DNA of 61,087 nt from Limisphaerales bacterium (GTDB taxonomy: Bacteria; Verrucomicrobiota; Verrucomicrobiia; Limisphaerales; SXTU01): NCBI GenBank assembly GCA_009773355.1, contig WRPG01000028.1, forward strand, positions 1 through 61,087, read 5' to 3'. Positions 1 through 61,087 of the stretch are shown here, one piece after another (position 1 is the first letter of the stretch; every line of letters starts with the position of its first letter). The notes beneath the pieces are model-generated. The model saw only the letters and a program-made list of their open reading frames with translations. It did no database searches and was not told where the DNA came from. The translations under genes were made by a program, and so were the position numbers.

Positions 1-184
1 AAAACATCCGACCGGAAGTCTTCTCCTTAAAAGTGGCCTTCTTTTTTCTTCCCAACTCAAGACCGTATCTCCGGTTCAGGGGCTGAAATCGCGGAAGTTC
101 ACGGGCCGTTGGTTCTCTCTCCGTTCGAGGCGGAGAGGGAGAAGAATTGGGAAGGCGAGCGTTCTCGCGAGCCGTCCGCTGGAC

Positions 185-244
185 GTAGTCGCAACCTTCA
201 GGTTGCGAATCGTGGGCCGCGCGCAGGCTGAAACCTGCGGCTAC
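185..244. repeat. REPIN-like palindromic pair
   Basis: Outer arms GTAGTCGC and GCGGCTAC frame two hairpins: CAACCT-TC-AGGTTG and CAGG-CTGAAA-CCTG. The first hairpin sequence recurs at 14797-14815, which supports a dispersed family. Confidence 0.6.
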
Positions 245-472
245 AAGGGCGTGAATCAGATCGCCACAAACACGCCGGATCGGAGATCGGCGCTCCACCA
301 GAATCGCATCGGCTCGCGGAGCACCCGCCCCACCGGGTTTTGTTGTGTCGCCCTTACAGGACTTGATTCGATTTGCGATCATTACCCAGGGCTGCACTCG
401 CATTGCGTCGCTTGGCCTGCCAGTGGCGGTTGAGGACAGGACGGGTGTGCGGTTCAGGAGTCGGTCAAGGTT

Positions 473-553
473 CGTAATGCGCAAAACGTAAAGCGTAAGG
501 GCGTCAGCCCTTCGTTTCCCTTACGTCTTACGTTTTACGCATCACGCATTACG
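473..553. repeat. Palindromic repeat pair (CGTAATGCG family)
   Basis: The left end CGTAATGCG is answered by CGCATTACG at the right end. Internal words such as AACGTAAAGCGTAAG and CTTACGTCTTACGTT also pair, giving a long imperfect inverted repeat of about 80 bases. Confidence 0.65.
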
Positions 554-646
554 TCCCTCCTGAGACATCCGCCGTCCGTCGGAACAACTATTTCCAACTT
601 TGCCGCTTGGCGGCGCGCCGCACCGGGCTACGCTGGCCGATGCCAG

Positions 647-1999
647 ATGAACCGGCTCAACCGCATCCTGCACGTGGACGGCGACAGTTTCTTCGCCAGT
701 TGCGAAATCGCGCTGGAGCCGAAGCTCGAGGGGCGGCCCGTGTGGGTGGGCGGCGGACGGCGCGGGGACGGCATCGTGATCGCGGCGAACCGGCTGGCGA
801 AGAAGTTCGGCATCGAGACGGGCATGGCGTGCTTCGAGGCGAAGGCGCGCTGTCCCCAGGGCGTGCTGTGCCGGCCGCACTACGACGAGTATCGGCGGCT
901 CTCGCACGAGATGTTCCACATTCTGGAGCAGTATGCGCCCACGCTGGTGCCGGTCTCGATTGACGAGGGTTTCCTCGACCTCACCTCGATGGACCAGCAC
1001 GTCTGGCGCGACACGACGCCGATGGATTACCTCCGCGCCATCGGCGAACGCATCCGGCGGGAAGTGAAGCTGCCTGTGTCCGGCGGGCTGGCGAACTCGG
1101 CGCGGCTGGCGAAGCTCGCCACCGACGCGGGCAAGCCGGGCTTCCTCGAAGTCGCGCCCGGCACGGAGAAGGAGTTTCTCAAGGACCGGCCCGTGCGCGA
1201 GATGTCCGGCATCGCAAAGCGCCGCGAACGCGCGCTCTCCGCGCTGGGCGCGAAGACGTTCGGCGACGTGGCGAACTTGCCGTCCATGCTGCTCAAGCAG
1301 GCGTTCGGCATCTGGGGGCAGCAGCTCTGGCTTTTCTCCAATGGCCAGTGGAACGAGCCGTTGCTGCTCGAAGTAAAGGACCGCACGACGATTTCGAGCA
1401 ACACGACGCTCCCCTACGACGAGCCGGACTACGAGGCGGCGCTGACGTTCACGTTGAGCGAGGCGACGCGGCTGGTCGGCCAGCTCCGGCGCGAGCAGTT
1501 GCAGGCGCGCGAGCTGGCGCTGACGATTCGGTTCAGCGACTTCACCGAGACGGGCAGCAGCCATCGTTTCCAGCATCCGCAGTTTCAAAACTCGGTGATG
1601 AACCGCGTGGTGGAGGAGCTGTTCCGCGAGCTGATGAGCCGCGAATGGAAGCCGGTGCGGCAGATCCGCCTGGCCTTCTGGAACCTCGCGCGGCTCGACA
1701 CGCAGCCGACGCTCTGGGGCACCACGCACGCCGAGCGCTGGGGCGCGCTGGACGAGGCGGCGCACAAGCTGAACACAGTGTTCGGCCAGCCGGACAAGCC
1801 CGCGTTGATGACGGGCGCGCAACTGGCGCTGCGCAAGGTGGACAGCGCACACCAGCAACCGAAGGCAAAGTGTCCGTTCGTCCCGCAGCGCGAAATGGTC
1901 AAGAAGCTCTGGGGCACCGACGCCGACCCGCTGGCGAACAAAGGCAAGTGGGAGAAGCAACTCGCACGGGTGAGCAAACAGGCACAGTTCCGGCACTGA
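647..1999 (+). CDS. dinB: Y-family DNA polymerase (DinB/Pol IV-like)
   Basis: This is a 450-residue translesion polymerase of the UmuC/DinB superfamily, which inserts nucleotides opposite damaged template bases with low fidelity. The palm signature HVDGDSFFASCE begins at residue 9, with the first metal-binding Asp at residue 11. The second catalytic motif SIDEGFLDLT places Asp106 and Glu107 at the active site. The segment SGGLANSARLAKLATD near residues 145-160 matches the usual SxNKxxAKxAS region. Length is somewhat above the usual 350-400 because of a longer little-finger and C-terminal region; I see no clear C-terminal beta-clamp motif. It stands alone, with no ImuA or LexA-like neighbour, so SOS control is not shown here. 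An ATG at 640 in another frame is not used. Confidence 0.93.
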   Translation: MNRLNRILHVDGDSFFASCEIALEPKLEGRPVWVGGGRRGDGIVIAANRLAKKFGIETGMACFEAKARCPQGVLCRPHYDEYRRLSHEMFHILEQYAPTLVPVSIDEGFLDLTSMDQHVWRDTTPMDYLRAIGERIRREVKLPVSGGLANSARLAKLATDAGKPGFLEVAPGTEKEFLKDRPVREMSGIAKRRERALSALGAKTFGDVANLPSMLLKQAFGIWGQQLWLFSNGQWNEPLLLEVKDRTTISSNTTLPYDEPDYEAALTFTLSEATRLVGQLRREQLQARELALTIRFSDFTETGSSHRFQHPQFQNSVMNRVVEELFRELMSREWKPVRQIRLAFWNLARLDTQPTLWGTTHAERWGALDEAAHKLNTVFGQPDKPALMTGAQLALRKVDSAHQQPKAKCPFVPQREMVKKLWGTDADPLANKGKWEKQLARVSKQAQFRH

Positions 2000-2305
2000 A
2001 TCGTGAGGCAGGGAAGTAATCAGTCATCAGTGTTCAGTGGCGCGGCAGGCTGCATTTGAGATTGGTCGCCCGGGAAGGAGTCGCACCCTCGACTGGCGGG
2101 TGGGGGCCGGGGAAATGGACTGGCATGAGCGAAGTGCGCCCTCTGCTCCGCCGTAGAGGCGCGGCGTGTGTCGCTCAACATCTGTGCCCGGAATGCCGGA
2201 GAGAATTCCAAAAGATTTGGGGCGGACAAAGATTGAAGGCGGGAAAATGTCCTGGCGTGCCGTGCGCGAATCCCGGCGCTACCCTTGCGCGCGCGAAGCG
2301 AGGTC
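2000..2305. other. Intergenic stretch with tRNA fragment
   Basis: This gap lies between the polymerase and the convergently oriented DUF1501 gene. It has a CAGT-rich word cluster at about 2016-2040 (AATCAGTCATCAGTGTTCAG) and a tRNA 3' fragment at 2063-2090. I see no gene in the remainder. Confidence 0.5.
2063..2090 (-). pseudogene. tRNA 3'-end fragment (T-arm, acceptor strand, CCA)
   Basis: Read on the minus strand, the segment gives a T-stem GAGGG/CCTTC around the loop TGCGACT, then acceptor 3' strand CCGGGCG, discriminator A and CCA. No CGCCCGG partner occurs at tRNA distance, and no anticodon arm can be folded, so only the 3' third of a tRNA is present. The loop has G55 in place of U55, identical to the loop of the tRNA-Cys at 7568-7639. 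It could be a decayed tRNA or the remnant left by integration at a tRNA 3' end. Confidence 0.45.
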
Positions 2306-3643
2306 TTACAGCACTTCCGTCAGCAGCTTGATTTCCTTGCTCGTGTCCACAATCGGGACCGGTCGCGGCACGCCCGGCGGGCGGTTCTTCCGTTTGTAGT
2401 CCACGCCCAGCACGGTGCAGACGGTGCCGAGGAAGTCGGGCACGCTGATGGGGCGCTCGACCACGGCGGCACCGTCGCGGTCGGTGCGGCCAACGACCTG
2501 ACCACCGCGGATGCCCCCGCCGATGAGCACGCTGCTCCAGGCGCGCGACCAGTGGTTGCGCCCGCCGCCGGTGCATTGCGGCGTGCGACCGAATTCGCCC
2601 ATCCACACGACCAGCGTCGAGTCGAGCAGGCCCCGGCTCTTGAGATCCGTGACGAGAGCGGACATGGCGGCGTCGCACTCCAGCGACAGCGCGCGGACGC
2701 GCGGGAAGTTGTCGCGGTGCGTGTCCCAGCCCACGCCGTCGCCCATGACCACCTCCACGAACGGCACGCCGGCTTCCACCAGCCGCCGGGCCATCAGGCA
2801 GCCTTGGCCGAAGCTGCCGGGGCGTTCGCCACCGCTGGTGATCTTGACTCCGGGAGCCGGTCGCGTCGCCGCTGCGGGCGGCGGGCCATACATTTCGCGG
2901 ATGCTCTCCGGCTCCTTCGACAGGTTGAAGGCCTCCTTCTGCTGCGAGTTCATCAGTCGCACCGCGCGGTTGATTGACGTGTGATGCGTTTCGCCGGCGG
3001 GATTTTGATAGCGGGCATGGAAGGCCGCATCGAAGCCCTGCAGCAATTCGATTTGCCGGCTGAACTTCTCCGCCTCGCCGGCCGGCTCGATGAAGTCCAG
3101 CCCGCGAATGGGATCGTTGACGGTCAGCGGCTGTTGATCCGGCCCGAGGAAGCCGGAGGTCAGCGCCTCCTGCGGACCACGCCCGATGGTGATGAAGTTC
3201 GGCAGCGCCACGTCGCGCTTGCCGAGTTCCTTCGCGACGATTGCACCCAGGCTCGGGAACGACACGGCCCCGGCGCGGTTCTGGTAGCCGGTGTGCAGGT
3301 GATACGTGGCCAGCTTGTGGTCCGATTCCAGCGTGCTCATGCCGCGCAGGATGGCGGCGTGCTGCATCAACTTGGCGAAGCGCGGGAAATGCTCGCTGAT
3401 GTGGATGCCCGGCACCGACGTTTCAATGGCTTGGAATTCGCCGCGAATGTCAGCGGGCGCTTCGGGCTTCGGGTCGAAGGTGTCAATGTGGCTGGGGCCG
3501 CCTGCCATCCAGAGCAGGATGCATGACTTGGGCCGCTGCCCGGCGGGAGCCGCCGCCGCCAGCCGGCCGAGCCAGCCGTTGAGCGAAAGGCCGGCGGCCG
3601 TCGTCGTCAGGAAACTCCGTCGGTTGAGGTGCGCGTGCATCAT
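2306..3643 (-). CDS. DUF1501 domain protein, Tat-exported
   Basis: This 445-residue protein belongs to the DUF1501 family, a sulfatase-fold-like group greatly expanded in planctomycetes and verrucomicrobia. The N-terminus carries a twin-arginine signal (NRRSFLTTTAAGLSLNG) followed by an alanine-rich cleavage region, so export folded is likely. Family landmarks are ILLWMAGGPSHIDTFDPKPE near residues 42-61, the central AAILRGMSTLESDHKLATYH segment, and VWMGEFGRTPQ with GGRNHW near residues 345-365. The biochemical activity of the family is not established. It ends seven bases before the DUF1549/1553 gene region in the same orientation and is the downstream member of the pair, the usual arrangement in this phylum. 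Confidence 0.9.
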   Translation of the reverse strand: MMHAHLNRRSFLTTTAAGLSLNGWLGRLAAAAPAGQRPKSCILLWMAGGPSHIDTFDPKPEAPADIRGEFQAIETSVPGIHISEHFPRFAKLMQHAAILRGMSTLESDHKLATYHLHTGYQNRAGAVSFPSLGAIVAKELGKRDVALPNFITIGRGPQEALTSGFLGPDQQPLTVNDPIRGLDFIEPAGEAEKFSRQIELLQGFDAAFHARYQNPAGETHHTSINRAVRLMNSQQKEAFNLSKEPESIREMYGPPPAAATRPAPGVKITSGGERPGSFGQGCLMARRLVEAGVPFVEVVMGDGVGWDTHRDNFPRVRALSLECDAAMSALVTDLKSRGLLDSTLVVWMGEFGRTPQCTGGGRNHWSRAWSSVLIGGGIRGGQVVGRTDRDGAAVVERPISVPDFLGTVCTVLGVDYKRKNRPPGVPRPVPIVDTSKEIKLLTEVL

Positions 3644-3649
3644 CGTGCT

Positions 3650-5296
3650 TCAGTGGTTGAGCGAAAACTCGCTGGTCATGAGCAGCACCCACGCCAGTTC
3701 GCGCAGGCCGTTGCTCGTCGAGCCGACGCGCTCCAAGTAGCCCTTCGCCTGACGGAGTTCGCTCTCGCTCGGCGGACGCGAGAGAATCGCGAGGAACAGC
3801 TCCGACACGGTTCCGTCCGGCGACTTGCCGGCGGCGGTGTCGAGCCGCGCCACGAGGCCGTCGAGATTGCGCCCGGCGAACTGGCCGGAATTCATCTGCC
3901 GCAGCAGGTGCGGGATGCCGCGCCGATACGCCGTCGGCTCAGGATCGCCGCTGTCGCCGAAGAACTGCGTGAACTCCCACCGCGTGCCCGCCCGCGCATC
4001 AATTCCCGTGACCTTCGTCGCCGGGCCGCAAACGGTTTCCAGCGAGTCGTAGAGCTGGCCGGCGGAAAGCACCTTGATGGCCATGCGACCGAAGAGCGCC
4101 GCCTGCTTGTCCGCCGCTTCGCCCGATTCGGCGGGCCGGCTGGTGCGCTGGTAGGCGCGGCTCGACACAATGGCGCGGGTGAGGAACTTGAGATCGAAGC
4201 CCGACTCCGTGAAGCGGCGCGTGAGCAGGTCGAGCAACTGTGGATGGCTCGGCGCGTTCGCTTCGTGCATGTCGTCCACCGGCTGCACGATGCCCCGGCC
4301 CATCAGCCGCCACCATGTCCGGTTCACCGTCGCGCGCGCGAACCAGGGATTCTCCGGGGCGGTGAGCCACTGGGCCAGCGCGACGCGGTGCGGGGTCGCC
4401 TTCGCGTCCGCCGTCAGTGCCTGCCCGCCGAGGAACGTGGGCGGACGCGGCATGAAGCCGTCTATCGCGGCAGCGTCGCGCAAGGTCGCGAGCGTCAGGC
4501 TCGGGTCGTCCACGACGCCCTTTTCATAGACCTGCTTCGCGCGCTTCGGCGTTTGGATTTGGGTGAAGAACGCCGCCATCCCCCAGAACTCCTCCTGCTT
4601 CCACTTCACGAACGGATGATCGTGGCACTGCGCGCAGTTCAACCGGACTCCGAGCAGGTAGCGGGAGGTCAGGTCCGTCAGGTCCGGCACGGCGCGCGGC
4701 AGCCGGCCCTCGATGAGATAGGTCACCGCCGGGTTGTCCTCCATCTTGCCGGTGGCGGTGAGCAGGGCGGTGGCGATCTGGTCCCACGGCTTCGTATTGA
4801 ACTGCTCCGCCAGCCACCCGCGGAGCCGCTCGGCCCGCTTCGTCTGGTCATCCGCGAGCGGTGAGATGAGGTAGCCCTGCCAGAGGTCGGCCAGATGTTG
4901 GCCGTAGCGCGCGTCGGCGAGCAGTGAGTCAACGAGCCGTGCCCGTTTGTCTGGCGTCGCGTCAGCCAGGAAGCGCTTGGCCTGTTCCAGCGTCGGCACC
5001 GTGCCATGAAGGTCGAGATGCACTCGCCGGACGAATTCGGCGTCGTCCGCCAGTTCCGCCGCCCGGACGCCCTCGCTCTTCAACCGCGCTTCAACCTGTT
5101 GATCAATCAACTTGGCCAGTTCGGCCGCGTCCGCTTGGCCGGCCCGGCACACTCCGGCCGCCCCCGCAAGCAAGGCGAAGGCGATGAAAGTCTGGATCAA
5201 GCGGCGCAGTGCGGCGCGGAACACCGGGCGGTGACAGGTGAAAATCATGTGCGAGTGACGCTCAGGTGGACGCTCCGCAGCGGTGGCTGGTTTCAT
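3650..5296 (-). CDS. DUF1549/DUF1553 (PSCyt2/PSD1) protein
   Basis: This secreted protein combines an N-terminal DUF1549 region (LDLHGTVPTLEQAKRFL near residue 95) and a C-terminal DUF1553 region (TVNRTWWRLMGRGIVQPVDD near residue 320, then SRAYQRTSRP). A CAQCHDHPF motif near residue 222 resembles a c-type haem CxxCH site and is typical of the family. A hydrophobic segment, LIQTFIAFALLAGAAGVCRA, serves as signal peptide or anchor. The first ATG gives 548 residues, but the Met at 5248 (MIFTCHRPVF) fits the signal peptide better. The downstream DUF1501 gene is separated by only six bases, so the two are almost surely cotranscribed. Function is unproven. Confidence 0.9.
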   Translation of the reverse strand: MKPATAAERPPERHSHMIFTCHRPVFRAALRRLIQTFIAFALLAGAAGVCRAGQADAAELAKLIDQQVEARLKSEGVRAAELADDAEFVRRVHLDLHGTVPTLEQAKRFLADATPDKRARLVDSLLADARYGQHLADLWQGYLISPLADDQTKRAERLRGWLAEQFNTKPWDQIATALLTATGKMEDNPAVTYLIEGRLPRAVPDLTDLTSRYLLGVRLNCAQCHDHPFVKWKQEEFWGMAAFFTQIQTPKRAKQVYEKGVVDDPSLTLATLRDAAAIDGFMPRPPTFLGGQALTADAKATPHRVALAQWLTAPENPWFARATVNRTWWRLMGRGIVQPVDDMHEANAPSHPQLLDLLTRRFTESGFDLKFLTRAIVSSRAYQRTSRPAESGEAADKQAALFGRMAIKVLSAGQLYDSLETVCGPATKVTGIDARAGTRWEFTQFFGDSGDPEPTAYRRGIPHLLRQMNSGQFAGRNLDGLVARLDTAAGKSPDGTVSELFLAILSRPPSESELRQAKGYLERVGSTSNGLRELAWVLLMTSEFSLNH

Positions 5297-5376
5297 TCGG
5301 CAACGCGGGGCCGCTCTCTCCTGGGCTTTGGAAGATCAGCGGGCGTCTCTCAACACCTTCGCCTGTGAAAATTGGT

Positions 5377-5400
5377 GGCAGCCGACGTGAGGAGGCTCTG
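5377..5400. repeat. Dispersed direct repeat copy 1
   Basis: The 23-base word GCAGCCGACGTGA followed by GGAGGCTCTG occurs here and again at 6583-6605, both just outside the ends of the glycosidase-like gene at 5495-6574 and in the same orientation. Confidence 0.7.
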
Positions 5401-5494
5401 ATTGCAGTTCCGCGCTCCGTGTTGAAACCGGTGCTCAACTTTGGCTGGCCGTTTCCCCGTGCGTTCCCTAGCGTCGGACAACTGCCCGACCGCC

Positions 5495-6574
5495 ATGAAC
5501 GCACTCGCTGCTTCCGTCACCGTTGCCCTGCTGCTCCTCGCCTCCGCCCCGCTCGCCGCGCAGGACGCCACCCCGCCCGCCGACCCCGCCTTTGTCCGCT
5601 GGTTCCAGCCGCACGCTTGGCAGCGCGCAGGCGACCAGCCCGTGCTCGGTCTCGGCGAGAAGGGCAAATTCGACGACCAGCACATCTTTGCGCCGCACGT
5701 CATCCACATGGACGGTGAGTTCTGGATGTATTACTGCGGCTCGCAGCGCGCGGTGGACGCGGGCGTTTACAAGGGTGTCGCCAAAGACCCGGCCAACCCC
5801 GCCAGGTCCGACCAGCGCGTCTTCAAACTCGGCCTCGTGCGCAGCAAGGACGGCGTGAGCTTCAAGCGCCATTCCCCCGACCCGGTCTTCAGCTTCGGCG
5901 ACGACATCCATTCCATCGTGACCTTTGCCATCCTGAAAAATCCCGACGGCTCGGTGTTGCGCGAGAACGGCCGGCTGCGGGCCTACTTCGCCTCCGTGGA
6001 TTTCCCGAACGGCAAATACAAGCACGACCTCTACGAGACGTTCAGCACCGACGGCATCACTTGGTCGAAGCCCACGCACGTCATGGCGAACGCCTACGCT
6101 CCGTGCGTCATCAAGGACGGCGGCAAGTATCGCATGTGGTTCACATGGATAAACCGGCACCCGTGGCACACGAGCCACGCGGAGAGCGACGACGGCACGC
6201 GCTGGCGGCTCACCGAAAAGCCCTGTATCGTCATGGACCAGAAGTGGGAGGTGAAGGACCAGGTCTATCCAATGGTCATCAAGGCCGACGGCCTCTGGGT
6301 GATGCTCTACGGCTGCTACTGGAACGACGACAAGCACACCGCGCTCGGCTTCGCCGTGAGCAAGGACGGGCTGACGTGGACGAAGCACCCGGAGAACCCC
6401 GTCTTCCGCCCCGAGCCGAAGCACGACTGGGAATCCAACTTCACCACGAGCCACACGCTGCTGCGCCTGCCCGACGGCAGCTTCCGCCTCTGGTATGCGG
6501 GCCGGCGACAACCGCCGTGGAGCAACCTCTACTTCGCCCTCGGCACGGCACGGTGGGTGGGGCCGGGGAAATAG
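5495..6574 (+). CDS. Secreted glycosidase-like beta-propeller protein
   Basis: The ATG at 5495 begins a clear signal peptide (MNALAASVTVALLLLASAPL, cleaved after AAQ), so I prefer it to the upstream in-frame ATG at 5441. The mature part, about 335 residues, has the repeating pattern of five-bladed propeller glycosidases (GH43/GH32/GH130-like): HMDGEFWMYYCGSQ, LGLVRSKDGVSFKRH, YAPCVIKDGGKYRMWFTW, WVMLYGCYWNDDK, LGFAVSKDGLTWTKHPENP and FRLWYAGRR. These D-G-x-x-W and W-Y/F-x-G elements suggest glycan or sugar binding or hydrolysis. I cannot assign the substrate or catalytic triad. The gene is flanked on both sides by the same direct repeat. Confidence 0.75.
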   Translation: MNALAASVTVALLLLASAPLAAQDATPPADPAFVRWFQPHAWQRAGDQPVLGLGEKGKFDDQHIFAPHVIHMDGEFWMYYCGSQRAVDAGVYKGVAKDPANPARSDQRVFKLGLVRSKDGVSFKRHSPDPVFSFGDDIHSIVTFAILKNPDGSVLRENGRLRAYFASVDFPNGKYKHDLYETFSTDGITWSKPTHVMANAYAPCVIKDGGKYRMWFTWINRHPWHTSHAESDDGTRWRLTEKPCIVMDQKWEVKDQVYPMVIKADGLWVMLYGCYWNDDKHTALGFAVSKDGLTWTKHPENPVFRPEPKHDWESNFTTSHTLLRLPDGSFRLWYAGRRQPPWSNLYFALGTARWVGPGK

Positions 6575-6582
6575 ACCGCGTA

Positions 6583-6605
6583 GCAGCCGACGTGAGGAGG
6601 CTCTG
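6583..6605. repeat. Dispersed direct repeat copy 2
   Basis: Second copy of the GCAGCCGACGTGAGGAGG-type word at 5377-5400. It lies immediately after the stop of the glycosidase-like gene. Confidence 0.7.
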
Positions 6606-6661
6606 GCTGAAAACGCGGAGCACGGAATTCGGAGCGCAAAACAAACAGGAAGGAGCGCAGT

Positions 6662-7411
6662 TCACGCCTTGTTGTGCGGATGGTCCTCCGGCGGCTTGGC
6701 CACCACCCAGCCCTTCATGCCGAAGCCCAGCCCCACGCCGACGGCGAAGACGAGCCAGAACAATTTCGGGCTGTGCTCGTTGAGGCCGTGCGCGAAGTTC
6801 ATGCTGAACAAACTGGCAATGGCCGTGATGGGCAGGAACCACGCGGCCAGCGTGTTGAGCCGATGGCTTGCGTGCAACGCCGCGCGGCTCACGCGCGCCT
6901 GCTCCTCCGCCTCGCGCGCGCTGCGGTAGCCGACCGCGTTGCGCGTGTCCTCCAGCAGCACCTCGAGGTTGCGCTCGACCTCGTAGGCCAGGTCGCGCAG
7001 CTCGATGAGCGCCGCCTCCGCCTTCACCGCCTCGCGCGCGGCCTGCAACGCGGCGTGCTGGTTGCGCGACGCGCGCACCAGCGGCGTGAGCGCCGCCAGC
7101 AGGTCGAACAACTGGTCCAGCGTCGTGGCCTGCTCGAAGTCCGCCGTGAGCTTGGCCTCCACTTCCGCGTAGGCCAGCACATGGCGCTTCACGCCGCCCA
7201 CGCCCGGCCCGCTGCGGTTGCACTGCCACTCGCCGCCGGGGCTGCGCCAGAAGAGCACGCCCTCGCGCTTCGCGTCGTCGGGGCCGGGTGGCTTGTGCAG
7301 GACGAGCAGCAGGTGCCCCTCCTCGACGATGGCCCGCTGCCGTCCGTAAGTGGACGTGCCGAGGCGAGTGCGGATGGCTTCGGGCAAACTCCAGGTGGGT
7401 GGGATAATCAT
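6662..7411 (-). CDS. CorA-like membrane protein
   Basis: This 249-residue protein has the C-terminal architecture of CorA/ZntB-type divalent cation channels. A soluble alpha/beta N-terminal domain is followed by a long helical region (about residues 90-185, rich in A, E, L and R). Two membrane segments follow, LNTLAAWFLPITAIASLFSM and LFWLVFAVGVGLGFGMKGWV. The family loop signature GMN after TM1 appears here as SMNFAHGL, with Ser in place of Gly. The N-terminal domain is shorter than in canonical CorA of about 316 residues. Ion specificity cannot be told from sequence, and the changed motif leaves transport uncertain. It is isolated, with the tRNA-Cys divergently placed beyond a repeat. Confidence 0.75.
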   Translation of the reverse strand: MIIPPTWSLPEAIRTRLGTSTYGRQRAIVEEGHLLLVLHKPPGPDDAKREGVLFWRSPGGEWQCNRSGPGVGGVKRHVLAYAEVEAKLTADFEQATTLDQLFDLLAALTPLVRASRNQHAALQAAREAVKAEAALIELRDLAYEVERNLEVLLEDTRNAVGYRSAREAEEQARVSRAALHASHRLNTLAAWFLPITAIASLFSMNFAHGLNEHSPKLFWLVFAVGVGLGFGMKGWVVAKPPEDHPHNKA

Positions 7412-7485
7412 GGCGCGCTCCGGTGATTGGTTGTGCGCGCAGCGTGCGCTGAGAAGGGGCCGCGCTCAACGCTGAAATCGCCGGC

Positions 7486-7554
7486 CGGAGCGCCGGTGTC
7501 CAACCGGCACGCCGGGGGCGACCGGTTGTGCGCAGGATGGACTCCTGCGCTCCG
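7486..7554. repeat. REPIN-like palindromic pair
   Basis: The outer CGGAGCGC and GCGCTCCG enclose hairpins GCCGGT-GTCCA-ACCGGC and GCAGGA-TGGAC-TCCTGC. The element ends 13 bases from the 3' end of the tRNA-Cys. Confidence 0.65.
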
Positions 7555-7567
7555 CGTTTGCGAGTGA

Positions 7568-7639
7568 AGTCCCGTGCAGGAGTCGCACCTGCCTCTGCGG
7601 TTCTGCAAACCGCCGCCTGGGCTGCTCGGCCAACGGGAC
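7568..7639 (-). tRNA. tRNA-Cys (GCA), atypical elbow
   Basis: Read on the minus strand, 72 bases fold into a complete cloverleaf. The acceptor stem GTCCCGT/ACGGGAC is perfect, the D-stem is GCC/GGC, the anticodon stem is GCGGT/ACCGC with loop TTGCAGA (anticodon GCA), and the T-stem is GCAGG/CCTGC. The discriminator is T73, as expected for tRNA-Cys, and CCA is not encoded. The elbow is odd: the T-loop is TGCGACT (G55 instead of U55) and the D-loop GAGCAGCCCA has A-G where G18-G19 is expected. The same changes occur in the two tRNAs at 10625-10778. Intact stems argue against random decay. Confidence 0.72.
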
Positions 7640-7723
7640 ATAATACGTCAGGCAAGAACAACTCCGACTATGTTCGATTTTACGACGCTTAACTTCCGAG
7701 TTGGATTGCTGTAAAACTGGCCC

Positions 7724-8284
7724 ATGAAATCACAGCCCGACGCGGAAGAACGGAGATTGTCTGAACTGGATAAACCCATCCTAACGCGAACTCAGACAAT
7801 TGCACTCGTTCTAGGCTTCCTCGTTTTGTGGGCTACGCCAGGGATTGTCATTCTAAGCACTAGAATCGAAACGAAGGACTCCGGCCCATTCGGTGACACT
7901 TTCGGAATAGTCAACGCGCTTTTTTCTGGAGCTGCCTTTGCGGGAATTATTTACACAATTTTACTCCAGAAGCGGGAACTGCGCTTACAACGCTTCGAGT
8001 TGGAACTCACCAGAGAAGAACTTCGCCGGTCGGCCATTGCTCAAGAAAACTCGGGACACGCTCTTAGCGTCCAAGCAAACTCGCTACTGCTCGCCTCCCA
8101 AATCAACGCTCTGACCTCACGAATTGAAGCTTACAACTTTCAGATAAACGACACACAAGGCCGGGATGAATCCGCAAATCGCAGGTTGAGGAGTGAGCGT
8201 CATTCTTTGATAGTCGAGTTGGACAAGTTACTGCAGCGTGCAAACGCTTTGGCCGCGGAACACTCTGCCAGTTCGCAGCCCTAA
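7724..8284 (+). CDS. Small membrane protein with coiled coil, lower GC
   Basis: This 186-residue protein has two predicted membrane segments: TIALVLGFLVLWATPGIVIL at about residues 25-44, and a second at about 60-80 around FSGAAFAGIIYTILLQ. A long charged helix follows (KRELRLQRFELELTREELRR and onward to about residue 180). The pattern of an N-F-S-G-x-A-F-A-G-x-I-Y membrane helix leading into a heptad helix is common among short hypothetical proteins of unknown role. Base composition is visibly richer in A and T than neighbouring genes, which together with isolation next to a tRNA suggests acquisition by transfer. I do not recognise a function. Confidence 0.7.
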   Translation: MKSQPDAEERRLSELDKPILTRTQTIALVLGFLVLWATPGIVILSTRIETKDSGPFGDTFGIVNALFSGAAFAGIIYTILLQKRELRLQRFELELTREELRRSAIAQENSGHALSVQANSLLLASQINALTSRIEAYNFQINDTQGRDESANRRLRSERHSLIVELDKLLQRANALAAEHSASSQP

Positions 8285-8396
8285 ACTGCCTGCTTTTTGA
8301 CTCACGCACATGTGCGCGGATGCCCTCGTGCCCGCCCGCGTGTGTTCTGACTTAGTGCGTCCTTCGCTTCCCATGCAATGCCGGCCTTGCCGCTCT

Positions 8397-10388
8397 TCAG
8401 CGCCAGACTTCGTCGCCGTCCTGCCGGTGTGATTCCATCTGCCGGAGGACCATCCCGTGATAGGCACCGCGGGCGGCCATGAGTTCTTCGTGCGTCCCGC
8501 GCTCGGTGACGCGTCCCTCTTCCATCAACAGGATCAGGTCGGCGCGGCGGATGGTGGAAAGCCGATGGGCGATCACGAAGGTCGTCCGCCCGGCGAGCAG
8601 TTCGGCCATCGAGGCCTGGATGAGCTGCTCGCTTTCGGTGTCCAGGTTGCTCGTCGCCTCGTCGAGGATGAGAATCTGCGGCGACGCCAGGATCGCGCGC
8701 GCAATTGCCAGCCGCTGCTGCTGGCCACCCGAGAGCTTGACACCGCGCTCGCCGATGGTCGTGCCATACTGCCCGGGGAGCTTGGCGATGAACTCGTGCG
8801 CGTTGGCCCGGCGCGCGGCGTCCTCGACCTCGGCGTCGGTGGCATCGTGGCGACCATAGGCGATGTTGTCGCGCACCGAGCCATCAAACAAAAAGACATC
8901 CTGCTGCACGATGGCCAGAAGATCGCGATAGGTGCCCAGGCGGAAGTCGCGGATGTCGGAGCCGTTGAGCAGGATGCACCCCCGCGTGGGGTCGTGAAAG
9001 CGCGCCACCAGGTCCGTGACCGTCGTCTTGCCCGCGCCACTCCGTCCCACCAGCGCGACGACTGATCCACCGGGCGCGGCGACGCTGAAGTCGTGAACCA
9101 CCGGACGGCCTTCGTTGTATTCGAAAGTGACATTCTCAAAACGAAGCTCGTGGACGACGGACGGCGCATCGCACGCGTCAGGGCGGTCAGGCTTGTCGGG
9201 CGGCATCGCCAGCACCTCGAACACCCGCTCCATGGCGGCCAGCGAACGCTGCAGTTCGGAGAAGGAGTTGACGATGTTCCACACGGGGTTCAGCAGCAGG
9301 AACGTATACCACTGGAAGGCCATGATATCGCCGATGGAGGCGCGGCCGAGGACGTTCAGGCTCCCGCCAAACCAGATGATCACCACGTTGACGCCCGAAA
9401 CCAGCAGGCCCCAGGAAGTCCACAGGATCAGCTCGCGGCGGTGCGCGAACATCTCCTTGCGCAGCACCGTGTGCCGGCCGGCCATGTAGTCGCGCAACTC
9501 GCGCAGTTCCCGCCGGAACGCGCGGACCACGCGGATGCCGGAGAAAGTTTCACCCACGCGGCCGTCAATCTGTTCCACATCCTTGCGGACCGAGCGGTAA
9601 ATGGGCCTGATCCGCCGCGCAAAGACGAAGCTCGCGAACATCGCGCCGGGGATGATGGCCAGCGCCGTTATCGCCAGCCGCCAGTTCAGCGCAAACAAGA
9701 CTCCCACCGCGATGACCAGCCGGATGATCGAGATGGCGGGCGAAACGAGCGCCATCTGCAACAGACCCGTGGTCGTCTCGATATCACCCGTGAGACGCGA
9801 CAGGATGCCGCCCGTTTTCATGTCCCATACCTTGGGCAGCGGCAGATGGAGCAGCCGGTCGAAGAGCGCCCGGCGGAGCGACAGCATGACCCGCACGTTC
9901 AGTAGCCGCTGGCGATAATCCTTCAGCGCGCCAATCAGGTTCGCGAGGATGATGACCGCGAGAAATATCGCGCCGGCCAGATGAACCCGGCTCAGCCGCG
10001 ACGCCGTGTCCAGCTCCGTGTTCAGCAGCACGCGGTCAATGATGAACCGCATGAACAGCGGCTCGATCATCTCCAGCCCCGCGACCAGCAGCGCGAAGCC
10101 AAACACCGCAACGATCCCGTAACGATGCGGCCGCAGCCAGCGCAGGTAATCCCGCAGATACTCGCGCCGCTTGCCACGCAGCAGGCTCCTCGACTTCGGC
10201 GGCGAGGCATCCTCTCCGGCTTTCGCCGGGTCATCGGACCGCCGTTGGTTCTCGTCTGACTCCTCCAGATCGTCGAGCCGCCGCTGCTGGTAGTCTTGAA
10301 CGAAGCCCCGATAGCGTTGACGCGATGAGCGAGGTTGGGTTCCGGTCGAATTGGCGGGCTTCGGCAACCCAGATTGGGTTTCGCTCAT
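8397..10388 (-). CDS. ABC exporter, fused permease and ATPase
   Basis: This 663-residue half-transporter has the MsbA/LmrA type-I exporter layout. After a charged N-terminal extension of about 90 residues, six membrane helices span roughly residues 95-380. The nucleotide-binding domain has Walker A GRSGAGKTT near residue 448, signature LSGGQQQR near 547, Walker B LILDEATSNLD near 570, and the switch His in IAHRLSTI. It would act as a homodimer exporting lipid, lipopolysaccharide precursor, drug or peptide; the substrate cannot be read from sequence. There is no adjacent partner half-transporter. The extension before TM1 (DYQQRRLDDLEESDENQRRS) is unusually long and acidic/basic. Confidence 0.93.
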   Translation of the reverse strand: MSETQSGLPKPANSTGTQPRSSRQRYRGFVQDYQQRRLDDLEESDENQRRSDDPAKAGEDASPPKSRSLLRGKRREYLRDYLRWLRPHRYGIVAVFGFALLVAGLEMIEPLFMRFIIDRVLLNTELDTASRLSRVHLAGAIFLAVIILANLIGALKDYRQRLLNVRVMLSLRRALFDRLLHLPLPKVWDMKTGGILSRLTGDIETTTGLLQMALVSPAISIIRLVIAVGVLFALNWRLAITALAIIPGAMFASFVFARRIRPIYRSVRKDVEQIDGRVGETFSGIRVVRAFRRELRELRDYMAGRHTVLRKEMFAHRRELILWTSWGLLVSGVNVVIIWFGGSLNVLGRASIGDIMAFQWYTFLLLNPVWNIVNSFSELQRSLAAMERVFEVLAMPPDKPDRPDACDAPSVVHELRFENVTFEYNEGRPVVHDFSVAAPGGSVVALVGRSGAGKTTVTDLVARFHDPTRGCILLNGSDIRDFRLGTYRDLLAIVQQDVFLFDGSVRDNIAYGRHDATDAEVEDAARRANAHEFIAKLPGQYGTTIGERGVKLSGGQQQRLAIARAILASPQILILDEATSNLDTESEQLIQASMAELLAGRTTFVIAHRLSTIRRADLILLMEEGRVTERGTHEELMAARGAYHGMVLRQMESHRQDGDEVWR

Positions 10389-10538
10389 AGGTTAGGCCCG
10401 ATGTAGATGGTTCGGCGGTAAAAGGCGAGCGCCTTTGAAGATTCAGCGCTCCCATGGGCGCGGTTTACTCCGAGGCGTCTTTCGCTTCCGCCTTCGAGAG
10501 CGGCGTGCAGAACTGATTACACCTTGAGAGCAGGAAGA

Positions 10539-10620
10539 AATGCGGAGTGGGGGATTAGGAATGCGGAATCCCGAGTCACGCTGGGGTTAATTCCGCAATC
10601 CGCAATCGCCAATCCGCATT
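10539..10620. repeat. Palindromic repeat pair (AATGCGGA family)
   Basis: Left words AATGCGGA and GGATTAGGAATGCGGAAT are answered on the right by ATTCCGCAATCCGCAATC and AATCCGCATT. It ends four bases beyond the 3' CCA of the tRNA-Glu-like gene. Confidence 0.65.
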
Positions 10621-10624
10621 GAAA

Positions 10625-10702
10625 TGGTCTCCGTGGCCGGACTCGCACCGGCTAGGGCCGCCTTGAAAGAGCGGGCGCTCGGACTGCTTTGCATTCACGG
10701 AG
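10625..10702 (-). tRNA. tRNA-Glu (UUC)-like, atypical elbow
   Basis: On the minus strand, 78 bases give a perfect acceptor stem CTCCGTG/CACGGAG, discriminator A and an encoded CCA. The anticodon arm is CCGCT-CTTTCAA-GGCGG (anticodon TTC), close to bacterial tRNA-Glu. The T-stem is GCCGG/CCGGC with loop TGCGAGT. The T-loop has G55, and the D-loop contains AGCAG, i.e. A18-G19 rather than G18-G19. The D-stem is short (TGC/GCG, one wobble). A73 is unusual for Glu, where G73 is common. Its first base directly follows the CCA of the Phe-like tRNA. Confidence 0.65.
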
Positions 10703-10778
10703 TGGTCGCTGGAGTCGGGATTGCGCCGACACCTCCGGCTTTTCAGACCGGCGTGCAGACTGACTACACCATCCAGCG
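10703..10778 (-). tRNA. tRNA-Phe (GAA)-like, atypical elbow
   Basis: On the minus strand, 76 bases fold with acceptor stem CGCTGGA/TCCAGCG, D-stem GTGT/GCAC, anticodon stem CCGGT/GCCGG around CTGAAAA (anticodon GAA) and T-stem GTCGG/CCGAC. Discriminator A73, as expected for Phe, is followed by an encoded CCA. The T-loop is CGCAATC, with C54 and G55 instead of U54-U55. The D-loop AGTCAGTCT has A-G at positions 18-19. The CCA ends at 10703 and the next tRNA begins at 10702, leaving no spacer, so the pair must be processed from one transcript. Confidence 0.65.
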
Positions 10779-10819
10779 TTGCTTGGCGGGCGGGGAGCGG
10801 CTTAACTCCACGCGCTGCC

Positions 10820-12550
10820 ATGAAATCTTGCTTTGCGTTGCTGTGCCCGCTCCTCCTTGCGCTCGCCGACTCTGCGGCCGCGCCGCTTCCTTCCGACCTG
10901 TGGCGCGCGGAGCACCGCTTGATTGACCTGCACCAGCACGTCAACTCCACCACGCAGCACATCGCGCGAGCGGTGCGCATCATGGACGCGGCGGGCATCG
11001 GGGTGGCGGCGAACTTGAGCGGGGGCGTGGTCACGGCGGCGGCGGGCAGGACTTCCGCCTTCGAGCGGAACAAGCGGCTCGCGGACACGCTCGCGCCGGG
11101 GCGCTTCGTGCTCTACTTCAACCTCGATTACGCCGGGTGGGGCGAGCCGGACTGGTCCGCGCGCGCGGTGAAGCAAGTCGAGGAGGCGCACCGCCTCGGC
11201 GCGGCGGGCCTCAAGGAATACAAGCGCCTCGGCCTCTACCTGCGCGACAAGGACAACCAGCTCATCGGCGTGGACGACCCGCAGCTCGACGCGGTCTGGA
11301 AGCGTTGCGGCGAGCTGGGCCTGCCCGTGAGCATCCACGTCGCGGACCCGCGCGCGTTCTGGCTCCCATACGACGACAAGAACGAACGCTGGAAGGAATT
11401 GAAGGACCACAAATCGTGGTGGTTCGGCGATAAGGCCAAGTTCCCCGCGCGCGAGGAAATCCTGGCGTCGCTCGACCGCGTCATCGAGCGGCATCCGAAG
11501 ACGACGTTTGTCTGCGTCCACTTCGCGAACAACGCGGAGGACCTCGCCTGGGTGGACCGCGCGCTGGACCGGCGGCCGAACATGATGGCCGACCTCGCGG
11601 CGCGCATTCCCGAAGTGGGCCGGCACGATCCGGAGAAAGTGCGGCGGCTCTTCACGAAGCATCAGGACCGCATCGTGTTCGCCACGGATTTCCAGGTGTA
11701 TGACCGGCTCATCCTCGGCAGCAGCGGCAACGAGCCGCCGCCCACCGACGCGGACGCGCAGACCTTCTTCAGCAAGCACTGGCGCTGGCTGGAGACGAAC
11801 GACCGCGACTGGCCGCACATGACGCAGATTCAGGGCGACTGGAACATCAGCAGCATCGGCCTGCCCGCCGAGGTGCTGCGCAAAATCTATTTCGACAACG
11901 CACGCAAGCTGCTCGTGCGCTCGCTGCCGCTGCCGGTGGTGAAGGCGTCGCGGCTCGGGGCGGACTTCAAGCCGGACGGGAAGCTGACCCACCCCGCGTG
12001 GGCGAAGGCGCAGGTGGCGCGGCTGGAATACACCTTGCGCGACGGCGCGTCGCGGCCGGGCATCGCCACCGAGGCGCGGCTGCTGTGGTCCGACGAGTTT
12101 CTCTACATCGGCTACCGCGCGCCCTACACGAAGCTCACGCAGTTCCTCCCGGCGGACGTGACCAAGGAGCGCATCGGACTGTGGGACCGCGACGTGGTGG
12201 AGGCGTTCATCGGCAGCGACCCGGCGAGCGTGCGGTCTTACACGGAGTATGAAGTCGCGCCGACGGGCGAGCGACTGGACCTCATCATTGATCCGACGAG
12301 GAAGGACTTCGCGTGGGACTCCAAGTTTGAAGCCGTCGTCCATGTGGACGAGGCGGCGAAAGTCTGGACCAGCGAATGGCGCATCCCGCTGAAAGCACTC
12401 GGCGGCGTCAAGCCCGCGTCTGGCGTCCGCTGGCGGCTGAACCTCTATCGCCACGACATCGCGAGCAAATCGTTCCTTGCGTGGAGCCCGACCGCGAACA
12501 ACACGGCGCACACGCCGGCGAAGTTTGGCTGGCTGGAGTTCGCGGAGTGA
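10820..12550 (+). CDS. Secreted amidohydrolase fused to CBM9-like domain
   Basis: Starting at the ATG at 10820, which gives a signal peptide (MKSCFALLCPLLLALADSAA), the protein has about 576 residues. Residues from about 30 to 360 form an amidohydrolase-type TIM barrel: the early metal motif LIDLHQHV, a later SIHVADPRAF, the segment FVCVHFANNAEDLAW and the terminal FATDFQVYDRL are consistent with His and Asp ligands. The C-terminal 190 residues resemble a CBM9/DOMON-type carbohydrate-binding sandwich: LLWSDEFLYIGYRAP, DRDVVEAFIGSD, WTSEWRIPLKALGG and WRLNLYRHD. The fusion suggests hydrolysis of a sugar-linked or polysaccharide-bound substrate outside the cytoplasm. Substrate is unknown. Confidence 0.8.
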   Translation: MKSCFALLCPLLLALADSAAAPLPSDLWRAEHRLIDLHQHVNSTTQHIARAVRIMDAAGIGVAANLSGGVVTAAAGRTSAFERNKRLADTLAPGRFVLYFNLDYAGWGEPDWSARAVKQVEEAHRLGAAGLKEYKRLGLYLRDKDNQLIGVDDPQLDAVWKRCGELGLPVSIHVADPRAFWLPYDDKNERWKELKDHKSWWFGDKAKFPAREEILASLDRVIERHPKTTFVCVHFANNAEDLAWVDRALDRRPNMMADLAARIPEVGRHDPEKVRRLFTKHQDRIVFATDFQVYDRLILGSSGNEPPPTDADAQTFFSKHWRWLETNDRDWPHMTQIQGDWNISSIGLPAEVLRKIYFDNARKLLVRSLPLPVVKASRLGADFKPDGKLTHPAWAKAQVARLEYTLRDGASRPGIATEARLLWSDEFLYIGYRAPYTKLTQFLPADVTKERIGLWDRDVVEAFIGSDPASVRSYTEYEVAPTGERLDLIIDPTRKDFAWDSKFEAVVHVDEAAKVWTSEWRIPLKALGGVKPASGVRWRLNLYRHDIASKSFLAWSPTANNTAHTPAKFGWLEFAE

Positions 12551-12556
12551 TGCGCG

Positions 12557-12627
12557 TGCTGCGACTTCCAGTCGCCGCTCCGAGCGCATCGCCAAGAGAA
12601 AGACGGCGACTACAAGTCGCCGGCTCG
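12557..12627. repeat. Palindromic pair between convergent genes
   Basis: Two hairpins, GCGACT-TCC-AGTCGC and GGCGACT-ACA-AGTCGCC, lie between the stops of two convergent genes, where they could act as a two-way terminator. Confidence 0.55.
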
Positions 12628-12638
12628 GTGCAAGGCGG

Positions 12639-14456
12639 CTACTTGACCTTCCAGGTGCTGCCGATGGCGATGGCCTCGGCCATCGAGCCGAGCGCCTCCG
12701 CCCGCAGCACGGAGCCGACGAGCCGGCGCTCTTCGAGGCTGCTCACCACCGGCACGTTGCGCTGCTCGCTGGCCAGCAGCGCGGGCAGCGCGTCGGTGAG
12801 CGACTGCGCGGGTGTGAGCATCACCGGCACGGGGCGCATCACGTCGCTGGCGATGACGGCCCGCAGCACCCCGGCGTCGCCGAGGTATTCCTTCAAGTCG
12901 TGCAAGGCCACGAGGCCGAGCAGGCGGTTCTGCGCGTCCACCACGGGCAGGTAGTTGAACGTGTGCTCCAGAAAGCGCGCGGCGATCTCCGGCAGCGGCG
13001 TGTTGTCGCGCACGGGACTGACCGGCTCGCGCATGAGGTCGCCGATCTTCTGCTGGTGCGCCGCGCCGATGCGCAGCGTGTCCGCGCTGGGTTCGACGCC
13101 CCGCGCCTTGAGCGGCGCGGTATAGACCGAGTCCGGATGCAACTGCCGCGCGACGAGCGTGGCCAAAGCGCAGGCGAGCATGAGCGGCGGCATCATCGAG
13201 TAGTTCAGGGAAATCTCGAACATCATGATCATCGCCAGCAGCGGCGAATGCGTCGTCGCCGCGAGCACGCTGCCCATGCCCACCAGCGCGAAGGTGTGCG
13301 TCGGCAGTTCCGTCGCAAAGCCCGCGCTGTGCAGGCCCATCGCCAGCGCCGTGCCCAGCCCCGCGCCGAGGAAGAGCGTGGGCGTGAAGACGCCGCCCAC
13401 CGTGCCCGTGCCCACCGCCGCGACGGTGGCGAGGAGCTTCGCCAGCAGCAGGCCGACGAGAAATTCCCAGACGAGATGGCCGTGCAGAATCTTGTTCGTC
13501 GCGCCGTAGCCGTTGCCCCAGACCTCCGGGTAGCCGATGGCAATCGCGCCGACGATGGCCCCGCCCAGCGCCAGCCGCAGATACAGCGGCGCGCGCAGCC
13601 GTCCGAACATCCCCTCACTGGCCGAGAGCATCCGCAGGAAGCCCGCGCCGAACGCGCCGCACAGCACGCCGAAGAGGAGAAACCAGCCAAGCTGCCCGAG
13701 CGACGTGAACTCGAACGCCGGCACCGAATACCACGGCGCGATGCCGAAGAACGTGCGGCTCACCAGCGTCGCGACCACGGAAGCCACGACCAGCGGCGCG
13801 AAGCAGGTCATGGAGAAATTGCCGAGGACGATCTGCGCCGCGAAGACCGCGCCCGCGAGCGGCGCGTTGTAGGCCGCCGCCATGCCGGCCGCCGCGCCGC
13901 AGCCCACGAGCAGCCGCAGGCGATACGGCTGCCAGTCGAACCACTGGCCGAGCTTTGAGGCCAGCGTCGCGGCCATCTGCACGATGGAGCCTTCACGCCC
14001 GATGGATGCGCCGGTGCCGATGCTCACCAGCGAGGACAGCGCGCGCACGAGGCCGGGGCGGAACTTGAGCCGCCCATCGCCCGCGACGACCACTTCGAGC
14101 AGGTTTGTCGCGCCGGCCTGCACGAGCTGTAGCCCCCAATGAAGCACCAGCCCCGCCGCCAGCCCGCCCAGCGCGGGGATGAGCAGCCGTTGCCACCATT
14201 CGAGCAGCTCCGCGACCGACGCCAGGTCGCCGGGGCGGTGCAGCGTGAAGTGCTTCACCCACTCGATGGCGAAGTAGAAGACCAGGTTCACCAGCCCGCC
14301 GAGCACGCCGACGGCGGCGGCGAGCAGCAGGTGAAAGACCTCCTCGCTCCAGCGCAGCTTCGCGCGCACGCTCAACGCCCGCCGCCAGTGGCGGAGGCCA
14401 AAGTTCCGCGCCGCCGCCAGCGCGCGCTCCACCGTGGGTGGGGTGGGCCTGTTCAT
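12639..14456 (-). CDS. ClC-family chloride channel/antiporter with CBS pair
   Basis: With the start at the Met at 14456 (MNRPTPPTVERAL) the protein has about 605 residues. An in-frame ATG at 14519 lies in repeat-like sequence and is less likely. The ClC membrane domain shows the selectivity motif GREGS within GTGASIGREGSIVQMAA, including the gating glutamate, and the later GGVFTPTLFLGAGLG. The hallmark GSGIP at the first filter segment is not clear. Two CBS motifs follow, from about residue 460: IGDLMREPVSPVRDNTPL through YLPVVDAQNRLLGLV, and VIASDVMRPVPVMLTP through NVPVVSSLEERRLVG. These probably bind adenine nucleotides and modulate gating. Transport of chloride, possibly coupled to protons, is inferred from the family. 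Confidence 0.92.
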   Translation of the reverse strand: MNRPTPPTVERALAAARNFGLRHWRRALSVRAKLRWSEEVFHLLLAAAVGVLGGLVNLVFYFAIEWVKHFTLHRPGDLASVAELLEWWQRLLIPALGGLAAGLVLHWGLQLVQAGATNLLEVVVAGDGRLKFRPGLVRALSSLVSIGTGASIGREGSIVQMAATLASKLGQWFDWQPYRLRLLVGCGAAAGMAAAYNAPLAGAVFAAQIVLGNFSMTCFAPLVVASVVATLVSRTFFGIAPWYSVPAFEFTSLGQLGWFLLFGVLCGAFGAGFLRMLSASEGMFGRLRAPLYLRLALGGAIVGAIAIGYPEVWGNGYGATNKILHGHLVWEFLVGLLLAKLLATVAAVGTGTVGGVFTPTLFLGAGLGTALAMGLHSAGFATELPTHTFALVGMGSVLAATTHSPLLAMIMMFEISLNYSMMPPLMLACALATLVARQLHPDSVYTAPLKARGVEPSADTLRIGAAHQQKIGDLMREPVSPVRDNTPLPEIAARFLEHTFNYLPVVDAQNRLLGLVALHDLKEYLGDAGVLRAVIASDVMRPVPVMLTPAQSLTDALPALLASEQRNVPVVSSLEERRLVGSVLRAEALGSMAEAIAIGSTWKVK

Positions 14457-14514
14457 GCGGGGAGCGTATCCGCGCCGGCGCGGACTGGCGATTGGGAAGT
14501 CAACGTCCGGAGGA

Positions 14515-14720
14515 AGCAACGGAGTTGCGACCGAAAGTAGCCCACGGCGTGAGCCGTGGGTGTCTTGCAGGATGGAGGCGAGCCGCAGCGCGGCGGCAGC
14601 GAGGGCGCGGGTTCGTGGTGGGTTGGACCAGGTGTCTGCCGCCCCTCCGGGGCTGGTCTCGTTCTGCCACTGGACCCACGGCTTGCGCCTTGGGCTACTT
14701 TCGGTCGCAACTCCGTTGCT
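14515..14720. repeat. Large inverted repeat, about 206 bp
   Basis: The left arm 14515-14561 (starting AGCAACGGAGTTGCGACCGA) is matched in reverse complement by 14674-14720 (ending GTCGCAACTCCGTTGCT) with only a few mismatches over about 47 bases. The arms contain the words AAAGTAGCCCACGG and GAGCCGTGGGT. The 112-base core holds GCCGCCCCTCCGGGGC. It has the layout of a large REPIN or a small non-autonomous element. Confidence 0.75.
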
Positions 14721-14796
14721 GCAACCGCCGCTTCCGGTTCGGTGGCGAAGTTTTCACACAGCCTGTGCAGCCGGCGCGGGGAACGGCGCGAGGGAC

Positions 14797-14815
14797 GCGC
14801 AACCTGAAGGTTGCG
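14797..14815. repeat. Single REP hairpin
   Basis: GCGCAACCT-GAA-GGTTGCG is the reverse complement of the hairpin at 188-205, showing a family spread over more than 14 kb. Confidence 0.6.
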
Positions 14816-14866
14816 ACGACGCGGCGGGCAGCGGTTCAATAGGATGCACGGGTAGCCACTGACTCA

Positions 14867-15208
14867 TCATTCGGTCTTTGGCACACGAAGTCCGCAAGAC
14901 TGTTCGTATTCCTCTCGCGTCATAAAAGTTGGAAGCACCGTTCGATACACTCGCGTATCCTCGATGTGTTCGAAGAAGTGATTTATCACAGCCATCTGCA
15001 CTTCGCGGTTCTCGTGATTGGAACTCCATTTTGCGTATTCCCAAATGCGCGCGAGTAGCGCAGTCGGCGCAGGCTCCTCTCGACAAAGCCGGTCAAATTC
15101 TAGGTGCAGTTCAATCCACAAGTCAGAGGCGTTGTAGATCAACGGCGATGAAATCTTCGCCTGAAGTTCCGGCAGTCGTTTAGAAGCTTCACGTCGCCAC
15201 AAGCTCAT
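14867..15208 (-). CDS. Hypothetical protein, 113 residues
   Basis: This small soluble protein of 113 residues has a mostly helical look, with SDLWIELHLEFDRLCREE, LLARIWEYAKWSSNHENREV and INHFFEHIEDTRVYRTVLPT as its main blocks. It has no signal peptide or membrane segment. It resembles short hypothetical proteins of about 110 residues that are often strain-specific, but I do not recognise a named family. It is richer in A and T than neighbours and is isolated between a repeat block and the topoisomerase gene, which suggests horizontal arrival. The reading frame is clean and has plausible codon use, so I regard it as real. Confidence 0.65.
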   Translation of the reverse strand: MSLWRREASKRLPELQAKISSPLIYNASDLWIELHLEFDRLCREEPAPTALLARIWEYAKWSSNHENREVQMAVINHFFEHIEDTRVYRTVLPTFMTREEYEQSCGLRVPKTE

Positions 15209-15258
15209 GTGCGTGCTAGACGATAGTTGACCAATGGCAGACAGGCCTGCGCCGCGAC

Positions 15259-18072
<2,814 letters not shown>

Positions 18073-18368
18073 GTGATAGCGCGGGCTTCTACACGAGCGA
18101 CGGGCGGAAGTGCAACAGGAGTTTTCACGAGCATCCCGGAAAAGCACGGCCAGGAGCGCGATGGGAAAGGCCGGCTTGCGAACCGCCCGGACTTGGCGAG
18201 GGCGAGCTTCCGCGTCCGCCGGACGGAGCGTCCGCCGGAGCAGCAATCAGCGTGAAGCAACCAAAATCTTCCTCTGCGAAGCCAAGAACGGACTTGCACG
18301 GTGGACGTCCTTCCTTAAGCTGCCGAGACTTGGTTTGCGGCTAAGGGACAACGATTCGTCAGAGGCAC

Positions 18369-21300
18369 ATGAGCAGCGAGCAGCCAACAAACAACCCTGG
18401 CACTTTCCGCCCGCCGGCATTCGACGACAATCTCGGCGCGGACGTGACCAGTCCCGGGACGATGGCGCTGGGGGTGGGCCAGAAGGTCTTCACCCATTTC
18501 ACGCTCAAACGGCTGCTTGGGCAGGGCGCGATGGGCATGGTCTGGCTGGCCCACAACGGCAACCTGAACCGCGAGGTCGCCCTGAAATTCCTCCCGCAGG
18601 TGCTCGCCAGCGACAGCCTGGTCCTCGACGAGCTGCGCCGCGAGACGCTCCGCTGCCTTGATCTTTCCCACCACCACATCGTCCGCGTCTATGGCCTGGA
18701 GCTGGGCGATGCCGGCACCGGCGCGGGGGGCAAACTCGCGGCCATTCACATGGAGTTCGTGGACGGCCTGACGCTGCGCGAACTGATGCACAAGCGGGTG
18801 AAGGAGGAGGGCCGGCCGCCCATCTTCGAGGTGCGGGAAGTCGCCCCGTGGGTGGAGCAGCTCTGCGACGCGCTCCATTACGCGCACACGAAGGCCAAGG
18901 TCGCCCACCGCGATCTCAAGCCCTCGAACATCATGGTCAACAGCGCGGGCGAGGCCAAGCTCGCGGACTTCGGCGTGGCCCGCAAGATCGTGGACAACCT
19001 CGCGCAGGTCACCAACCTCATCGTCGGCACCGGCACCACGGCCTACATGAGCCCCCAGCAGATGAACGGGGGCGTGCCGCATCCGACGGACGACGTTTAT
19101 TCGCTGGGCGCGACGATTTACGAGCTGCTCACCAGCAAGCCGCCGTTCTTCAGCGGCGACATGCGGCATCAAGTCACGCAGGTCGCCCCGCCGACCATGA
19201 CGGAGCGGCGGGAGCAGTTGGGCTTCACCAACTGCGAGGAGATTCCCGAAGTCTGGGAGAGGACCGTGGCCGCCTGCCTGGCCAAGAACGCGGACGAGCG
19301 GCCGCAGAGCTGCGAGGAAGTCGCCAAGCTGCTCAAGGGCGAGACGATCACGGCCCCCGCGATGACGTTTGACCGGAAAGGCCCGGCCACCCAGCGGCCT
19401 GCCCGTCCGCCCGGCAAGGCCGCGCCGTCCGCCCCGCCCCCGGAGGAGGAGCCGCGCAAGGGCTTCCCGCTGATGCCCGTGATCGCCGGCGTGGTGGTCC
19501 TGCTCGCGCTGGTGGGCGGGGGGATTTGGTGGAAGGGACGGCCAGACACGGGTGGAAAACCTGGGGCTGGGCCAGTGACCCCGGGTCCTGAAACCGCCGC
19601 CCCGGTGGCTCCGGTCCCCGCCGCGCCGCAGTTCGGCGCCATCACCGTCATCAGCGAGCCGCCCGGAGCGGAGGTCATCTTCGATGGCCGGAAAACCCTG
19701 CGCACCCCGACGAGCCAGACGAACATCCAGACCGGGACGCACACGCTGCTCTTCCGGCTGCCCAACCACGAGGAGGAGTTCAAGGAGGTCGCGCTGACCA
19801 ATACGGGCACGCTGGAGGTGAAGGTCGTCCTCAAGCGCCTCACCGGCCAGGTCAGCGTGGAGAGCACGCCGGACAAGTCCGACTTCGTCATCACGAACAC
19901 CGCCGATGGCTCGGTGGTCGCGCGCGGCCTGACGCCCTTCAAGACCAACCTCGCCACGGGGCGCTACACCGTCACGCTCAAGCGCACGGACCACGCGGAC
20001 AAGGTCGAGCCTTTGACGGTCGAAGCCGGGGCGCAGGCGCAGGTCAGCCACGCCTTCCCGATGGGGGCGATGGATTTGCGCAGCACGCCGCCGGGGCTGG
20101 CCTTCGAGGTCTTCCGGGGCGCCAGCCGGATGTTCGCCGGGGTGACGCCGACGAATTTCACCGATCTGCCCGCCGGCAGCTACCGTGTCACGATGAAGCG
20201 CGAGGGCTTCGCGCCGTTCGATGACACCGTGGCCGTGCTCAAGGGCATCCTCACCCCCATCAACTGGAACAGCACCGACAACGTCCTGCGCGGCGCGTTC
20301 ACCGCGCTCACCACCCCGACCAATGCCAGCGCCGTCATCGAGGGGCAGGCTCCGCGTTTCACGCCCGCGCTCTTCGCCAGCCTGACGCCCGGCAAATACA
20401 CCGTGAATTACCGGCTCGAAGGCTACGAGCCGGAGACCCGCGAGATCGAGGTCAAGGGCGGCAGCACCAACGCCGTCGCGCCCATCGCCCTGAAGCGCTC
20501 CACCGGCACGCTCCAGCTTGCCTCCACGCCCGCCAGCCTCCCCTACGAAATCCAGCCGGTGAGCGTGCTGGGCGGGCCGGTTGAGACCAAGAAGGGCAGC
20601 ACCAAGGCCGCGCCGGAATTCCTCACCCTGCCCACGGGCACCTATCTCGTGAAGCTGCGGCGGCCCGGCGGCTGGGACGAGTTCAGCAAGGAAGTGACCG
20701 TGGCGCGGCAGCAGACCGTGCCGGTCGCGCACGAGTTCGCCGAGGGCACGCTCGACGTGCTCATCGAGCCGGCCAGCGCCAAGCTCACGGTGAATGGCGT
20801 CGCGATCTCGAAGTTCCCGGTGCCCTTGCCGCCCGGCCCGCTGGAGATTGTGGCGACTTACGCGAAGATGCCCAACCTCATCACGAACGTGCCCTTGAAG
20901 AAGGGGGAGAAACTCACGCTGCCGCTCACCTTCCCCGGCGCGGTTGGCATCACTGCGGACCCGCCGGGCGCAGAAATCTTCGTGGGCGGGGTTTCTCGTG
21001 GCAAGGCCGAGCCAACCCTCGAGCTTGCCGGCCTCCCGCCCGGAAACCTCAGCTTCGAGGCCAAGCGTGAAGGACACCAGCCCAAGACCGAATCCGTCGC
21101 CATCACCGCCGGCGAACGCACCACCAAGAAGATCACGCTCGCCAAAGTGGTTGCGCCCAAGCCCGCGCCGAAGCCGCCCGAGCCGGCGCCCAAGCCCGTC
21201 GTCCCCGCGCCCACGCCCGCCCCCAAGCCTGAGCAGGTGGCCAAGGTCATGACGCCCACCCCGGCCCCCGCCCCGAAACCCGGTGGCACGCCCACCGCCG

Positions 21301-21998
21301 CCACCAAGCAGTGGCTGAACAGTCTGGGAATGGAGTTTGTGGCCGTGCCGGGCGTGAAGGGACTGATGTGCGTCCACGAGACGCGGGTGCGGGATTATCA
21401 GGGCTTCGCGAAGGACAAGGAACTGGGGTGGGAGCCGCTCGCCGCCCAGAATGGCGATCACCCGGCCGTCAACGTCACCTGGCAGCAGGCGCGGGATTAT
21501 TGCGCCTGGCTCACGGACAAGGAGCGCAAGGCCGGGACCATCGCCGCCGGCCAGTCCTACCGTCTGCCGGCTGACGTGGAGTGGAGCGCCGCCGTCGGCC
21601 TGGTGAATGAGAAGGGCGCGCTGCCCTCCGACCGCCTCAAAAACTCCGCAAAGGACAAGGCCCCCTGGGGCGACACCAAGGATGCCGCCCCGCCCAAGGG
21701 CGCGGGCAACTACGGCCCTGGCTCGGGCAGCGACGATTTTGCCAGCACGGCGCCGGTGCGGAGCTTCAAGCCGAACCAGTTTGGCATCCACGACCTCGGC
21801 GGCAACGCGGCCGAGTGGTGCGAGGACCGGTTCGGCCAGTCGGACGGCGTTTATGCCCTGCGGGGCGGCTCCTGGAAGACGGAGGTCGTCAAGGGGCAGC
21901 GGCCCAGCAATTTCATGATGCTGTCAGGCTATCGCTTCCCCGGCGCCATCGCGCTGGATGACACCGGGTTCCGCATCGTGCTCGACCCCGGCAAATAA
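18369..21998 (+). CDS. Ser/Thr kinase with PEGA repeats and FGE-like domain
   Basis: This 1209-residue multidomain signalling protein starts with a Hanks-type kinase (about residues 40-300): glycine loop LGQGAMGMV, Lys73 in VALKFLP, HRDLKPSN at 180, DFG at 200 and MSPQQM as the activation-segment end. One membrane helix, PVIAGVVVLLALVGGGIWW, lies near residue 370. The extracytoplasmic part holds at least six PEGA-like beta repeats (for example ISEPPGAEVIFDGR, STPPGLAFEVFRG, ADPPGAEIFVGGVSRG), then an Ala/Pro/Lys-rich spacer around 925-970. The last 230 residues form a formylglycine-generating-enzyme/sulfatase-modifying fold (LNSLGMEFVAVPG, HPAVNVTWQQARDYCAWL, GGNAAEWCED, GFRIVLD). The FGE domain here is probably a ligand-binding lectin-like domain. 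The cyclase gene follows 19 bases later. Confidence 0.92.
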   Translation: MSSEQPTNNPGTFRPPAFDDNLGADVTSPGTMALGVGQKVFTHFTLKRLLGQGAMGMVWLAHNGNLNREVALKFLPQVLASDSLVLDELRRETLRCLDLSHHHIVRVYGLELGDAGTGAGGKLAAIHMEFVDGLTLRELMHKRVKEEGRPPIFEVREVAPWVEQLCDALHYAHTKAKVAHRDLKPSNIMVNSAGEAKLADFGVARKIVDNLAQVTNLIVGTGTTAYMSPQQMNGGVPHPTDDVYSLGATIYELLTSKPPFFSGDMRHQVTQVAPPTMTERREQLGFTNCEEIPEVWERTVAACLAKNADERPQSCEEVAKLLKGETITAPAMTFDRKGPATQRPARPPGKAAPSAPPPEEEPRKGFPLMPVIAGVVVLLALVGGGIWWKGRPDTGGKPGAGPVTPGPETAAPVAPVPAAPQFGAITVISEPPGAEVIFDGRKTLRTPTSQTNIQTGTHTLLFRLPNHEEEFKEVALTNTGTLEVKVVLKRLTGQVSVESTPDKSDFVITNTADGSVVARGLTPFKTNLATGRYTVTLKRTDHADKVEPLTVEAGAQAQVSHAFPMGAMDLRSTPPGLAFEVFRGASRMFAGVTPTNFTDLPAGSYRVTMKREGFAPFDDTVAVLKGILTPINWNSTDNVLRGAFTALTTPTNASAVIEGQAPRFTPALFASLTPGKYTVNYRLEGYEPETREIEVKGGSTNAVAPIALKRSTGTLQLASTPASLPYEIQPVSVLGGPVETKKGSTKAAPEFLTLPTGTYLVKLRRPGGWDEFSKEVTVARQQTVPVAHEFAEGTLDVLIEPASAKLTVNGVAISKFPVPLPPGPLEIVATYAKMPNLITNVPLKKGEKLTLPLTFPGAVGITADPPGAEIFVGGVSRGKAEPTLELAGLPPGNLSFEAKREGHQPKTESVAITAGERTTKKITLAKVVAPKPAPKPPEPAPKPVVPAPTPAPKPEQVAKVMTPTPAPAPKPGGTPTAATKQWLNSLGMEFVAVPGVKGLMCVHETRVRDYQGFAKDKELGWEPLAAQNGDHPAVNVTWQQARDYCAWLTDKERKAGTIAAGQSYRLPADVEWSAAVGLVNEKGALPSDRLKNSAKDKAPWGDTKDAAPPKGAGNYGPGSGSDDFASTAPVRSFKPNQFGIHDLGGNAAEWCEDRFGQSDGVYALRGGSWKTEVVKGQRPSNFMMLSGYRFPGAIALDDTGFRIVLDPGK

Positions 21999-22017
21999 TT
22001 TCGCCGCCACCTCCGAC

Positions 22018-23517
22018 ATGCCCGACCCCGAACCAGATTCCCAGCCCGCCGATTCAGTCATGCTCCGCCGCCTGTCGCTGGCGGTGATCTTCTTCAGCGA
22101 CCTGGTGGACAGCACCAAGCTCAAGGCCCAGGTGGGCGAGCGCCGCGCGGGCGAGGTCATCATGCGCCACCACGAGGGCGTGCGGATGCTGCTCAAGAAA
22201 TTTCCCGGCGGGCAGGAGATTGAGACGGCGGGCGACCAGTTCCTCCTCCTCTTCAGCAACACCACGGACGCGACGCATTTCGCCCTCCGCCTGCATCACC
22301 AGAACCGCCAGTTGACCGAGGAGCTCAAGGCCAAGGTGCTGGACCGCATCGGCATCCACATCGGCGAGATCGCCCTGCACGACACCCGCAAGCCCGGCTC
22401 GGAAAACACGAAGGTCTTCGGCAGCCATGTGGACCTCGCGGCGCGCATCCAGTCGCTGGCCGACGGCGGCCACACCCTGATGAGCGGCGTGGCCTTCGAG
22501 AACGCCAAGATGATGATCGGCGACGAGGCGATCCACGGCCTGGGCGAGCTGGCCTGGGTCAATCACGGCCCCTACCAGCTCAAGGGCGTGCCCCGCCCCG
22601 TCAGCATCTGCGAGGTCGGCGAGGTGGACCATGTCCGTTTCGTGCCGCCGCCGGACACGGAGAAATGCCAGCGCGTCACCTCGGAGACCACGCACACCAC
22701 CAAGCCGGCTTCCAACCAGGCCGAGCTGCGCATCCCCAACCTTTTCCTCAAGCTCCCGCAGTTCGGCCAGCGCCTGCGTCTGGTGCCCGAGCGCGCCGAC
22801 ACCCTGCGCGAGCTGTGGCTGGTGTCCGGCCCCGAGTTCAAGATCGGCAAGAACCACACCGCGCCGGACGGCAACCGCGAGAACGAGTCCGACTGGATCG
22901 CCTGGTTCTGGCCCCGCAGCCCGGAGAACGACGAGAAGACCCGCCAGATCAGCCGCGTCCATGTCATCATGGGCTGGCTGGACGCCGGGCTGGCCGGCGC
23001 GCGCGACAACCGCAGCAAGGGCGGCTCCTTCTTCGACGGCATCCCGCTGGCCAGCAACGACTGGATGCCCATCAAAGGCCCCGGCCAGCTCCGCCTCGGC
23101 GCGGAATACATCCTGGACTTGAAGATTTTTCCCTCGGCCCTGAGCGGCGAGCCGTCCGTCAAGAACCTGAAATCCCTCCCCGGTCTGCCCCAGCCCGTCG
23201 AGGTGCCCGTGCGCGGCGCGATCGCGCTCCGGCCCACCGCCTGTCCGCCGTCCTTCCGCGAGAGCTTCTGGGTGCTGACCGACGCCACCTTCGGCACGGA
23301 CGAAGCCAATCCGGTGTGCCTGCCCTACGAGGGGCTGGCGCCCGTGCAGGGCCGCTTTCATCACTTCCGCGGCTGCTTCTGGCTCGAGGCCATCGCCGCC
23401 AACGAGGCGGTGCAGGTCAACCGCTCCGTGCTCCACCCCGGCGAGTTGATCCCCATGATGACCGACCAGACCATCCGCCTCGGTCCGAACACGTTCAAGG
23501 TGTCGGTGGTGTCCTGA
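22018..23517 (+). CDS. Class III nucleotide cyclase with FHA domain
   Basis: The ATG at 22018 lies 19 bases after the kinase stop and gives 499 residues; an upstream in-frame ATG overlaps the kinase and is less likely. Residues about 18-200 form a cyclase homology domain: VIFFSDLVDSTKLKAQVGER carries the first metal Asp, ETAGDQFLLLF the second, RIGIHIGEI and GSHVDLAARIQSLA complete the fold. The residue setting ATP or GTP choice is not decided here. Residues from about 250 form an FHA domain (FKIGKN, then QISRVHVIM and RDNRSKGGSFFDG), which binds phosphothreonine. Pairing with the kinase suggests phosphorylation-dependent control of cyclic nucleotide synthesis. No membrane segment is seen. 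Confidence 0.88.
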   Translation: MPDPEPDSQPADSVMLRRLSLAVIFFSDLVDSTKLKAQVGERRAGEVIMRHHEGVRMLLKKFPGGQEIETAGDQFLLLFSNTTDATHFALRLHHQNRQLTEELKAKVLDRIGIHIGEIALHDTRKPGSENTKVFGSHVDLAARIQSLADGGHTLMSGVAFENAKMMIGDEAIHGLGELAWVNHGPYQLKGVPRPVSICEVGEVDHVRFVPPPDTEKCQRVTSETTHTTKPASNQAELRIPNLFLKLPQFGQRLRLVPERADTLRELWLVSGPEFKIGKNHTAPDGNRENESDWIAWFWPRSPENDEKTRQISRVHVIMGWLDAGLAGARDNRSKGGSFFDGIPLASNDWMPIKGPGQLRLGAEYILDLKIFPSALSGEPSVKNLKSLPGLPQPVEVPVRGAIALRPTACPPSFRESFWVLTDATFGTDEANPVCLPYEGLAPVQGRFHHFRGCFWLEAIAANEAVQVNRSVLHPGELIPMMTDQTIRLGPNTFKVSVVS

Positions 23518-23618
23518 GCGGAAAAAATCCCGGAGCATCGCGCCGCTGTTTGCGTCCAACCCCGCGCGTCTTGGTTCCACGCTTGCCCCTGTGGGCGGCG
23601 CTTTCCTATTGTCGCACC

Positions 23619-24302
23619 ATGAAACGAATCCTACTGCTCACCTCGCTGGCCGGCTGGCTGGCGCTGCCCGGCGGCGCGCCCGCGCAGAACCTCGTCGGCG
23701 ACGCCGTCCGGCAGGAGCTGGAAGACCGCCTCCGCCGCGTCGAGCGCGACCTGGAGGCGGTGAAGGAGGCCAACGACTCCCTGCGCAAGAAGCTCGGCGA
23801 TTTGCAGCGCAACTCCTCGCTGGTGGAGGATTCCGCCGCCAAGGTCGCCACTGCAAGCAACAATGCCCTCCAGACCAGAGCCAGCAAGGAGGAGCTGCAC
23901 CAGCTCCGCGACGCGCTCAAGGAAAGCGAGCATCGCCGGGAGGCCGACAAGAAGCTGTTCCTCGAAAAGTTCGAGGAGCTGCGCAAGCTCATGGCCTCCG
24001 CGCCGCCGGCCCCCGTCTTCAACGCCCCGGCACCAACCAAGTCGGCGAAGGAAAGATCCGAGTTCCACGGCGGCGGCCGGGCGAAATCCCCGCCTTCCGG
24101 CGTCCCCGACACGGGTGTGTATCACCTCGTCGAAAAGAACCAGACCGCGCTGGAAATCCTCAAGGCCTACAACGATGACCAGAAGTCCAAGGGCCGCCCC
24201 GGCAAGATCACGCTCAAGCAGCTTGAGGCCGCCAACCCTGGCGCGAACATGGACCGGCTCCGCGCCGGCCAGAAGCTCTTCATCCCCATCCCCGAGAAGT
24301 GA
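23619..24302 (+). CDS. Secreted coiled-coil protein with LysM-like end
   Basis: The ATG at 23619 opens a signal peptide (MKRILLLTSLAGWLALPGGA, cleaved near APA-QN); total length is 227 residues. Residues about 25-125 form a long heptad-rich helix (LEDRLRRVERDLEAVKEAND, LRKKLGDLQ, then LHQLRDALKESEHRREADKK). The C-terminal 60 residues resemble a LysM domain (YHLVEKNQTALEILKAYN, then LKQLEAANPGANMDRLRAGQ, KLFIP), which would bind peptidoglycan or chitin-type glycan. A periplasmic structural or envelope-associated role is likely. It sits between the cyclase and a small membrane protein on the same strand and may be in the same transcript. Confidence 0.8.
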   Translation: MKRILLLTSLAGWLALPGGAPAQNLVGDAVRQELEDRLRRVERDLEAVKEANDSLRKKLGDLQRNSSLVEDSAAKVATASNNALQTRASKEELHQLRDALKESEHRREADKKLFLEKFEELRKLMASAPPAPVFNAPAPTKSAKERSEFHGGGRAKSPPSGVPDTGVYHLVEKNQTALEILKAYNDDQKSKGRPGKITLKQLEAANPGANMDRLRAGQKLFIPIPEK

Positions 24303-24309
24303 GCCGCCC

Positions 24310-24690
24310 ATGAGGTTCATCCGCCGCGCGCATCTCTTCCTCGGCTGCTTCTTCACGCCGCTGCTGCTCTTCTACATCCTGACCGGCTGGTATCAGACCG
24401 TGAACCAGAACCGCCTCAAGCACCCCAGCGAGGCCGAGACGCTCCTGCAAAAGTTCCGCGTGGTGCATTCGGACCAGATTTACCCCGCCGAGCAGGAGTT
24501 CGAGAAGCCGTCCTCGCCCAGGTATTTCAAGGCCCTCGTCGTCGTCATGTCCATCGCCGCCACGCTCACCATCGCGCTGGGTTTGGTGCTCTCCTTCAAG
24601 CTCTTCAAGCCCGTCTGGCCCGTCTGGCTCTGCCTCGCGCTGGGCGTCCTCCTGCCCATGCTCATGCTGTGGCTCGGCCAGAAACGCTGA
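24310..24690 (+). CDS. Small membrane protein, PepSY-TM-like
   Basis: The ATG at 24310 is seven bases after the LysM-like gene stop and gives 126 residues. Three membrane segments are predicted: HLFLGCFFTPLLLFYILTGW near the N-terminus, ALVVVMSIAATLTIALGLVL, and WPVWLCLALGVLLPMLMLWL. The R-R-x-H-x-x-x-G-x-F start recalls the first helix of PepSY-associated transmembrane proteins, but the protein is much shorter and has no PepSY domain. Function is unknown. Tight spacing suggests it is translated with its upstream neighbour. Confidence 0.72.
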   Translation: MRFIRRAHLFLGCFFTPLLLFYILTGWYQTVNQNRLKHPSEAETLLQKFRVVHSDQIYPAEQEFEKPSSPRYFKALVVVMSIAATLTIALGLVLSFKLFKPVWPVWLCLALGVLLPMLMLWLGQKR

Positions 24691-24772
24691 ACCGCCAGTT
24701 TCAGGGCAGGCCCGCCGGGAAATTTCCTTCTGTCGCCCGCCGCCTTGCTGTTCAATCCCACCACCGACACGC

Positions 24773-26056
24773 ATGAGCGAATTCTGGGCCTCAAGCATCA
24801 AGCCGCGCCAGCCGGACGATCCGCTGCGCATCCTCTGGCTCAAGACCGGCCCGCTGCACCCCGTGGACACCGGCGGGAAAATCCGCACGTTCAACATGCT
24901 CCGCGAGCTGCGGCGCAAGAACCCGCTCACCTACCTCTCGCTCTGGCCCGACGGCACGCCGGAGTCCGCGCGCAAGGACGCGCACCAGTATTCCGACGAT
25001 CAGCGGTGGATTCCGTGGCGCGAGGCGCCGAAGCGTTCGCTCCGCTTCGTCTTCCAGCTCGGCATCAACTTCGCCGGCTCGCGCCTGCCCTACGCCATTC
25101 AGAAATACCTCTCGCGCGCGTGGGCGGCGGAAATCCGTCACGCGGACACCTCCGGCAAGTTCGACCTCATCGTCTGCGACTTCCTCACGCCGGCGGTCAA
25201 CCTCTACTACGGCAACTACCGTCCGCAGACGCCCGTGCTCCTCTTCCAGCACAACGTCGAGTCGCTCATCTGGCAGCGTCACTACGAGACGGCCCAGGGC
25301 GGCGTGCGCCGCTCCTACATGCACGGCCAGTGGCAGCGGATGCGGAGGTTCGAGGCGCTCGCCTGCTCGCTCGCGGACAAGGTCTGCGCCGTCTCCGAGG
25401 AGGACGCCCGGCTGCTGCGCGAAAACTTCTCGCTCACCAATGTCTGCGGCGCGGTGCCCACCGGCGTGGACTTGAACTTCTTCCAGCTCAGCGCCGCCCC
25501 GCGCACGCCGCGCTCGCTGGTCTTCCTCGGCTCGATGGACTGGATGCCGAACATTGACGGCTGCGTGTGGTTCGCCGACGAGATGTGGCCGCTGGTGAAG
25601 CAGAAGTTCCCCGACGCCACGCTCACCATCGTTGGCCGCAAGCCCGCGCCCAAGGTGCAGGAACTCGCCGCGCGCGACGCCAGCATCCGCGTCACCGGCA
25701 CCGTGGATGACGTGCGCCCGCACCTCGCGGCGGGCGAGGTGATGGTCGTCCCACTGCGCGTCGGCGGCGGCACGCGTATCAAGATTTTCGAGGCGATGGC
25801 CACGGGAATTCCCTGTGTCAGCACGCGCATCGGCGCGGAGGGCCTGCCCGTGAACCACGGCGAGCACATCGCGCTGGCCGACACGCCCGCCGACTTCGCG
25901 AACGAGATTTGCGCCCTCTTTGAAAACGCCGACCGCCGCCGCGCCTTCGGCCAGAACGCCCGCGATCTGGTGGAGAAGAACTTCGGCTGGCCCAGCATCA
26001 ACGCCGTCTTCGAGCGCTACTGCCGCGAGACGGTGGCGGCGCAACGCGGCGCTTGA
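24773..26056 (+). CDS. Glycosyltransferase, family 4-like
   Basis: This 427-residue cytoplasmic GT-B enzyme would transfer an activated sugar to a glycan or lipid acceptor. The N-terminal acceptor domain starts with LRILWLKTGPLHPVDTGGKI, where the His-Pro and glycine-rich loop are typical. The C-terminal donor domain shows LVFLGSMDWMPNIDG near residue 245, LTIVGRKPAPKVQEL, VTGTVDDVRPHLA, and VVPLRVGGGTRIKIFEAMA near 325-343 with the E-x-M-A-x-G pattern that contacts the nucleotide. The form resembles sugar transferases of exopolysaccharide clusters. No other polysaccharide gene is adjacent, so the product cannot be named. Confidence 0.9.
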   Translation: MSEFWASSIKPRQPDDPLRILWLKTGPLHPVDTGGKIRTFNMLRELRRKNPLTYLSLWPDGTPESARKDAHQYSDDQRWIPWREAPKRSLRFVFQLGINFAGSRLPYAIQKYLSRAWAAEIRHADTSGKFDLIVCDFLTPAVNLYYGNYRPQTPVLLFQHNVESLIWQRHYETAQGGVRRSYMHGQWQRMRRFEALACSLADKVCAVSEEDARLLRENFSLTNVCGAVPTGVDLNFFQLSAAPRTPRSLVFLGSMDWMPNIDGCVWFADEMWPLVKQKFPDATLTIVGRKPAPKVQELAARDASIRVTGTVDDVRPHLAAGEVMVVPLRVGGGTRIKIFEAMATGIPCVSTRIGAEGLPVNHGEHIALADTPADFANEICALFENADRRRAFGQNARDLVEKNFGWPSINAVFERYCRETVAAQRGA

Positions 26057-26138
26057 AGACCGGACGGCGTCCCGCAGGAAACTGCGTCATTCCATTTTCA
26101 GCCCACCAGACGGTGCGGAGGAGATTGGTGGGACGAGG

Positions 26139-26159
26139 TCGTGGCCGGGACGGCCACGA
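26139..26159. repeat. Short palindrome
   Basis: TCGTGGCCG-GGA-CGGCCACGA is a near-perfect hairpin between two convergent genes and could serve as a terminator. Confidence 0.5.
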
Positions 26160-26226
26160 CGGCACGCGGCGCGCGTGCGCTCCCCCCCCGCCAACTGCGT
26201 GGTTACGGCTGAAGGCCGCGCCCCTC

Positions 26227-27273
26227 CTACTTCTCAATCCGCAGGATGCGGTGGTTGTAGCTGTCAGTGATGTAGAGCGTGCCGTCGCGGTGGACGGTGA
26301 CGCCGTGCGGGCGTGCGAGGTCGCATTCCAAAGGCGAGCCGCCCAGCGCGCCCTTGCCCTGCTTCCCGGTGCCGGCGACGCGGACAATCTTCCCGTCCCT
26401 GGGCGTGAACTTGCGGATGAGGTGGCTCTCGGCGTCGGCGATGATGACGTTGTCGTCGAGGTCCACGCAGAGGTGCTTCGGGCCGTTCATGGTGGCTTCG
26501 AGCGCGGGGCCGCCGTCGCCGGTGCCGCCCTTTTTGCCGCTGGCGTTGACGACGGTCCTGATCTTGCCGTCCGGCGAGACGACGCGCAGCGCGTTGCCGC
26601 CGCGTTCGAGGATGTAAATGTTGCCCTTGCGATCCACGGCAACAGCGCGCGGGTCGGAGAGCGGGGCTTCGGTCGCGACCGCGCCGTCCTCGGGCCGTCC
26701 CTTTTTGCCATTGCCGGCGGCGACGCGCGACTTGCCGGTGGCGAGATTCAGCTCGTGAATGCGCGTGAGGTCGGCGAGGTAGAGTTTGGTGCCGGTGAAA
26801 TCCAGCGTGATGCAATACGGCCCGCTCCCGCGCGCGCGCTCGGCGGGGACGGTGTAGCCCGCGAGGCTCGTGACGGTGCCGGACTTCACGTCCACCTTGC
26901 GCACGCGCCCGGCCCAAGTGTCACCGATGAGCACGTTGCCGTCGGGCAGCACGGCGAGGTTGTGCGGGCCGTTGAACTCGGCGGCGAGCGCGGGGCCGCC
27001 GTCGCCGGAGAAGCCCGCCTTGCCGGTGCCAGCGAGGTGCGTGAGTGCGCCCTTCGCGTCCACCTTGAGCAGGCGGTTGCCCATCGCCATCTCGATGATG
27101 AAGAGGTTGCCCGCGCGGTCGAAGTCCACGCCGAAGGGCTCCTTGAGTTTCGCCTCGGTGGCGGGAAGGCCGACGGCGTCCTTGGTCCCGCCCGCGACGA
27201 GGACAATCCTTTCCGCGCGCGCCGGCAGGGCGGCGAGCAACGCGGCGGCGAGGAGGCAAAGGCGCAGTTTCAT
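26227..27273 (-). CDS. Secreted NHL-repeat propeller protein
   Basis: This 348-residue protein has a signal peptide (MKLRLCLLAAALLAALPARA). The rest is a six-bladed NHL-type propeller with regularly spaced blades: FGVDFDRAGNLFIIEM, LAVLPDGNVLIGDT, ITLDFTGTKLYLADL, VAVDRKGNIYILER, LCVDLDDNVIIAD and VTVHRDGTLYITDS. Each blade ends in R-x-x-x-x-G linker text such as LAGTGKAGFSGDGG. Such proteins are exported binding scaffolds or lactonase-like enzymes. No catalytic residues can be assigned. It is convergent with the glycosyltransferase and divergent from the DUF4912 gene. Confidence 0.85.
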   Translation of the reverse strand: MKLRLCLLAAALLAALPARAERIVLVAGGTKDAVGLPATEAKLKEPFGVDFDRAGNLFIIEMAMGNRLLKVDAKGALTHLAGTGKAGFSGDGGPALAAEFNGPHNLAVLPDGNVLIGDTWAGRVRKVDVKSGTVTSLAGYTVPAERARGSGPYCITLDFTGTKLYLADLTRIHELNLATGKSRVAAGNGKKGRPEDGAVATEAPLSDPRAVAVDRKGNIYILERGGNALRVVSPDGKIRTVVNASGKKGGTGDGGPALEATMNGPKHLCVDLDDNVIIADAESHLIRKFTPRDGKIVRVAGTGKQGKGALGGSPLECDLARPHGVTVHRDGTLYITDSYNHRILRIEK

Positions 27274-27404
27274 GGTGCGCGGAGTTCTACGTTGCCGCCG
27301 CGCGATGTCACGGAAATTTCCGTTGCGCGGCCCGGCGGCTTGGGCGCAGGATGCCCCAGCTTAGAAAAGGCGCTGCCCTTCCGACCCGCTCGCCCCGGAA
27401 TCCT

Positions 27405-28904
27405 ATGAAGATTGAAAAGAAATCGCCCCGTCGCGCCTTGAAGACGCCAACGATTACGCCCGCTCCCGCTCCCGCCGCCCCGGCGACGGAAGCGCCGGCC
27501 AAGGCCAAGCGCATCGCCAAAACCGCCACGGAGGCTTCGCCCCAAGCCGCGCCCAAGCCCGAGCTGTCCACCAAGGTCAAGCGCCCCGCGCGCGTCGCCG
27601 CCACGGCGATGAAGTCCAAGCGTCCCGCCGCGCCGCGCAAGACCCGCCAGCCCAAGCTCGAAATCCCCGCCATCCTCCTTGCGGGCGACGCCGCCGCGCA
27701 GGCGGGCGTGAGCGGTCCCGGCCAGCGTTACGCGCTCGGCCCCACCACGCCGCCCGCGCACGCCGGCCCGGTGGAGGAGCGCGGCGAGCTGCCCGAGTCC
27801 TACGGCACCGCGAAGCTCTGGCTCACCGCGCGCGACCCGCAGTGGCTCTACGCGCACTGGGATTTGACCGCCGCGCAGCAACGCGAATACAACGCCGAGT
27901 CGGACGACGGCCATCTGATTGTCCGCGTCTTTGAGAAGGAAATCCTCGGCGAGCCGGTCGTCACGCAGCACGTTCATCCCGAGTCGAAGAACTGGTTCAT
28001 CCACGTCGGGCGCGGCGGGACGAAGTTCGTCGCGCAGCTCGGCTACTTCGACCGCAAGGAGCGCTGGCAGACCATCGCCGTCTCCGCCGCGACCGTCACG
28101 CCGCCCGACAGCCAGTCCGACGACACCAGCGCGGACTTCGCCACGCTGCCGGTGGAGGTGCCCTTCGACCAGCTCGTGGAGATGGTCAAGACCGTCGTCG
28201 GCCAGAACATCCCGCTCATGGAGGCGCTGGCGCAGTTGCGCGAGCTGGGGCACCCAGACTTGCCCACCGCCGACACCTTCGCCCCGCCGCGCGCGGAACT
28301 GGACGTGCGGCCCAAGTCGGCGAAGGCCGCGCCCGCCGAGACCGCCGGCCCCGCGCCCGCGCCCGTCTGGACGCCGGCGCAGGCCAAGGCGCTCGCTGAA
28401 GTCATCACGATGGACGAGGTGCGCCGCGTGTGGATTGGCTCGCTGGAAATCACGGAACTCGTCCGCCGCCAGCTCGTGAGGCAGCTCTCCGAGCAGGCGG
28501 CCGCGCAGCTCGCGGCTGGTCAAGGCGCGCTCGGACTTGGCTCGCCCAGCAGCCCATTTGGCGCGCTGGGCAGTTTGCCGGGGCCAATCGCCGGCGGAGA
28601 GAAGGCCCACGGCTTCTGGTTCAACGTCAACGCCGAACTCATCATCTACGGCGCGACCGAGCCGGACGCGGCCGTGAGCATCGGTGGACGCCGGATTCGC
28701 CTGCGGCCCGATGGCACGTTCAGCTACCGCTTCGCGCTGCCGGACGGGACGTTTGATTTGCCCGCCATCGCCACGAGCGCCGCCGGGGACGACTCGCGCG
28801 CGGCCGAGCTGCGCTTCCGTCGCCAGACCGCCTATCACGGCGACGTGGGCGCGCATCCGCAGGACGCGGCCCTCAAGCCCCCGACGCCCGACGCGGTGGC
28901 CTGA
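27405..28904 (+). CDS. DUF4912 domain protein
   Basis: I place the start at the ATG at 27405 (MKIEKKSPRRALKT), giving 499 residues; an in-frame ATG at 27351 is possible. The N-terminal 110 residues are low complexity, rich in Lys, Ala and Pro, as in DNA-binding or disordered tails. A DUF4912 core follows near residues 120-215: YGTAKLWLTARDPQWLYAHW, LIVRVFEKE and WFIHVGRGGTKFVAQLGY. Further regions carry FDQLVEMVKTVVGQNIPLM and a C-terminal beta domain (GFWFNVNAELIIYGATEPDA, IRLRPDGTFSYRFALPDG). DUF4912 has no settled function; it often precedes glycogen or envelope genes. No signal peptide is seen. Confidence 0.82.
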   Translation: MKIEKKSPRRALKTPTITPAPAPAAPATEAPAKAKRIAKTATEASPQAAPKPELSTKVKRPARVAATAMKSKRPAAPRKTRQPKLEIPAILLAGDAAAQAGVSGPGQRYALGPTTPPAHAGPVEERGELPESYGTAKLWLTARDPQWLYAHWDLTAAQQREYNAESDDGHLIVRVFEKEILGEPVVTQHVHPESKNWFIHVGRGGTKFVAQLGYFDRKERWQTIAVSAATVTPPDSQSDDTSADFATLPVEVPFDQLVEMVKTVVGQNIPLMEALAQLRELGHPDLPTADTFAPPRAELDVRPKSAKAAPAETAGPAPAPVWTPAQAKALAEVITMDEVRRVWIGSLEITELVRRQLVRQLSEQAAAQLAAGQGALGLGSPSSPFGALGSLPGPIAGGEKAHGFWFNVNAELIIYGATEPDAAVSIGGRRIRLRPDGTFSYRFALPDGTFDLPAIATSAAGDDSRAAELRFRRQTAYHGDVGAHPQDAALKPPTPDAVA

Positions 28905-28966
28905 GGTTTCCTCTTTTCGCGCCGCCCGGTTTCCCCCAAGCTCGCCGCTGTCGCCAGCGACAGCCG

Positions 28967-29158
28967 ATGCGCTTGCTTGCCAAAATTGCCGAACTGATTC
29001 GTGGTCGCCGCCAGCAGCAGGCGCAGCAGACCAAGCGCGCCTACCTCCTCAGCCTCTACATGGGCGAGGCCAACGGCGTGGAAGGCCCCGACCGCGCGTT
29101 CCGTCCCAATCGCCAGCGCCAGCACAGCAAGGGCGCGAAGCGGCAGGACAACGCCTGA
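28967..29158 (+). CDS. Small basic hypothetical protein, 63 residues
   Basis: This short frame sits between the DUF4912 and PQQ-propeller genes on the same strand, 16 bases before the next start. The product starts MRLLAKIAELIRGRRQQQAQ and has a helical basic first half, a central YLLSLYMGEANGVEG, and a basic tail. I do not recognise a family. Position and lack of a competing frame favour a real gene, but the size and composition leave doubt. Confidence 0.4.
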   Translation: MRLLAKIAELIRGRRQQQAQQTKRAYLLSLYMGEANGVEGPDRAFRPNRQRQHSKGAKRQDNA

Positions 29159-29174
29159 GCAGACGCGCACGCAC

Positions 29175-30596
29175 ATGAAGCTTCCCAGCCTTTTGCTCGC
29201 GCTCGCCGTGGCCGCCGGTTCGCTCCGTGCGGCCGAGGTGCTGGAGGACTGGCCCCAGTTCCTTGGCCCGCGCGGCGACAACACCTCGCGCGAGACCGGC
29301 CTGCTCGACAAGTTTCCCAAGGCCGGCCCGCCCGTCTTCTGGCAGCGCGACATCGGCACGGGCTACAGCGCGCCGTCGGTGCGCGGCGAGTTGCTGGTGC
29401 TGCACCACCGCGTGAAAGACGAGGAAGTCGTCGAGGCGATGCACCCGGCGACGGGCAAGCCCGCCTGGCGTTACGCCTACCCGAGCCGCTACCAAGACCC
29501 GTTCGGCTACAACAACGGCCCGCGTTGCTCGCCGCAGCTCACGGCGGATCGCTGTTACACCTACGGCGCGGAGGGCAAGTTGCTTTGCCTCGAACTCGCC
29601 ACCGGCAAGCTCGTCTGGCAGCGCGACACGGCGAAGGAGTTCAACGTGCCGGAGGCTTTCTTCGGCGTCGGCTCCACGCCGATTCTGGAGGGCGACAAGC
29701 TCATCGTGATGGTCGGCGGCCAGCCGAACGCAGGCATGGTCGCCTTCGACGCGAAGACCGGGAAGACGCTCTGGCAAAGCGTGGGCAAGGCGAATTGGAC
29801 CGGAGTGACCACGCTGGGCTGGCGCACGGAGCAGCCCTACGAGTGGACCGGCTTCGAGAAGCTCGCGAGCTACGCGTCGCCGGTGGCCGCGACGGTCCAC
29901 GGGCAGCGGCATATCTTCTGCCTCATGCGCCAAGGCCTTTGCTCGGTGAATCCGACCAACGGCGCGGTCAATTTCAGCCGCTGGTTCCAGTCCCTTGCGA
30001 ACGACTCCGTCAACGCGATGAACCCCATCGTGCAGAACGACACGGTGCTCATCTCCGCCGCCTACTACCGCAGCGGCGCGGTGCTGCTGCGCGTGAAGCC
30101 GGACGGCAAGGGGTTCGACGAAGTCTGGCGTGATCCGGTGCGGCATCCCTTCGACCCCGCCGACCGCGATCCGGCGACCGGCAAGTGGAAGGTGCCCGCG
30201 CTCGAACTGCACTGGAACACGCCCGTCCTGCTCGACGGCCATCTCTACGCCTTCAGCGGGCGCGACGAGCCGGACGCGTCGTTCCGCTGTGTGGAGTTCA
30301 AGACCGGCAAGGTGAAGTGGAGCCGCGACGAGCGCTGGCAGAAGAGTCCGCCGCACGGCACGCAGTTCCCGGTCTATGGCCGCGGCTCGGCGATTCTTGC
30401 GGACGGCAAGCTGTTCGTCCTCGGCGAGGCCGGCTTGCTCGGCATCTTCAAGCCAAACTCCAAGCAGCCCGAGGAACTCGCCCGCTGGCAGGCACCGATG
30501 CTGGGCTACCCGACCTGGGCCGCGCCGATTCTTTCGCGCAAGCGGCTCTACCTCCGCAGCGAGGACAAGCTGGTTTGTCTGCATCTGGCGAAGTAG
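29175..30596 (+). CDS. Secreted PQQ-like beta-propeller protein
   Basis: The ATG at 29175 gives a signal peptide (MKLPSLLLALAVAAGSLRAA) and 473 residues; upstream in-frame ATGs are rejected. The mature part has PQQ_2-type blades, each near a G-x-x-x-W pattern: WPQFLGPRGDNTS, MHPATGKPAWRYAYP, LELATGKLVWQRDT, FDAKTGKTLWQSVG and VEFKTGKVKWSRDE. Such propellers in planctomycetes and verrucomicrobia are commonly annotated as outer membrane protein assembly BamB-like or PQQ-binding-like. No PQQ ligand residues can be confirmed. It is likely a periplasmic binding or assembly scaffold. The MscS gene follows 77 bases later. Confidence 0.88.
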   Translation: MKLPSLLLALAVAAGSLRAAEVLEDWPQFLGPRGDNTSRETGLLDKFPKAGPPVFWQRDIGTGYSAPSVRGELLVLHHRVKDEEVVEAMHPATGKPAWRYAYPSRYQDPFGYNNGPRCSPQLTADRCYTYGAEGKLLCLELATGKLVWQRDTAKEFNVPEAFFGVGSTPILEGDKLIVMVGGQPNAGMVAFDAKTGKTLWQSVGKANWTGVTTLGWRTEQPYEWTGFEKLASYASPVAATVHGQRHIFCLMRQGLCSVNPTNGAVNFSRWFQSLANDSVNAMNPIVQNDTVLISAAYYRSGAVLLRVKPDGKGFDEVWRDPVRHPFDPADRDPATGKWKVPALELHWNTPVLLDGHLYAFSGRDEPDASFRCVEFKTGKVKWSRDERWQKSPPHGTQFPVYGRGSAILADGKLFVLGEAGLLGIFKPNSKQPEELARWQAPMLGYPTWAAPILSRKRLYLRSEDKLVCLHLAK

Positions 30597-30673
30597 CGCG
30601 AGACTCGCCGCTGACGGCCGGCGATTTCCAAGTTGCAGTCGCCCACGCGCTTTTCCAAGATGCGCACACAGGC

Positions 30674-32179
30674 ATGAGCCACTTCTTCTACATCCTTCTC
30701 GTCGGGTTGCCCGTGTATCTGGTGATGGTGATGCTGGGCCGGCAGTTGCGGCGGCGGTGGAATGTGAAGATGGGGGCGGCCTACCACCTCATCTGCATCG
30801 CCAACGCGGCGCTGGCCGCGTCCTACTTCATCTTCGACGTGGGCGTGCCAGCGGAACGGGATAAACATCGGGTCGTCATGGCGGCGGCGTTCATGATGGA
30901 CTCGATGCTCTTTCTGACACTGTTCAACCGGTTCTACTGGGAGGGCTACTTTGCCAAGAAGCGGAACATGGTCGTGCCGCGCTTCTTCACCCATGCCACC
31001 CGTCTCATCGGCATCACGGCGGCGGCGGTGCTTATCCTTCAGTTCGTCTTTGGCGTGCAGGTGCCCGGCTTGCTCGCGGGTGCGGGCCTCGGCAGCGCGG
31101 GTTTGGCCGCAGGCCTGGCACTGCGCCCGGTGATCGCCAATTTTACCGCCGGGCTGACCATCCAGATGAGCAAGCCGCTCAAGCTCGGCGACTGGCTCTA
31201 CATTGACAGCCGCCTCGCCGAGGTGATGGAACTGAACTGGCGCACCACGCGGCTGCGCACCGTTGACCACACCTACATTGAGATTCCGAACGTGGATCTC
31301 GTCAATGTTCACCTCCAGAACTACAGCTACCCCACGCCGCATCATGCGATCCGAATCACTGTGCCGGTGGAATACGAGGCCCCGCCCAACAAAGTCCGCC
31401 GCATCCTGCTCCGCGCCACGGCGGACGTGCATGGTGTCCTCAAGGAACCTGCGCCCGAGGTCTATCTCAAGGAGTTCGCCGACAGCACCATCAACTACGA
31501 GGTCCGGGTCTGGATCGAGAAGGACGCCGAGCAGGACCGCATCGCCGACGGCATCCGCACGGACGCGTGGTATGAGCTGCGCCGCGCCGGCCTCACCATG
31601 CCGTTCCCGCAACGCGTGGTGCAATACCTCCGCCCGAAGGACGACTCCGACGCCCAGGCCCGGCACATCGCCGACATCCTCGGGCGCAACATGATCTTCG
31701 GCGTGCTGGACGAGGCCCAGCGCCAGAAGCTGGTCGTCGGCGCGCACAAGCAGTTGTTTGGCAAGGGCGAGCGCATCTTCCGCCAGGGCGAGGAGGGCGG
31801 CGCGCTCTACGTCGTCGTGGACGGCGAGGCGGACGTGTATGTGGAAGCCGACGGCCACTCGACGCGCGTCAACGTGGTCCGCAGCGGCGAATGCCTCGGG
31901 GAAATCTCCCTGCTGACCGGCGAGAAACTCAGCGCCACCGTGGTGGCCACCACGGACGCGGAGGTCGTCCTCATCGCGCGCGAGCGCGTGGCCGAGGTGT
32001 TACGCGAGTCGCCCGAGCTGGTGGAGAAGCTCAGTGAAATCCTCGCCCTGCGCCGCCTCGAAACCGAGGTCATCCTCGCCGAGTCGCAGACGCAGCGCAG
32101 CCGGACCGTCGTGCCCAAGAGCCAGGAGGAATACGCCAACGACTTCCTCAACAAGATGAAGGACTTCTTCTCGGTGTGA
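30674..32179 (+). CDS. MscS channel with cyclic-nucleotide-binding domain
   Basis: The ATG at 30674 starts a 501-residue protein (MSHFFYILLVGLPVYLVMVM); the longer upstream frame overlaps the PQQ gene and is rejected. Four to five membrane helices precede the pore-lining region AGLGSAGLAAGLALRPVIAN, which matches the MscS TM3 pattern, followed by the beta domain (LGDWLYIDSRLAEVMELNWR, then TYIEIPN). The C-terminal 130 residues are a cNMP-binding fold: FGKGERIFRQGEEGGALYVV, VDGEADVYVE, GECLGEISLLTGEKLSATVV and ATTDAEVVLIAR. The Glu in GEI is conserved, but the phosphate-binding Arg expected near RSAT is Lys-Leu-Ser-Ala-Thr, so ligand binding is uncertain. This is the bacterial CNG (bCNG) layout. 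Confidence 0.9.
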   Translation: MSHFFYILLVGLPVYLVMVMLGRQLRRRWNVKMGAAYHLICIANAALAASYFIFDVGVPAERDKHRVVMAAAFMMDSMLFLTLFNRFYWEGYFAKKRNMVVPRFFTHATRLIGITAAAVLILQFVFGVQVPGLLAGAGLGSAGLAAGLALRPVIANFTAGLTIQMSKPLKLGDWLYIDSRLAEVMELNWRTTRLRTVDHTYIEIPNVDLVNVHLQNYSYPTPHHAIRITVPVEYEAPPNKVRRILLRATADVHGVLKEPAPEVYLKEFADSTINYEVRVWIEKDAEQDRIADGIRTDAWYELRRAGLTMPFPQRVVQYLRPKDDSDAQARHIADILGRNMIFGVLDEAQRQKLVVGAHKQLFGKGERIFRQGEEGGALYVVVDGEADVYVEADGHSTRVNVVRSGECLGEISLLTGEKLSATVVATTDAEVVLIARERVAEVLRESPELVEKLSEILALRRLETEVILAESQTQRSRTVVPKSQEEYANDFLNKMKDFFSV

Positions 32180-32186
32180 CGGGTGG

Positions 32187-32206
32187 GGCGGACACTCCTG
32201 TCCGCC
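32187..32206. repeat. REP hairpin (GGACAC family)
   Basis: GGCGGACA-CTCC-TGTCCGCC forms an 8-bp hairpin just after the MscS stop. The same word, inverted, is the right half of the element at 33982-34064. Confidence 0.6.
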
Positions 32207-32393
32207 GTCGCATCAACACGGCCGGTGCGCGGCGTTCATGCCGTAGAGGCAAGCGACAAGCATCACCATGCTGTCTCGTCACACCTCCCGCGGCACCATC
32301 GGGCTTTCCCAGCAGGACGGCGCAAAAGCCCGCCAATCTCCGGCGTGCCACATTTCCGCGGCAAGAAAGTCGGGCTACAGCGGTATTGCCCGC

Positions 32394-33896
32394 TCAGTGC
32401 GCGAAACCCTTTTCGTCCTCCGGCAGCGGCTTGTCGTTGGTCTCCGGCGCGAAGGGCAGCACCGCCAGGCCGAGCAGGAAGATGCAGCACATCGTCAGCG
32501 CTGCCGGGCGCATCGGTTCGGGCGAGCTGGCATAAACTTCGGTCTTCAGCAGGCCGATGACCGGGACGCCCGCCGCCGCGAGGAAGCGGCCCACGTTGTA
32601 GCAGAACGAAGTGCCCGTGCTGCGCAGGTGCGTGGGGAACAGTTCCGGCAGATAAATCGCATAGACGGCAAACACCGAGAGCTGGAAGAAGCCCATGATC
32701 GGGATCAGCCAGAAGGTCTGGCTCGCATCGCGGTAGAACCAGAAGGCGCTCGCGGTCGCCGCCAGCGACGTCGAGAACGCGAGGGCGAAGGCCGTCTTGC
32801 GGCCGAGCTTGGCCGCGACCCAGCTCGCCGTCAGCATCCCGAAGAACGCTCCGATTTGCAGCGTGAGCAAACCCCAGCTCGCCCACTTGTCCACCAGCGG
32901 CCCGATGGTCTTGGCCTCGATGGATTTCTGGATCTCGGCGGCGGGCAGGCCTTGCTTGGTGAGTTCCGTGTGCGCGTCCTTGATGACTTGCGGCACCGCG
33001 TCGGTGGAGGTCGCGGCGGCGGCGGCGGTGGAAACTTTCGCGTAGTCCACGTAGGCGGCGGTGTAGGACTTGCGCAACACCGTGCGGACCAGTTCCGGCG
33101 TGTAGAAGCCAATGCCCCACAGGCCGATCACACCCGAGCAAACCAGCAGCATCCCGATGATGGCGTTCTTGCGCCAGCGCGGCGTGCTGAACAACTCCCC
33201 GTAGGTGAACGCGCTGTGCTTGTCCAGCTCGCCGGAGTCCTTCAAGTTCTGCCAGCGCTCCGGCTCCTTCATCCGCATGCGGATGATGAGCGCGAGGAAT
33301 GCCGGAATCGCGCCAATCACGAACATCCAGCGCCAGGAGTTGCCCAGCGAGATGACGCCCGTCTTCTCCAGGTTCGCCATGCCCATGCCGATGAACGCGG
33401 CGGAGATGTTTCCCAGCGCCGAGAGCGCCTGGAGCGAACCTAGCGCGCCGGAGCGGGCTTTCGCCGGCATCACCTCCGCCAGCAGCGCCACGCCCACCGC
33501 GAACTCGCCGCCCACGCCCAACCCCGTGATGAAGCGGTAGAACGCGAAGTCCCAGAACGACTGGGACAACGCGCTCAATCCTGTGCAGAGCGAGTAGATC
33601 AGGATCGTGATCATCATCGTCTTCGCCCGCCCGATGCGGTCGCCCAGCACGCCGAAGACCAGCCCGCCCGTGGCCCAGCCGCAGAGGAAGATCGAGGTCG
33701 CGTAACCGCCCCACAGCAGCGGATCCTTGCCGGCGGGCAGCAGCGCCTTCATCGCCGGCCCGCGCGAGAGCGTGAAAAGCTGCTGGTCCAGGCAGTCGAA
33801 GAGCCAGCCCAGCGCCGCCACGGCGAAGACGAACCAGTGATAGCCGTTGAGCTGTTTCCACCAAGGGCCGTCGCTGGTTGTGTTGGGTGAACTCAT
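32394..33896 (-). CDS. MFS transporter
   Basis: This 500-residue protein has twelve predicted membrane helices of the sugar/organic-acid porter group. The start MSSPNTTSDGPWWKQLNGYH leads into TM1 (WFVFAVAALGWLFDCLDQQL). The MFS motif between TM2 and TM3 appears as FGVLGDRIGRAKTMM, and FYRFITGLGVGGEFAVGVAL lies in TM4. An unusual 70-residue loop between TM6 and TM7 (TAAYVDYAKVSTAAAAATST onward) faces one side of the membrane and is rich in Ala and Thr. The second-half motif AAKLGRKTAFAL and PELFPTHLRSTG are also present. Substrate is unknown; carboxylates or sugars are likely from family resemblance. Confidence 0.92.
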   Translation of the reverse strand: MSSPNTTSDGPWWKQLNGYHWFVFAVAALGWLFDCLDQQLFTLSRGPAMKALLPAGKDPLLWGGYATSIFLCGWATGGLVFGVLGDRIGRAKTMMITILIYSLCTGLSALSQSFWDFAFYRFITGLGVGGEFAVGVALLAEVMPAKARSGALGSLQALSALGNISAAFIGMGMANLEKTGVISLGNSWRWMFVIGAIPAFLALIIRMRMKEPERWQNLKDSGELDKHSAFTYGELFSTPRWRKNAIIGMLLVCSGVIGLWGIGFYTPELVRTVLRKSYTAAYVDYAKVSTAAAAATSTDAVPQVIKDAHTELTKQGLPAAEIQKSIEAKTIGPLVDKWASWGLLTLQIGAFFGMLTASWVAAKLGRKTAFALAFSTSLAATASAFWFYRDASQTFWLIPIMGFFQLSVFAVYAIYLPELFPTHLRSTGTSFCYNVGRFLAAAGVPVIGLLKTEVYASSPEPMRPAALTMCCIFLLGLAVLPFAPETNDKPLPEDEKGFAH

Positions 33897-33981
33897 GAGT
33901 TTTAGCAGTGCGCGTTGTGCCGGAAAAACGAGTTGTTACCTACACGTAACGATTGGCCGCGCCAAGGCTTAATTCCCGTGA

Positions 33982-34064
33982 GCGGGACACTCCTGTCCCG
34001 CAGGCGGGCGGTTGATGGCGTGCCGGGCGAGTCCGCGCGCCCACAGCGGACAGGAGTGTCCGCC
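33982..34064. repeat. REPIN-like palindromic pair (GGACAC family)
   Basis: The left hairpin GCGGGACA-CTCC-TGTCCCGC and the right hairpin GCGGACA-GGAG-TGTCCGC are inverted relative to each other and about 45 bases apart. Confidence 0.65.
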
Positions 34065-34114
34065 TTACGCCCCGCCATTGCCTTCCGGCCCCGCCTCCGC
34101 TTTCCTCTCCGCCC

Positions 34115-35485
34115 ATGCAACCAGTCCTCGACTATCTCGCCGCGAACGAAACCCGCTTCCTCTCCGAACTCTGCGACTACCTCCGCTTCCCCAGCGTCTC
34201 CGCGCAGCCGCAGCACAAGCCTGACTTGGAGAAGTGCGCGCAGTGGATTGCTGCGCACTGCCGCGCCATCGGCCTCGAAGTCGAGGTCTGCCCCACCGCC
34301 GGCAACCCAATCGTGCTCGCCCGCACGCCGCGCAAGGCCGGCCCGCGCAAGCCGCACTACGTCGTCTATGGCCACTACGACGTGCAGCCGCCCGAGCCGC
34401 TGGAGCTGTGGAAGTCCCCGCCCTTCGAGCCTCGTGTTGATGGCTGCAACCTCTTCGCCCGCGGCTCCTGCGATAACAAGGGCCAGCACTTCGCGCACTT
34501 GAAGGCGGCCGAGGCCTACCTCAAGACCGGCACGGAACTGCCCTGCGACCTCACCTTCCTCATCGAGGGCGAGGAGGAGATCGGCTGCGAAAACCTCGCG
34601 CCCTTCCTGCGCGCGCGGAAGAAGGATTTGCAGTGCGAGGCCTTCGTCATTTCGGACAACGGCCTGCCCAGCAAGCGCCACCCCGCGCTCACCTACGCTC
34701 TGCGCGGCATCCTCGCCGTGGAGATCCGCCTCGACGGGCCGAACCGTGACCTGCACTCCGGCCTCTTCGGCGGCGCGGTGGACAACCCGGCGATGGCCCT
34801 CGCGCAGATGCTCGCCAAGCTCCGCGACAAGCACGGACGCGTCACCGTCCCCGGCTTCTACGACGACGTCGCCCCGCTCTCGAAATACGAGCGCGCGATG
34901 CTGGCGAAGCTCCCCGGCAACGAAGCCACCTTCCGCAAGCTCGTCGGCGTGCCGGAGCTGTTCGGGGAAAAGGGTTTTACCAGCACGGAGCGCCGCACTG
35001 CGCGCCCGACCTGTGAGATCAACGGCCTCACCAGCGGTTACCAGGGCGAGGGCAGCAAGACCATCGTGCCCGCGTGGGCGCGCGCGAAGCTCACCTTCCG
35101 CCTCGTGCCGGACATGGACCCGAAACGGATTCAGAAGCTCATCGTCGCGCACTTGAAGAAGCTCTGCCCGCCAAGCTGCAAACTGACGGTCGAGGCCGGC
35201 CACGCCGGCGAGCCGTATCTCGTGCAACCCGACAGCCCGCGTGCGCAGGCCGCGTTGCGTGCGCTGCGCGAGGCCTTCGGTTGCGAGCCGGTCCTGATGC
35301 GCGAAGGCGGCTCCATTCCCATTGTGAACGACTTCAAGCGCATCCTCGGCGTCGAGACGCTGCTCCTCGGCCTCTCGCTCCCCGACGACAACGCGCACTC
35401 GCCCAACGAGAAGTTCGATCTCGACTGCTTCCACGCGGGGATGCGGATGAGCGCCTTGCTGTGGGCGGAGCTGGCGAAGCTGTGA
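34115..35485 (+). CDS. M20 family metallopeptidase (dipeptidase)
   Basis: This 456-residue cytoplasmic zinc enzyme of the M20/ArgE/DapE/CPG2 group would cleave dipeptides or N-acyl amino acids. Metal ligands and catalytic residues are in the expected places: His87 and Asp89 in YGHYDVQPPEP, Asp120 in RGSCDNKGQ, the Glu pair in EGEEEIG near 151-155, Asp in VISDNGLP, and a C-terminal His in DNAHSPNEKFDL. The dimerisation lid is inserted around residues 210-340 (GPNRDLHSGLFGGAVDNP). The closest subtype is the M20 dipeptidase group containing eukaryotic CNDP-like enzymes. No signal peptide is present. It stands alone between palindromic repeats. Confidence 0.93.
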   Translation: MQPVLDYLAANETRFLSELCDYLRFPSVSAQPQHKPDLEKCAQWIAAHCRAIGLEVEVCPTAGNPIVLARTPRKAGPRKPHYVVYGHYDVQPPEPLELWKSPPFEPRVDGCNLFARGSCDNKGQHFAHLKAAEAYLKTGTELPCDLTFLIEGEEEIGCENLAPFLRARKKDLQCEAFVISDNGLPSKRHPALTYALRGILAVEIRLDGPNRDLHSGLFGGAVDNPAMALAQMLAKLRDKHGRVTVPGFYDDVAPLSKYERAMLAKLPGNEATFRKLVGVPELFGEKGFTSTERRTARPTCEINGLTSGYQGEGSKTIVPAWARAKLTFRLVPDMDPKRIQKLIVAHLKKLCPPSCKLTVEAGHAGEPYLVQPDSPRAQAALRALREAFGCEPVLMREGGSIPIVNDFKRILGVETLLLGLSLPDDNAHSPNEKFDLDCFHAGMRMSALLWAELAKL

Positions 35486-35488
35486 GAC

Positions 35489-35527
35489 GGGGAGAGTGTT
35501 CAGTAACCAGTATCCAGTGTTCAGTTA
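35489..35527. repeat. CAGT-rich word repeat
   Basis: AGTGTTCAGTAACCAGTATC and a following CAGTGTTCAGTTA repeat the word CAGT every 7-8 bases. Similar text occurs at 2016-2040 and, within the debranching gene, at 43292-43324. Confidence 0.45.
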
Positions 35528-37512
35528 AGGCTGCGGCCACCTGCAATGGCTAATGGCCGTTGCGCATCCTCCTTGCCCGCTGCCCGCAGCGCCGCCGACA
35601 GCCGAACCAGCTCCGTGTCCAGCTCCGCCTGTTCTTCCGGTGACAACGCCTGCCGGCCATATCGGGTGGCGCAAAAAGCCGTGGTGACGCGCTCCACCGG
35701 CCCACGGACCGGCACCGGCTCGCCGCGCAGCCTGTCGAGGAACTCACGCGGTGTTTCGTGGGGTCGGCGCACCCGGCCGTGGCGCGCGAGCAGCCGCAGC
35801 ATCCGCCCGTAGGTGTCGCTCGCAAACCGCGCGGAGAGCGCCGCCGCATCCGCCCGCGACCCGCGCCGGGCACGGATGGCCCACCGGCGTTTCAGCCACG
35901 CGCCCAGGGCCACCGACGCCGCCAGTCCCAGCAACGGCGGCCCGAACCTGCGCGCCAAGTCGAGCACGCCGCCGAGACCTTGCGCGGAAACCTGGAAGAA
36001 GTTGCGCTGCGCTACGGCATCGAAGTTGACGATGTTCAAATACCAGATGACATCGAGCGCATCGAACAGCTCGGCGGGTTCCCAGCGCGGAGGCGGCAAC
36101 GTGGCGCGCGGTGTGGCATCGAACTGCACCCAGCCACGCTCCGCAAAGTGCGCCTCCACCCACGCGTGCGCGTCGCGCAGCCGCACGTCGCGCCAGCCGG
36201 AGAGCCAGTTGCGCTCGCCGGGCACGAAGCCGACGACCACGCGCGCGGGAACGCCCTGCATCCGCAGCAGGAGCGCGAGCGCGGAGGCGAAGCGCTCGCA
36301 GTGGCCGCGCCGTTCCCTGAGCAGGAATTCCTCCAGCGCGTTGAGCCGGCTGAGTTCCGGCGCGCCCAGCTCGTAGGTGAACGTGTCGCGCAAATGCGCT
36401 TCCAATCGGCGCGCTTGGGCGTGCGGATCGGTGGTGCCCGCCAGCAACTGCTCCGCCCACGCGCGGAGTTGCGGCGAGGGCGCGGGGTGGGCGAGGAGCC
36501 GCTCGCGCTGCCAGTCGCGCAGGTGCTCGGCGGGCGGGCGCGGGTTGACCCAGTATTCGTAGAGGTTGTTGCCGGAGTTCCACATCGCCTCGCAGACGAC
36601 GATGCCGTTCGCGTTCCGGCCGGGCGTGCGGAAGAAGCGGCCCGACACGCGCGCCGGATGACCATCCACCGGCAGCACGCGGTTCAGCGCGGCGACGTCC
36701 TTCACGCGCACGCGGCGGTGCCGGTGGCCGGCCAGCCACGAAGGCGAGGTGTTCGCCAGCGGCAGCCAGGGCAGGCCCGCGTCCGGTTTCCACTGGCGGC
36801 CGTCGAAGTCTGTCAGCGCCATCATGCGCAGGTAGCCGACCTCGTTGGCTTCGACCTGCAACAAGAGCTTGCCGGAGTTCGCCGCCCCGCCGCGCGACGG
36901 GTCGAGCACGGAATCCAGCGCGCCGCCCGGCAAGCCCCCGCCCGGCAACCGCGCCGCCAGCGGCGTGCCGAGAAATCCGCGCGGCACGAGCACGAAGACC
37001 GCGATCATCACGGCGAGGATGGCCACGGCGCTGGCAAACCCGACGCGCGGCAGCTTCATCGGTGCGGCCGGCGCACTGGCGAAGGATTCGGCCTCCAATT
37101 CCAGCAAGGCCTTCGGCAGCAGCACGAGCGTCGCAATGAGGATGAGGATGAACCGGTGGTCGAGGATGACCGTGCAGGCGACGGCGAGGTGGCCGCTGGC
37201 GACGATGAGTGAGAAAAGCTTTTCACGCCGGTCCAGCGGGCGCATGAGCCGCAGCGCCTGCAGCAGCGTCAGCCCGTGCCCGACGGCGAAGTGCGCGCTG
37301 ACGCCAAACGCGGGCGCGAGCTGCCACGCCAGCACGCCGCCGAGCACGATGGCCGCCATGTCCGCCGCCTGCCCGAGGTGCATTGGCCGCCGTGGCAACG
37401 TCAGGCAGACGACCCAGAGCAGCACGTTCAGCAGCGGCATCGCCACATCGTCCCACGACAGACCCTGGCAGATCAGGCCCAGCAGGATGAACTGGTGGCG
37501 CGCACTTCTCAC
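35521..37512 (-). CDS. Transglutaminase-like membrane protein (TgpA type)
   Basis: This 663-residue protein has several N-terminal membrane helices (LILLGLICQGLSWDD region, then AVAILAVMIAVFVLVPRGFL near residue 165), matching the DUF3488 region of TgpA-like proteins. The transglutaminase core follows with the catalytic Cys in RRGHCERFASALALLLRMQG near 395, His in LRDAHAWVEAHF and Asp in VQFDATPR. A C-terminal membrane helix (GPPLLGLAASVALGAWL) precedes a cytoplasmic DUF4129-like tail. The protease-like fold probably acts in the periplasm. Its start overlaps the stop of the upstream DUF58 gene by four bases, showing translational coupling. The DUF58/TgpA pair normally travels with a MoxR ATPase, which is absent here. 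Confidence 0.9.
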   Translation of the reverse strand: MRSARHQFILLGLICQGLSWDDVAMPLLNVLLWVVCLTLPRRPMHLGQAADMAAIVLGGVLAWQLAPAFGVSAHFAVGHGLTLLQALRLMRPLDRREKLFSLIVASGHLAVACTVILDHRFILILIATLVLLPKALLELEAESFASAPAAPMKLPRVGFASAVAILAVMIAVFVLVPRGFLGTPLAARLPGGGLPGGALDSVLDPSRGGAANSGKLLLQVEANEVGYLRMMALTDFDGRQWKPDAGLPWLPLANTSPSWLAGHRHRRVRVKDVAALNRVLPVDGHPARVSGRFFRTPGRNANGIVVCEAMWNSGNNLYEYWVNPRPPAEHLRDWQRERLLAHPAPSPQLRAWAEQLLAGTTDPHAQARRLEAHLRDTFTYELGAPELSRLNALEEFLLRERRGHCERFASALALLLRMQGVPARVVVGFVPGERNWLSGWRDVRLRDAHAWVEAHFAERGWVQFDATPRATLPPPRWEPAELFDALDVIWYLNIVNFDAVAQRNFFQVSAQGLGGVLDLARRFGPPLLGLAASVALGAWLKRRWAIRARRGSRADAAALSARFASDTYGRMLRLLARHGRVRRPHETPREFLDRLRGEPVPVRGPVERVTTAFCATRYGRQALSPEEQAELDTELVRLSAALRAAGKEDAQRPLAIAGGRSLN

Positions 37513-38633
37513 GCGACTTCCTCCATGCTGCGCCCGCTAAACCGCCAGACGGGCGCATCTGCGAAGTTCTCGCGCTCTGGCACTTTGGCCGGCAGGTAGA
37601 CACTGACGCTCCGCCCGCGTCGGCGAAGTTCCGCCACGGCCTCGCTCGCGGCTGGACTGGCCTGCGTGAGCACCAGATGCACGGCGGATTTCACCGAGAG
37701 CCGCTCGAACGCGCCGCGCAGGCGCTCGCGGTCCACGCTCCTTGGCTCGATGGGCAGCCGCGCGAGCCGGTCGAGGATTTCGTGGCCGTCGGCGAAGGGC
37801 GGGATCAAGTCCGGCTCCAGCACCGCGAGGTCGAGCCACTCGACGTGATGCCCGGCGTCCAGCGCGGCGAAGACCAGCGAGCCGGCGGCGCGCACGGCGT
37901 CGTCGAAGACCTTCGCGTCGCCGGAGGAGCCGCAGTCGAGCACGACAGCAACGCGGCCGGACAGTTCTTCATCAAAGACCTTCACCATCAGGCCGAGGCC
38001 CTTCGCGCTGCTCGCCCAGTGGATTTGCCGCAGCGAATCGCCGGCTTGGTGCGGGCGCACGCCACTGAACTGGTCCCCCGCGCCCGTCTGCCGATGTCCT
38101 CGAAACTTCCCGCCCACCATCACGTCGAAGCCCGCCGCGCGCGGAGCCGACACCGGATAAACCGCCGGATGCACCACAACCTCGCCCGCGAGCGCCAGCC
38201 GGCGCGCAACCTTCACGAGGCCGAACGGAAAGGCCGTCGCCAGCCGCAGCCGGTCATGGGCGAAGACGCCGCGCCGGTGGAACTGCAGCTCGGGAACCAC
38301 GCTCGCATCTTCGCCCGCCGCAAGTTGCGGCAGCTTGAACAAACGGCTCGCCGCCGACTCCGCCGCGATGAACGCAACCGGAAACTTGCCCGCGTTGCGC
38401 ACCTGCCACGGCTGGTTGAGGCGCTGCCCTTCGACGACGTGCGCCGTGCCCGGCGCGATGACTTCCAGCCGGCGCACCGCGCGCCAGGCGGAAACGAGGT
38501 TCACCGCGAAGCAGCCGAGAATGATCCCCGCCGGCGCGAGCAGCAGGCCGGATTGCGACGTGATGGACGCGCCGTAAAGGAGCGCCACGAGGCCGAGGAA
38601 GACCCAGCCGGCCGGGGTGATGCGCACGCTCAT
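37509..38633 (-). CDS. DUF58 domain protein
   Basis: This 374-residue protein has a two-helix N-terminal hairpin (AGWVFLGLVALLYGASITSQ and LLLAPAGIILGCFAVNLVSA), an Ig-like beta region and a C-terminal DUF58/vWA-like domain. The family signature GDQFSGVRPHQAGDSLRQIH, WASSAKG begins near residue 190, and VAVVLDCGSSGD lies near 225. DUF58 proteins usually work with MoxR ATPases and transglutaminase-like partners, perhaps as assembly or chaperone modules. It is the first gene of a two-gene operon with the transglutaminase protein, overlapping it by four bases. Confidence 0.9.
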   Translation of the reverse strand: MSVRITPAGWVFLGLVALLYGASITSQSGLLLAPAGIILGCFAVNLVSAWRAVRRLEVIAPGTAHVVEGQRLNQPWQVRNAGKFPVAFIAAESAASRLFKLPQLAAGEDASVVPELQFHRRGVFAHDRLRLATAFPFGLVKVARRLALAGEVVVHPAVYPVSAPRAAGFDVMVGGKFRGHRQTGAGDQFSGVRPHQAGDSLRQIHWASSAKGLGLMVKVFDEELSGRVAVVLDCGSSGDAKVFDDAVRAAGSLVFAALDAGHHVEWLDLAVLEPDLIPPFADGHEILDRLARLPIEPRSVDRERLRGAFERLSVKSAVHLVLTQASPAASEAVAELRRRGRSVSVYLPAKVPERENFADAPVWRFSGRSMEEVA

Positions 38634-38682
38634 CAGTTCCGGAGCGGGGAGCTCCGTCCCGGCATGGCAGCGGATGGTTGAA

Positions 38683-39180
38683 TCACAGTTTGAGGATCTC
38701 TTCCCGCAGCGCCGCGAGGTCGGGATCGTTCAGTGCGAGCCGCTTGATCTCGTCCCGCTCGCCGCGCGCGATGGCCTTGCGCAGCCATTGCTGCGCCTCA
38801 GTCGAATCGCCGAGCTGGCAGGCGTAGCAGGCGAGGTTGTAGGGAATCAGGCTGGCCTCGGGGAACTTCTTCACCGCCGGCAGCAGCGCCTCCCGCGCCT
38901 CCTGCGTGCGGCGCAGCTCGTGCAGGCTGTAGCTGCGGTCCACCCAGCCGGACATCCGGTCGGGCGCGGTCTGCAACTCCATCTCGGCGACGCGGAGCGC
39001 CTCGTCCCAATGCCGCTCCGCCGCGTGGACGCGCCACCAGACCTCCAGCACCGCCGGCCGGCAGGCATTCGCGGTGGAGACCTGCTGCAACTCCGCGCGC
39101 GCCTCGGCCGCCACATGCAAGTCCAGCCAGCCGAGCGCCGCGTTCACGAAGTGTTGGTCCGGATAACCCAGCGTGCTCAT
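38683..39180 (-). CDS. TPR-like protein
   Basis: I place the start at the Met at 39180 (MSTLGYPDQHFVNAALGWLD), giving 165 residues; a Met at 39216 adds twelve residues. The protein is made of helix pairs with tetratricopeptide spacing: GWLDLHVAAEARAELQQVS, HWDEALRVAEMELQTAPD, SYSLHELRRTQEAREALLPA and YNLACYACQLGDSTEAQQWL with KAI following. No signal peptide or other domain is seen. Such proteins mediate protein contacts. It lies just downstream-facing from the divergent carboxypeptidase gene and on the same strand as the DUF58 operon, 49 bases away. Confidence 0.82.
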   Translation of the reverse strand: MSTLGYPDQHFVNAALGWLDLHVAAEARAELQQVSTANACRPAVLEVWWRVHAAERHWDEALRVAEMELQTAPDRMSGWVDRSYSLHELRRTQEAREALLPAVKKFPEASLIPYNLACYACQLGDSTEAQQWLRKAIARGERDEIKRLALNDPDLAALREEILKL

Positions 39181-39256
39181 GCCAAGGGAATTAAACACGT
39201 CCGGGGCGCTTGGCAAAAAACTTTTCTGCGCCGAGGCCAGCGACTAGAACCTCGCC

Positions 39257-40882
39257 ATGCACTTCCCGCTGTGGCGAGCGTCCAACGCTCAACGTCCAAC
39301 ACTCAACGTTCAAAGCCCGAGGCCCAGCGGCCACCAATCACCCGTTGGAAGTTGGAAGTTGAGCGTTGGACGTTGGACGTTTCCCCACTTCCTCCTCTGT
39401 GCGTTCGTCGTGACCAGCGCCGCCGCGCCGGCTCCCACCAGCACCATCCCCACCCTCGCCGCGCTGCGCTCCAACCTCACCGCGCGCGTCGGGCATCCGC
39501 GCCTGGCCGCCGCGCAGCTCGGTGTGAAGATCATCTCGCTCGACACCGGCCAGACGCTCTTCGAGCACAATGCCGGCAAGCTCCTCAAGCCGGCGTCCAA
39601 CGCCAAGCTCTACACCGGCGCGCTGGCGCTTGACCGCCTTGGCCCGCAGTTCCGCATCCGCACTTCCTGCTACGCCGCCGCGAAGCCGGACGCGAACGGC
39701 ACGCTCGCGGGCGACCTGGCCATCTTCGGGCGCGGCGACTTCTCGATGGCCGCGCGTTTCCACGGCGGCGACTACGCGAAGGCGCTGGAGCCGCTCGTCA
39801 ACGCGCTGGCCGCCGCCGGGGTGAAACGCGTGACCGGTGACTTGGTCGGCGACGAGAGCTACTTCCGCGGCCCGCCCTACGGCAGCGCGTGGACGTGGGA
39901 CGACTTGAACTATTACTACGGCGCGGAGACTTCCGCGCTCACCCACGAGGACAACGTCGTGGACCTTGTCTTCAAGCCCGCCGCCGCACTCGGCCAGCCG
40001 CTCACGCTCATGACGAAGCCGGCGACGCAGTTCCTCCAGTTCATCAACCGCACGACCACGGGGACCAACGGCAGCAAGCGCGGCGTCGAGCTGTATCGCC
40101 CGCTGGCCCAGAGCACGGTTCACCTCCACGGCTCACTGCCCGCTGATGACAAGGGACTGACCGACGCCATGCCCGTCCCGCGCCCTGCGTTGTGGTTCAT
40201 CACTCAGCTCCGTGAGGCGCTCGTCAAGCGCGGCATCACCGTCGCGGGCCAGCTCCGCACGCGCGACTGGCTCGCCGCCGAGGCCGTGCCGGTGGACTAC
40301 GGCAAGCAGGTGGAAGTCGCCTTCACCGAGTCGCGCCCGATGACCGAGCTGGTCGAGAAGATGATGAAGCCCTCGCAAAACCTCTACGCGCAGTTGCTCC
40401 TGCTCCAAGTCGGTGCGCGCACGGCGAAACCGGGCCAGACCACGGAGGACGCCGGACTGGCGGAGATGCAGAAGTTTCTCGCCGAGGCCGGCGTGAAGCG
40501 CGGCTCCGTGCTGCTGGAGGAAGGCTCCGGCCTCTCGCGCGGCTGCCTGCTCATGCCGGAGGCGACGGCTCAACTCCTCCGGCACATGGACAAGCACCCG
40601 GCTGCCGCCGCTTACCGGGCGTCGCTGCCCATTGCGGGCGTGGACGGCACGTTGAAGTCGCGCTTCCACGGGACCGCCGCCGAGCGCAACGTCCTCGCGA
40701 AGACCGGCAGCCTCCGCTACGTCAGCAGCCTCTCCGGCCGCGTCACCACCGCCGCGCAGGAGCGCCTCGTCTTCAGCTTCATGCTCAACGCCTACGCCAG
40801 CACGACAGTGAGCGGCCGCGAAGTGATTGATGAACTCGCCGTGCTGCTCGCGAACTTCAGCGGGAAGTCGGGCGGGCCTTGA
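39257..40882 (+). CDS. dacB: PBP4-type D-Ala-D-Ala carboxypeptidase, repeat in N-terminus
   Basis: This 541-residue S13 peptidase trims or cuts peptidoglycan peptides in the periplasm. The active-site triad is complete: SxxK as Ser114-Lys117 in KPASNAKLYT, SxN near residue 373 in KPSQNLYAQ, and KTG at 482 in LAKTGSLRYV. The first 40 residues are the translation of a palindromic repeat (39279-39379): ASNAQRPTLNVQS and SPVGSWKLSVGRWTF. This places the export segment (PHFLLCAFVVTSAAAPAP) unusually far from the start. No good downstream start avoids the repeat, so the repeat probably forms an extended n-region. Whether export still works efficiently is unknown. Confidence 0.9.
   Translation: MHFPLWRASNAQRPTLNVQSPRPSGHQSPVGSWKLSVGRWTFPHFLLCAFVVTSAAAPAPTSTIPTLAALRSNLTARVGHPRLAAAQLGVKIISLDTGQTLFEHNAGKLLKPASNAKLYTGALALDRLGPQFRIRTSCYAAAKPDANGTLAGDLAIFGRGDFSMAARFHGGDYAKALEPLVNALAAAGVKRVTGDLVGDESYFRGPPYGSAWTWDDLNYYYGAETSALTHEDNVVDLVFKPAAALGQPLTLMTKPATQFLQFINRTTTGTNGSKRGVELYRPLAQSTVHLHGSLPADDKGLTDAMPVPRPALWFITQLREALVKRGITVAGQLRTRDWLAAEAVPVDYGKQVEVAFTESRPMTELVEKMMKPSQNLYAQLLLLQVGARTAKPGQTTEDAGLAEMQKFLAEAGVKRGSVLLEEGSGLSRGCLLMPEATAQLLRHMDKHPAAAAYRASLPIAGVDGTLKSRFHGTAAERNVLAKTGSLRYVSSLSGRVTTAAQERLVFSFMLNAYASTTVSGREVIDELAVLLANFSGKSGGP
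39279..39379. repeat. In-frame palindromic repeat at dacB start
   Basis: CGTCCAACGCTCAACGTCCA at the left is answered by TGAGCGTTGGACGTTGGACG at the right, with a core containing CCCAGCGGCC. The element lies in frame within the dacB coding region. Confidence 0.75.
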
Positions 40883-40892
40883 ACCGCCGCGC

Positions 40893-40990
40893 CGTGCCGG
40901 CGATTTGCAATCGCCGTCGGGCGTTTCCGATTGCTGGTTGCATCTCCGACTGACAAGCGGTCCTGACGGCGGTTGCAAACCGCCGGCACG
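40893..40990. repeat. REPIN between convergent genes
   Basis: The left CGTGCCGGCGATTTGCAATC, followed by GCCGTCGG, and the right GGCGGTTGCAAACCGCCGGC, followed by ACG, form two hairpins with inverted flanks. The same left and right halves appear at 43468-43537 inside the debranching gene. It may also act as a terminator for dacB and the debranching gene. Confidence 0.8.
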
Positions 40991-41002
40991 GGCTCCGGCG
41001 CG

Positions 41003-44000
41003 TCAGCCGTGTCGGCCAATCTGGAGTTCTTGCCACACGCGCAGCGCCTCCGTCGCGCCCCAGGCCTGCGCGTCGCAGCCGCGCTGGGTGTGCGGGGCGT
41101 CGCCGTCCACGATTTCGGGGAGCTGGCCGAGGCAGCCCTCGTTCAGCAGTTCGCTCGCGCTGCCGAGATAGGCGCGGGCGGCGGCGACGGCCTCAGGCGC
41201 GAGATCGTGGGCGCGGGCGAGGGCTTCGCAGAAGACGGGAAATGTCCAGGTCCACGCGGTGCCGTTGTGATAGGCGGGTTTGCGGCGAGTGTCTTCGTCG
41301 CCCTCGTAGCGGCCCCAGTAGGGATTCGCCGGGTCGTTGAGCAACTGCCCGCTTGCGCTGTAAATCGGCAGCGGCGGCGTGACGGGCAGCGGCGCAAGTG
41401 AACGCAGCGCGCCGGGCACAACGAGGTGGCGGAGCGCGGCGTCCACTGTGCGACGGGCGTGTTCGCCGCTCATCAGACCGAGGCTGATGGGGAACAGGCA
41501 GTTGCTCCGCAGCGCCTCGTCGCGCATAGCGTCGCGGGCGGAGATTCCGGGCTTGGCGAGCAGGCAGTCGGCGAACCAGCCCTGGTCCTCCAGCCAGAAC
41601 AACTCGTTCAGCGACGTCTCCGCGCGGGCGGCAAGTTCGCTCCAAGCCTCGCCGTCGGGCGCGACGCCGAGGCGGTCGAGCTGACGGAGGAGTCGAATCC
41701 AGAGTGCTTGAATCTCCACCGGGTAGCCTTCGCGTGGCGTGCCGGCGGGGTAGTTCGTGTCCATCCAGGTGAAGTGGCTCGGACTCCAGACCAGGCCGCT
41801 TGCAGTGTCCACGCGAATGCCGTTGGGCGTGCCGCGCAGGTAGCCGTTGGCGATGGTGCGCAGCACGTCGGCGAGGGTGCGGCCCGAGGCGTCCACGGGC
41901 GTGCCGCAGAACTCCGAAACCTTGAACCTTGAACCTTGAACCTTGAACTCCGCCTCGGCGAAGTCCTCGCACACGACGCCATACCACAGCGGCGCGTCGC
42001 TGGTGTCACGGTTGCTGGCGTTGTCGCCGTAGATGGCGTTGGGCAGCGTGCCGTTCTCCGCGAAGCGGCCGAATGTGATGAGGATTTGCCTCACCTCGTC
42101 GCGCAGGCCGGCGGCGAGCAGCCCGCGCGCGCAGATGAGCGTGTCGCGGCCCCAGTCGAGGAACCACGGGTAGCCGGCGATGACGGTCTTGCCCGCGTCG
42201 CGCCGCACGACGAACGCGCGGATGGCGCGGTTGAGCGCGGAGGCGAAGTCGGCTGGAGCGCGGACGCCCACGTCCGCAGCCGGGGTTGACACGGACGTGG
42301 GCGTCCGCGCTCCGGGTGCCACGGCGGGCACAGCCAGCAGTTCCAACTGCGCCTCCAACGGCGCGCTCTCGGTGATGAAGTCGAAGAGGGCGCGGGTTTT
42401 CGGCGCGCTGGTGGGGCGAGGCTCCGGCCGAGCCGGCGGCGCGGGCGGAGCTGCCACCCCTTCCGGCTCACCACGTCCCTCCGGCTCGGCGGGAGCCGGG
42501 CCCCACCGGGTTGGTGGCTGCGTCATCCGCCCCGCCTCCGTGAAGTGAAACCCGGCCAGATCAAACTGCTCTTCCGCCTCCGCGCTGGCGGCTAGCGTGA
42601 CCGCCTCGCCCTTGCGCAGCGGCAGTTCAAACCAGCCGGGACTGTAGGCATCGCCGCAGCCTTCCTGCCCGCGCGTGGCCTCCACGGGATGCGGCACGTT
42701 CACCGACCACTCGCCCTCGTGATGGTAGCGGCCCGCGTCGGCCCAGACCTTGAGTTGGCGGTCGGGTGCCGGCGTGAAGACGAAGCCGGCGCGGCCTTGG
42801 AGCGAGTGCGAGTTCGTGCCGAGGTGGTGTTCGGAGCCGGGGTTGCGCTTGGTCTCGCAGTGGAAGCTGCGGTCCTCGATTTCGAAACGAACGGTGAGGC
42901 TCACGCTGCACTCCGTCGGCAGCTCGCGGCCCAACGCGGGCGCGTGCGGTGGGCGGACGAAGCGCAGAAGCGTCGTGTTCCTGCCGGGCACCATGTCGGC
43001 GAGCAGGTGAATCTCCACGCTGCGGCCGTCGCCCGCGTTGGCGACGAACCGCCAGAGCGCCGGCGGGCCGGGCGTGAAGGCGACGAGGTTTTCGCCGTTG
43101 AGCGCGGTGATGAAGCCGTCGGCGTTCACCCACGCGCGCAGGCGCTTCACGAAGACGTGGCGGTCCACAGGGACGCTGGCGTGGAGGTTCGCGCCGAGGA
43201 CGCAGTCGTATTTCGAGCGGACGGTGCCGAGGTCCGCGCCGATGCGGGCCATCGCACCGGAGCCGTTGGTGAGCAGGGCGAGGGCGGAGGAGTAGTCAGT
43301 GATTAGTGACGAGTGATTAGTCGGCTCAGGCGGGAGGAAGCGGATGGTGCTGCTGACGGCGGCGGGCGTGGCGGCGAGCCGGTCGAGCGAGAGTGTGGCG
43401 TCGCCGATGAAGTGCTGTGGGGCGAAGCAGGCGACGTGGCCGTTCGTGGTGGGGATGGAGTCGGTGTGTGCCGGCGATTTGCAATCGCCGTCGGTGGACT
43501 GCGAATGCTCTGGGCGGCGGTTGCAAACCGCCGGCACGAGCGTCGCGCGGAACGGCACCGTGTCGCGCACCAGTAGCCAGTGGCCGGGCGGGACGAGCAG
43601 GATGCGCTTGGTGTCCGCGAGCGTCCACTCGACCACGGGCGCGTAGGGGCTGCCTTCGGACGGAGCGCGGCTCTCCGAGCCGCAGCCGGCGGCTTGCGCC
43701 GAAACATTCTCACTCGATGGGGCAACTCCGCTCACCGCTTGCTGCGGCTCGGAGAGCCGCGCTCCGGGGCGGTGGAGGGCAGCAAGAAAGGCTTTCGGGT
43801 CCGCGTCCACCTGTGCGGCCAGCTTCCGCCAGTTCGTCGCGCCGAGCTGCTCGATGGGCTTCGCTTGCGCGAGTGCGGTAAGAGCAAAAGCGGCTTGAGC
43901 ACGGGCGCGACGGTAGGCTTCCCCGTGCAGCCCGATGGGTTTTTCCGTGGCGCTGAGGCAGTGCGCGGTTCCGGCGCTGAGGGTGAAGGTAATTTTCCCG

Positions 44001-45769
44001 TCGTGGACTTCGTGGCGCAGCGGCGGTTGGGGCGGGGCTTCCGCCGGGTCGGGGGAATGCGCTGCGTTCGGATGCGCCTCCGGCTCGGCGGGAGCCTCGC
44101 CCCACCGGGACAGCAAGTCGTGCTGCACCAATTCGGGTGCCACATCGAGCGTCAGCCGGTGTTCGCGCTCGGGGTCGGTGTTCACGAGCACCAGCACGGA
44201 GTCTAGACCTTCCTCGGAGTCGCGGCGGAGCGCGTAGATGACGGAGTCGGACGGGCTGAGGCGCGTGAGTTTCGCGCTGTCGAAGAACGCGGGATGCTCC
44301 GCGAGCAGCGCGTTGAGCCGCGCGAGTTCGGGAACGATGTTCTGCTCGCTGCCCCACGCGAGGGCGCGGCAGGAATGGACGTTGATCTTCTCAGCGCAGA
44401 GCCACTCGACGCCGCAGGTGAAGCCGAAGCCGCCGTTCACGCTCGTCAGCGCGGAGAGCTGGTTGCGCAGCAATGACCAGGCGCGCCCGCGCTTCGCGAG
44501 GCGGTCGTTATCGTGCGTCTCGCTGTAGTGGACGAGCGTGCCGACGCGATGGCTTTGCTGGTGCGCGTGGCCGAGATAGCCGGCGACCTGTTGCGCGCTG
44601 AACTCCTGAAACAACTCGGAGTAGGCCCATTGCATCCCGCCCTCGGTGAGCAGCGCCTCCGTGTCGCCCCAGCCGCCGCCGAGGCCTTCGAGCAGGAAGA
44701 GCGTGTCGGGAAACTCCTCGCGGACGCGGGCGATGATGTGCTGCCACGCGGGCGCGGGCACCTTGTAGCCGGCGTCGCAGCGGAAGCCGTCCACGCCGCG
44801 CCGGCACCAGGTGAGCAGCGCATCCGCGATGTATTCCCAGAGCGCGGGGTCGCGTTGGGCCAGCTCAACCAAGTCCTCCCAGACCGTGCCCCACGCGCCG
44901 GGACTCTCGAAGTGACCGTCCGCCTTGCGCACGAACCACTCGGGGTGGTTCTCCTGCAACCACGAGCCCCAGCCGGTGTGGTTGATGACGATGTCGAGGA
45001 AGACGCGGCCGCCGCGCGCGTGGACGGCGGACGTGAGTTCCTGAAACTGCTCCACGCCGGTCGTGCGCTGGTCGAACTCCACGAGCGCCGGGTCAATGCC
45101 AGTCAAATCCTCCGCCGCATACGGGCTGCCGAAGCGCCCGAAGCGCGCGAAGGTCGTGGGCGTGGGATTCACCGGCAGCAGGTGCAGGATGCGGCAGCCG
45201 AGCGTGTCGAAGATGTGCGGGAGCTGGCGCGTGAGGTCGCGCAGTTTGCCGGAGGGCGGGATGACGGTGTAGCCGAGCTGGTCCAGCACAGCCATCTGGG
45301 ACTTGCGCGTGAGGTCGGCGGTGGTGGGCAGCGACTTTGTCTCGCCGAACATCCGGGTGAACGCGCAGTAAATCGTGTTGGCCGTGCGCGCCCAATTCGG
45401 ATGCACGTTGACACCGAAATCATCGCCGTCGGGCCAGTGTTGGAAGCCGGACGGGTCGAGCAGGTAGGGCTTCGCCTTGAACCAACCGACCTCCGTGAGC
45501 GGGAGCGCGAGCTGCCATTCGCCGTCGGCCCAACGCATCGGAATATCGCGCCACGACGCGCCGGCCAGTGGGACTTTCTGAAACTTGGACTGGATGACCT
45601 CGCGGCGGATGGCGGCGGCGCGGCCCAGGTTCGTGCGGAGCCGGGCGGTCCAGCCGGTGTCGGCCCACTCACGGGCGCGCGGGTGCGCGAGCGTGAAGGG
45701 GAGGCAGTCGCCGACGAATTGGACGCGGCGCTCGCCCGCGCCGGGAGTCATGCTCGGTCGTTCCATCAC
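41003..45769 (-). CDS. Bifunctional glycogen debranching enzyme with embedded REPs
   Basis: This 1588-residue protein unites two activities, as in indirect debranching. The N-terminal GH13 barrel has VFLDIVINHTG, the nucleophile Asp in DGFRCDAG near residue 332, the acid Glu in LFLLEGLGGG near 360 and SETHDND near 423, typical of 4-alpha-glucanotransferase. The C-terminal GH133-like amylo-1,6-glucosidase has YPWFLDWGRDTLICARGLL near residue 1197 and GTLPNAIYGDNASNRDTSDA. Seven palindromic or word repeats lie in frame between or near the domains, for example GARTPTSVSTPAADVGVRAP and FKVQGSRFKV. They lengthen the linkers and leave both catalytic cores intact. The gene is convergent with dacB and divergent from the GH63-like gene. 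Confidence 0.9.
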   Translation of the reverse strand: MMERPSMTPGAGERRVQFVGDCLPFTLAHPRAREWADTGWTARLRTNLGRAAAIRREVIQSKFQKVPLAGASWRDIPMRWADGEWQLALPLTEVGWFKAKPYLLDPSGFQHWPDGDDFGVNVHPNWARTANTIYCAFTRMFGETKSLPTTADLTRKSQMAVLDQLGYTVIPPSGKLRDLTRQLPHIFDTLGCRILHLLPVNPTPTTFARFGRFGSPYAAEDLTGIDPALVEFDQRTTGVEQFQELTSAVHARGGRVFLDIVINHTGWGSWLQENHPEWFVRKADGHFESPGAWGTVWEDLVELAQRDPALWEYIADALLTWCRRGVDGFRCDAGYKVPAPAWQHIIARVREEFPDTLFLLEGLGGGWGDTEALLTEGGMQWAYSELFQEFSAQQVAGYLGHAHQQSHRVGTLVHYSETHDNDRLAKRGRAWSLLRNQLSALTSVNGGFGFTCGVEWLCAEKINVHSCRALAWGSEQNIVPELARLNALLAEHPAFFDSAKLTRLSPSDSVIYALRRDSEEGLDSVLVLVNTDPEREHRLTLDVAPELVQHDLLSRWGEAPAEPEAHPNAAHSPDPAEAPPQPPLRHEVHDGKITFTLSAGTAHCLSATEKPIGLHGEAYRRARAQAAFALTALAQAKPIEQLGATNWRKLAAQVDADPKAFLAALHRPGARLSEPQQAVSGVAPSSENVSAQAAGCGSESRAPSEGSPYAPVVEWTLADTKRILLVPPGHWLLVRDTVPFRATLVPAVCNRRPEHSQSTDGDCKSPAHTDSIPTTNGHVACFAPQHFIGDATLSLDRLAATPAAVSSTIRFLPPEPTNHSSLITDYSSALALLTNGSGAMARIGADLGTVRSKYDCVLGANLHASVPVDRHVFVKRLRAWVNADGFITALNGENLVAFTPGPPALWRFVANAGDGRSVEIHLLADMVPGRNTTLLRFVRPPHAPALGRELPTECSVSLTVRFEIEDRSFHCETKRNPGSEHHLGTNSHSLQGRAGFVFTPAPDRQLKVWADAGRYHHEGEWSVNVPHPVEATRGQEGCGDAYSPGWFELPLRKGEAVTLAASAEAEEQFDLAGFHFTEAGRMTQPPTRWGPAPAEPEGRGEPEGVAAPPAPPARPEPRPTSAPKTRALFDFITESAPLEAQLELLAVPAVAPGARTPTSVSTPAADVGVRAPADFASALNRAIRAFVVRRDAGKTVIAGYPWFLDWGRDTLICARGLLAAGLRDEVRQILITFGRFAENGTLPNAIYGDNASNRDTSDAPLWYGVVCEDFAEAEFKVQGSRFKVSEFCGTPVDASGRTLADVLRTIANGYLRGTPNGIRVDTASGLVWSPSHFTWMDTNYPAGTPREGYPVEIQALWIRLLRQLDRLGVAPDGEAWSELAARAETSLNELFWLEDQGWFADCLLAKPGISARDAMRDEALRSNCLFPISLGLMSGEHARRTVDAALRHLVVPGALRSLAPLPVTPPLPIYSASGQLLNDPANPYWGRYEGDEDTRRKPAYHNGTAWTWTFPVFCEALARAHDLAPEAVAAARAYLGSASELLNEGCLGQLPEIVDGDAPHTQRGCDAQAWGATEALRVWQELQIGRHG
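41917..41949. repeat. AACCTTG tandem words in coding sequence
   Basis: The word AACCTTG repeats four times in 33 bases. On the minus strand it is read as FKVQGSRFKV within the C-terminal glucosidase domain (about residues 1274-1284). Confidence 0.75.
42255..42313. repeat. In-frame REPIN in debranching gene
   Basis: GGAGCGCGGACGCCCACGTC with its inverse GACGTGGGCGTCCGCGCTCC spans 59 bases around a GGGGTTGAC-type core; translated as GARTPTSVSTPAADVGVRAP. Confidence 0.85.
42410..42507. repeat. In-frame REPIN (GGCTCGGCGGGAGCC family)
   Basis: The left GGTGGGGCGAGGCTCCGGCC and right CGGGAGCCGGGCCCCACC are inverse. The right half is nearly identical over 32 bases to the copy at 44078-44109. Translated on the minus strand as RWGPAPAEPEG and onward. 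Confidence 0.8.
43292..43324. repeat. In-frame GTGATTAGT word repeat
   Basis: AGTCAGTGATTAGTGACGAG followed by TGATTAGTCGG, read on the minus strand as TNHSSLITDYS. It resembles the CAGT/TTAG word clusters seen between genes. Confidence 0.6.
43468..43537. repeat. In-frame REPIN, copy of 40893 family
   Basis: GTGCCGGCGATTTGCAATCG at left and TTGCAAACCGCCGGCAC at right repeat both halves of the intergenic element at 40893-40990 with a different spacer. Translated as VPAVCNRRP then TDGDCKSPA. Confidence 0.88.
43661..43766. repeat. In-frame REPIN in debranching gene
   Basis: CGGAGCGCGGCTCTCCGAGC and its inverse GCTCGGAGAGCCGCGCTCCG are perfect over 25 bases and enclose about 56 bases. Translated as GARLSEPQQAVSG through CGSESRAPS. 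Confidence 0.85.
44078..44109. repeat. In-frame single REP
   Basis: CTCCGGCTCGGCGGGAGCCT followed by CGCCCCACCGGG, read on the minus strand as RWGEAPAEPE. It is nearly identical to the right half of the element at 42410-42507. Confidence 0.8.
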
Positions 45770-45834
45770 GCGAGAGGATGCGAGGCGGCGCGCGCGAACT
45801 CAAGAACGCGGTTGAAGCGGGAGCTGATGATTTG

Positions 45835-45924
45835 CCGCGAAAGGGCGCAGAGAACGCAGAGAGCAGAAAGGGGATTTACACCCGCCGCATCTGTCTTCTT
45901 TGCGCTCTCTGCGCCCTTTCGCGG
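45835..45924. repeat. Palindromic pair between divergent genes
   Basis: CCGCGAAAGGGCGCAGAGAA at left is answered by GAGCGCAAAGAAG-side text and CTCTGCGCCCTTTCGCGG at right. It sits in the shared upstream region of the debranching and GH63-like genes, so both promoters must lie near or around it. Confidence 0.75.
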
Positions 45925-45992
45925 CTGACCCGTTTTGGAATTCGGATTGAACTGCGCGGCCTCCGCTCGCAAACTCACCGCACACTTCACCC

Positions 45993-48668
<2,676 letters not shown>

Positions 48669-48859
48669 GGCTTGGGCAACAGGGCGATGCTGTTGGTGCG
48701 ACGAGCTTGGGTTGACTCCTTGATCTTTGGCACCGGACTTCAGCCGGAGGCGCACGCGGACTTTTCCGTAGCGTGAAGACAGTTGGCCCGGCGCGCTTCG
48801 TTTGCTAGCTTCTCCCAGCCTCCCGTGACGAATGCGGGCCGGCCCATCAAACTTTCACC

Positions 48860-49132
48860 ATGTCCCAAGCCATCATTGACCCCGCCGAGGTGCGGCGCTT
48901 CGCCGAGGAGCTGCGCCGCTTCAACACCGACGTGTCCGAGCGCACCACGCAGCTCTCGGCGCGCTTCGCCGCGCTGGGCGACTCGTGGCAGGACCAGGAG
49001 CACGCGAAGTTCGCCGAGGAGTTCAAGCAAACCATGAAGGTGCTCAAGAAGTTCGTCGAGGTCTCAAACCAGCACGCGCCCTTCCTCCTGCGCAAGGCCC
49101 AGAAAATCGAGGAATACCTCCACCAGCGCTGA
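48860..49132 (+). CDS. WXG100-like protein
   Basis: This 90-residue protein has the size and two-helix hairpin layout of WXG100 (ESAT-6-like) proteins. Helix one runs about residues 8-38 (EVRRFAEELRRFNTDVSERT), the turn holds GDSWQDQEHAKF at about residues 40-51, and helix two continues to the end. The turn motif is W-Q-D in place of W-x-G, a common variant. There is no signal peptide. The gene is first in a four-gene operon whose last member is an FtsK/EccC-type ATPase, which is the usual partner of such proteins. The next start is two bases after its stop. Confidence 0.85.
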   Translation: MSQAIIDPAEVRRFAEELRRFNTDVSERTTQLSARFAALGDSWQDQEHAKFAEEFKQTMKVLKKFVEVSNQHAPFLLRKAQKIEEYLHQR

Positions 49133-49134
49133 CC

Positions 49135-49662
49135 ATGCCCGAGCAGGCCCGCATCACGTCCGTCGAGGCCGTCGAAGCCTTCCGCGCCGACCTGCTCGTC
49201 TATCTGGACAAGGCTCGCAACGTCGTGGACGAGGTTGGCGAAGAAGTCAGCCGCACGCGCGCGTGGCTCCAGGACGACCGCGCCCGCCACTGGGCGCAAC
49301 AGGTCAAGCGCCGCACCATCCAGTTGCAGGAGCGGCAGCAGGAGCTTTTCACCGCGCAACTCGGCAAGCGGCAGAACATCCAGGGCGAACTCGTCGCCGT
49401 CCGCCGCGCCAAGCAATCGCAGGAGGAGGCCGAAACCAAGGTTAAGGCCGTGAAGCAATGGCTCCGCGACTATCCGGTCGAAGTCGAACCGCTAGCCCGC
49501 CACGCCGATTTGCTACGTCACTCGCTCGTCACCGACATGGGCAAGGCCGTCGCGCTCCTGTCGCAGACCATCGAGGCGCTCCATGCTTATGCCGCCGTGA
49601 AGCCGCCGGTGGCGGATGTGCCAACACCCGCACCGGCCACGGAAACTCCGCCCCTCACATGA
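49135..49662 (+). CDS. Coiled-coil protein of WXG100/FtsK operon
   Basis: This 175-residue protein is almost entirely helical through residue 150 (FRADLLVYLDKARNVVDEVG, then VKRRTIQLQERQQELFTAQL, AVRRAKQSQEEAETKVKAVK), ending in a Pro/Thr-rich tail (VADVPTPAPATETPPLT). The segment TRAWLQDDRARHWAQQVK carries W residues reminiscent of the W-x-G turn. It may be a longer WXG/LXG-like substrate or a chaperone. The start at 49135 is two bases after the upstream stop, and its own stop overlaps the next ATG by four bases. I do not recognise a named family. Confidence 0.82.
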   Translation: MPEQARITSVEAVEAFRADLLVYLDKARNVVDEVGEEVSRTRAWLQDDRARHWAQQVKRRTIQLQERQQELFTAQLGKRQNIQGELVAVRRAKQSQEEAETKVKAVKQWLRDYPVEVEPLARHADLLRHSLVTDMGKAVALLSQTIEALHAYAAVKPPVADVPTPAPATETPPLT

Positions 49663-49871
49663 GCCTCAACTCCACCCGCACGCGCCTGACCGCGCTGACC
49701 AAGCAGCTCTCGATTCGCTGGAACGAGACGCGCGAGCACTGGCAGGACGCCAAGGCCGCTGACTTCGAGAAGCGCTACCTGCAAGAACTGTTCTCGAGGG
49801 TGAACACCGCCGCCGCCAGCATTGAGACGCTGGACCAGGCGCTCACCAAAATCCGCCGTGACTGTGAGTAA
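49659..49871 (+). CDS. Second short WXG100-like protein
   Basis: This 70-residue helical-hairpin protein has the turn text REHWQDAKAADFEKRYL near residue 26, parallel to SWQDQEHAKFAEEF in the first gene. The N-terminal helix is short (STRTRLTALTKQLSIRW) and the second helix runs to the end. It is smaller than usual WXG100 proteins. It overlaps the upstream gene by four bases (ATGA) and the downstream ATPase start by eight, so it is firmly inside the operon. It may form a heterodimer with the first WXG100-like protein. Confidence 0.78.
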   Translation: MSLNSTRTRLTALTKQLSIRWNETREHWQDAKAADFEKRYLQELFSRVNTAAASIETLDQALTKIRRDCE

Positions 49872-52800
49872 GCTCCTCTCCGCCAGCGAAACGCTCGACC
49901 TCCTGCGCCGCCTCCGCGACGCGATGCGGACCTTCACGGCGCGCGAGGAGCAGCTTCAGCGCGAGCAGCAGGCGCAGGAGACGCGGCTCATACAGCGCTG
50001 CGAAGCCGTCTTCACCCAGCGCTCCGAGCAGCTTCAGGCCGAAGCCACCGCGTTGGAAAACTCACTGAACGAAGCCCGCACGCGACTCAGCTCCCGCTGG
50101 GACAAGCGCCACGCCAACCTCATCCGCGCGCACAGGAACACCCTCCGCCAGTGCCTCACGCGCATCGAAGAACGCGAGAACCAGCGCAAGTTCGAGCTGC
50201 AACGCGAGCTGCTGAACGCCCAGCGCCAACGCGAGGCGGCGTTCAAGGGGGCCAGCGCGGCGCACGCGAAGTTCACCGCGCAGCTCAAGGTGGAGCAGGA
50301 GTCGCTCGCCAAGCTCTACGAGCGCGCCCGCGTTGCAATGCGCGGCTACCGCAGTTGGTCGCGCCAGCTCCGTGCCGGCGACTCGAAGTCGCCGTCCGAC
50401 GCATCCGCCGCTGGCGACCCGAATCACTCACTCGAACAGCTCCGCATCAAACTCGCCGCAGCCGCAACTGACTTGGAGCGCGTGCGGGGCACGGTGCTCC
50501 CACTAATCTTTAGCTACGCCCCAGTTACGCTTTGGCTTTGCGCTGGCGCGGTGCTATTGGCGTATGGCGCTTTGACTTATGCGCCGATGAATCCGCCGCG
50601 GGCGGGAACTACCTTCTCTCTGCTCTGCCTAATAGGAGGCTCCGCGCTACTGCTCGGTGCGTTCACACACGTCATCGGGCGACTTGTGGCTGGAAAACCG
50701 GCTAGCACACTCGCGCTTACGCTATCGGAAGCCCAACAGTTGGCAACGGTGTGCGACCAGCAGGCCAAAGCCCGTCGCCAAGCGGAGGAGCAATATGCCG
50801 AGGCGGAAGCCGCCGCCGTCGGTCAAGGCCACGAGGACGAGTGGAACAAGGCACTGAACGAGACCGATACCACCAAGACGGAGTGCAAGCGGGAGATGGA
50901 AGCCCGGCTCCAGCGCGCGACTGCCAGATACGAGCGGTTGCGCGCGACTTCGTCAGAAGTCTTTGAGCAAACCAGCACGGCACGGCTCGCGACGGCGAAA
51001 ACAAATGCGGACGAGGAGTTGCAAGGCCTCGCCATCGCCAACGAGACCTCGCAGATGACTGTGGCGAACCAACGCGAGTCCGCATGGTTGTCGCTCGCCA
51101 ACGAGTGGCGCGCGGCCACAGAGCCGCTCTTCGCGGCGCTCGGCGCGTTGCAGCACGCGGCGGCAGAGCAGTTCCCAGCGTGGACGCTGGATTTCGCGCG
51201 GCAGTGGACAGCGCCTGAAGGGTTCGCCCACGCCGCGCAGTTCGCCCGGCTGGACGTGGACGTGGCGAAGCTGGCGGGTGCGCTGCCTCGCAACCCACGG
51301 CTCGCGCTGCCCGGCCCGGCGAGTTTCTCGGTGCCGCTGCTGCTCACGGTGCCGCAGCTTGCCTCGCTGCTCGTCGAGACGAAGGGCGATGGACGTGAGC
51401 AAGCCATCGCGGCGCTGAACGACACCATTCTCCGCCTGCTCGCCAGCGCGCCGGCGGGCCGCCTGAGCTTCACGCTGATTGACCCGGTCGAGCTTGGGCG
51501 CAGCTTCTCCGGGCTGATGCACCTCGGCGACTACGACGACCGGCTCATCAACAGCCGCATCTGGACGCAGCCCGCGCAAATCGAGCAGCAGCTCGCCAAC
51601 CTCAACGAGCACATCGAGAAGGTCTCGCAGATGTATCTGCGGAACGAGTTCGCGACCGTCGCGGACTACAACGCGCAGGCAGGCCGCATCGCGGAGCGGT
51701 TTCACTTCCTCGTCGTCGCGGACTTCCCGGCGAACTTCTCGGACACGGCGATGCGGCGGCTGGCGAGCATCGTGGCCGGTGGCGCGCGATGCGGCGTCCA
51801 TACGCTGCTGCACTGGGACCAGCGGAAGGTTGCGCCAGCGGAATTTGCTCCTGATGAACTGCGCGCTGCCGGCGTGAACTTGCGGTGGGAGGGGAATTCT
51901 TTCTTGGTCGGCGGCGAAATCTTGCCCGGCATCACGCTCGTGCTGGAGCCGCCCCCGTCGCCGGAGATTGCGACGGAGTTGTTGCACAAGGTCGGGCAAG
52001 CCAGCGTGAACGCGAACCGCGTGCAGGTGCCGTTCACCGACATCGCACCGGCGGCGGATGCGGTTTGGTCGGTGGACACGGCGGAGGAGTTGCGCGTGCC
52101 CATCGGGCGCACGGGCGCGACGAAGCTGCAATACCTCGCGCTCGGCAAGGGCACACGCCAGCACGCGCTCGTGGCGGGCAAGACCGGCTCCGGCAAGTCC
52201 ACGCTCTTCCACGTCATCATCACGGACCTCGCGCTGTGGTGCAGCCCGGAGCAGGTGGAGTTTTACCTCGTGGACTTCAAGAAGGGCGTCGAGTTCCGCT
52301 GCTACGCGGCGCACCGACTGCCACACGCGCGCGTGGTGGCCATCGAGAGCGACCGCGAGTTCGGCCTGAGCGTGCTGGAGCGGCTGGACGAGGAGTTGAA
52401 ACGGCGCGGCGAGCTGTTCCGCAAGGCCGGTGTTCAGGATTTGCCCGGCTACCGGCGCGCGGGCGGCGGGCCGATGCCGCGCACGCTGCTGCTGATTGAC
52501 GAGTTTCAGGAGTTCTTCGTCGCGGACGACCGCGTGGCGCAGGGCGCGGCGCTGTTGCTGGACCGCATCGTGCGGCAGGGCCGGGCGTTTGGCATCCACG
52601 TCATCCTCGGCTCACAGACGCTGGGCGGCGCTTACTCGCTCGCGCGGGCGACGCTGGGGCAGATGGTCGTGCGCATCGCACTCCAGTGCAACGAGGCCGA
52701 CGCCGCGCTCATCATGGAGGATAACAATCCCGCGCCGCGTCTGCTGTCGCGCCCGGGCGAGGCGATTTACAACGACGAGGCTGGAGCGGTCACGGGCAAC

Positions 52801-53811
52801 AGCCCATTCCAGACCGTGTGGGTGTCGGACACGGAGCGCGAGGAGTGGCTAGTGAAGGTAAGTGAACTCGCCAACGCCGGTAGGGCCGACCTGCCGGTCG
52901 GCCTTGGCACGATGAGTGAGAAAGCCGCGCGGCAGCGCGGCCCTACCACGGTTGTCTTTGAAGGCAACGCGCCGGCGGATGTGCGCGAGAATGAGTTGCT
53001 CCGGGAACTGCTGGGTGTGGCGACCGCAACGACAACGGAAGTTCCTCGCGCTTGGCTGGGCGCACCAAACTCCATCAAAGGCCCGACGGAGGCCGCGTTC
53101 CACCGGCAGAGCGGCAACAACCTGCTCATCATCGGCCAGCGCGACGAGGCGGCGCTGGCGATGCTCGGCGCGTCGCTCATCGCGCTCGCAGCACAGGGCG
53201 CGGCGCGGCTCGTCGTGCTCGAAGCCAGCCCGCCGGAGTCGGCACAGAAGCGGTTTTTCAAGTCGGTGGCGAAGGCCATTCCGCACGGCTGCACGCTGGC
53301 GAAGGCGGGCGACTTGGAGACGTTAATGACGGAGTTGGACGCGGAGTTGAAGCGCCGGCTCGCCGAGGACCACGGGGCCGGTGCGCCCGCGTGCTTCGTG
53401 TTCGTCCACGAGCTGCAGAAGTTCAAGAAGCTGCGGCACGAGGAGGATTTTAGTTACTCGTCGGACGAGTCGAAGCCGCCGGCTCCAGGCGCGGTGTTCG
53501 AGCGGCTCATCACCGAGGGGCCGGGCGTGGGAATGCACGTGGTCGTGACGTGCGACAGCTACAACAGCCTGGCACGCGCGTTGAGCCGAAAGGCCATCAG
53601 CGAGTTCGAGCTGCGCGTGCTGTTCCAGATGAGCGCGAACGATTCGGCCACGCTGTGCGACTCGCCCAAAGCGTCGGACCTCGGCCTGCACCGCGCGTTG
53701 CTGCACAACGGGCAGATGGGCTTTCTGGAGACCTTCCGGCCCTACGCACTGCCGGATGCGGCGTGGCTGGAGGAAGCAGGCCGGGAACTGACACGCCGGG
53801 TTGGCCGATGA
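49864..53811 (+). CDS. FtsK/EccC-type ATPase with coiled coil and TM pair
   Basis: I propose the GTG at 49864 (read MSKLLSASETLDLLRRL) as start, giving 1315 residues; an ATG at 49822 overlaps the previous gene more deeply. N-terminal coiled coil spans about 10-200, two membrane helices lie near 212-236 and 247-272, and more coiled coil reaches 400. A degenerate ATPase-like domain without Walker A follows (about 474-700, with LSFTLIDPVELGRSFSGLMH). The active FtsK domain has GKTGSGKST near 772, FYLVDFKKGVEF, and Walker B LLLIDEFQEF near 874. A third degenerate domain begins near 1080 (NLLIIGQRDEAALAML). The layout matches EccC/EssC ATPases. In-frame repeats occur at 50372-50394 and 52879-52947. 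Confidence 0.88.
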   Translation: MSKLLSASETLDLLRRLRDAMRTFTAREEQLQREQQAQETRLIQRCEAVFTQRSEQLQAEATALENSLNEARTRLSSRWDKRHANLIRAHRNTLRQCLTRIEERENQRKFELQRELLNAQRQREAAFKGASAAHAKFTAQLKVEQESLAKLYERARVAMRGYRSWSRQLRAGDSKSPSDASAAGDPNHSLEQLRIKLAAAATDLERVRGTVLPLIFSYAPVTLWLCAGAVLLAYGALTYAPMNPPRAGTTFSLLCLIGGSALLLGAFTHVIGRLVAGKPASTLALTLSEAQQLATVCDQQAKARRQAEEQYAEAEAAAVGQGHEDEWNKALNETDTTKTECKREMEARLQRATARYERLRATSSEVFEQTSTARLATAKTNADEELQGLAIANETSQMTVANQRESAWLSLANEWRAATEPLFAALGALQHAAAEQFPAWTLDFARQWTAPEGFAHAAQFARLDVDVAKLAGALPRNPRLALPGPASFSVPLLLTVPQLASLLVETKGDGREQAIAALNDTILRLLASAPAGRLSFTLIDPVELGRSFSGLMHLGDYDDRLINSRIWTQPAQIEQQLANLNEHIEKVSQMYLRNEFATVADYNAQAGRIAERFHFLVVADFPANFSDTAMRRLASIVAGGARCGVHTLLHWDQRKVAPAEFAPDELRAAGVNLRWEGNSFLVGGEILPGITLVLEPPPSPEIATELLHKVGQASVNANRVQVPFTDIAPAADAVWSVDTAEELRVPIGRTGATKLQYLALGKGTRQHALVAGKTGSGKSTLFHVIITDLALWCSPEQVEFYLVDFKKGVEFRCYAAHRLPHARVVAIESDREFGLSVLERLDEELKRRGELFRKAGVQDLPGYRRAGGGPMPRTLLLIDEFQEFFVADDRVAQGAALLLDRIVRQGRAFGIHVILGSQTLGGAYSLARATLGQMVVRIALQCNEADAALIMEDNNPAPRLLSRPGEAIYNDEAGAVTGNSPFQTVWVSDTEREEWLVKVSELANAGRADLPVGLGTMSEKAARQRGPTTVVFEGNAPADVRENELLRELLGVATATTTEVPRAWLGAPNSIKGPTEAAFHRQSGNNLLIIGQRDEAALAMLGASLIALAAQGAARLVVLEASPPESAQKRFFKSVAKAIPHGCTLAKAGDLETLMTELDAELKRRLAEDHGAGAPACFVFVHELQKFKKLRHEEDFSYSSDESKPPAPGAVFERLITEGPGVGMHVVVTCDSYNSLARALSRKAISEFELRVLFQMSANDSATLCDSPKASDLGLHRALLHNGQMGFLETFRPYALPDAAWLEEAGRELTRRVGR
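50372..50394. repeat. In-frame single REP in FtsK gene
   Basis: GTGCCGGCGACT-CGA-AGTCGCCG, read in frame as RAGDSKSP. Flank text GTGCCGGCGA matches the 40893/43468 family with a different stem. Confidence 0.7.
52879..52947. repeat. In-frame REPIN in FtsK gene
   Basis: GGTAGGGCCGACCTGCCGGT with CGGCC, and the inverse-flanked GCCGCGCGGCAGCGCGGCCC with TACC, frame about 20 bases. It is translated as GRADLPVGLG through KAARQRGPTT in a linker after the active ATPase domain. Confidence 0.85.
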
Positions 53812-53893
53812 CCGGCATCGCCGCCAAATCGGGCCAGCTTTTGGCAGTTCTGTGCTTGCACGGCGGTTGACCCGCACTAAACTACGCACACGT

Positions 53894-55153
53894 ATGAATT
53901 CTGAGAACACCTACGACGCCATTGTCATCGGCGGCGGACCTTCTGGCTCCTCCTCGTCCTACATCCTCTCCGAGCACGGGCACCGGGTGCTGCTGCTGGA
54001 GCGCGAGAAGTTCCCGCGCTACCACATTGGCGAGTCCATGATCCCCTTCACCTACGGGCCGATGGAGCGGCTGGGCCTCATCCCGCGCATGAGGCAGTCG
54101 CACTTCGTGAAGAAATACAGCGTGATCTTCATCTCGCCCAACGGGAAGGTGAGCACGCCCTTCTACTTCTTCAACCGCTACGACCGCGACACCGTCGCGC
54201 AGACGTGGCAGGTGCTGCGCAGCGAGCTGGACCAGATGCTCCTCGACCACACGCGCAGCAAGGGCACCACGGTGAAGGAGGAAACCACCGTCAAGGAGCT
54301 GCTCCGCGAGGACGGCCGCGTCGTCGGCGTGCGGGCGCAGCACAAGGATGGTTCCGTAGTCGAGTATCGCGCGCCCATCACGCTGGACTGCACGGGCAAG
54401 GAAGCCTTCGCCGCCGTGCGCAACGGCTGGCGCACGCCCGACCCCTATCTGAACAAGGTCGCCGTCTGGACCTACTACAAAGGCTCGAAGCGCGAGCCGG
54501 GCATTGACGAGGGGCAGACGGCCGTCGCCTACGTGCCGGAGAAAGGCTGGTTCTGGCACATCCCGCAGCACGACGACATGGTGAGCGTCGGCGTCGTGGC
54601 CGAGGGCAAATACCTCACGCGCGGCGGCGTGCGCGAGCCGAAGGACATCTTCCACCGCGAGGTCGAGCAGAACGTCTGGATCAAGGAGCACCTCGCCACC
54701 GGCCAGCAGGTCGGCCCCTATTACCTGACCAGCGAATACACGCAGCACGCGCGGCATTGCGGCAGCGCGGGCCTGCTGCTGGTGGGCGACGCCTTCGCGT
54801 TCCTCGATCCCGTGTTCAGCAGCGGCCTGATGCTCGCGCTCAAGAGCGGCGTGTTCGCGGGCGACGAGGTGCACCAGGCGATTGTGGCGAAGGACTTTTC
54901 CCCCGCGCGCTTCACGCACTACGCGACCACCATGCGGCAGGGCGTGGAGAACATGCGCAAGCTCGTGTATGCCTTCTACGAGCCGAAGTTCTCCTTCAAG
55001 GACGTAATCGTGAAGTATCCCGAGGCCGCCGGCGAAATCACCGACTGCCTCAGCGGTGATGTGAACAAGGACTTCGAGCCGCTCTGGCGCAAGATCCGCG
55101 AGTTCGTGCCGCTGCCGGACGACTTGCCGCTCGGCCAGCCGCTGGCAAACTAG
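53894..55153 (+). CDS. Flavin-dependent oxidoreductase, halogenase-like
   Basis: The ATG at 53894 starts a 419-residue FAD enzyme; upstream in-frame ATGs overlap the ATPase end. The Rossmann motif is AIVIGGGPSGSSSSYIL, followed by LLLEREKFPRYHIGESM, the standard start of the halogenase/geranylgeranyl-reductase superfamily. The text GWFWHIPQHDD fits the W-x-W-x-I-P motif known from flavin-dependent halogenases, and SHFVKKYSVIF offers a Lys in the place of the halogenase catalytic Lys. The FAD-contacting GDAFAFLDPVFSSG lies near residue 300. Halogenation is therefore plausible, but substrate is unknown and simple oxidoreductases share several of these motifs. The glycosyltransferase gene begins seven bases after its stop. 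Confidence 0.85.
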   Translation: MNSENTYDAIVIGGGPSGSSSSYILSEHGHRVLLLEREKFPRYHIGESMIPFTYGPMERLGLIPRMRQSHFVKKYSVIFISPNGKVSTPFYFFNRYDRDTVAQTWQVLRSELDQMLLDHTRSKGTTVKEETTVKELLREDGRVVGVRAQHKDGSVVEYRAPITLDCTGKEAFAAVRNGWRTPDPYLNKVAVWTYYKGSKREPGIDEGQTAVAYVPEKGWFWHIPQHDDMVSVGVVAEGKYLTRGGVREPKDIFHREVEQNVWIKEHLATGQQVGPYYLTSEYTQHARHCGSAGLLLVGDAFAFLDPVFSSGLMLALKSGVFAGDEVHQAIVAKDFSPARFTHYATTMRQGVENMRKLVYAFYEPKFSFKDVIVKYPEAAGEITDCLSGDVNKDFEPLWRKIREFVPLPDDLPLGQPLAN

Positions 55154-55159
55154 TCGGCG

Positions 55160-56500
55160 ATGAACCTCGTCCAGATCACTCCCGGCGCGGGCGGGATGTA
55201 TTGCGGGAACTGCTTCCGCGACAACGCGCTGGTCGCCGCGCTGCGCCAGCGCGGGCATGAGGTGCTCATGGTGCCGCTCTACCTGCCCATGACCCTGGAC
55301 GAGGAGAGCCAGGCCGCCGGCGTGCCGACCTTCTTCGGCGGCATCAATGTTTATCTCCAGCAGCAGTCCGCGTTTTTCCGCCGCGCGCCCAAGTGGCTGC
55401 ACTCGCTGCTCGACTCGCCCGCGCTGCTCAAGCTCGCCGCCGGTCGCGCCGCCAAGACCCAGGCCGCCGACGTGGGCGAACTCACGCTCTCAATGTTGCG
55501 CGGCGAGGAGGGCAACCAGGTGCGCGAACTCGATGAACTGGTCGCCTGGCTCAAGACCCAGCCGCGTCCCGACGTGGTGCTGCTCTCAAACGCGTTGCTC
55601 GTCGGCTTCACGCGCAAGCTCAAGGCCGAACTCGGCTGCAAGGTCGTCTGCAATCTGCAAGGCGAAGACGCCTACCTCGACTCCATGCCCAGCCCGCTGC
55701 GCGAACGGGTCTGGGCGCTGCTGGCCGAGCGCTGCCGCGACTGCGACCTGTTCATCGCCCCCAGCCGCTACTTCGGCGACACGATGGCGAAACGGCTCAA
55801 TCTGCCGGCGGACAAAGTAAGAGTGGTTTTCAACGGCATCTCGTTGGAGGGCTATGGTGACAAGTGGCAGGTGGCAGGTGACACGGCGGCGTCCGCAACC
55901 CCCTTGTCACCTGCCACGAGCCACCTGTCACCCACTCTTGGTTACTTCGCCCGCATGTGCCGCGAGAAAGGCCTCGACCTGCTGGTCGAGACGTTCATCG
56001 AGTTGAAGCGGCGCAACGCGGTGCCGGGTTTGAAACTCAAAGTCGGCGGCGGTTGCGGGCCGGGGGATGAGCCATTCGTTGCGCAGCTCAAGGAACACCT
56101 GCGTCGGGCCGGCTGCCTTGATGACGTATCCTTTCATCCCAACCTGACGCGCGAGCAAAAGGTCGCGTTCTTGCAATCGCTCACCGTTTTCTCCGTGCCC
56201 GCGCTCTACGGCGAGGGCTTCGGCCTCTATCTCATCGAGGCGCTGGCGGCGGGCGTGCCGGTGGTGCAGCCGCGCCATGCGGCGTTTCCCGAACTCGTCG
56301 AGGCCACCGGCGGCGGCGTCATCGCCGAGGCGAACGCGGCGGCGCTGGCGGCGGCCATCGAGGCGCTCCTGCTCGACCCGGCGCGGCTGCGGACGCTGGG
56401 CGAAGCCGGCAGACGCGCGGTGGGCGAGCGGTTCACCGTGGACCGGATGGCGGCGGAGGTCGCCCAGGCAGCGGGCAGCCTTGTTCGCGCGCGAGGGTGA
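55160..56500 (+). CDS. Glycosyltransferase family 4-like, with in-frame repeat
   Basis: This 446-residue GT-B enzyme starts with MNLVQITPGAGGMYCGNCFR, where the G-G-x-x-x-x glycine loop binds the acceptor side. The donor domain begins LGYFARMCREKGLDLLVETF near residue 258 and has LKVGGGCGPGD, VSFHPNLTREQKVAFLQSLT and the E-x-G-x-x-x-x-E pattern in YGEGFGLYLIEALAAGVPVV near 345-363. A palindromic repeat at 55856-55932 is read in frame as KWQVAGDTAASATPLSPA and lies exactly between the two Rossmann domains. Seven-base spacing from the halogenase-like gene suggests cotranscription, perhaps for a modified glycoside. Confidence 0.9.
   Translation: MNLVQITPGAGGMYCGNCFRDNALVAALRQRGHEVLMVPLYLPMTLDEESQAAGVPTFFGGINVYLQQQSAFFRRAPKWLHSLLDSPALLKLAAGRAAKTQAADVGELTLSMLRGEEGNQVRELDELVAWLKTQPRPDVVLLSNALLVGFTRKLKAELGCKVVCNLQGEDAYLDSMPSPLRERVWALLAERCRDCDLFIAPSRYFGDTMAKRLNLPADKVRVVFNGISLEGYGDKWQVAGDTAASATPLSPATSHLSPTLGYFARMCREKGLDLLVETFIELKRRNAVPGLKLKVGGGCGPGDEPFVAQLKEHLRRAGCLDDVSFHPNLTREQKVAFLQSLTVFSVPALYGEGFGLYLIEALAAGVPVVQPRHAAFPELVEATGGGVIAEANAAALAAAIEALLLDPARLRTLGEAGRRAVGERFTVDRMAAEVAQAAGSLVRARG
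55856..55932. repeat. In-frame REPIN in glycosyltransferase gene
   Basis: GGTGACAAGTGGCAGGTGGC with AGGTGACA, and the inverse TGTCACCTGCCACGAGCCAC with CTGTCACC, frame about 21 bases. The insert falls in the interdomain linker. Confidence 0.85.
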
Positions 56501-56522
56501 CGCGGCACTTCGTCGCCGGGCC

Positions 56523-57113
56523 TCACGCGGCGGGAGTAGGCCGCGAAAGCACCTGAACGGGCGAGCCGATCTCGATTTCGCCGGCCTCAACCACGCGCCA
56601 GTAGATGCCGCGCAGGTTGAGGTGCCGCGTGGGCTTGGTGTTCACGAACCGCAGCGCGTCGTTGCCGAAGCGCGCGTTGAACTTGCTGCAGCCGTCGTGC
56701 GGCATCGGCGTGACCTCCACGACCGCCCCGCCCACGCGCAGGCGCGAGCCGATGGGAAGATTTGCGACGGAGAGGTCGAGGTCCACGAAGAGGTTGTCGC
56801 CGAAGAGCGCGAGCGACTGGCCGTTGGCGATCAGCTCCGCCACGCCGGTCTGCATGACGGTGAGCTGCGCGGTGGGGTCGGGCGCGGGCTTGTGGCTCCA
56901 GTTGTCGCCGGGCAGCCCCGCTTCCGGGGACAGCCGCGCCCGGGGCAGCACCTCGCGCGCGTCCTTCACGGGCCGGCGAACGATCAGGGCCAGCCGCCCA
57001 GCGTCCTTCGGCGGCGGCGGCAGCGCCCGCAACCCAGCTTCCAGCTCCGCCGTGGACAGGTGTCGCGTGGCTTCTCCGCGCGCCACTTCGATGCGTGTGG
57101 TGACTTCGCTCAT
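56523..57113 (-). CDS. MOSC domain protein
   Basis: I choose the Met at 57113 (MSEVTTRIEVARGEATRHLS), giving 196 residues; the longer frame upstream is repeat-like. The MOSC beta-barrel text is clear: LPGDNWSHKPAPDPTAQLTV, SLALFGDNLFVDLDLSVANL, PIGSRLRVGGAVVEVTPMPH, DGCSKFNARFG and RHLNLRGIYWRVVEAGEIEI. The conserved Cys in DGCSKF is the candidate molybdenum-cofactor sulfur-binding residue. It may handle sulfur for Moco or act on N-hydroxylated or related small compounds, as in YiiM-like proteins. The gene is convergent with the glycosyltransferase, 22 bases away. Confidence 0.88.
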   Translation of the reverse strand: MSEVTTRIEVARGEATRHLSTAELEAGLRALPPPPKDAGRLALIVRRPVKDAREVLPRARLSPEAGLPGDNWSHKPAPDPTAQLTVMQTGVAELIANGQSLALFGDNLFVDLDLSVANLPIGSRLRVGGAVVEVTPMPHDGCSKFNARFGNDALRFVNTKPTRHLNLRGIYWRVVEAGEIEIGSPVQVLSRPTPAA

Positions 57114-57390
57114 GCCATTGGTGGTGAGCCTAGCCTGACCGTCGGGCCTGAGTAAATCCCACGGTTTGCCCCCGCCGCCACTTGCCCAGCCCAAGCCGGC
57201 TGTGGGTCCGCTGCGCGTGAAACCGGATGACCGCCGCCTGCGCCTGGCTGAACCCCAAGCTCCGCCGCCCGCCGAGGTTTTCATCCGTGCCCGGCATGAT
57301 GATTGCCGGCGTCTGGCCGGTCGCGTTCGGTGCGCGTTGACCTCGTGGTGGTCAGGATGCGCCTTGACCAAGGGCGCGAGGCCGGGCGCC

Positions 57391-57756
57391 TCACTTGAAA
57401 AACAGCAGCTTGCACCCCACCACCACGAGGAAGCCGCCGAACATCCGCTTCAAGTCGTCCGCGTGAATCTTCGTCGTCAGCCACGCGCCGAGGTAGCCGC
57501 CCGCCAGCGCCGTCGGGATGAGCGCCGCGACCACCGGCCAGATGACGTTGCCCTGCGTGTGGTGTTTCCACGAGCCGATCAGCGCCGTCGGCACGATGAC
57601 CGCGAGCGAGGTGCCGATGGCCGACTTGATGTCGGTCACCTGCGAGCCGAGCAGCAGCAGCATGGCCGGCACCATCACCACGCCGCCGCCCACGCCGAAG
57701 AGTCCGCTCGTGATGCCGCCAATGATGCCGACCAAACCCGCCACGAGATAGTTCAT
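57391..57756 (-). CDS. TauE/SafE-like membrane protein, half length
   Basis: This 121-residue protein is made of four membrane helices: YLVAGLVGIIGGITSGLFGV, GGVVMVPAMLLLLGS, AIGTSLAVIVPTALIGSW and VVAALIPTALAGGYLGAWLT, with a final LVVVGCKLLFF. The GGITSGLFGVGGGVVMVPAM start is the standard TauE/SafE (DUF81) motif. Full-length family members have about 250 residues in two repeats, so this is a single-repeat form that would work as a homodimer. Proposed role is export of sulfite or other organosulfur anions; the substrate is not shown. Confidence 0.88.
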   Translation of the reverse strand: MNYLVAGLVGIIGGITSGLFGVGGGVVMVPAMLLLLGSQVTDIKSAIGTSLAVIVPTALIGSWKHHTQGNVIWPVVAALIPTALAGGYLGAWLTTKIHADDLKRMFGGFLVVVGCKLLFFK

Positions 57757-57870
57757 GGCTGGTTAATGCCCGCTCGCGGGAAGCCGGGCAAGTCTAACGC
57801 GGGCTGCGGCGGCGCAGCCGGTTTGAAACGCACTCGAAGCAGCCACGTCCAACGCACCGCCCGACTCACG

Positions 57871-58779
57871 ATGAAACTCCTTCTCCTCTGCTCGTCCGCC
57901 GCGCTGGCTCTGCTGGTTCGCCCCGCCTTCGCCGCGCCGGAGCCGCTCACGCTCAAGCTCTGGCCCGACGGCCCGCCCACCGCGATGAAGCCCAAGTCCG
58001 AGGCCACCGCGAAGCTCATCCAGTCCTACGGCGGCACCAACGCCACCCGCCTCAGCGACGTCACCGACCCGACCATCACCGTGTTCCGCCCCGAGCGCCC
58101 CAACGGCGCGTCCGTCATCGTCGCGCCCGGCGGCGGCTTCATGTTCCTCTCCTGCTCGTTCGAGGGCACGCAGGTTTGCGAGTGGCTGAACACGCTCGGC
58201 GTCACCGCCGTGCTGCTCAAGTATCGCACGCCCACGCGCGACGAGGCGGAGATGTTCTCGCTGCCCGTGCAGGATGCCCAACGCGCGATGGGCCTCGTGC
58301 GCCATCGCGCGGCGGAGTGGAAGCTGGACCCGAAGCGCGTCGGCCTGCTGGGTTTCTCCGCCGGCGGCAACTTGGCCGGCCACGCCGCCTGGGACCGAAC
58401 GCCGCGCACCTATCCGCAAAAACCGGACCTCGACGACCCGCGCGGGCCGGACTTCCTCGTGTTCATCTACGGCGGCGGCTTCCTCGACCCGGCGGACAAG
58501 ACGAAGTTCCGCCCCGGTTTCCGCGTGCCGGCGGACGCGCCGCCCGCGTTCTTCCTCGTCGCCCACGACGACAAGTCCAACCCCGTCGAGGCCGCGATGC
58601 TCTACCTGGAATACAAACGGCAAAACCTCTCCGCCGAGCTGCACATCTGCGCCAAGGGCGGCCACGGCTTCGGCATGAGGAAGAGCAAGGACCCCATCAG
58701 CGAGTGGCCCGCGCGCTGTGGCGAGTGGATGCAAAGCCTCGGCTTGCTCGGGGCCGCACCGGCCACAACCAAGAAGTGA
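57871..58779 (+). CDS. Secreted alpha/beta hydrolase (esterase)
   Basis: The ATG at 57871 gives a signal peptide (MKLLLLCSSAALALLVRPAF, cleaved near AFA-AP) and a 302-residue protein; the long upstream frame is rejected. The oxyanion region is VIVAPGGGFMFLS, the nucleophile Ser is in GFSAGGNLAGHAAW, the Asp is probably in VAHDDKSNPVEAAM and the His in CAKGGHGFGMR. This is the BD-FAE/acetyl xylan esterase-like pattern, acting on esterified plant polysaccharide or similar. The sialidase-like gene begins five bases after its stop, so the two are likely cotranscribed. Confidence 0.9.
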   Translation: MKLLLLCSSAALALLVRPAFAAPEPLTLKLWPDGPPTAMKPKSEATAKLIQSYGGTNATRLSDVTDPTITVFRPERPNGASVIVAPGGGFMFLSCSFEGTQVCEWLNTLGVTAVLLKYRTPTRDEAEMFSLPVQDAQRAMGLVRHRAAEWKLDPKRVGLLGFSAGGNLAGHAAWDRTPRTYPQKPDLDDPRGPDFLVFIYGGGFLDPADKTKFRPGFRVPADAPPAFFLVAHDDKSNPVEAAMLYLEYKRQNLSAELHICAKGGHGFGMRKSKDPISEWPARCGEWMQSLGLLGAAPATTKK

Positions 58780-58783
58780 ATCC

Positions 58784-60019
58784 ATGAACCGTCGCCAGTT
58801 CGTCCTGTCGAGCGCGGCATTTGCCGCCTCCGCTTCCACCGCCTTCCCACAAGCCGCCGCCAGCAAGCCCGCCGAGTTCATCGCTTCCATCGAGAAGGTC
58901 ACGCTCCGCCGGGGCCGCGACGGCAGCGGGCCGACTTGGTTCCACCCGCGCGCGTGCCTGGTGCCGGGCGCGGGCGGCGCGACGGTGTTCATGACGCTCC
59001 AGACCATCGCCGGCTCGGACTACTTCGGACCGGTGCATCGGATGACCTCGCGCGACCTCGGCAAGAACTGGACCGAGCCGCAGCCGGTCCCCGCGTTGGG
59101 CCGCGTGAGGCAGGGCAACGGCCCGGCTGAGGAAGGCGTCTGCGATGTCACGCCCGAGTGGCATCCGCCGACCAAGTCCGTCCTCGCGCTCGGCCACAAC
59201 GTCTTTTACTCCGGCCCGAAGTTCTCCGCCGACCAGCCGCCGCGCTGGCCCGTCTATGCCGTCTGGCGCGATGGCAAATGGGGTCCGCGCCGCAAGCTGG
59301 AGTGGCCCGACCCGCGCGGCGCCTACATCTACTCGAACAACTGCGGCCAGCGCGTCGTGCTGCCCAACGGCGACATCCAGATGTCCTTCACCTTCGGCGC
59401 GACCAAGGGCGAGGCGCGCGCGGTGGCCGGCGTGATTTGCGGCTTCGACGGCGAGACGCTCACGGTCAAGCAGGTGGGCGAACCCATCACCAACGCGAAA
59501 GGTCGCGGCCTGCTGGAGCCGTCGGTCACGCAGTTCCAAGGCCGGTTCTTCCTCACCATCCGCGCCGAGGACAGTCGCGGCTACGTCTGCGCGAGTGACG
59601 ACGGTCTCAAGTGGACACCGAAGCAGCCGTGGGCGTGGGACGACGGCACGCCGCTGGACCTGTCCACCACGCAGCAGCACTGGCTTACGCACTCGGACGC
59701 GCTCTTCCTCGTCTATACGCGCAAGGACGCGAGCAACGTCAACGTCATCCGCTGGCGCTCGCCGCTGTGGGTCGCGCAGGTGGACCCGCGCACGCTGCGC
59801 CTGCGCCGCGCCACCGAGCGCGTCGTGCTGCCGCTCGTGGGCGACGGCGTGAAAGACCCCGACCGCGTCGCCATCATGGGCAACTTCCACACGACGAACG
59901 TCAGCCCCGACGAGTCGTGGGTGACGGTCGGCGAATGGCAGCCCAAGAACGGCATCAAGGGCGACCTCTTGCTCGCGCGCATCCGCTGGCACCGGCCCAA
60001 CCGGCTGGTGGCGGGCTGA
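58784..60019 (+). CDS. Tat-exported sialidase-like protein
   Basis: The ATG at 58784 gives a twin-arginine signal (MNRRQFVLSSAAFAASASTA) and 411 residues. The rest has the six-bladed sialidase/BNR look: RMTSRDLGKNWTEPQPVPAL, SNNCGQRVVLPNGDIQMSFT, RAEDSRGYVCASDDGLKWTP and VVLPLVGDGVKDPDRV. The Asp-box pattern S-x-D-x-G-x-x-W occurs at least twice. A neuraminidase-like or other exo-glycosidase activity is possible, though many such proteins in this phylum act on other glycans. It is followed by a palindromic pair and a related gene. Confidence 0.85.
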   Translation: MNRRQFVLSSAAFAASASTAFPQAAASKPAEFIASIEKVTLRRGRDGSGPTWFHPRACLVPGAGGATVFMTLQTIAGSDYFGPVHRMTSRDLGKNWTEPQPVPALGRVRQGNGPAEEGVCDVTPEWHPPTKSVLALGHNVFYSGPKFSADQPPRWPVYAVWRDGKWGPRRKLEWPDPRGAYIYSNNCGQRVVLPNGDIQMSFTFGATKGEARAVAGVICGFDGETLTVKQVGEPITNAKGRGLLEPSVTQFQGRFFLTIRAEDSRGYVCASDDGLKWTPKQPWAWDDGTPLDLSTTQQHWLTHSDALFLVYTRKDASNVNVIRWRSPLWVAQVDPRTLRLRRATERVVLPLVGDGVKDPDRVAIMGNFHTTNVSPDESWVTVGEWQPKNGIKGDLLLARIRWHRPNRLVAG

Positions 60020-60021
60020 AC

Positions 60022-60094
60022 GTAGCTCGACATTCCAATGTCGAGGTTGGGCTGCTGGCATCGCCAGAGACTCGACATTGGAATGTCGAGCTAC
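60022..60094. repeat. REPIN-like palindromic pair
   Basis: GTAGCTCGACATTCCAATGT with CGAG, and its inverse CTCGACATTGGAATGTCGAG with CTAC, are perfect over 24 bases and frame 25 bases. It begins just after the sialidase-like stop. Confidence 0.85.
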
Positions 60095-60143
60095 CACGGA
60101 TTTCCTTCGACCCAAACCGTGCCGAGTGCGTTAAATCTGTCAG

Positions 60144-61087
60144 ATGCACCCGGCCCCTTCGCTGTCCGCACTGTCCGCGCTGTCTGTCCGGGCATTGCTT
60201 TGCCTGCTCCTTCCGCTCGCCATCACCGCTCAACAACCATCCGGGTCACCGCGCCGCGAGCAGCCTGGCCCGTGGGACCAGGACGTGCTGGTGTATCGCC
60301 TCGGCACGGGGCGGCCGGAGCAGCTTGCGATCTTCGGGCGCGCGGGGGTGCCGACGCTCGCGCGGCTGGCGGACGGGCGGCTCATCGCGGCGTTCCAGCA
60401 TTTCCCGGCGGACGACGACCGCAACTTCGACCGCGTGGCCGTGTGCCTGTCCAAGGACGAAGGGCGGACCTGGACCAAGCCGGAGCCAATCGCCGTGGAC
60501 AACATGGAGGCCGGTTTGGCGCGGCCGTTCGACCCGACGCTGGTGCCGCTGCCGGACGGGCGGGTGCGGCTCTACTTCACGTCGAACCGCAGCCCGGACT
60601 TCCGCCGCAGCGTGCCGGCGATTTACTCGGCCATCTCGCGCGACGGCCTGTGCTACGAGTTCGAGCCGGGCGTTCGCTTTGCGCTGGAGGGGCGCGTCGT
60701 CATTGACTGCGCCGCCGCGTTGCACGACGGCGTGTTCCACCTCATCGTGCCCGACAACGGCACGCCGGAGGAGATGCGGGCGAATGAGCAGCGCCGCGAG
60801 CCGCCGAGTGGCGGCAGCGGCTATCACGCCATCAGCAAGGATGGGCTGAACTTTGAGCGCGTCGCGGATGTGACGATGCCCGGCCAGGGGCGCTGGCTGG
60901 GAAACATGCAGAGCGACGGCGGACGGCTCGCGTTCTTCGGCACCGGACCCGGCCCGTGGCCGGTCACAAGCGCGGACGGCGTGACTTGGCAGGCGGACGG
61001 CGATGCGGTGCGCGTGCCCGGAGCCGACCCCGGCGCGGTGAAACTCAAGGACGGCAGTTGGCTGGCCGCAGTCACCGGCCCGCCGCG
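60144..61087 (+). CDS. Second sialidase-like protein, cut by window end
   Basis: The ATG at 60144 opens an uninterrupted frame to the last base (314 codons and two bases). The product starts MHPAPSLSALSALSVRALLC, continuing LLLPLAITAQQ, a plausible signal peptide. It then shows propeller text: LARLADGRLIAAFQHFPADD, CLSKDEGRTWTKPEP (a clear Asp-box), LVPLPDGRVRLYFTSNRSPD and AISRDGLCYEFEPG. It is a sialidase/BNR-type protein related in fold to its upstream neighbour. The C-terminus lies outside the window. Confidence 0.8.
   Translation, partial: MHPAPSLSALSALSVRALLCLLLPLAITAQQPSGSPRREQPGPWDQDVLVYRLGTGRPEQLAIFGRAGVPTLARLADGRLIAAFQHFPADDDRNFDRVAVCLSKDEGRTWTKPEPIAVDNMEAGLARPFDPTLVPLPDGRVRLYFTSNRSPDFRRSVPAIYSAISRDGLCYEFEPGVRFALEGRVVIDCAAALHDGVFHLIVPDNGTPEEMRANEQRREPPSGGSGYHAISKDGLNFERVADVTMPGQGRWLGNMQSDGGRLAFFGTGPGPWPVTSADGVTWQADGDAVRVPGADPGAVKLKDGSWLAAVTGPP

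What the first reader, a model, noticed from the sequence alone, without database searches (positions are those of the whole stretch)
41003..45769. Debranching enzyme gene carries about seven in-frame palindromic repeats
Repeats at 41917, 42255, 42410, 43292, 43468, 43661 and 44078 are all read through in frame. Six fall in linkers between the GH13 and GH133-like cores. The resulting peptides (GARTPTSVSTPAADVGVRAP, RWGEAPAEPE, CNRRP..GDCKSPA) are typical of repeat translation, not of enzyme sequence. The gene resembles the situation of Rickettsia palindromic elements, in a different phylum, and suggests that the elements spread under selection to keep frame.
Basis: partly seen in the sequence, partly recalled or inferred. 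Interest (0 to 1): 0.85.

Follow-up and report, generated by a model that had tools for sequence, protein, structure and literature searches.

The report
Mobile DNA hairpins inside enzyme loops
In an uncultured verrucomicrobial genus, small hairpin-shaped mobile DNA repeats of several unrelated families have repeatedly landed in frame in the same flexible loops of a glycogen-debranching enzyme, and sister species carry different repeats in the same loops, so a known oddity (mobile repeats read as protein) can here be followed event by event.

Summary
The observation largely holds. The 41003-45769(-) gene is an intact 1588-aa glycogen debranching enzyme with seven in-frame repeat inserts. Four are intact inverted doublets (42255, 42410, 43468, 43661), one is a worn doublet (44078), and two (41917, 43292) are 7-nt tandem arrays, not palindromes. 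Same-genus relatives have intact orthologues with empty sites at two inserts (44078: +69 nt; 43661: +108 nt) and other repeats at others. At 43468, six species carry family A, but G010 carries unrelated family D although its sister G009 (97% support) has A. At the 42410 linker, five species carry repeats of four families. The doublets are best explained as REPINs (REP doublets mobilised by RAYT transposases): G002's linker insert belongs to the family flanking its own RAYT gene. Genome-wide, doublets are about ten-fold rarer in genes than between them; intergenic copies have as many open frames as genic ones, and lengths modulo 3 are not biased. Frame is kept by loss of disruptive insertions, not by elements adapted to coding. 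It is not a Rickettsia RPE. Intragenic REP dimers were already reported, notably in the verrucomicrobium Opitutus terrae (PMC3733652). New are event-level resolution, loops reused by unrelated families, and in-frame heptamer arrays.

The parts
41003..45769 (-). Glycogen debranching enzyme gene, 1588 aa (GH13-like, GDE_N, GDE_C), uninterrupted despite seven in-frame repeat inserts
41918..41948 (-). Heptamer tandem array (AACCTTG), read as FKVQGSRFKV, inside the GDE_C domain; sister species have other heptamers here (AGGTCCA, CAGCGGT) or none
42255..42313 (-). Family C REP doublet (GGAGCGCGGACG...), GARTPTSVSTPAADVGVRAP; recognisable at the same place in G007, G004, G005, G010
42410..42507 (-). 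Family B REP doublet (GGTGGGGCGAGGCTCC...), RWGPAPAEPE...; the same linker holds family E in G007, F in G002, a B variant in G010 and half of A in G004
43290..43321 (-). Heptamer-type array (ACTAATC-like), TNHSSLITDYSS; ACTCTTC in G010 and G009; other heptamers at the same residues in other genera
43468..43537 (-). Family A REP doublet (GTGCCGGCG...), VPAVCNRRP..DGDCKSPA; shared by six species, replaced by family D in G010
43661..43766 (-). Family C REP doublet with perfectly complementary 26-nt arms; found only in this genome, +108 nt against the empty site
44025..44109 (-). Worn family B doublet, RWGEAPAEPE...; found only in this genome, net +69 nt with about 18 nt of the original loop replaced
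40892..40991 (.). Intergenic family A doublet just past the 3' end of the gene, same family as the 43468 insert

Best explanation
The palindromic inserts are REPINs: short mobile elements made of two REP hairpins in inverted orientation, copied into new sites by RAYT (Y1/HUH tyrosine) transposases. Several unrelated REPIN families live in this verrucomicrobial genus. They insert in many places; most insertions in genes are lost because they break the frame, meet a stop or disturb the fold. The GC-rich elements happen to be stop-free in about two thirds of frames, so copies of suitable net length that land in a flexible loop survive as translated, near-neutral peptides. The debranching enzyme has several tolerant loops, so unrelated families accumulate and replace one another there. 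Shown: the inserts, the empty and differently filled sites, loop location in a predicted model, and RAYT genes flanked by four REP families (two of which, C and F, occur in debranching-enzyme genes of the genus). Inferred: RAYT-driven movement, translation, and near-neutrality. The heptamer arrays use the same loops but probably arise by another route (slippage).
For: Empty sites: 44078 is 39 nt in all nine same-genus relatives sampled there and 108 nt here; 43661 is 75 nt in six relatives and 183 nt here. Same site, unrelated families: 43468 is A in six species but D in G010, whose sister G009 (97% bootstrap) has A; the linker holds B, E, F, a B variant or half of A. Other genera have doublets or heptamers at the same residues; of 29 listed events 25 have another within 15 residues, 11.9 expected, p=5e-5. 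RAYT link: PF01797 genes flanked by the same REPs: family C in G000 and G010, GT in G000 and G046, F in G002, H in G010; the three tested match REP-associated tyrosine transposase, one over its cut-off. Loops: the five palindromic inserts fall in stretches without secondary structure, pLDDT mostly 33-70 (52-79 for 43468). Frame as filter: 4.10 vs 4.05 open frames outside vs inside genes; density ratio 0.10 against about 0.22 mechanical. Second gene: AddA carries six elements in frame, one loop holding D in three species and A in two.
Against: No RAYT flanked on both sides by families A, B, D or E was found in the genomes sampled, so for most inserts in this gene the mobiliser is inferred. Insert boundaries are not uniform (43661 is the element plus 2 nt; 44078 replaced about 18 nt), so no common target rule was established. 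All genomes are MAGs, translation is unproven, and the gene caller was home-made. Family D is over-represented in genes (16 in, 7 out, against 27 and 66 for other families, p=0.0006) and its frame use is skewed (12 of 16 and 11 of 16), so some peptide-level or target preference may exist.
Confidence: 0.8

Rival explanations
1. Inserts are selected because they help the protein (linker length, solubility) or regulate the mRNA through its hairpins.
For: Family D is over-represented in genes and its frame use favours the hydrophilic SSRREEA..LLTSAAT reading. At 43468 the two local stems are 96.9% paired over six species with three doubly changed pairs and a covariation score of 0.262 against 0.02-0.09 when slid, reached in 1 of 500 shuffles, while the peptide changes (VCNRRP, AFSRRP, ASSRRP).
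Against: The identity of the insert is exchanged between sister species; relatives with empty sites have intact enzymes; in-gene density is only a tenth of intergenic; the longer inter-arm palindrome shows no covariation. Six related sequences are few, and arm-wise conversion from other copies would give the same pattern.
Confidence: 0.12
2. Members of the Rickettsia palindromic element family, or of another MITE family with target duplications, brought in by horizontal transfer.
For: Same outward picture: palindromes of similar size translated in frame in conserved enzymes; RPEs are reviewed as MITE-like in PMC2229807.
Against: The units are REP hairpins in inverted doublets, associated where known with a RAYT; GTAG, GTGG, GTGC or GGAG ends; no consistent target duplication seen.
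Confidence: 0.03
3. Assembly or binning artefact: repeats misjoined into the gene.
For: All genomes are metagenome assemblies, and repeats are typical break points.
Against: Six independent assemblies share the 43468 family A doublet with a homologous spacer; five share the 42255 doublet; frames are open; elements sit inside contigs.
Confidence: 0.02

Closest known systems
Intragenic GTAG/CGTC REPs and REP dimers (PMC3733652), notably in Opitutus terrae (Verrucomicrobia)
   Same: REP dimers inside genes encoding 20-30 aa, double insertions in one gene, many in DNA-repair genes; loops or linkers and RAYT mobilisation already proposed there
   Different: Here several unrelated families sit in one enzyme, with empty and differently filled sites in sister species, same-loop reuse across genera, and also in-frame heptamer arrays; families A (GTGC) and C (GGAG) do not bear the GTAG tag
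REPINs and RAYTs (PMC3116915)
   Same: Inverted REP doublets of about 55-105 nt with RAYT genes flanked by the same REPs
   Different: In P. fluorescens SBW25 only 14 of 1,067 16-mer copies overlap genes; here 43 of 132 family-defined doublets are inside predicted genes
Rickettsia palindromic elements (reviewed in PMC2229807)
   Same: In-frame palindromic inserts in conserved protein genes; one such enzyme (Gmk) reported active with its insert
   Different: Different phylum; REP-doublet architecture; RAYT association; several families at once
Short heptanucleotide tandem repeats of bacteria (heptamer excess noted in PMC4692102; cyanobacterial STRRs from memory)
   Same: Perfect 7-nt arrays of many different sequences
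   Different: Here found in frame in the same loops that take REPINs, and inside some REPIN spacers

Membership tests
REPIN (REP doublet) | Two REP hairpins in inverted orientation, short spacer, many copies per genome | tested here: met
   132 paired arms of nine families in 1.26 Mb; each family A arm is itself a hairpin, with pairing kept across species
REPIN (REP doublet) | Same REP flanks a RAYT gene | tested here: met
   Families C, GT, F, H. Not found for A, B, D, E, so met for C (in this gene) and F (in the G002 orthologue), only inferred for A and B
REPIN (REP doublet) | RAYT excises or inserts the doublet | not testable with these tools
   Needs a biochemical or cell assay
GTAG-tagged REP superfamily | GTAG at one end of the palindrome | tested here: inconclusive
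   Met for most copies of D, E, GT, H and one of two G; B begins GTGG; A (GTGC, 25 of 25) and C (GGAG, 39 of 40) do not have it
Rickettsia palindromic element | Sequence of a known RPE family | not tested
   No comparison with RPE consensus sequences was run; architecture and RAYT link point elsewhere
MITE | Target site duplication | tested here: inconclusive
   Empty sites at 43661 (+2 nt beyond the element) and 44078 (about 18 nt replaced) show no common duplication

The most novel reading that the evidence does not exclude
Certain protein loops are standing landing sites where one REPIN family directly exchanges for another in frame (A for D between sister species), possibly by hairpin-templated exchange, and where the REP hairpin itself is maintained in coding sequence by compensatory change while the peptide drifts.
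Probability: 0.15. Interest if true: 0.75.

Novelty: new member of a known kind. Interest (0 to 1): 0.5.

Why it matters
Whether mobile repeats read as protein are tolerated junk or raw material has mostly been argued from single genomes. This genus offers orthologous enzymes with empty, filled and swapped sites, two good test genes (debranching enzyme and AddA) and RAYT genes paired with REPs, so insertion, tolerance and turnover can be measured. It also warns annotators that linker peptides such as GSSRREEAP or GDCKSPA in these MAGs are translated repeats, not domains.

Tried and rejected
Rejected: selection on the elements to keep frame (lengths modulo 3 unbiased, open frames equal inside and outside genes); the long inter-arm palindrome as the conserved structure (no covariation); assembly artefact (orthologous inserts in independent MAGs). 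L136 carries a family D doublet in its debranching gene but has stops and a frameshift, so it was left out of the structure alignment.

Full report
What is there. The window lies on contig C97 of a 6.16-Mb metagenome-assembled genome (G000, 162 contigs); its named relatives are mostly MAGs of Verrucomicrobia, many labelled subdivision 3 or Limisphaerales. The 41003-45769(-) ORF is uninterrupted and encodes a 1588-aa glycogen debranching enzyme: GH13-like (174-337), GDE_N (832-1058), GDE_C (1185-1576). All seven reported places carry repeats. Four are inverted doublets with good arms, one (44078) is a worn doublet, and two (41917, 43292) are 7-nt tandem arrays. A 3rd-order Markov control gives 3 such inverted doublets in 458 kb where 87 are observed.

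Orthologues. All ten same-genus genomes searched, and most of the order, carry the enzyme; seven same-genus copies are recovered as long open frames of 1451-1697 aa, the others are cut by contig ends. Alignment at nucleotide level: the 44078 insert is unique to this genome (108 nt against 39 nt in nine relatives); the 43661 insert is unique to this genome (183 against 75 nt in six relatives, +108 = 106-nt element plus 2 nt). The 43468 site carries family A in six species; G001 and G003 are 33 nt shorter with no element, and G010 has instead a family D doublet. G010 and G009 are sisters (97% bootstrap) and G009 has A, so A was most simply lost from, or replaced in, G010. Most other nodes of that tree are weakly supported. 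In the linker before GDE_C, this genome has B, G007 E, G002 F, G010 a B variant and G004 half of A, while in G009 and G006 the same stretch is 78-81 nt against 342 here. The 42255 family C doublet is recognisable in five species. Heptamer arrays differ too: at 41917 AACCTTG, CAGCGGT and AGGTCCA types; at 43292 ACTAATC and ACTCTTC.

Other genera. Among 69 debranching genes from the named collection (which include the same-genus L081-L083), eight have at least one inverted repeat at this threshold, against 3 repeats in total in shuffled controls. Of the eight, two are same-genus copies already counted (L081, L082), two look incidental (L110, L116) and four lie in other genera (L084, L099, L101, L136), so the count across the order is only a modest excess. 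Family identity (D in L084 and L136, C in L099), the many heptamer arrays and the positions are more telling: residues 814-826, 745-768, 543-579, 991 and 1069-1175 are hit repeatedly by different repeats. Treating the listed events as independent, 25 of 29 have another within 15 residues (11.9 expected, p=5e-5), and 15 of 18 outside the linker (5.3 expected). The event list was drawn up by hand and its independence is an assumption.

Structure. An AlphaFold2 model of residues 530-1588 with 58 sequences (mean pLDDT 82, pTM 0.84) places the five palindromic inserts in stretches without secondary structure and of low confidence (10-residue means: 44078 48-70; 43661 36-58; 43468 52-79; 42410 and 42255 mostly 33-45), the 43292 array at 68, and the 41917 array in ordered helix (93-94). 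Foldseek finds GH94-type phosphorylases and glycogen debranching enzymes among the best solved structures.

Mobiliser. This genome has three PF01797 genes. One is flanked on both sides by GTAG-CTCGACATTCCAATGTCGAG and one by family C arms; in G002 one is flanked by family F, the family sitting in G002's own debranching gene; in G010 one is flanked by C and one by H; in G046 one by the GT family. The three that were scanned match NCBIfam REP-associated tyrosine transposase, one over its cut-off. No RAYT flanked on both sides by A, B, D or E was found. Family D arms occur in 71 of 116 genomes of the order.

Genome-wide statistics. In 1.26 Mb (922 genes from a codon-usage gene caller written here, 85% coding), 132 doublets could be assigned to nine families: 43 inside single genes, 73 outside, 16 at edges. 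Density in genes is 0.10 of that outside; a random copy is open in 0.65 of frames, so stop and length filtering alone would pass about 0.22. Intergenic sites are not a neutral baseline, so this is a rough comparison. Lengths in genes are unbiased modulo 3. Some genes collect several: six genes have two or more (2.8 expected) and four have three or more (0.33 expected); the record is AddA with six, next to AddB with three. AddA orthologues also show unrelated repeats in the same loop. Family D is over-represented in genes and prefers one frame; one frame of its 5' arm is closed by TAG.

Covariation. Over six species at 43468 the two local stems keep 96.9% pairing with three doubly changed pairs (score 0.262 against 0.02-0.09 when slid; 1 of 500 shuffles reaches it), whereas the inter-arm pairing shows none. 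The individual REP hairpin is thus the unit kept, by selection or by conversion; six related sequences cannot tell which.

Known work. PMC3733652 reported intragenic REPs, more than half of them dimers or grouped repeats coding 20-30 aa, with the most intragenic GTAG cases in Opitutus terrae, many in repair genes, and proposed loops and RAYTs. REPINs are defined in PMC3116915 and RPEs are reviewed in PMC2229807. The present case is a new, unusually well-resolved member of that kind; the reuse of loops by unrelated families and the in-frame heptamers are what I did not find described in the papers read.

Noticed in passing
window 14515-14560(-), 14675-14720(+); G000:C114:8271-8315: Rfam Acido-Lenti-1 (RF01687, filed as sRNA) has 22 hits in this genome, several in convergent pairs, and one lies directly upstream of a Y1_Tnp gene (C114:8379-8720). 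It may be a transposase-associated mobile hairpin rather than an sRNA.
   Followed up: partly
L069:3952-5751 (G000:C27:163952-165751): A 599-aa ORF joins a 4-hydroxyproline epimerase/proline racemase in frame to a REP-associated tyrosine transposase (over the NCBIfam cut-off), with family C REPs at the junction and after it.
   Followed up: partly
G000:C132:30614-34633 and 34842-38501 (L178): AddA carries six and AddB three in-frame repeat elements; AddA orthologues carry unrelated repeats in the same loop.
   Followed up: partly
1.26 Mb of G000: Perfect tandem arrays peak sharply at period 7: 65 arrays of many sequences, against 3 at period 8, 4 at 9 and 3 at 10; 24 are inside genes.
   Followed up: partly
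e.g. G000:C132:33154-33187, C42:22399-22425, C74:20290-20307: Heptamer arrays sit inside the spacers of family D doublets; 7-nt slippage there could shift and restore frame.
   Followed up: no
window 55856-55932: In-frame inverted heptamer-type array inside a glycosyltransferase gene, 55160-56500.
   Followed up: no
G000:C27:372228-376094 (L079): A 1288-aa DUF7133/HEAT/cytochrome c protein carries four in-frame elements.
   Followed up: no
   Followed up: no

Follow-up and report, generated by a model that had tools for sequence, protein, structure and literature searches.

A toxin-free WXG100/EssC-like ATPase operon with a predicted membrane anchor in Verrucomicrobiota

Introduction

An EccC-like ATPase and a WXG100 protein are the two components common to type VII secretion systems (T7SSs, PMC11217815). 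In Gram-negative bacteria, WXG100 genes lie by an FtsK/SpoIIIE gene, and these pairs are unconfirmed as secretion systems (PMC10765036). WXG100 genes of Verrucomicrobia and Lentisphaerae are listed in Sutcliffe 2011, as cited in PMC6471051. Judged through this citing paper, the list, which covers the same phylum as the operon described here, probably includes the present family.

In Helicobacter, HP0062 is described as an ESAT-6-like hairpin whose bend reads WRD, with an FtsK gene in its vicinity (PMC3397514); for pairs of the HP0062/HP0066 type, the term minimal T7SS has been used (PMC4978471). A module linked to TerY-P islands and to Type III-A CoCoNuT systems contains two WXG100 proteins and an EssC-like ATPase, which has an N-terminal coiled coil, no transmembrane (TM) helices and a middle domain that alone is active (Bell 2024, PMC11090510). 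The same paper doubts the usual secretion mechanism for these TerY-P/CoCoNuT-linked modules, and refers to Anantharaman 2012 on copies of the EssC-like ATPase module that stand alone. The idea that WXG100/FtsK pairs form a minimal T7SS in Gram-negatives is already published (PMC4978471, PMC10765036, PMC11090510). Here, we describe a four-gene operon from Verrucomicrobiota and compare it with these systems.

The operon and its small proteins

The window analysed, a stretch of 61,087 nucleotides, is part of contig 97 of a 6.16-Mb draft genome (~95% complete) from a Limisphaerales bacterium, and the closest relatives of this genome are Verrucomicrobiota. The host had earlier been presumed to be diderm. 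This is borne out by the Omp85 gene found in its genome, i.e., the host has an outer membrane. Four tightly packed genes occupy positions 48860-53811, see Table 1, and on re-check their coordinates, the gap and both overlaps are exactly those given in the earlier note. A scan for promoters and terminators at the operon found nothing and is uninformative.

Table 1. Features of the operon, with positions in the window.
Feature	Position	Strand	Description
Gene 1	48860..49132	+	WXG100 protein, 90 aa, turn motif W43-Q-D45
Gene 2	49135..49662	+	Helical/coiled-coil protein of 175 aa with a proline-rich tail and without a toxin domain; 2-bp gap after gene 1
Gene 3	49659..49871	+	Second WXG100-like hairpin, 70 aa, turn W28-x-D30, C-terminal DCE kept; 4-bp overlap with gene 2
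Gene 4	49864..53811	+	EccC/EssC-like FtsK-family ATPase, 1315 aa, GTG start; 8-bp overlap with gene 3
Gene 4, TM helix pair	50494..50664	+	Residues 211-237 and 247-267, by hydropathy
Gene 4, TM2 running into long stalk helix	50605..51171	+	Residues 248-436, single helix in the AF2 model
Gene 4, first ATPase-fold domain	51145..52053	+	~Residues 428-730, degenerate, no P-loop
Gene 4, middle ATPase domain	52054..52863	+	~Residues 731-1000, intact
Gene 4, Walker A	52177-52203	+	In the middle ATPase domain
Gene 4, Walker B	52486-52506	+	In the middle ATPase domain
Gene 4, third ATPase-fold domain	52921..53808	+	~Residues 1020-1315, degenerate

Genes 1 and 3 both encode WXG100-type hairpins, as had been proposed from the sequence, the first by its Pfam match and the second by profile ranking and fold. 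Gene 1 scores 37.2 bits against the Pfam family WXG100 (PF06013, cut-off 27.3), its closest solved relative is HP0062 of H. pylori (3fx7, E 1e-10), and W43 and D45 are invariant among 46 homologues; the protein has a YLxQR tail. A profile comparison of genes 2 and 3 with gene 1 by hhalign is not significant, and the identity of gene 3 was for this reason placed by its ranking against related operons together with its fold. When its profile is compared with ~900 proteins, WXG100 proteins of related operons rank 1, 3, 5 and 7. The AF2 model (pLDDT 95) has two helices, residues 4-27 and 31-69, with W28-x-D30 at the turn, and each of the 12 best structural matches is a WXG100 protein (Z 7.9-9.0, which is modest for a helical hairpin, rmsd 1.3-1.8, 65-69 residues).

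The WXG100 label needs a qualification. Both proteins are of the WXG100 type, but the turn motif is W-x-D, never W-x-G, in 46/46 homologues of both proteins. The export signal YxxxD/E is found in the last 30 residues of neither gene 1 nor gene 3 in any of the 46 homologues, and no further WXG100 protein scores above the cut-off in the host genome. In gene 3, W28, D30, F36 and C69 are invariant among the 46 homologues. The cysteine, the penultimate residue of the protein, belongs to the conserved C-terminal DCE and would place a free thiol there.

Gene 2 matches no Pfam family. Neither the protein of the window nor its ~70 homologues contain a toxin domain or a long C-terminal fusion; like the window protein, the homologues examined comprise only a helical portion and a tail rich in proline.

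The ATPase

The product of gene 4 scores 102 bits against PF01580 and 115 bits against the NCBIfam model TIGR03924 (EccCa), the latter over the middle domain only and below the cut-off of 509. The top-scoring models for the active domain are EccC, the best solved relatives are EccC proteins, and the best whole-length fold match is EccC of T. curvata (4nh0, E 8e-25). No FHA match was found in gene 4. The earlier description of a TM pair and three ATPase domains, one of them intact, holds for the homologues as well: two such TM segments are present, by hydropathy, in 60 of 63 homologues, and the P-loop is restricted to the middle domain in all 63.

Judged by its sequence, the middle domain is EccC D1-like (hhalign E 5e-25), while the third is closest to EccC D3 (E 5e-8) and D2 (E 6e-7). 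For the first domain, the profile comparison is weak and gives no clear choice among the EccC domains, whereas the fold points to the DUF domain of EccC5 (8rin, Z 15.5, rmsd 3.7, 222 residues). In the AF2 model of residues 200-1315 (pLDDT 78), the second TM helix runs into a very long stalk helix, which is one helix in the model (model residues 49-237), with low confidence in its middle part.

FtsK-type DNA translocase was tried as a family label and rejected, as gene 4 scores 26 bits against the FtsK cell-division family NF007615, with a cut-off of 1566. The C-terminal part of the protein fits the folds of TcpA and FtsK too (Z 23.8 and 23.6), which could speak for an FtsK/TcpA-type protein, either a DNA translocase or a coupling protein of conjugation. 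Matches of single domains to these folds are, however, expected within this ATPase superfamily. Sequence and full-length fold favour EccC/EssC over FtsK, gene 4 is joined to WXG100 genes, and no recurring mobility gene lies nearby, so that this explanation was already disfavoured and is in our view highly improbable.

As in the canonical T7SSa and T7SSb and in T7SSc-j (PMC11217815), an EccC/EssC-type motor with two TM helices is combined with WXG100 proteins. The operon differs from these systems in that no ubiquitin-like or EssB-type part was found, the motif is W-x-D, the first ATPase-fold domain is degenerate and the coiled-coil stalk is long. The genome-wide search for T7SS parts took in YukC, YukD and EccB. 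YukC/EssB and YukD/EsaB gave no match in the host genome (~95% complete), while the B. subtilis control was matched; EccB gave no match, but its control search gave none either.

The operon could still belong to a true T7SS, with the genes for its other components and for its substrates lying at other places in the genome. An EccC-like ATPase and WXG100 proteins are what such a system would share with other T7SSs, but YukC and YukD gave no match where their controls were matched, W-x-D stands in place of W-x-G, no YxxxD/E signal and no further WXG100 protein above the cut-off were found, and gene 4 lacks an FHA match. We consider this explanation unlikely, and canonical T7SS was rejected as a family label on the turn motif, the export signal and the YukC/YukD result. 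The parts list and the minimal T7-like module that had been suggested for this locus are supported, with no EccB, EccD or EssB parts in the operon and with an EccC D1-like middle domain. For secretion, neither an export signal nor a further substrate of this type in the genome nor a known channel partner was found.

Conservation and genomic neighbourhood

Searches with all four proteins fetched 112 loci, some of which represent one and the same genome, and the complete four-gene set is present in 101 of these, which makes the operon more than a chance arrangement. In eight of the 11 incomplete loci, though not in the other three, the operon is cut by a contig end. Three loci (L029, L046 and L085) have gene 4 without a recognisable gene 1, though the contig runs on upstream.

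Among 58 relatives, mostly from the same order, 33 have a full-length gene 4. The WXG100 gene 1 is found in 32 of these 33 and in none of the remaining genomes, and gene 2 is found in 32 of the 58, exclusively in genomes with gene 4. Both are single-copy in each genome, and no extra gene-1-like (WXG100) or gene-2-like gene is present elsewhere in the 58 genomes, i.e., there is no obvious further cargo. Across the phylum, the occurrence is patchy (16/288 genomes). The stand-alone operon also occurs in isolates, and no relatives were found among viral contigs and phages.

The flanks are not shared, and the four-gene set is thus a self-contained unit. With antisense shadow frames and scattered response regulators (14 loci) set aside, each neighbour family is limited to at most 8 of the 81 loci. 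Neither VWA, PP2C and kinase genes as conserved neighbours nor a recurring mobility gene were found in the 81 loci, and a missing channel or cargo sought among the conserved neighbours of ~80 loci was not found.

The four genes are conserved to different degrees, with mean column identities of 80% for gene 1, 54% for the ATPase, 52% for gene 3 and 40% for gene 2. The high conservation of gene 1 compared with genes 4 and 2 fits a part of a machine better than a diversifying effector.

In one locus (L017:3199-3800), a pair called by eye as a HigB/RelE-like toxin and an HTH antitoxin is inserted between genes 2 and 3. In another (G036:C466:13277-14102), fragments of gene 4 are found alone, without gene 1 or 2, probably a decayed copy.

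Sister operons

Plasmids searched at the protein level yielded five operons with related ATPases. Their common layout is a WXG100 gene, a coiled coil with a nuclease, in some cases an immunity gene, a small protein and the ATPase. Gene 4 aligns across all three domains with the ATPases of Caballeronia, Helicobacter, Rhodococcus and Deinococcus, and the operons of Caballeronia, Helicobacter and Deinococcus as well as one from Rhodococcus likewise encode WXG100 proteins with W-x-D. The ATPases of the sister clades are without the TM pair, hence the original role of the family may have been other than membrane transport.

The plasmid operon of Helicobacter sp. NHP19-012 starts with WXG100 and continues with a coiled coil bearing a WHH/colicin-DNase domain, a SUKH-1 immunity protein, a 77-aa protein and the ATPase, i.e., a polymorphic-toxin pair lies within a minimal T7-like module (L118:9408-13810). 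Both this operon and the HP0062/HP0066 cluster (PMC4978471, PMC3397514) resemble the Verrucomicrobiota operon in the W-x-D hairpin, the FtsK-type ATPase and the small protein directly before the ATPase. In contrast, the Verrucomicrobiota operon has neither the toxin nor the immunity gene of the plasmid, and the plasmid ATPase has only 823 aa and lacks the TM pair and the long stalk.

In Caballeronia SBC2, the order is VWA, WXG100, a 436-aa coiled coil, a 113-aa and a 76-aa protein, the ATPase, CARF, VWA, PP2C and kinase, which is a TerY-P island. The 436-aa protein has a further C-terminal domain without a Pfam match, which by analogy with the proteins in PMC11090510 may be nuclease-like. On a Rhodococcus plasmid (L119:6489-10457), the EssC-like ATPase bears a TerD domain at its N-terminus, and its gene precedes toxin-like, small, WXG100 and TerD genes.

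Gene 2 occupies the position of the toxins in these operons, and it looks like their helical front part without the toxin. Its profile, compared with ~900 proteins, ranks the toxin-like gene of the Rhodococcus plasmid operon first, with a weak E-value of 0.002, and shows no link to the toxin front parts of Caballeronia and Helicobacter.

One Verrucomicrobiota genome (G268) has both versions. Its stand-alone operon (L129) has four genes and an ATPase with the TM pair. The second version is a TerY-P island (L127, G268:C1:1714000-1731000) with VWA, WXG100, a 442-aa coiled-coil effector-like protein, an EssC-like ATPase without the TM pair, a Card1-like CARF nuclease, PP2C and a kinase. The stand-alone operon of this genome adjoins yajC/secDF-like genes. 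A tree of the ATPases places the stand-alone proteins together on one side of a branch with support 96/93, separate from the TerY-P proteins; the deeper joins are unsafe owing to long branches.

The TerY-P/Type III-A CoCoNuT module (PMC11090510) and the Verrucomicrobiota operon are alike in having an EssC homologue with three ATPase domains, of which the middle one is active, an N-terminal coiled coil, and two WXG100-type proteins along with a coiled-coil protein. They differ in that a TM pair splits the coiled coil in Verrucomicrobiota, gene 2 is without a nuclease, and no TerY-P, VWA or CARF genes recur nearby. With no nuclease on its coiled coil, the operon is not the CoCoNuT-extension form but a toxin-free variant of the wider WXG100/EssC-like-ATPase module.

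These islands bring in the chief rival explanation, a non-secretory stress or defence platform, in which a membrane-tethered ATPase and a hairpin scaffold would handle nucleic acid or damaged complexes and nothing would be exported. The VWA, PP2C, kinase and CARF genes around the sister operons, the TerD domain on the Rhodococcus ATPase, the lack of a TM pair in the TerY-P/CoCoNuT-linked ATPases and the doubts of PMC11090510 about secretion all fit such a platform. However, the stand-alone clade has no further recurring neighbour in 81 loci and does possess the TM pair, so that we regard the platform as possible but doubtful. A link to Ter-type systems had been named beforehand as what would refute a secretion module; it exists for the sister ATPase clades, which are tied to TerY-P/TerD islands and nuclease toxins, but no such recurring neighbour is found here in ~80 loci.

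A proposed function

From the parts observed, their conservation and homology, the membrane segments, the single intact ATPase domain and the absence of a toxin domain, we believe on balance that the operon belongs to the WXG100/EssC-like-ATPase family as a member that stands alone, has no effector and is anchored in the membrane, and that its EccC-type motor moves or assembles the hairpin and coiled-coil proteins of the operon at the inner membrane. Gene 4 is predicted to be held in the inner membrane by its TM hairpin and to have a long helical stalk and a single functional ATPase domain, and would probably be hexameric. The two small hairpins of genes 1 and 3 probably pair, and may dock on the degenerate ATPase domains. 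ATP hydrolysis would then most likely move the complex of hairpins and coiled coil into the inner membrane or through it, or assemble it there; this direction is presumed, and part of the complex may leave the cytoplasm.

A fixed function is favoured over a weapon by the high conservation of gene 1 and because variable toxin ends, immunity genes, orphan toxins and additional WXG100 genes are all lacking; genes 1-3 would then be the machine's own parts or its only cargo. Against the motor reading stand the lack of YxxxD/E in genes 1 and 3, the fact that neither further cargo candidates in the 58 genomes nor a known T7SS channel or accessory part were found, the sister ATPases without a TM pair, and the weakness of the link between gene 2 and the toxins (E 0.002).

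More tentatively, it can be speculated that the operon has a housekeeping role as a T7SS-like machine for export or assembly that is free of toxins, combines a single inner-membrane motor with three small helical proteins, and is inherited across outer-membrane-bearing Verrucomicrobiota. It would then be the toxin-delivery module of the Ter islands minus its toxin, and anchored in the membrane.

As far as the literature searched shows, the definition of the Verrucomicrobiota clade, the TM pair, the toxin-free gene 2, W-x-D in both hairpins, the one-copy occurrence and the coexistence with the TerY-P version are new. Gram-negative WXG100 genes with FtsK-type ATPase genes have been listed since 2011 and are unconfirmed as secretion systems. 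The Verrucomicrobiota clade is their simplest and most regular form, with four genes in one copy, no toxin and no accessory genes. It makes it directly testable whether WXG100/EccC-like motors need other parts, and whether diderm bacteria export by them at all.
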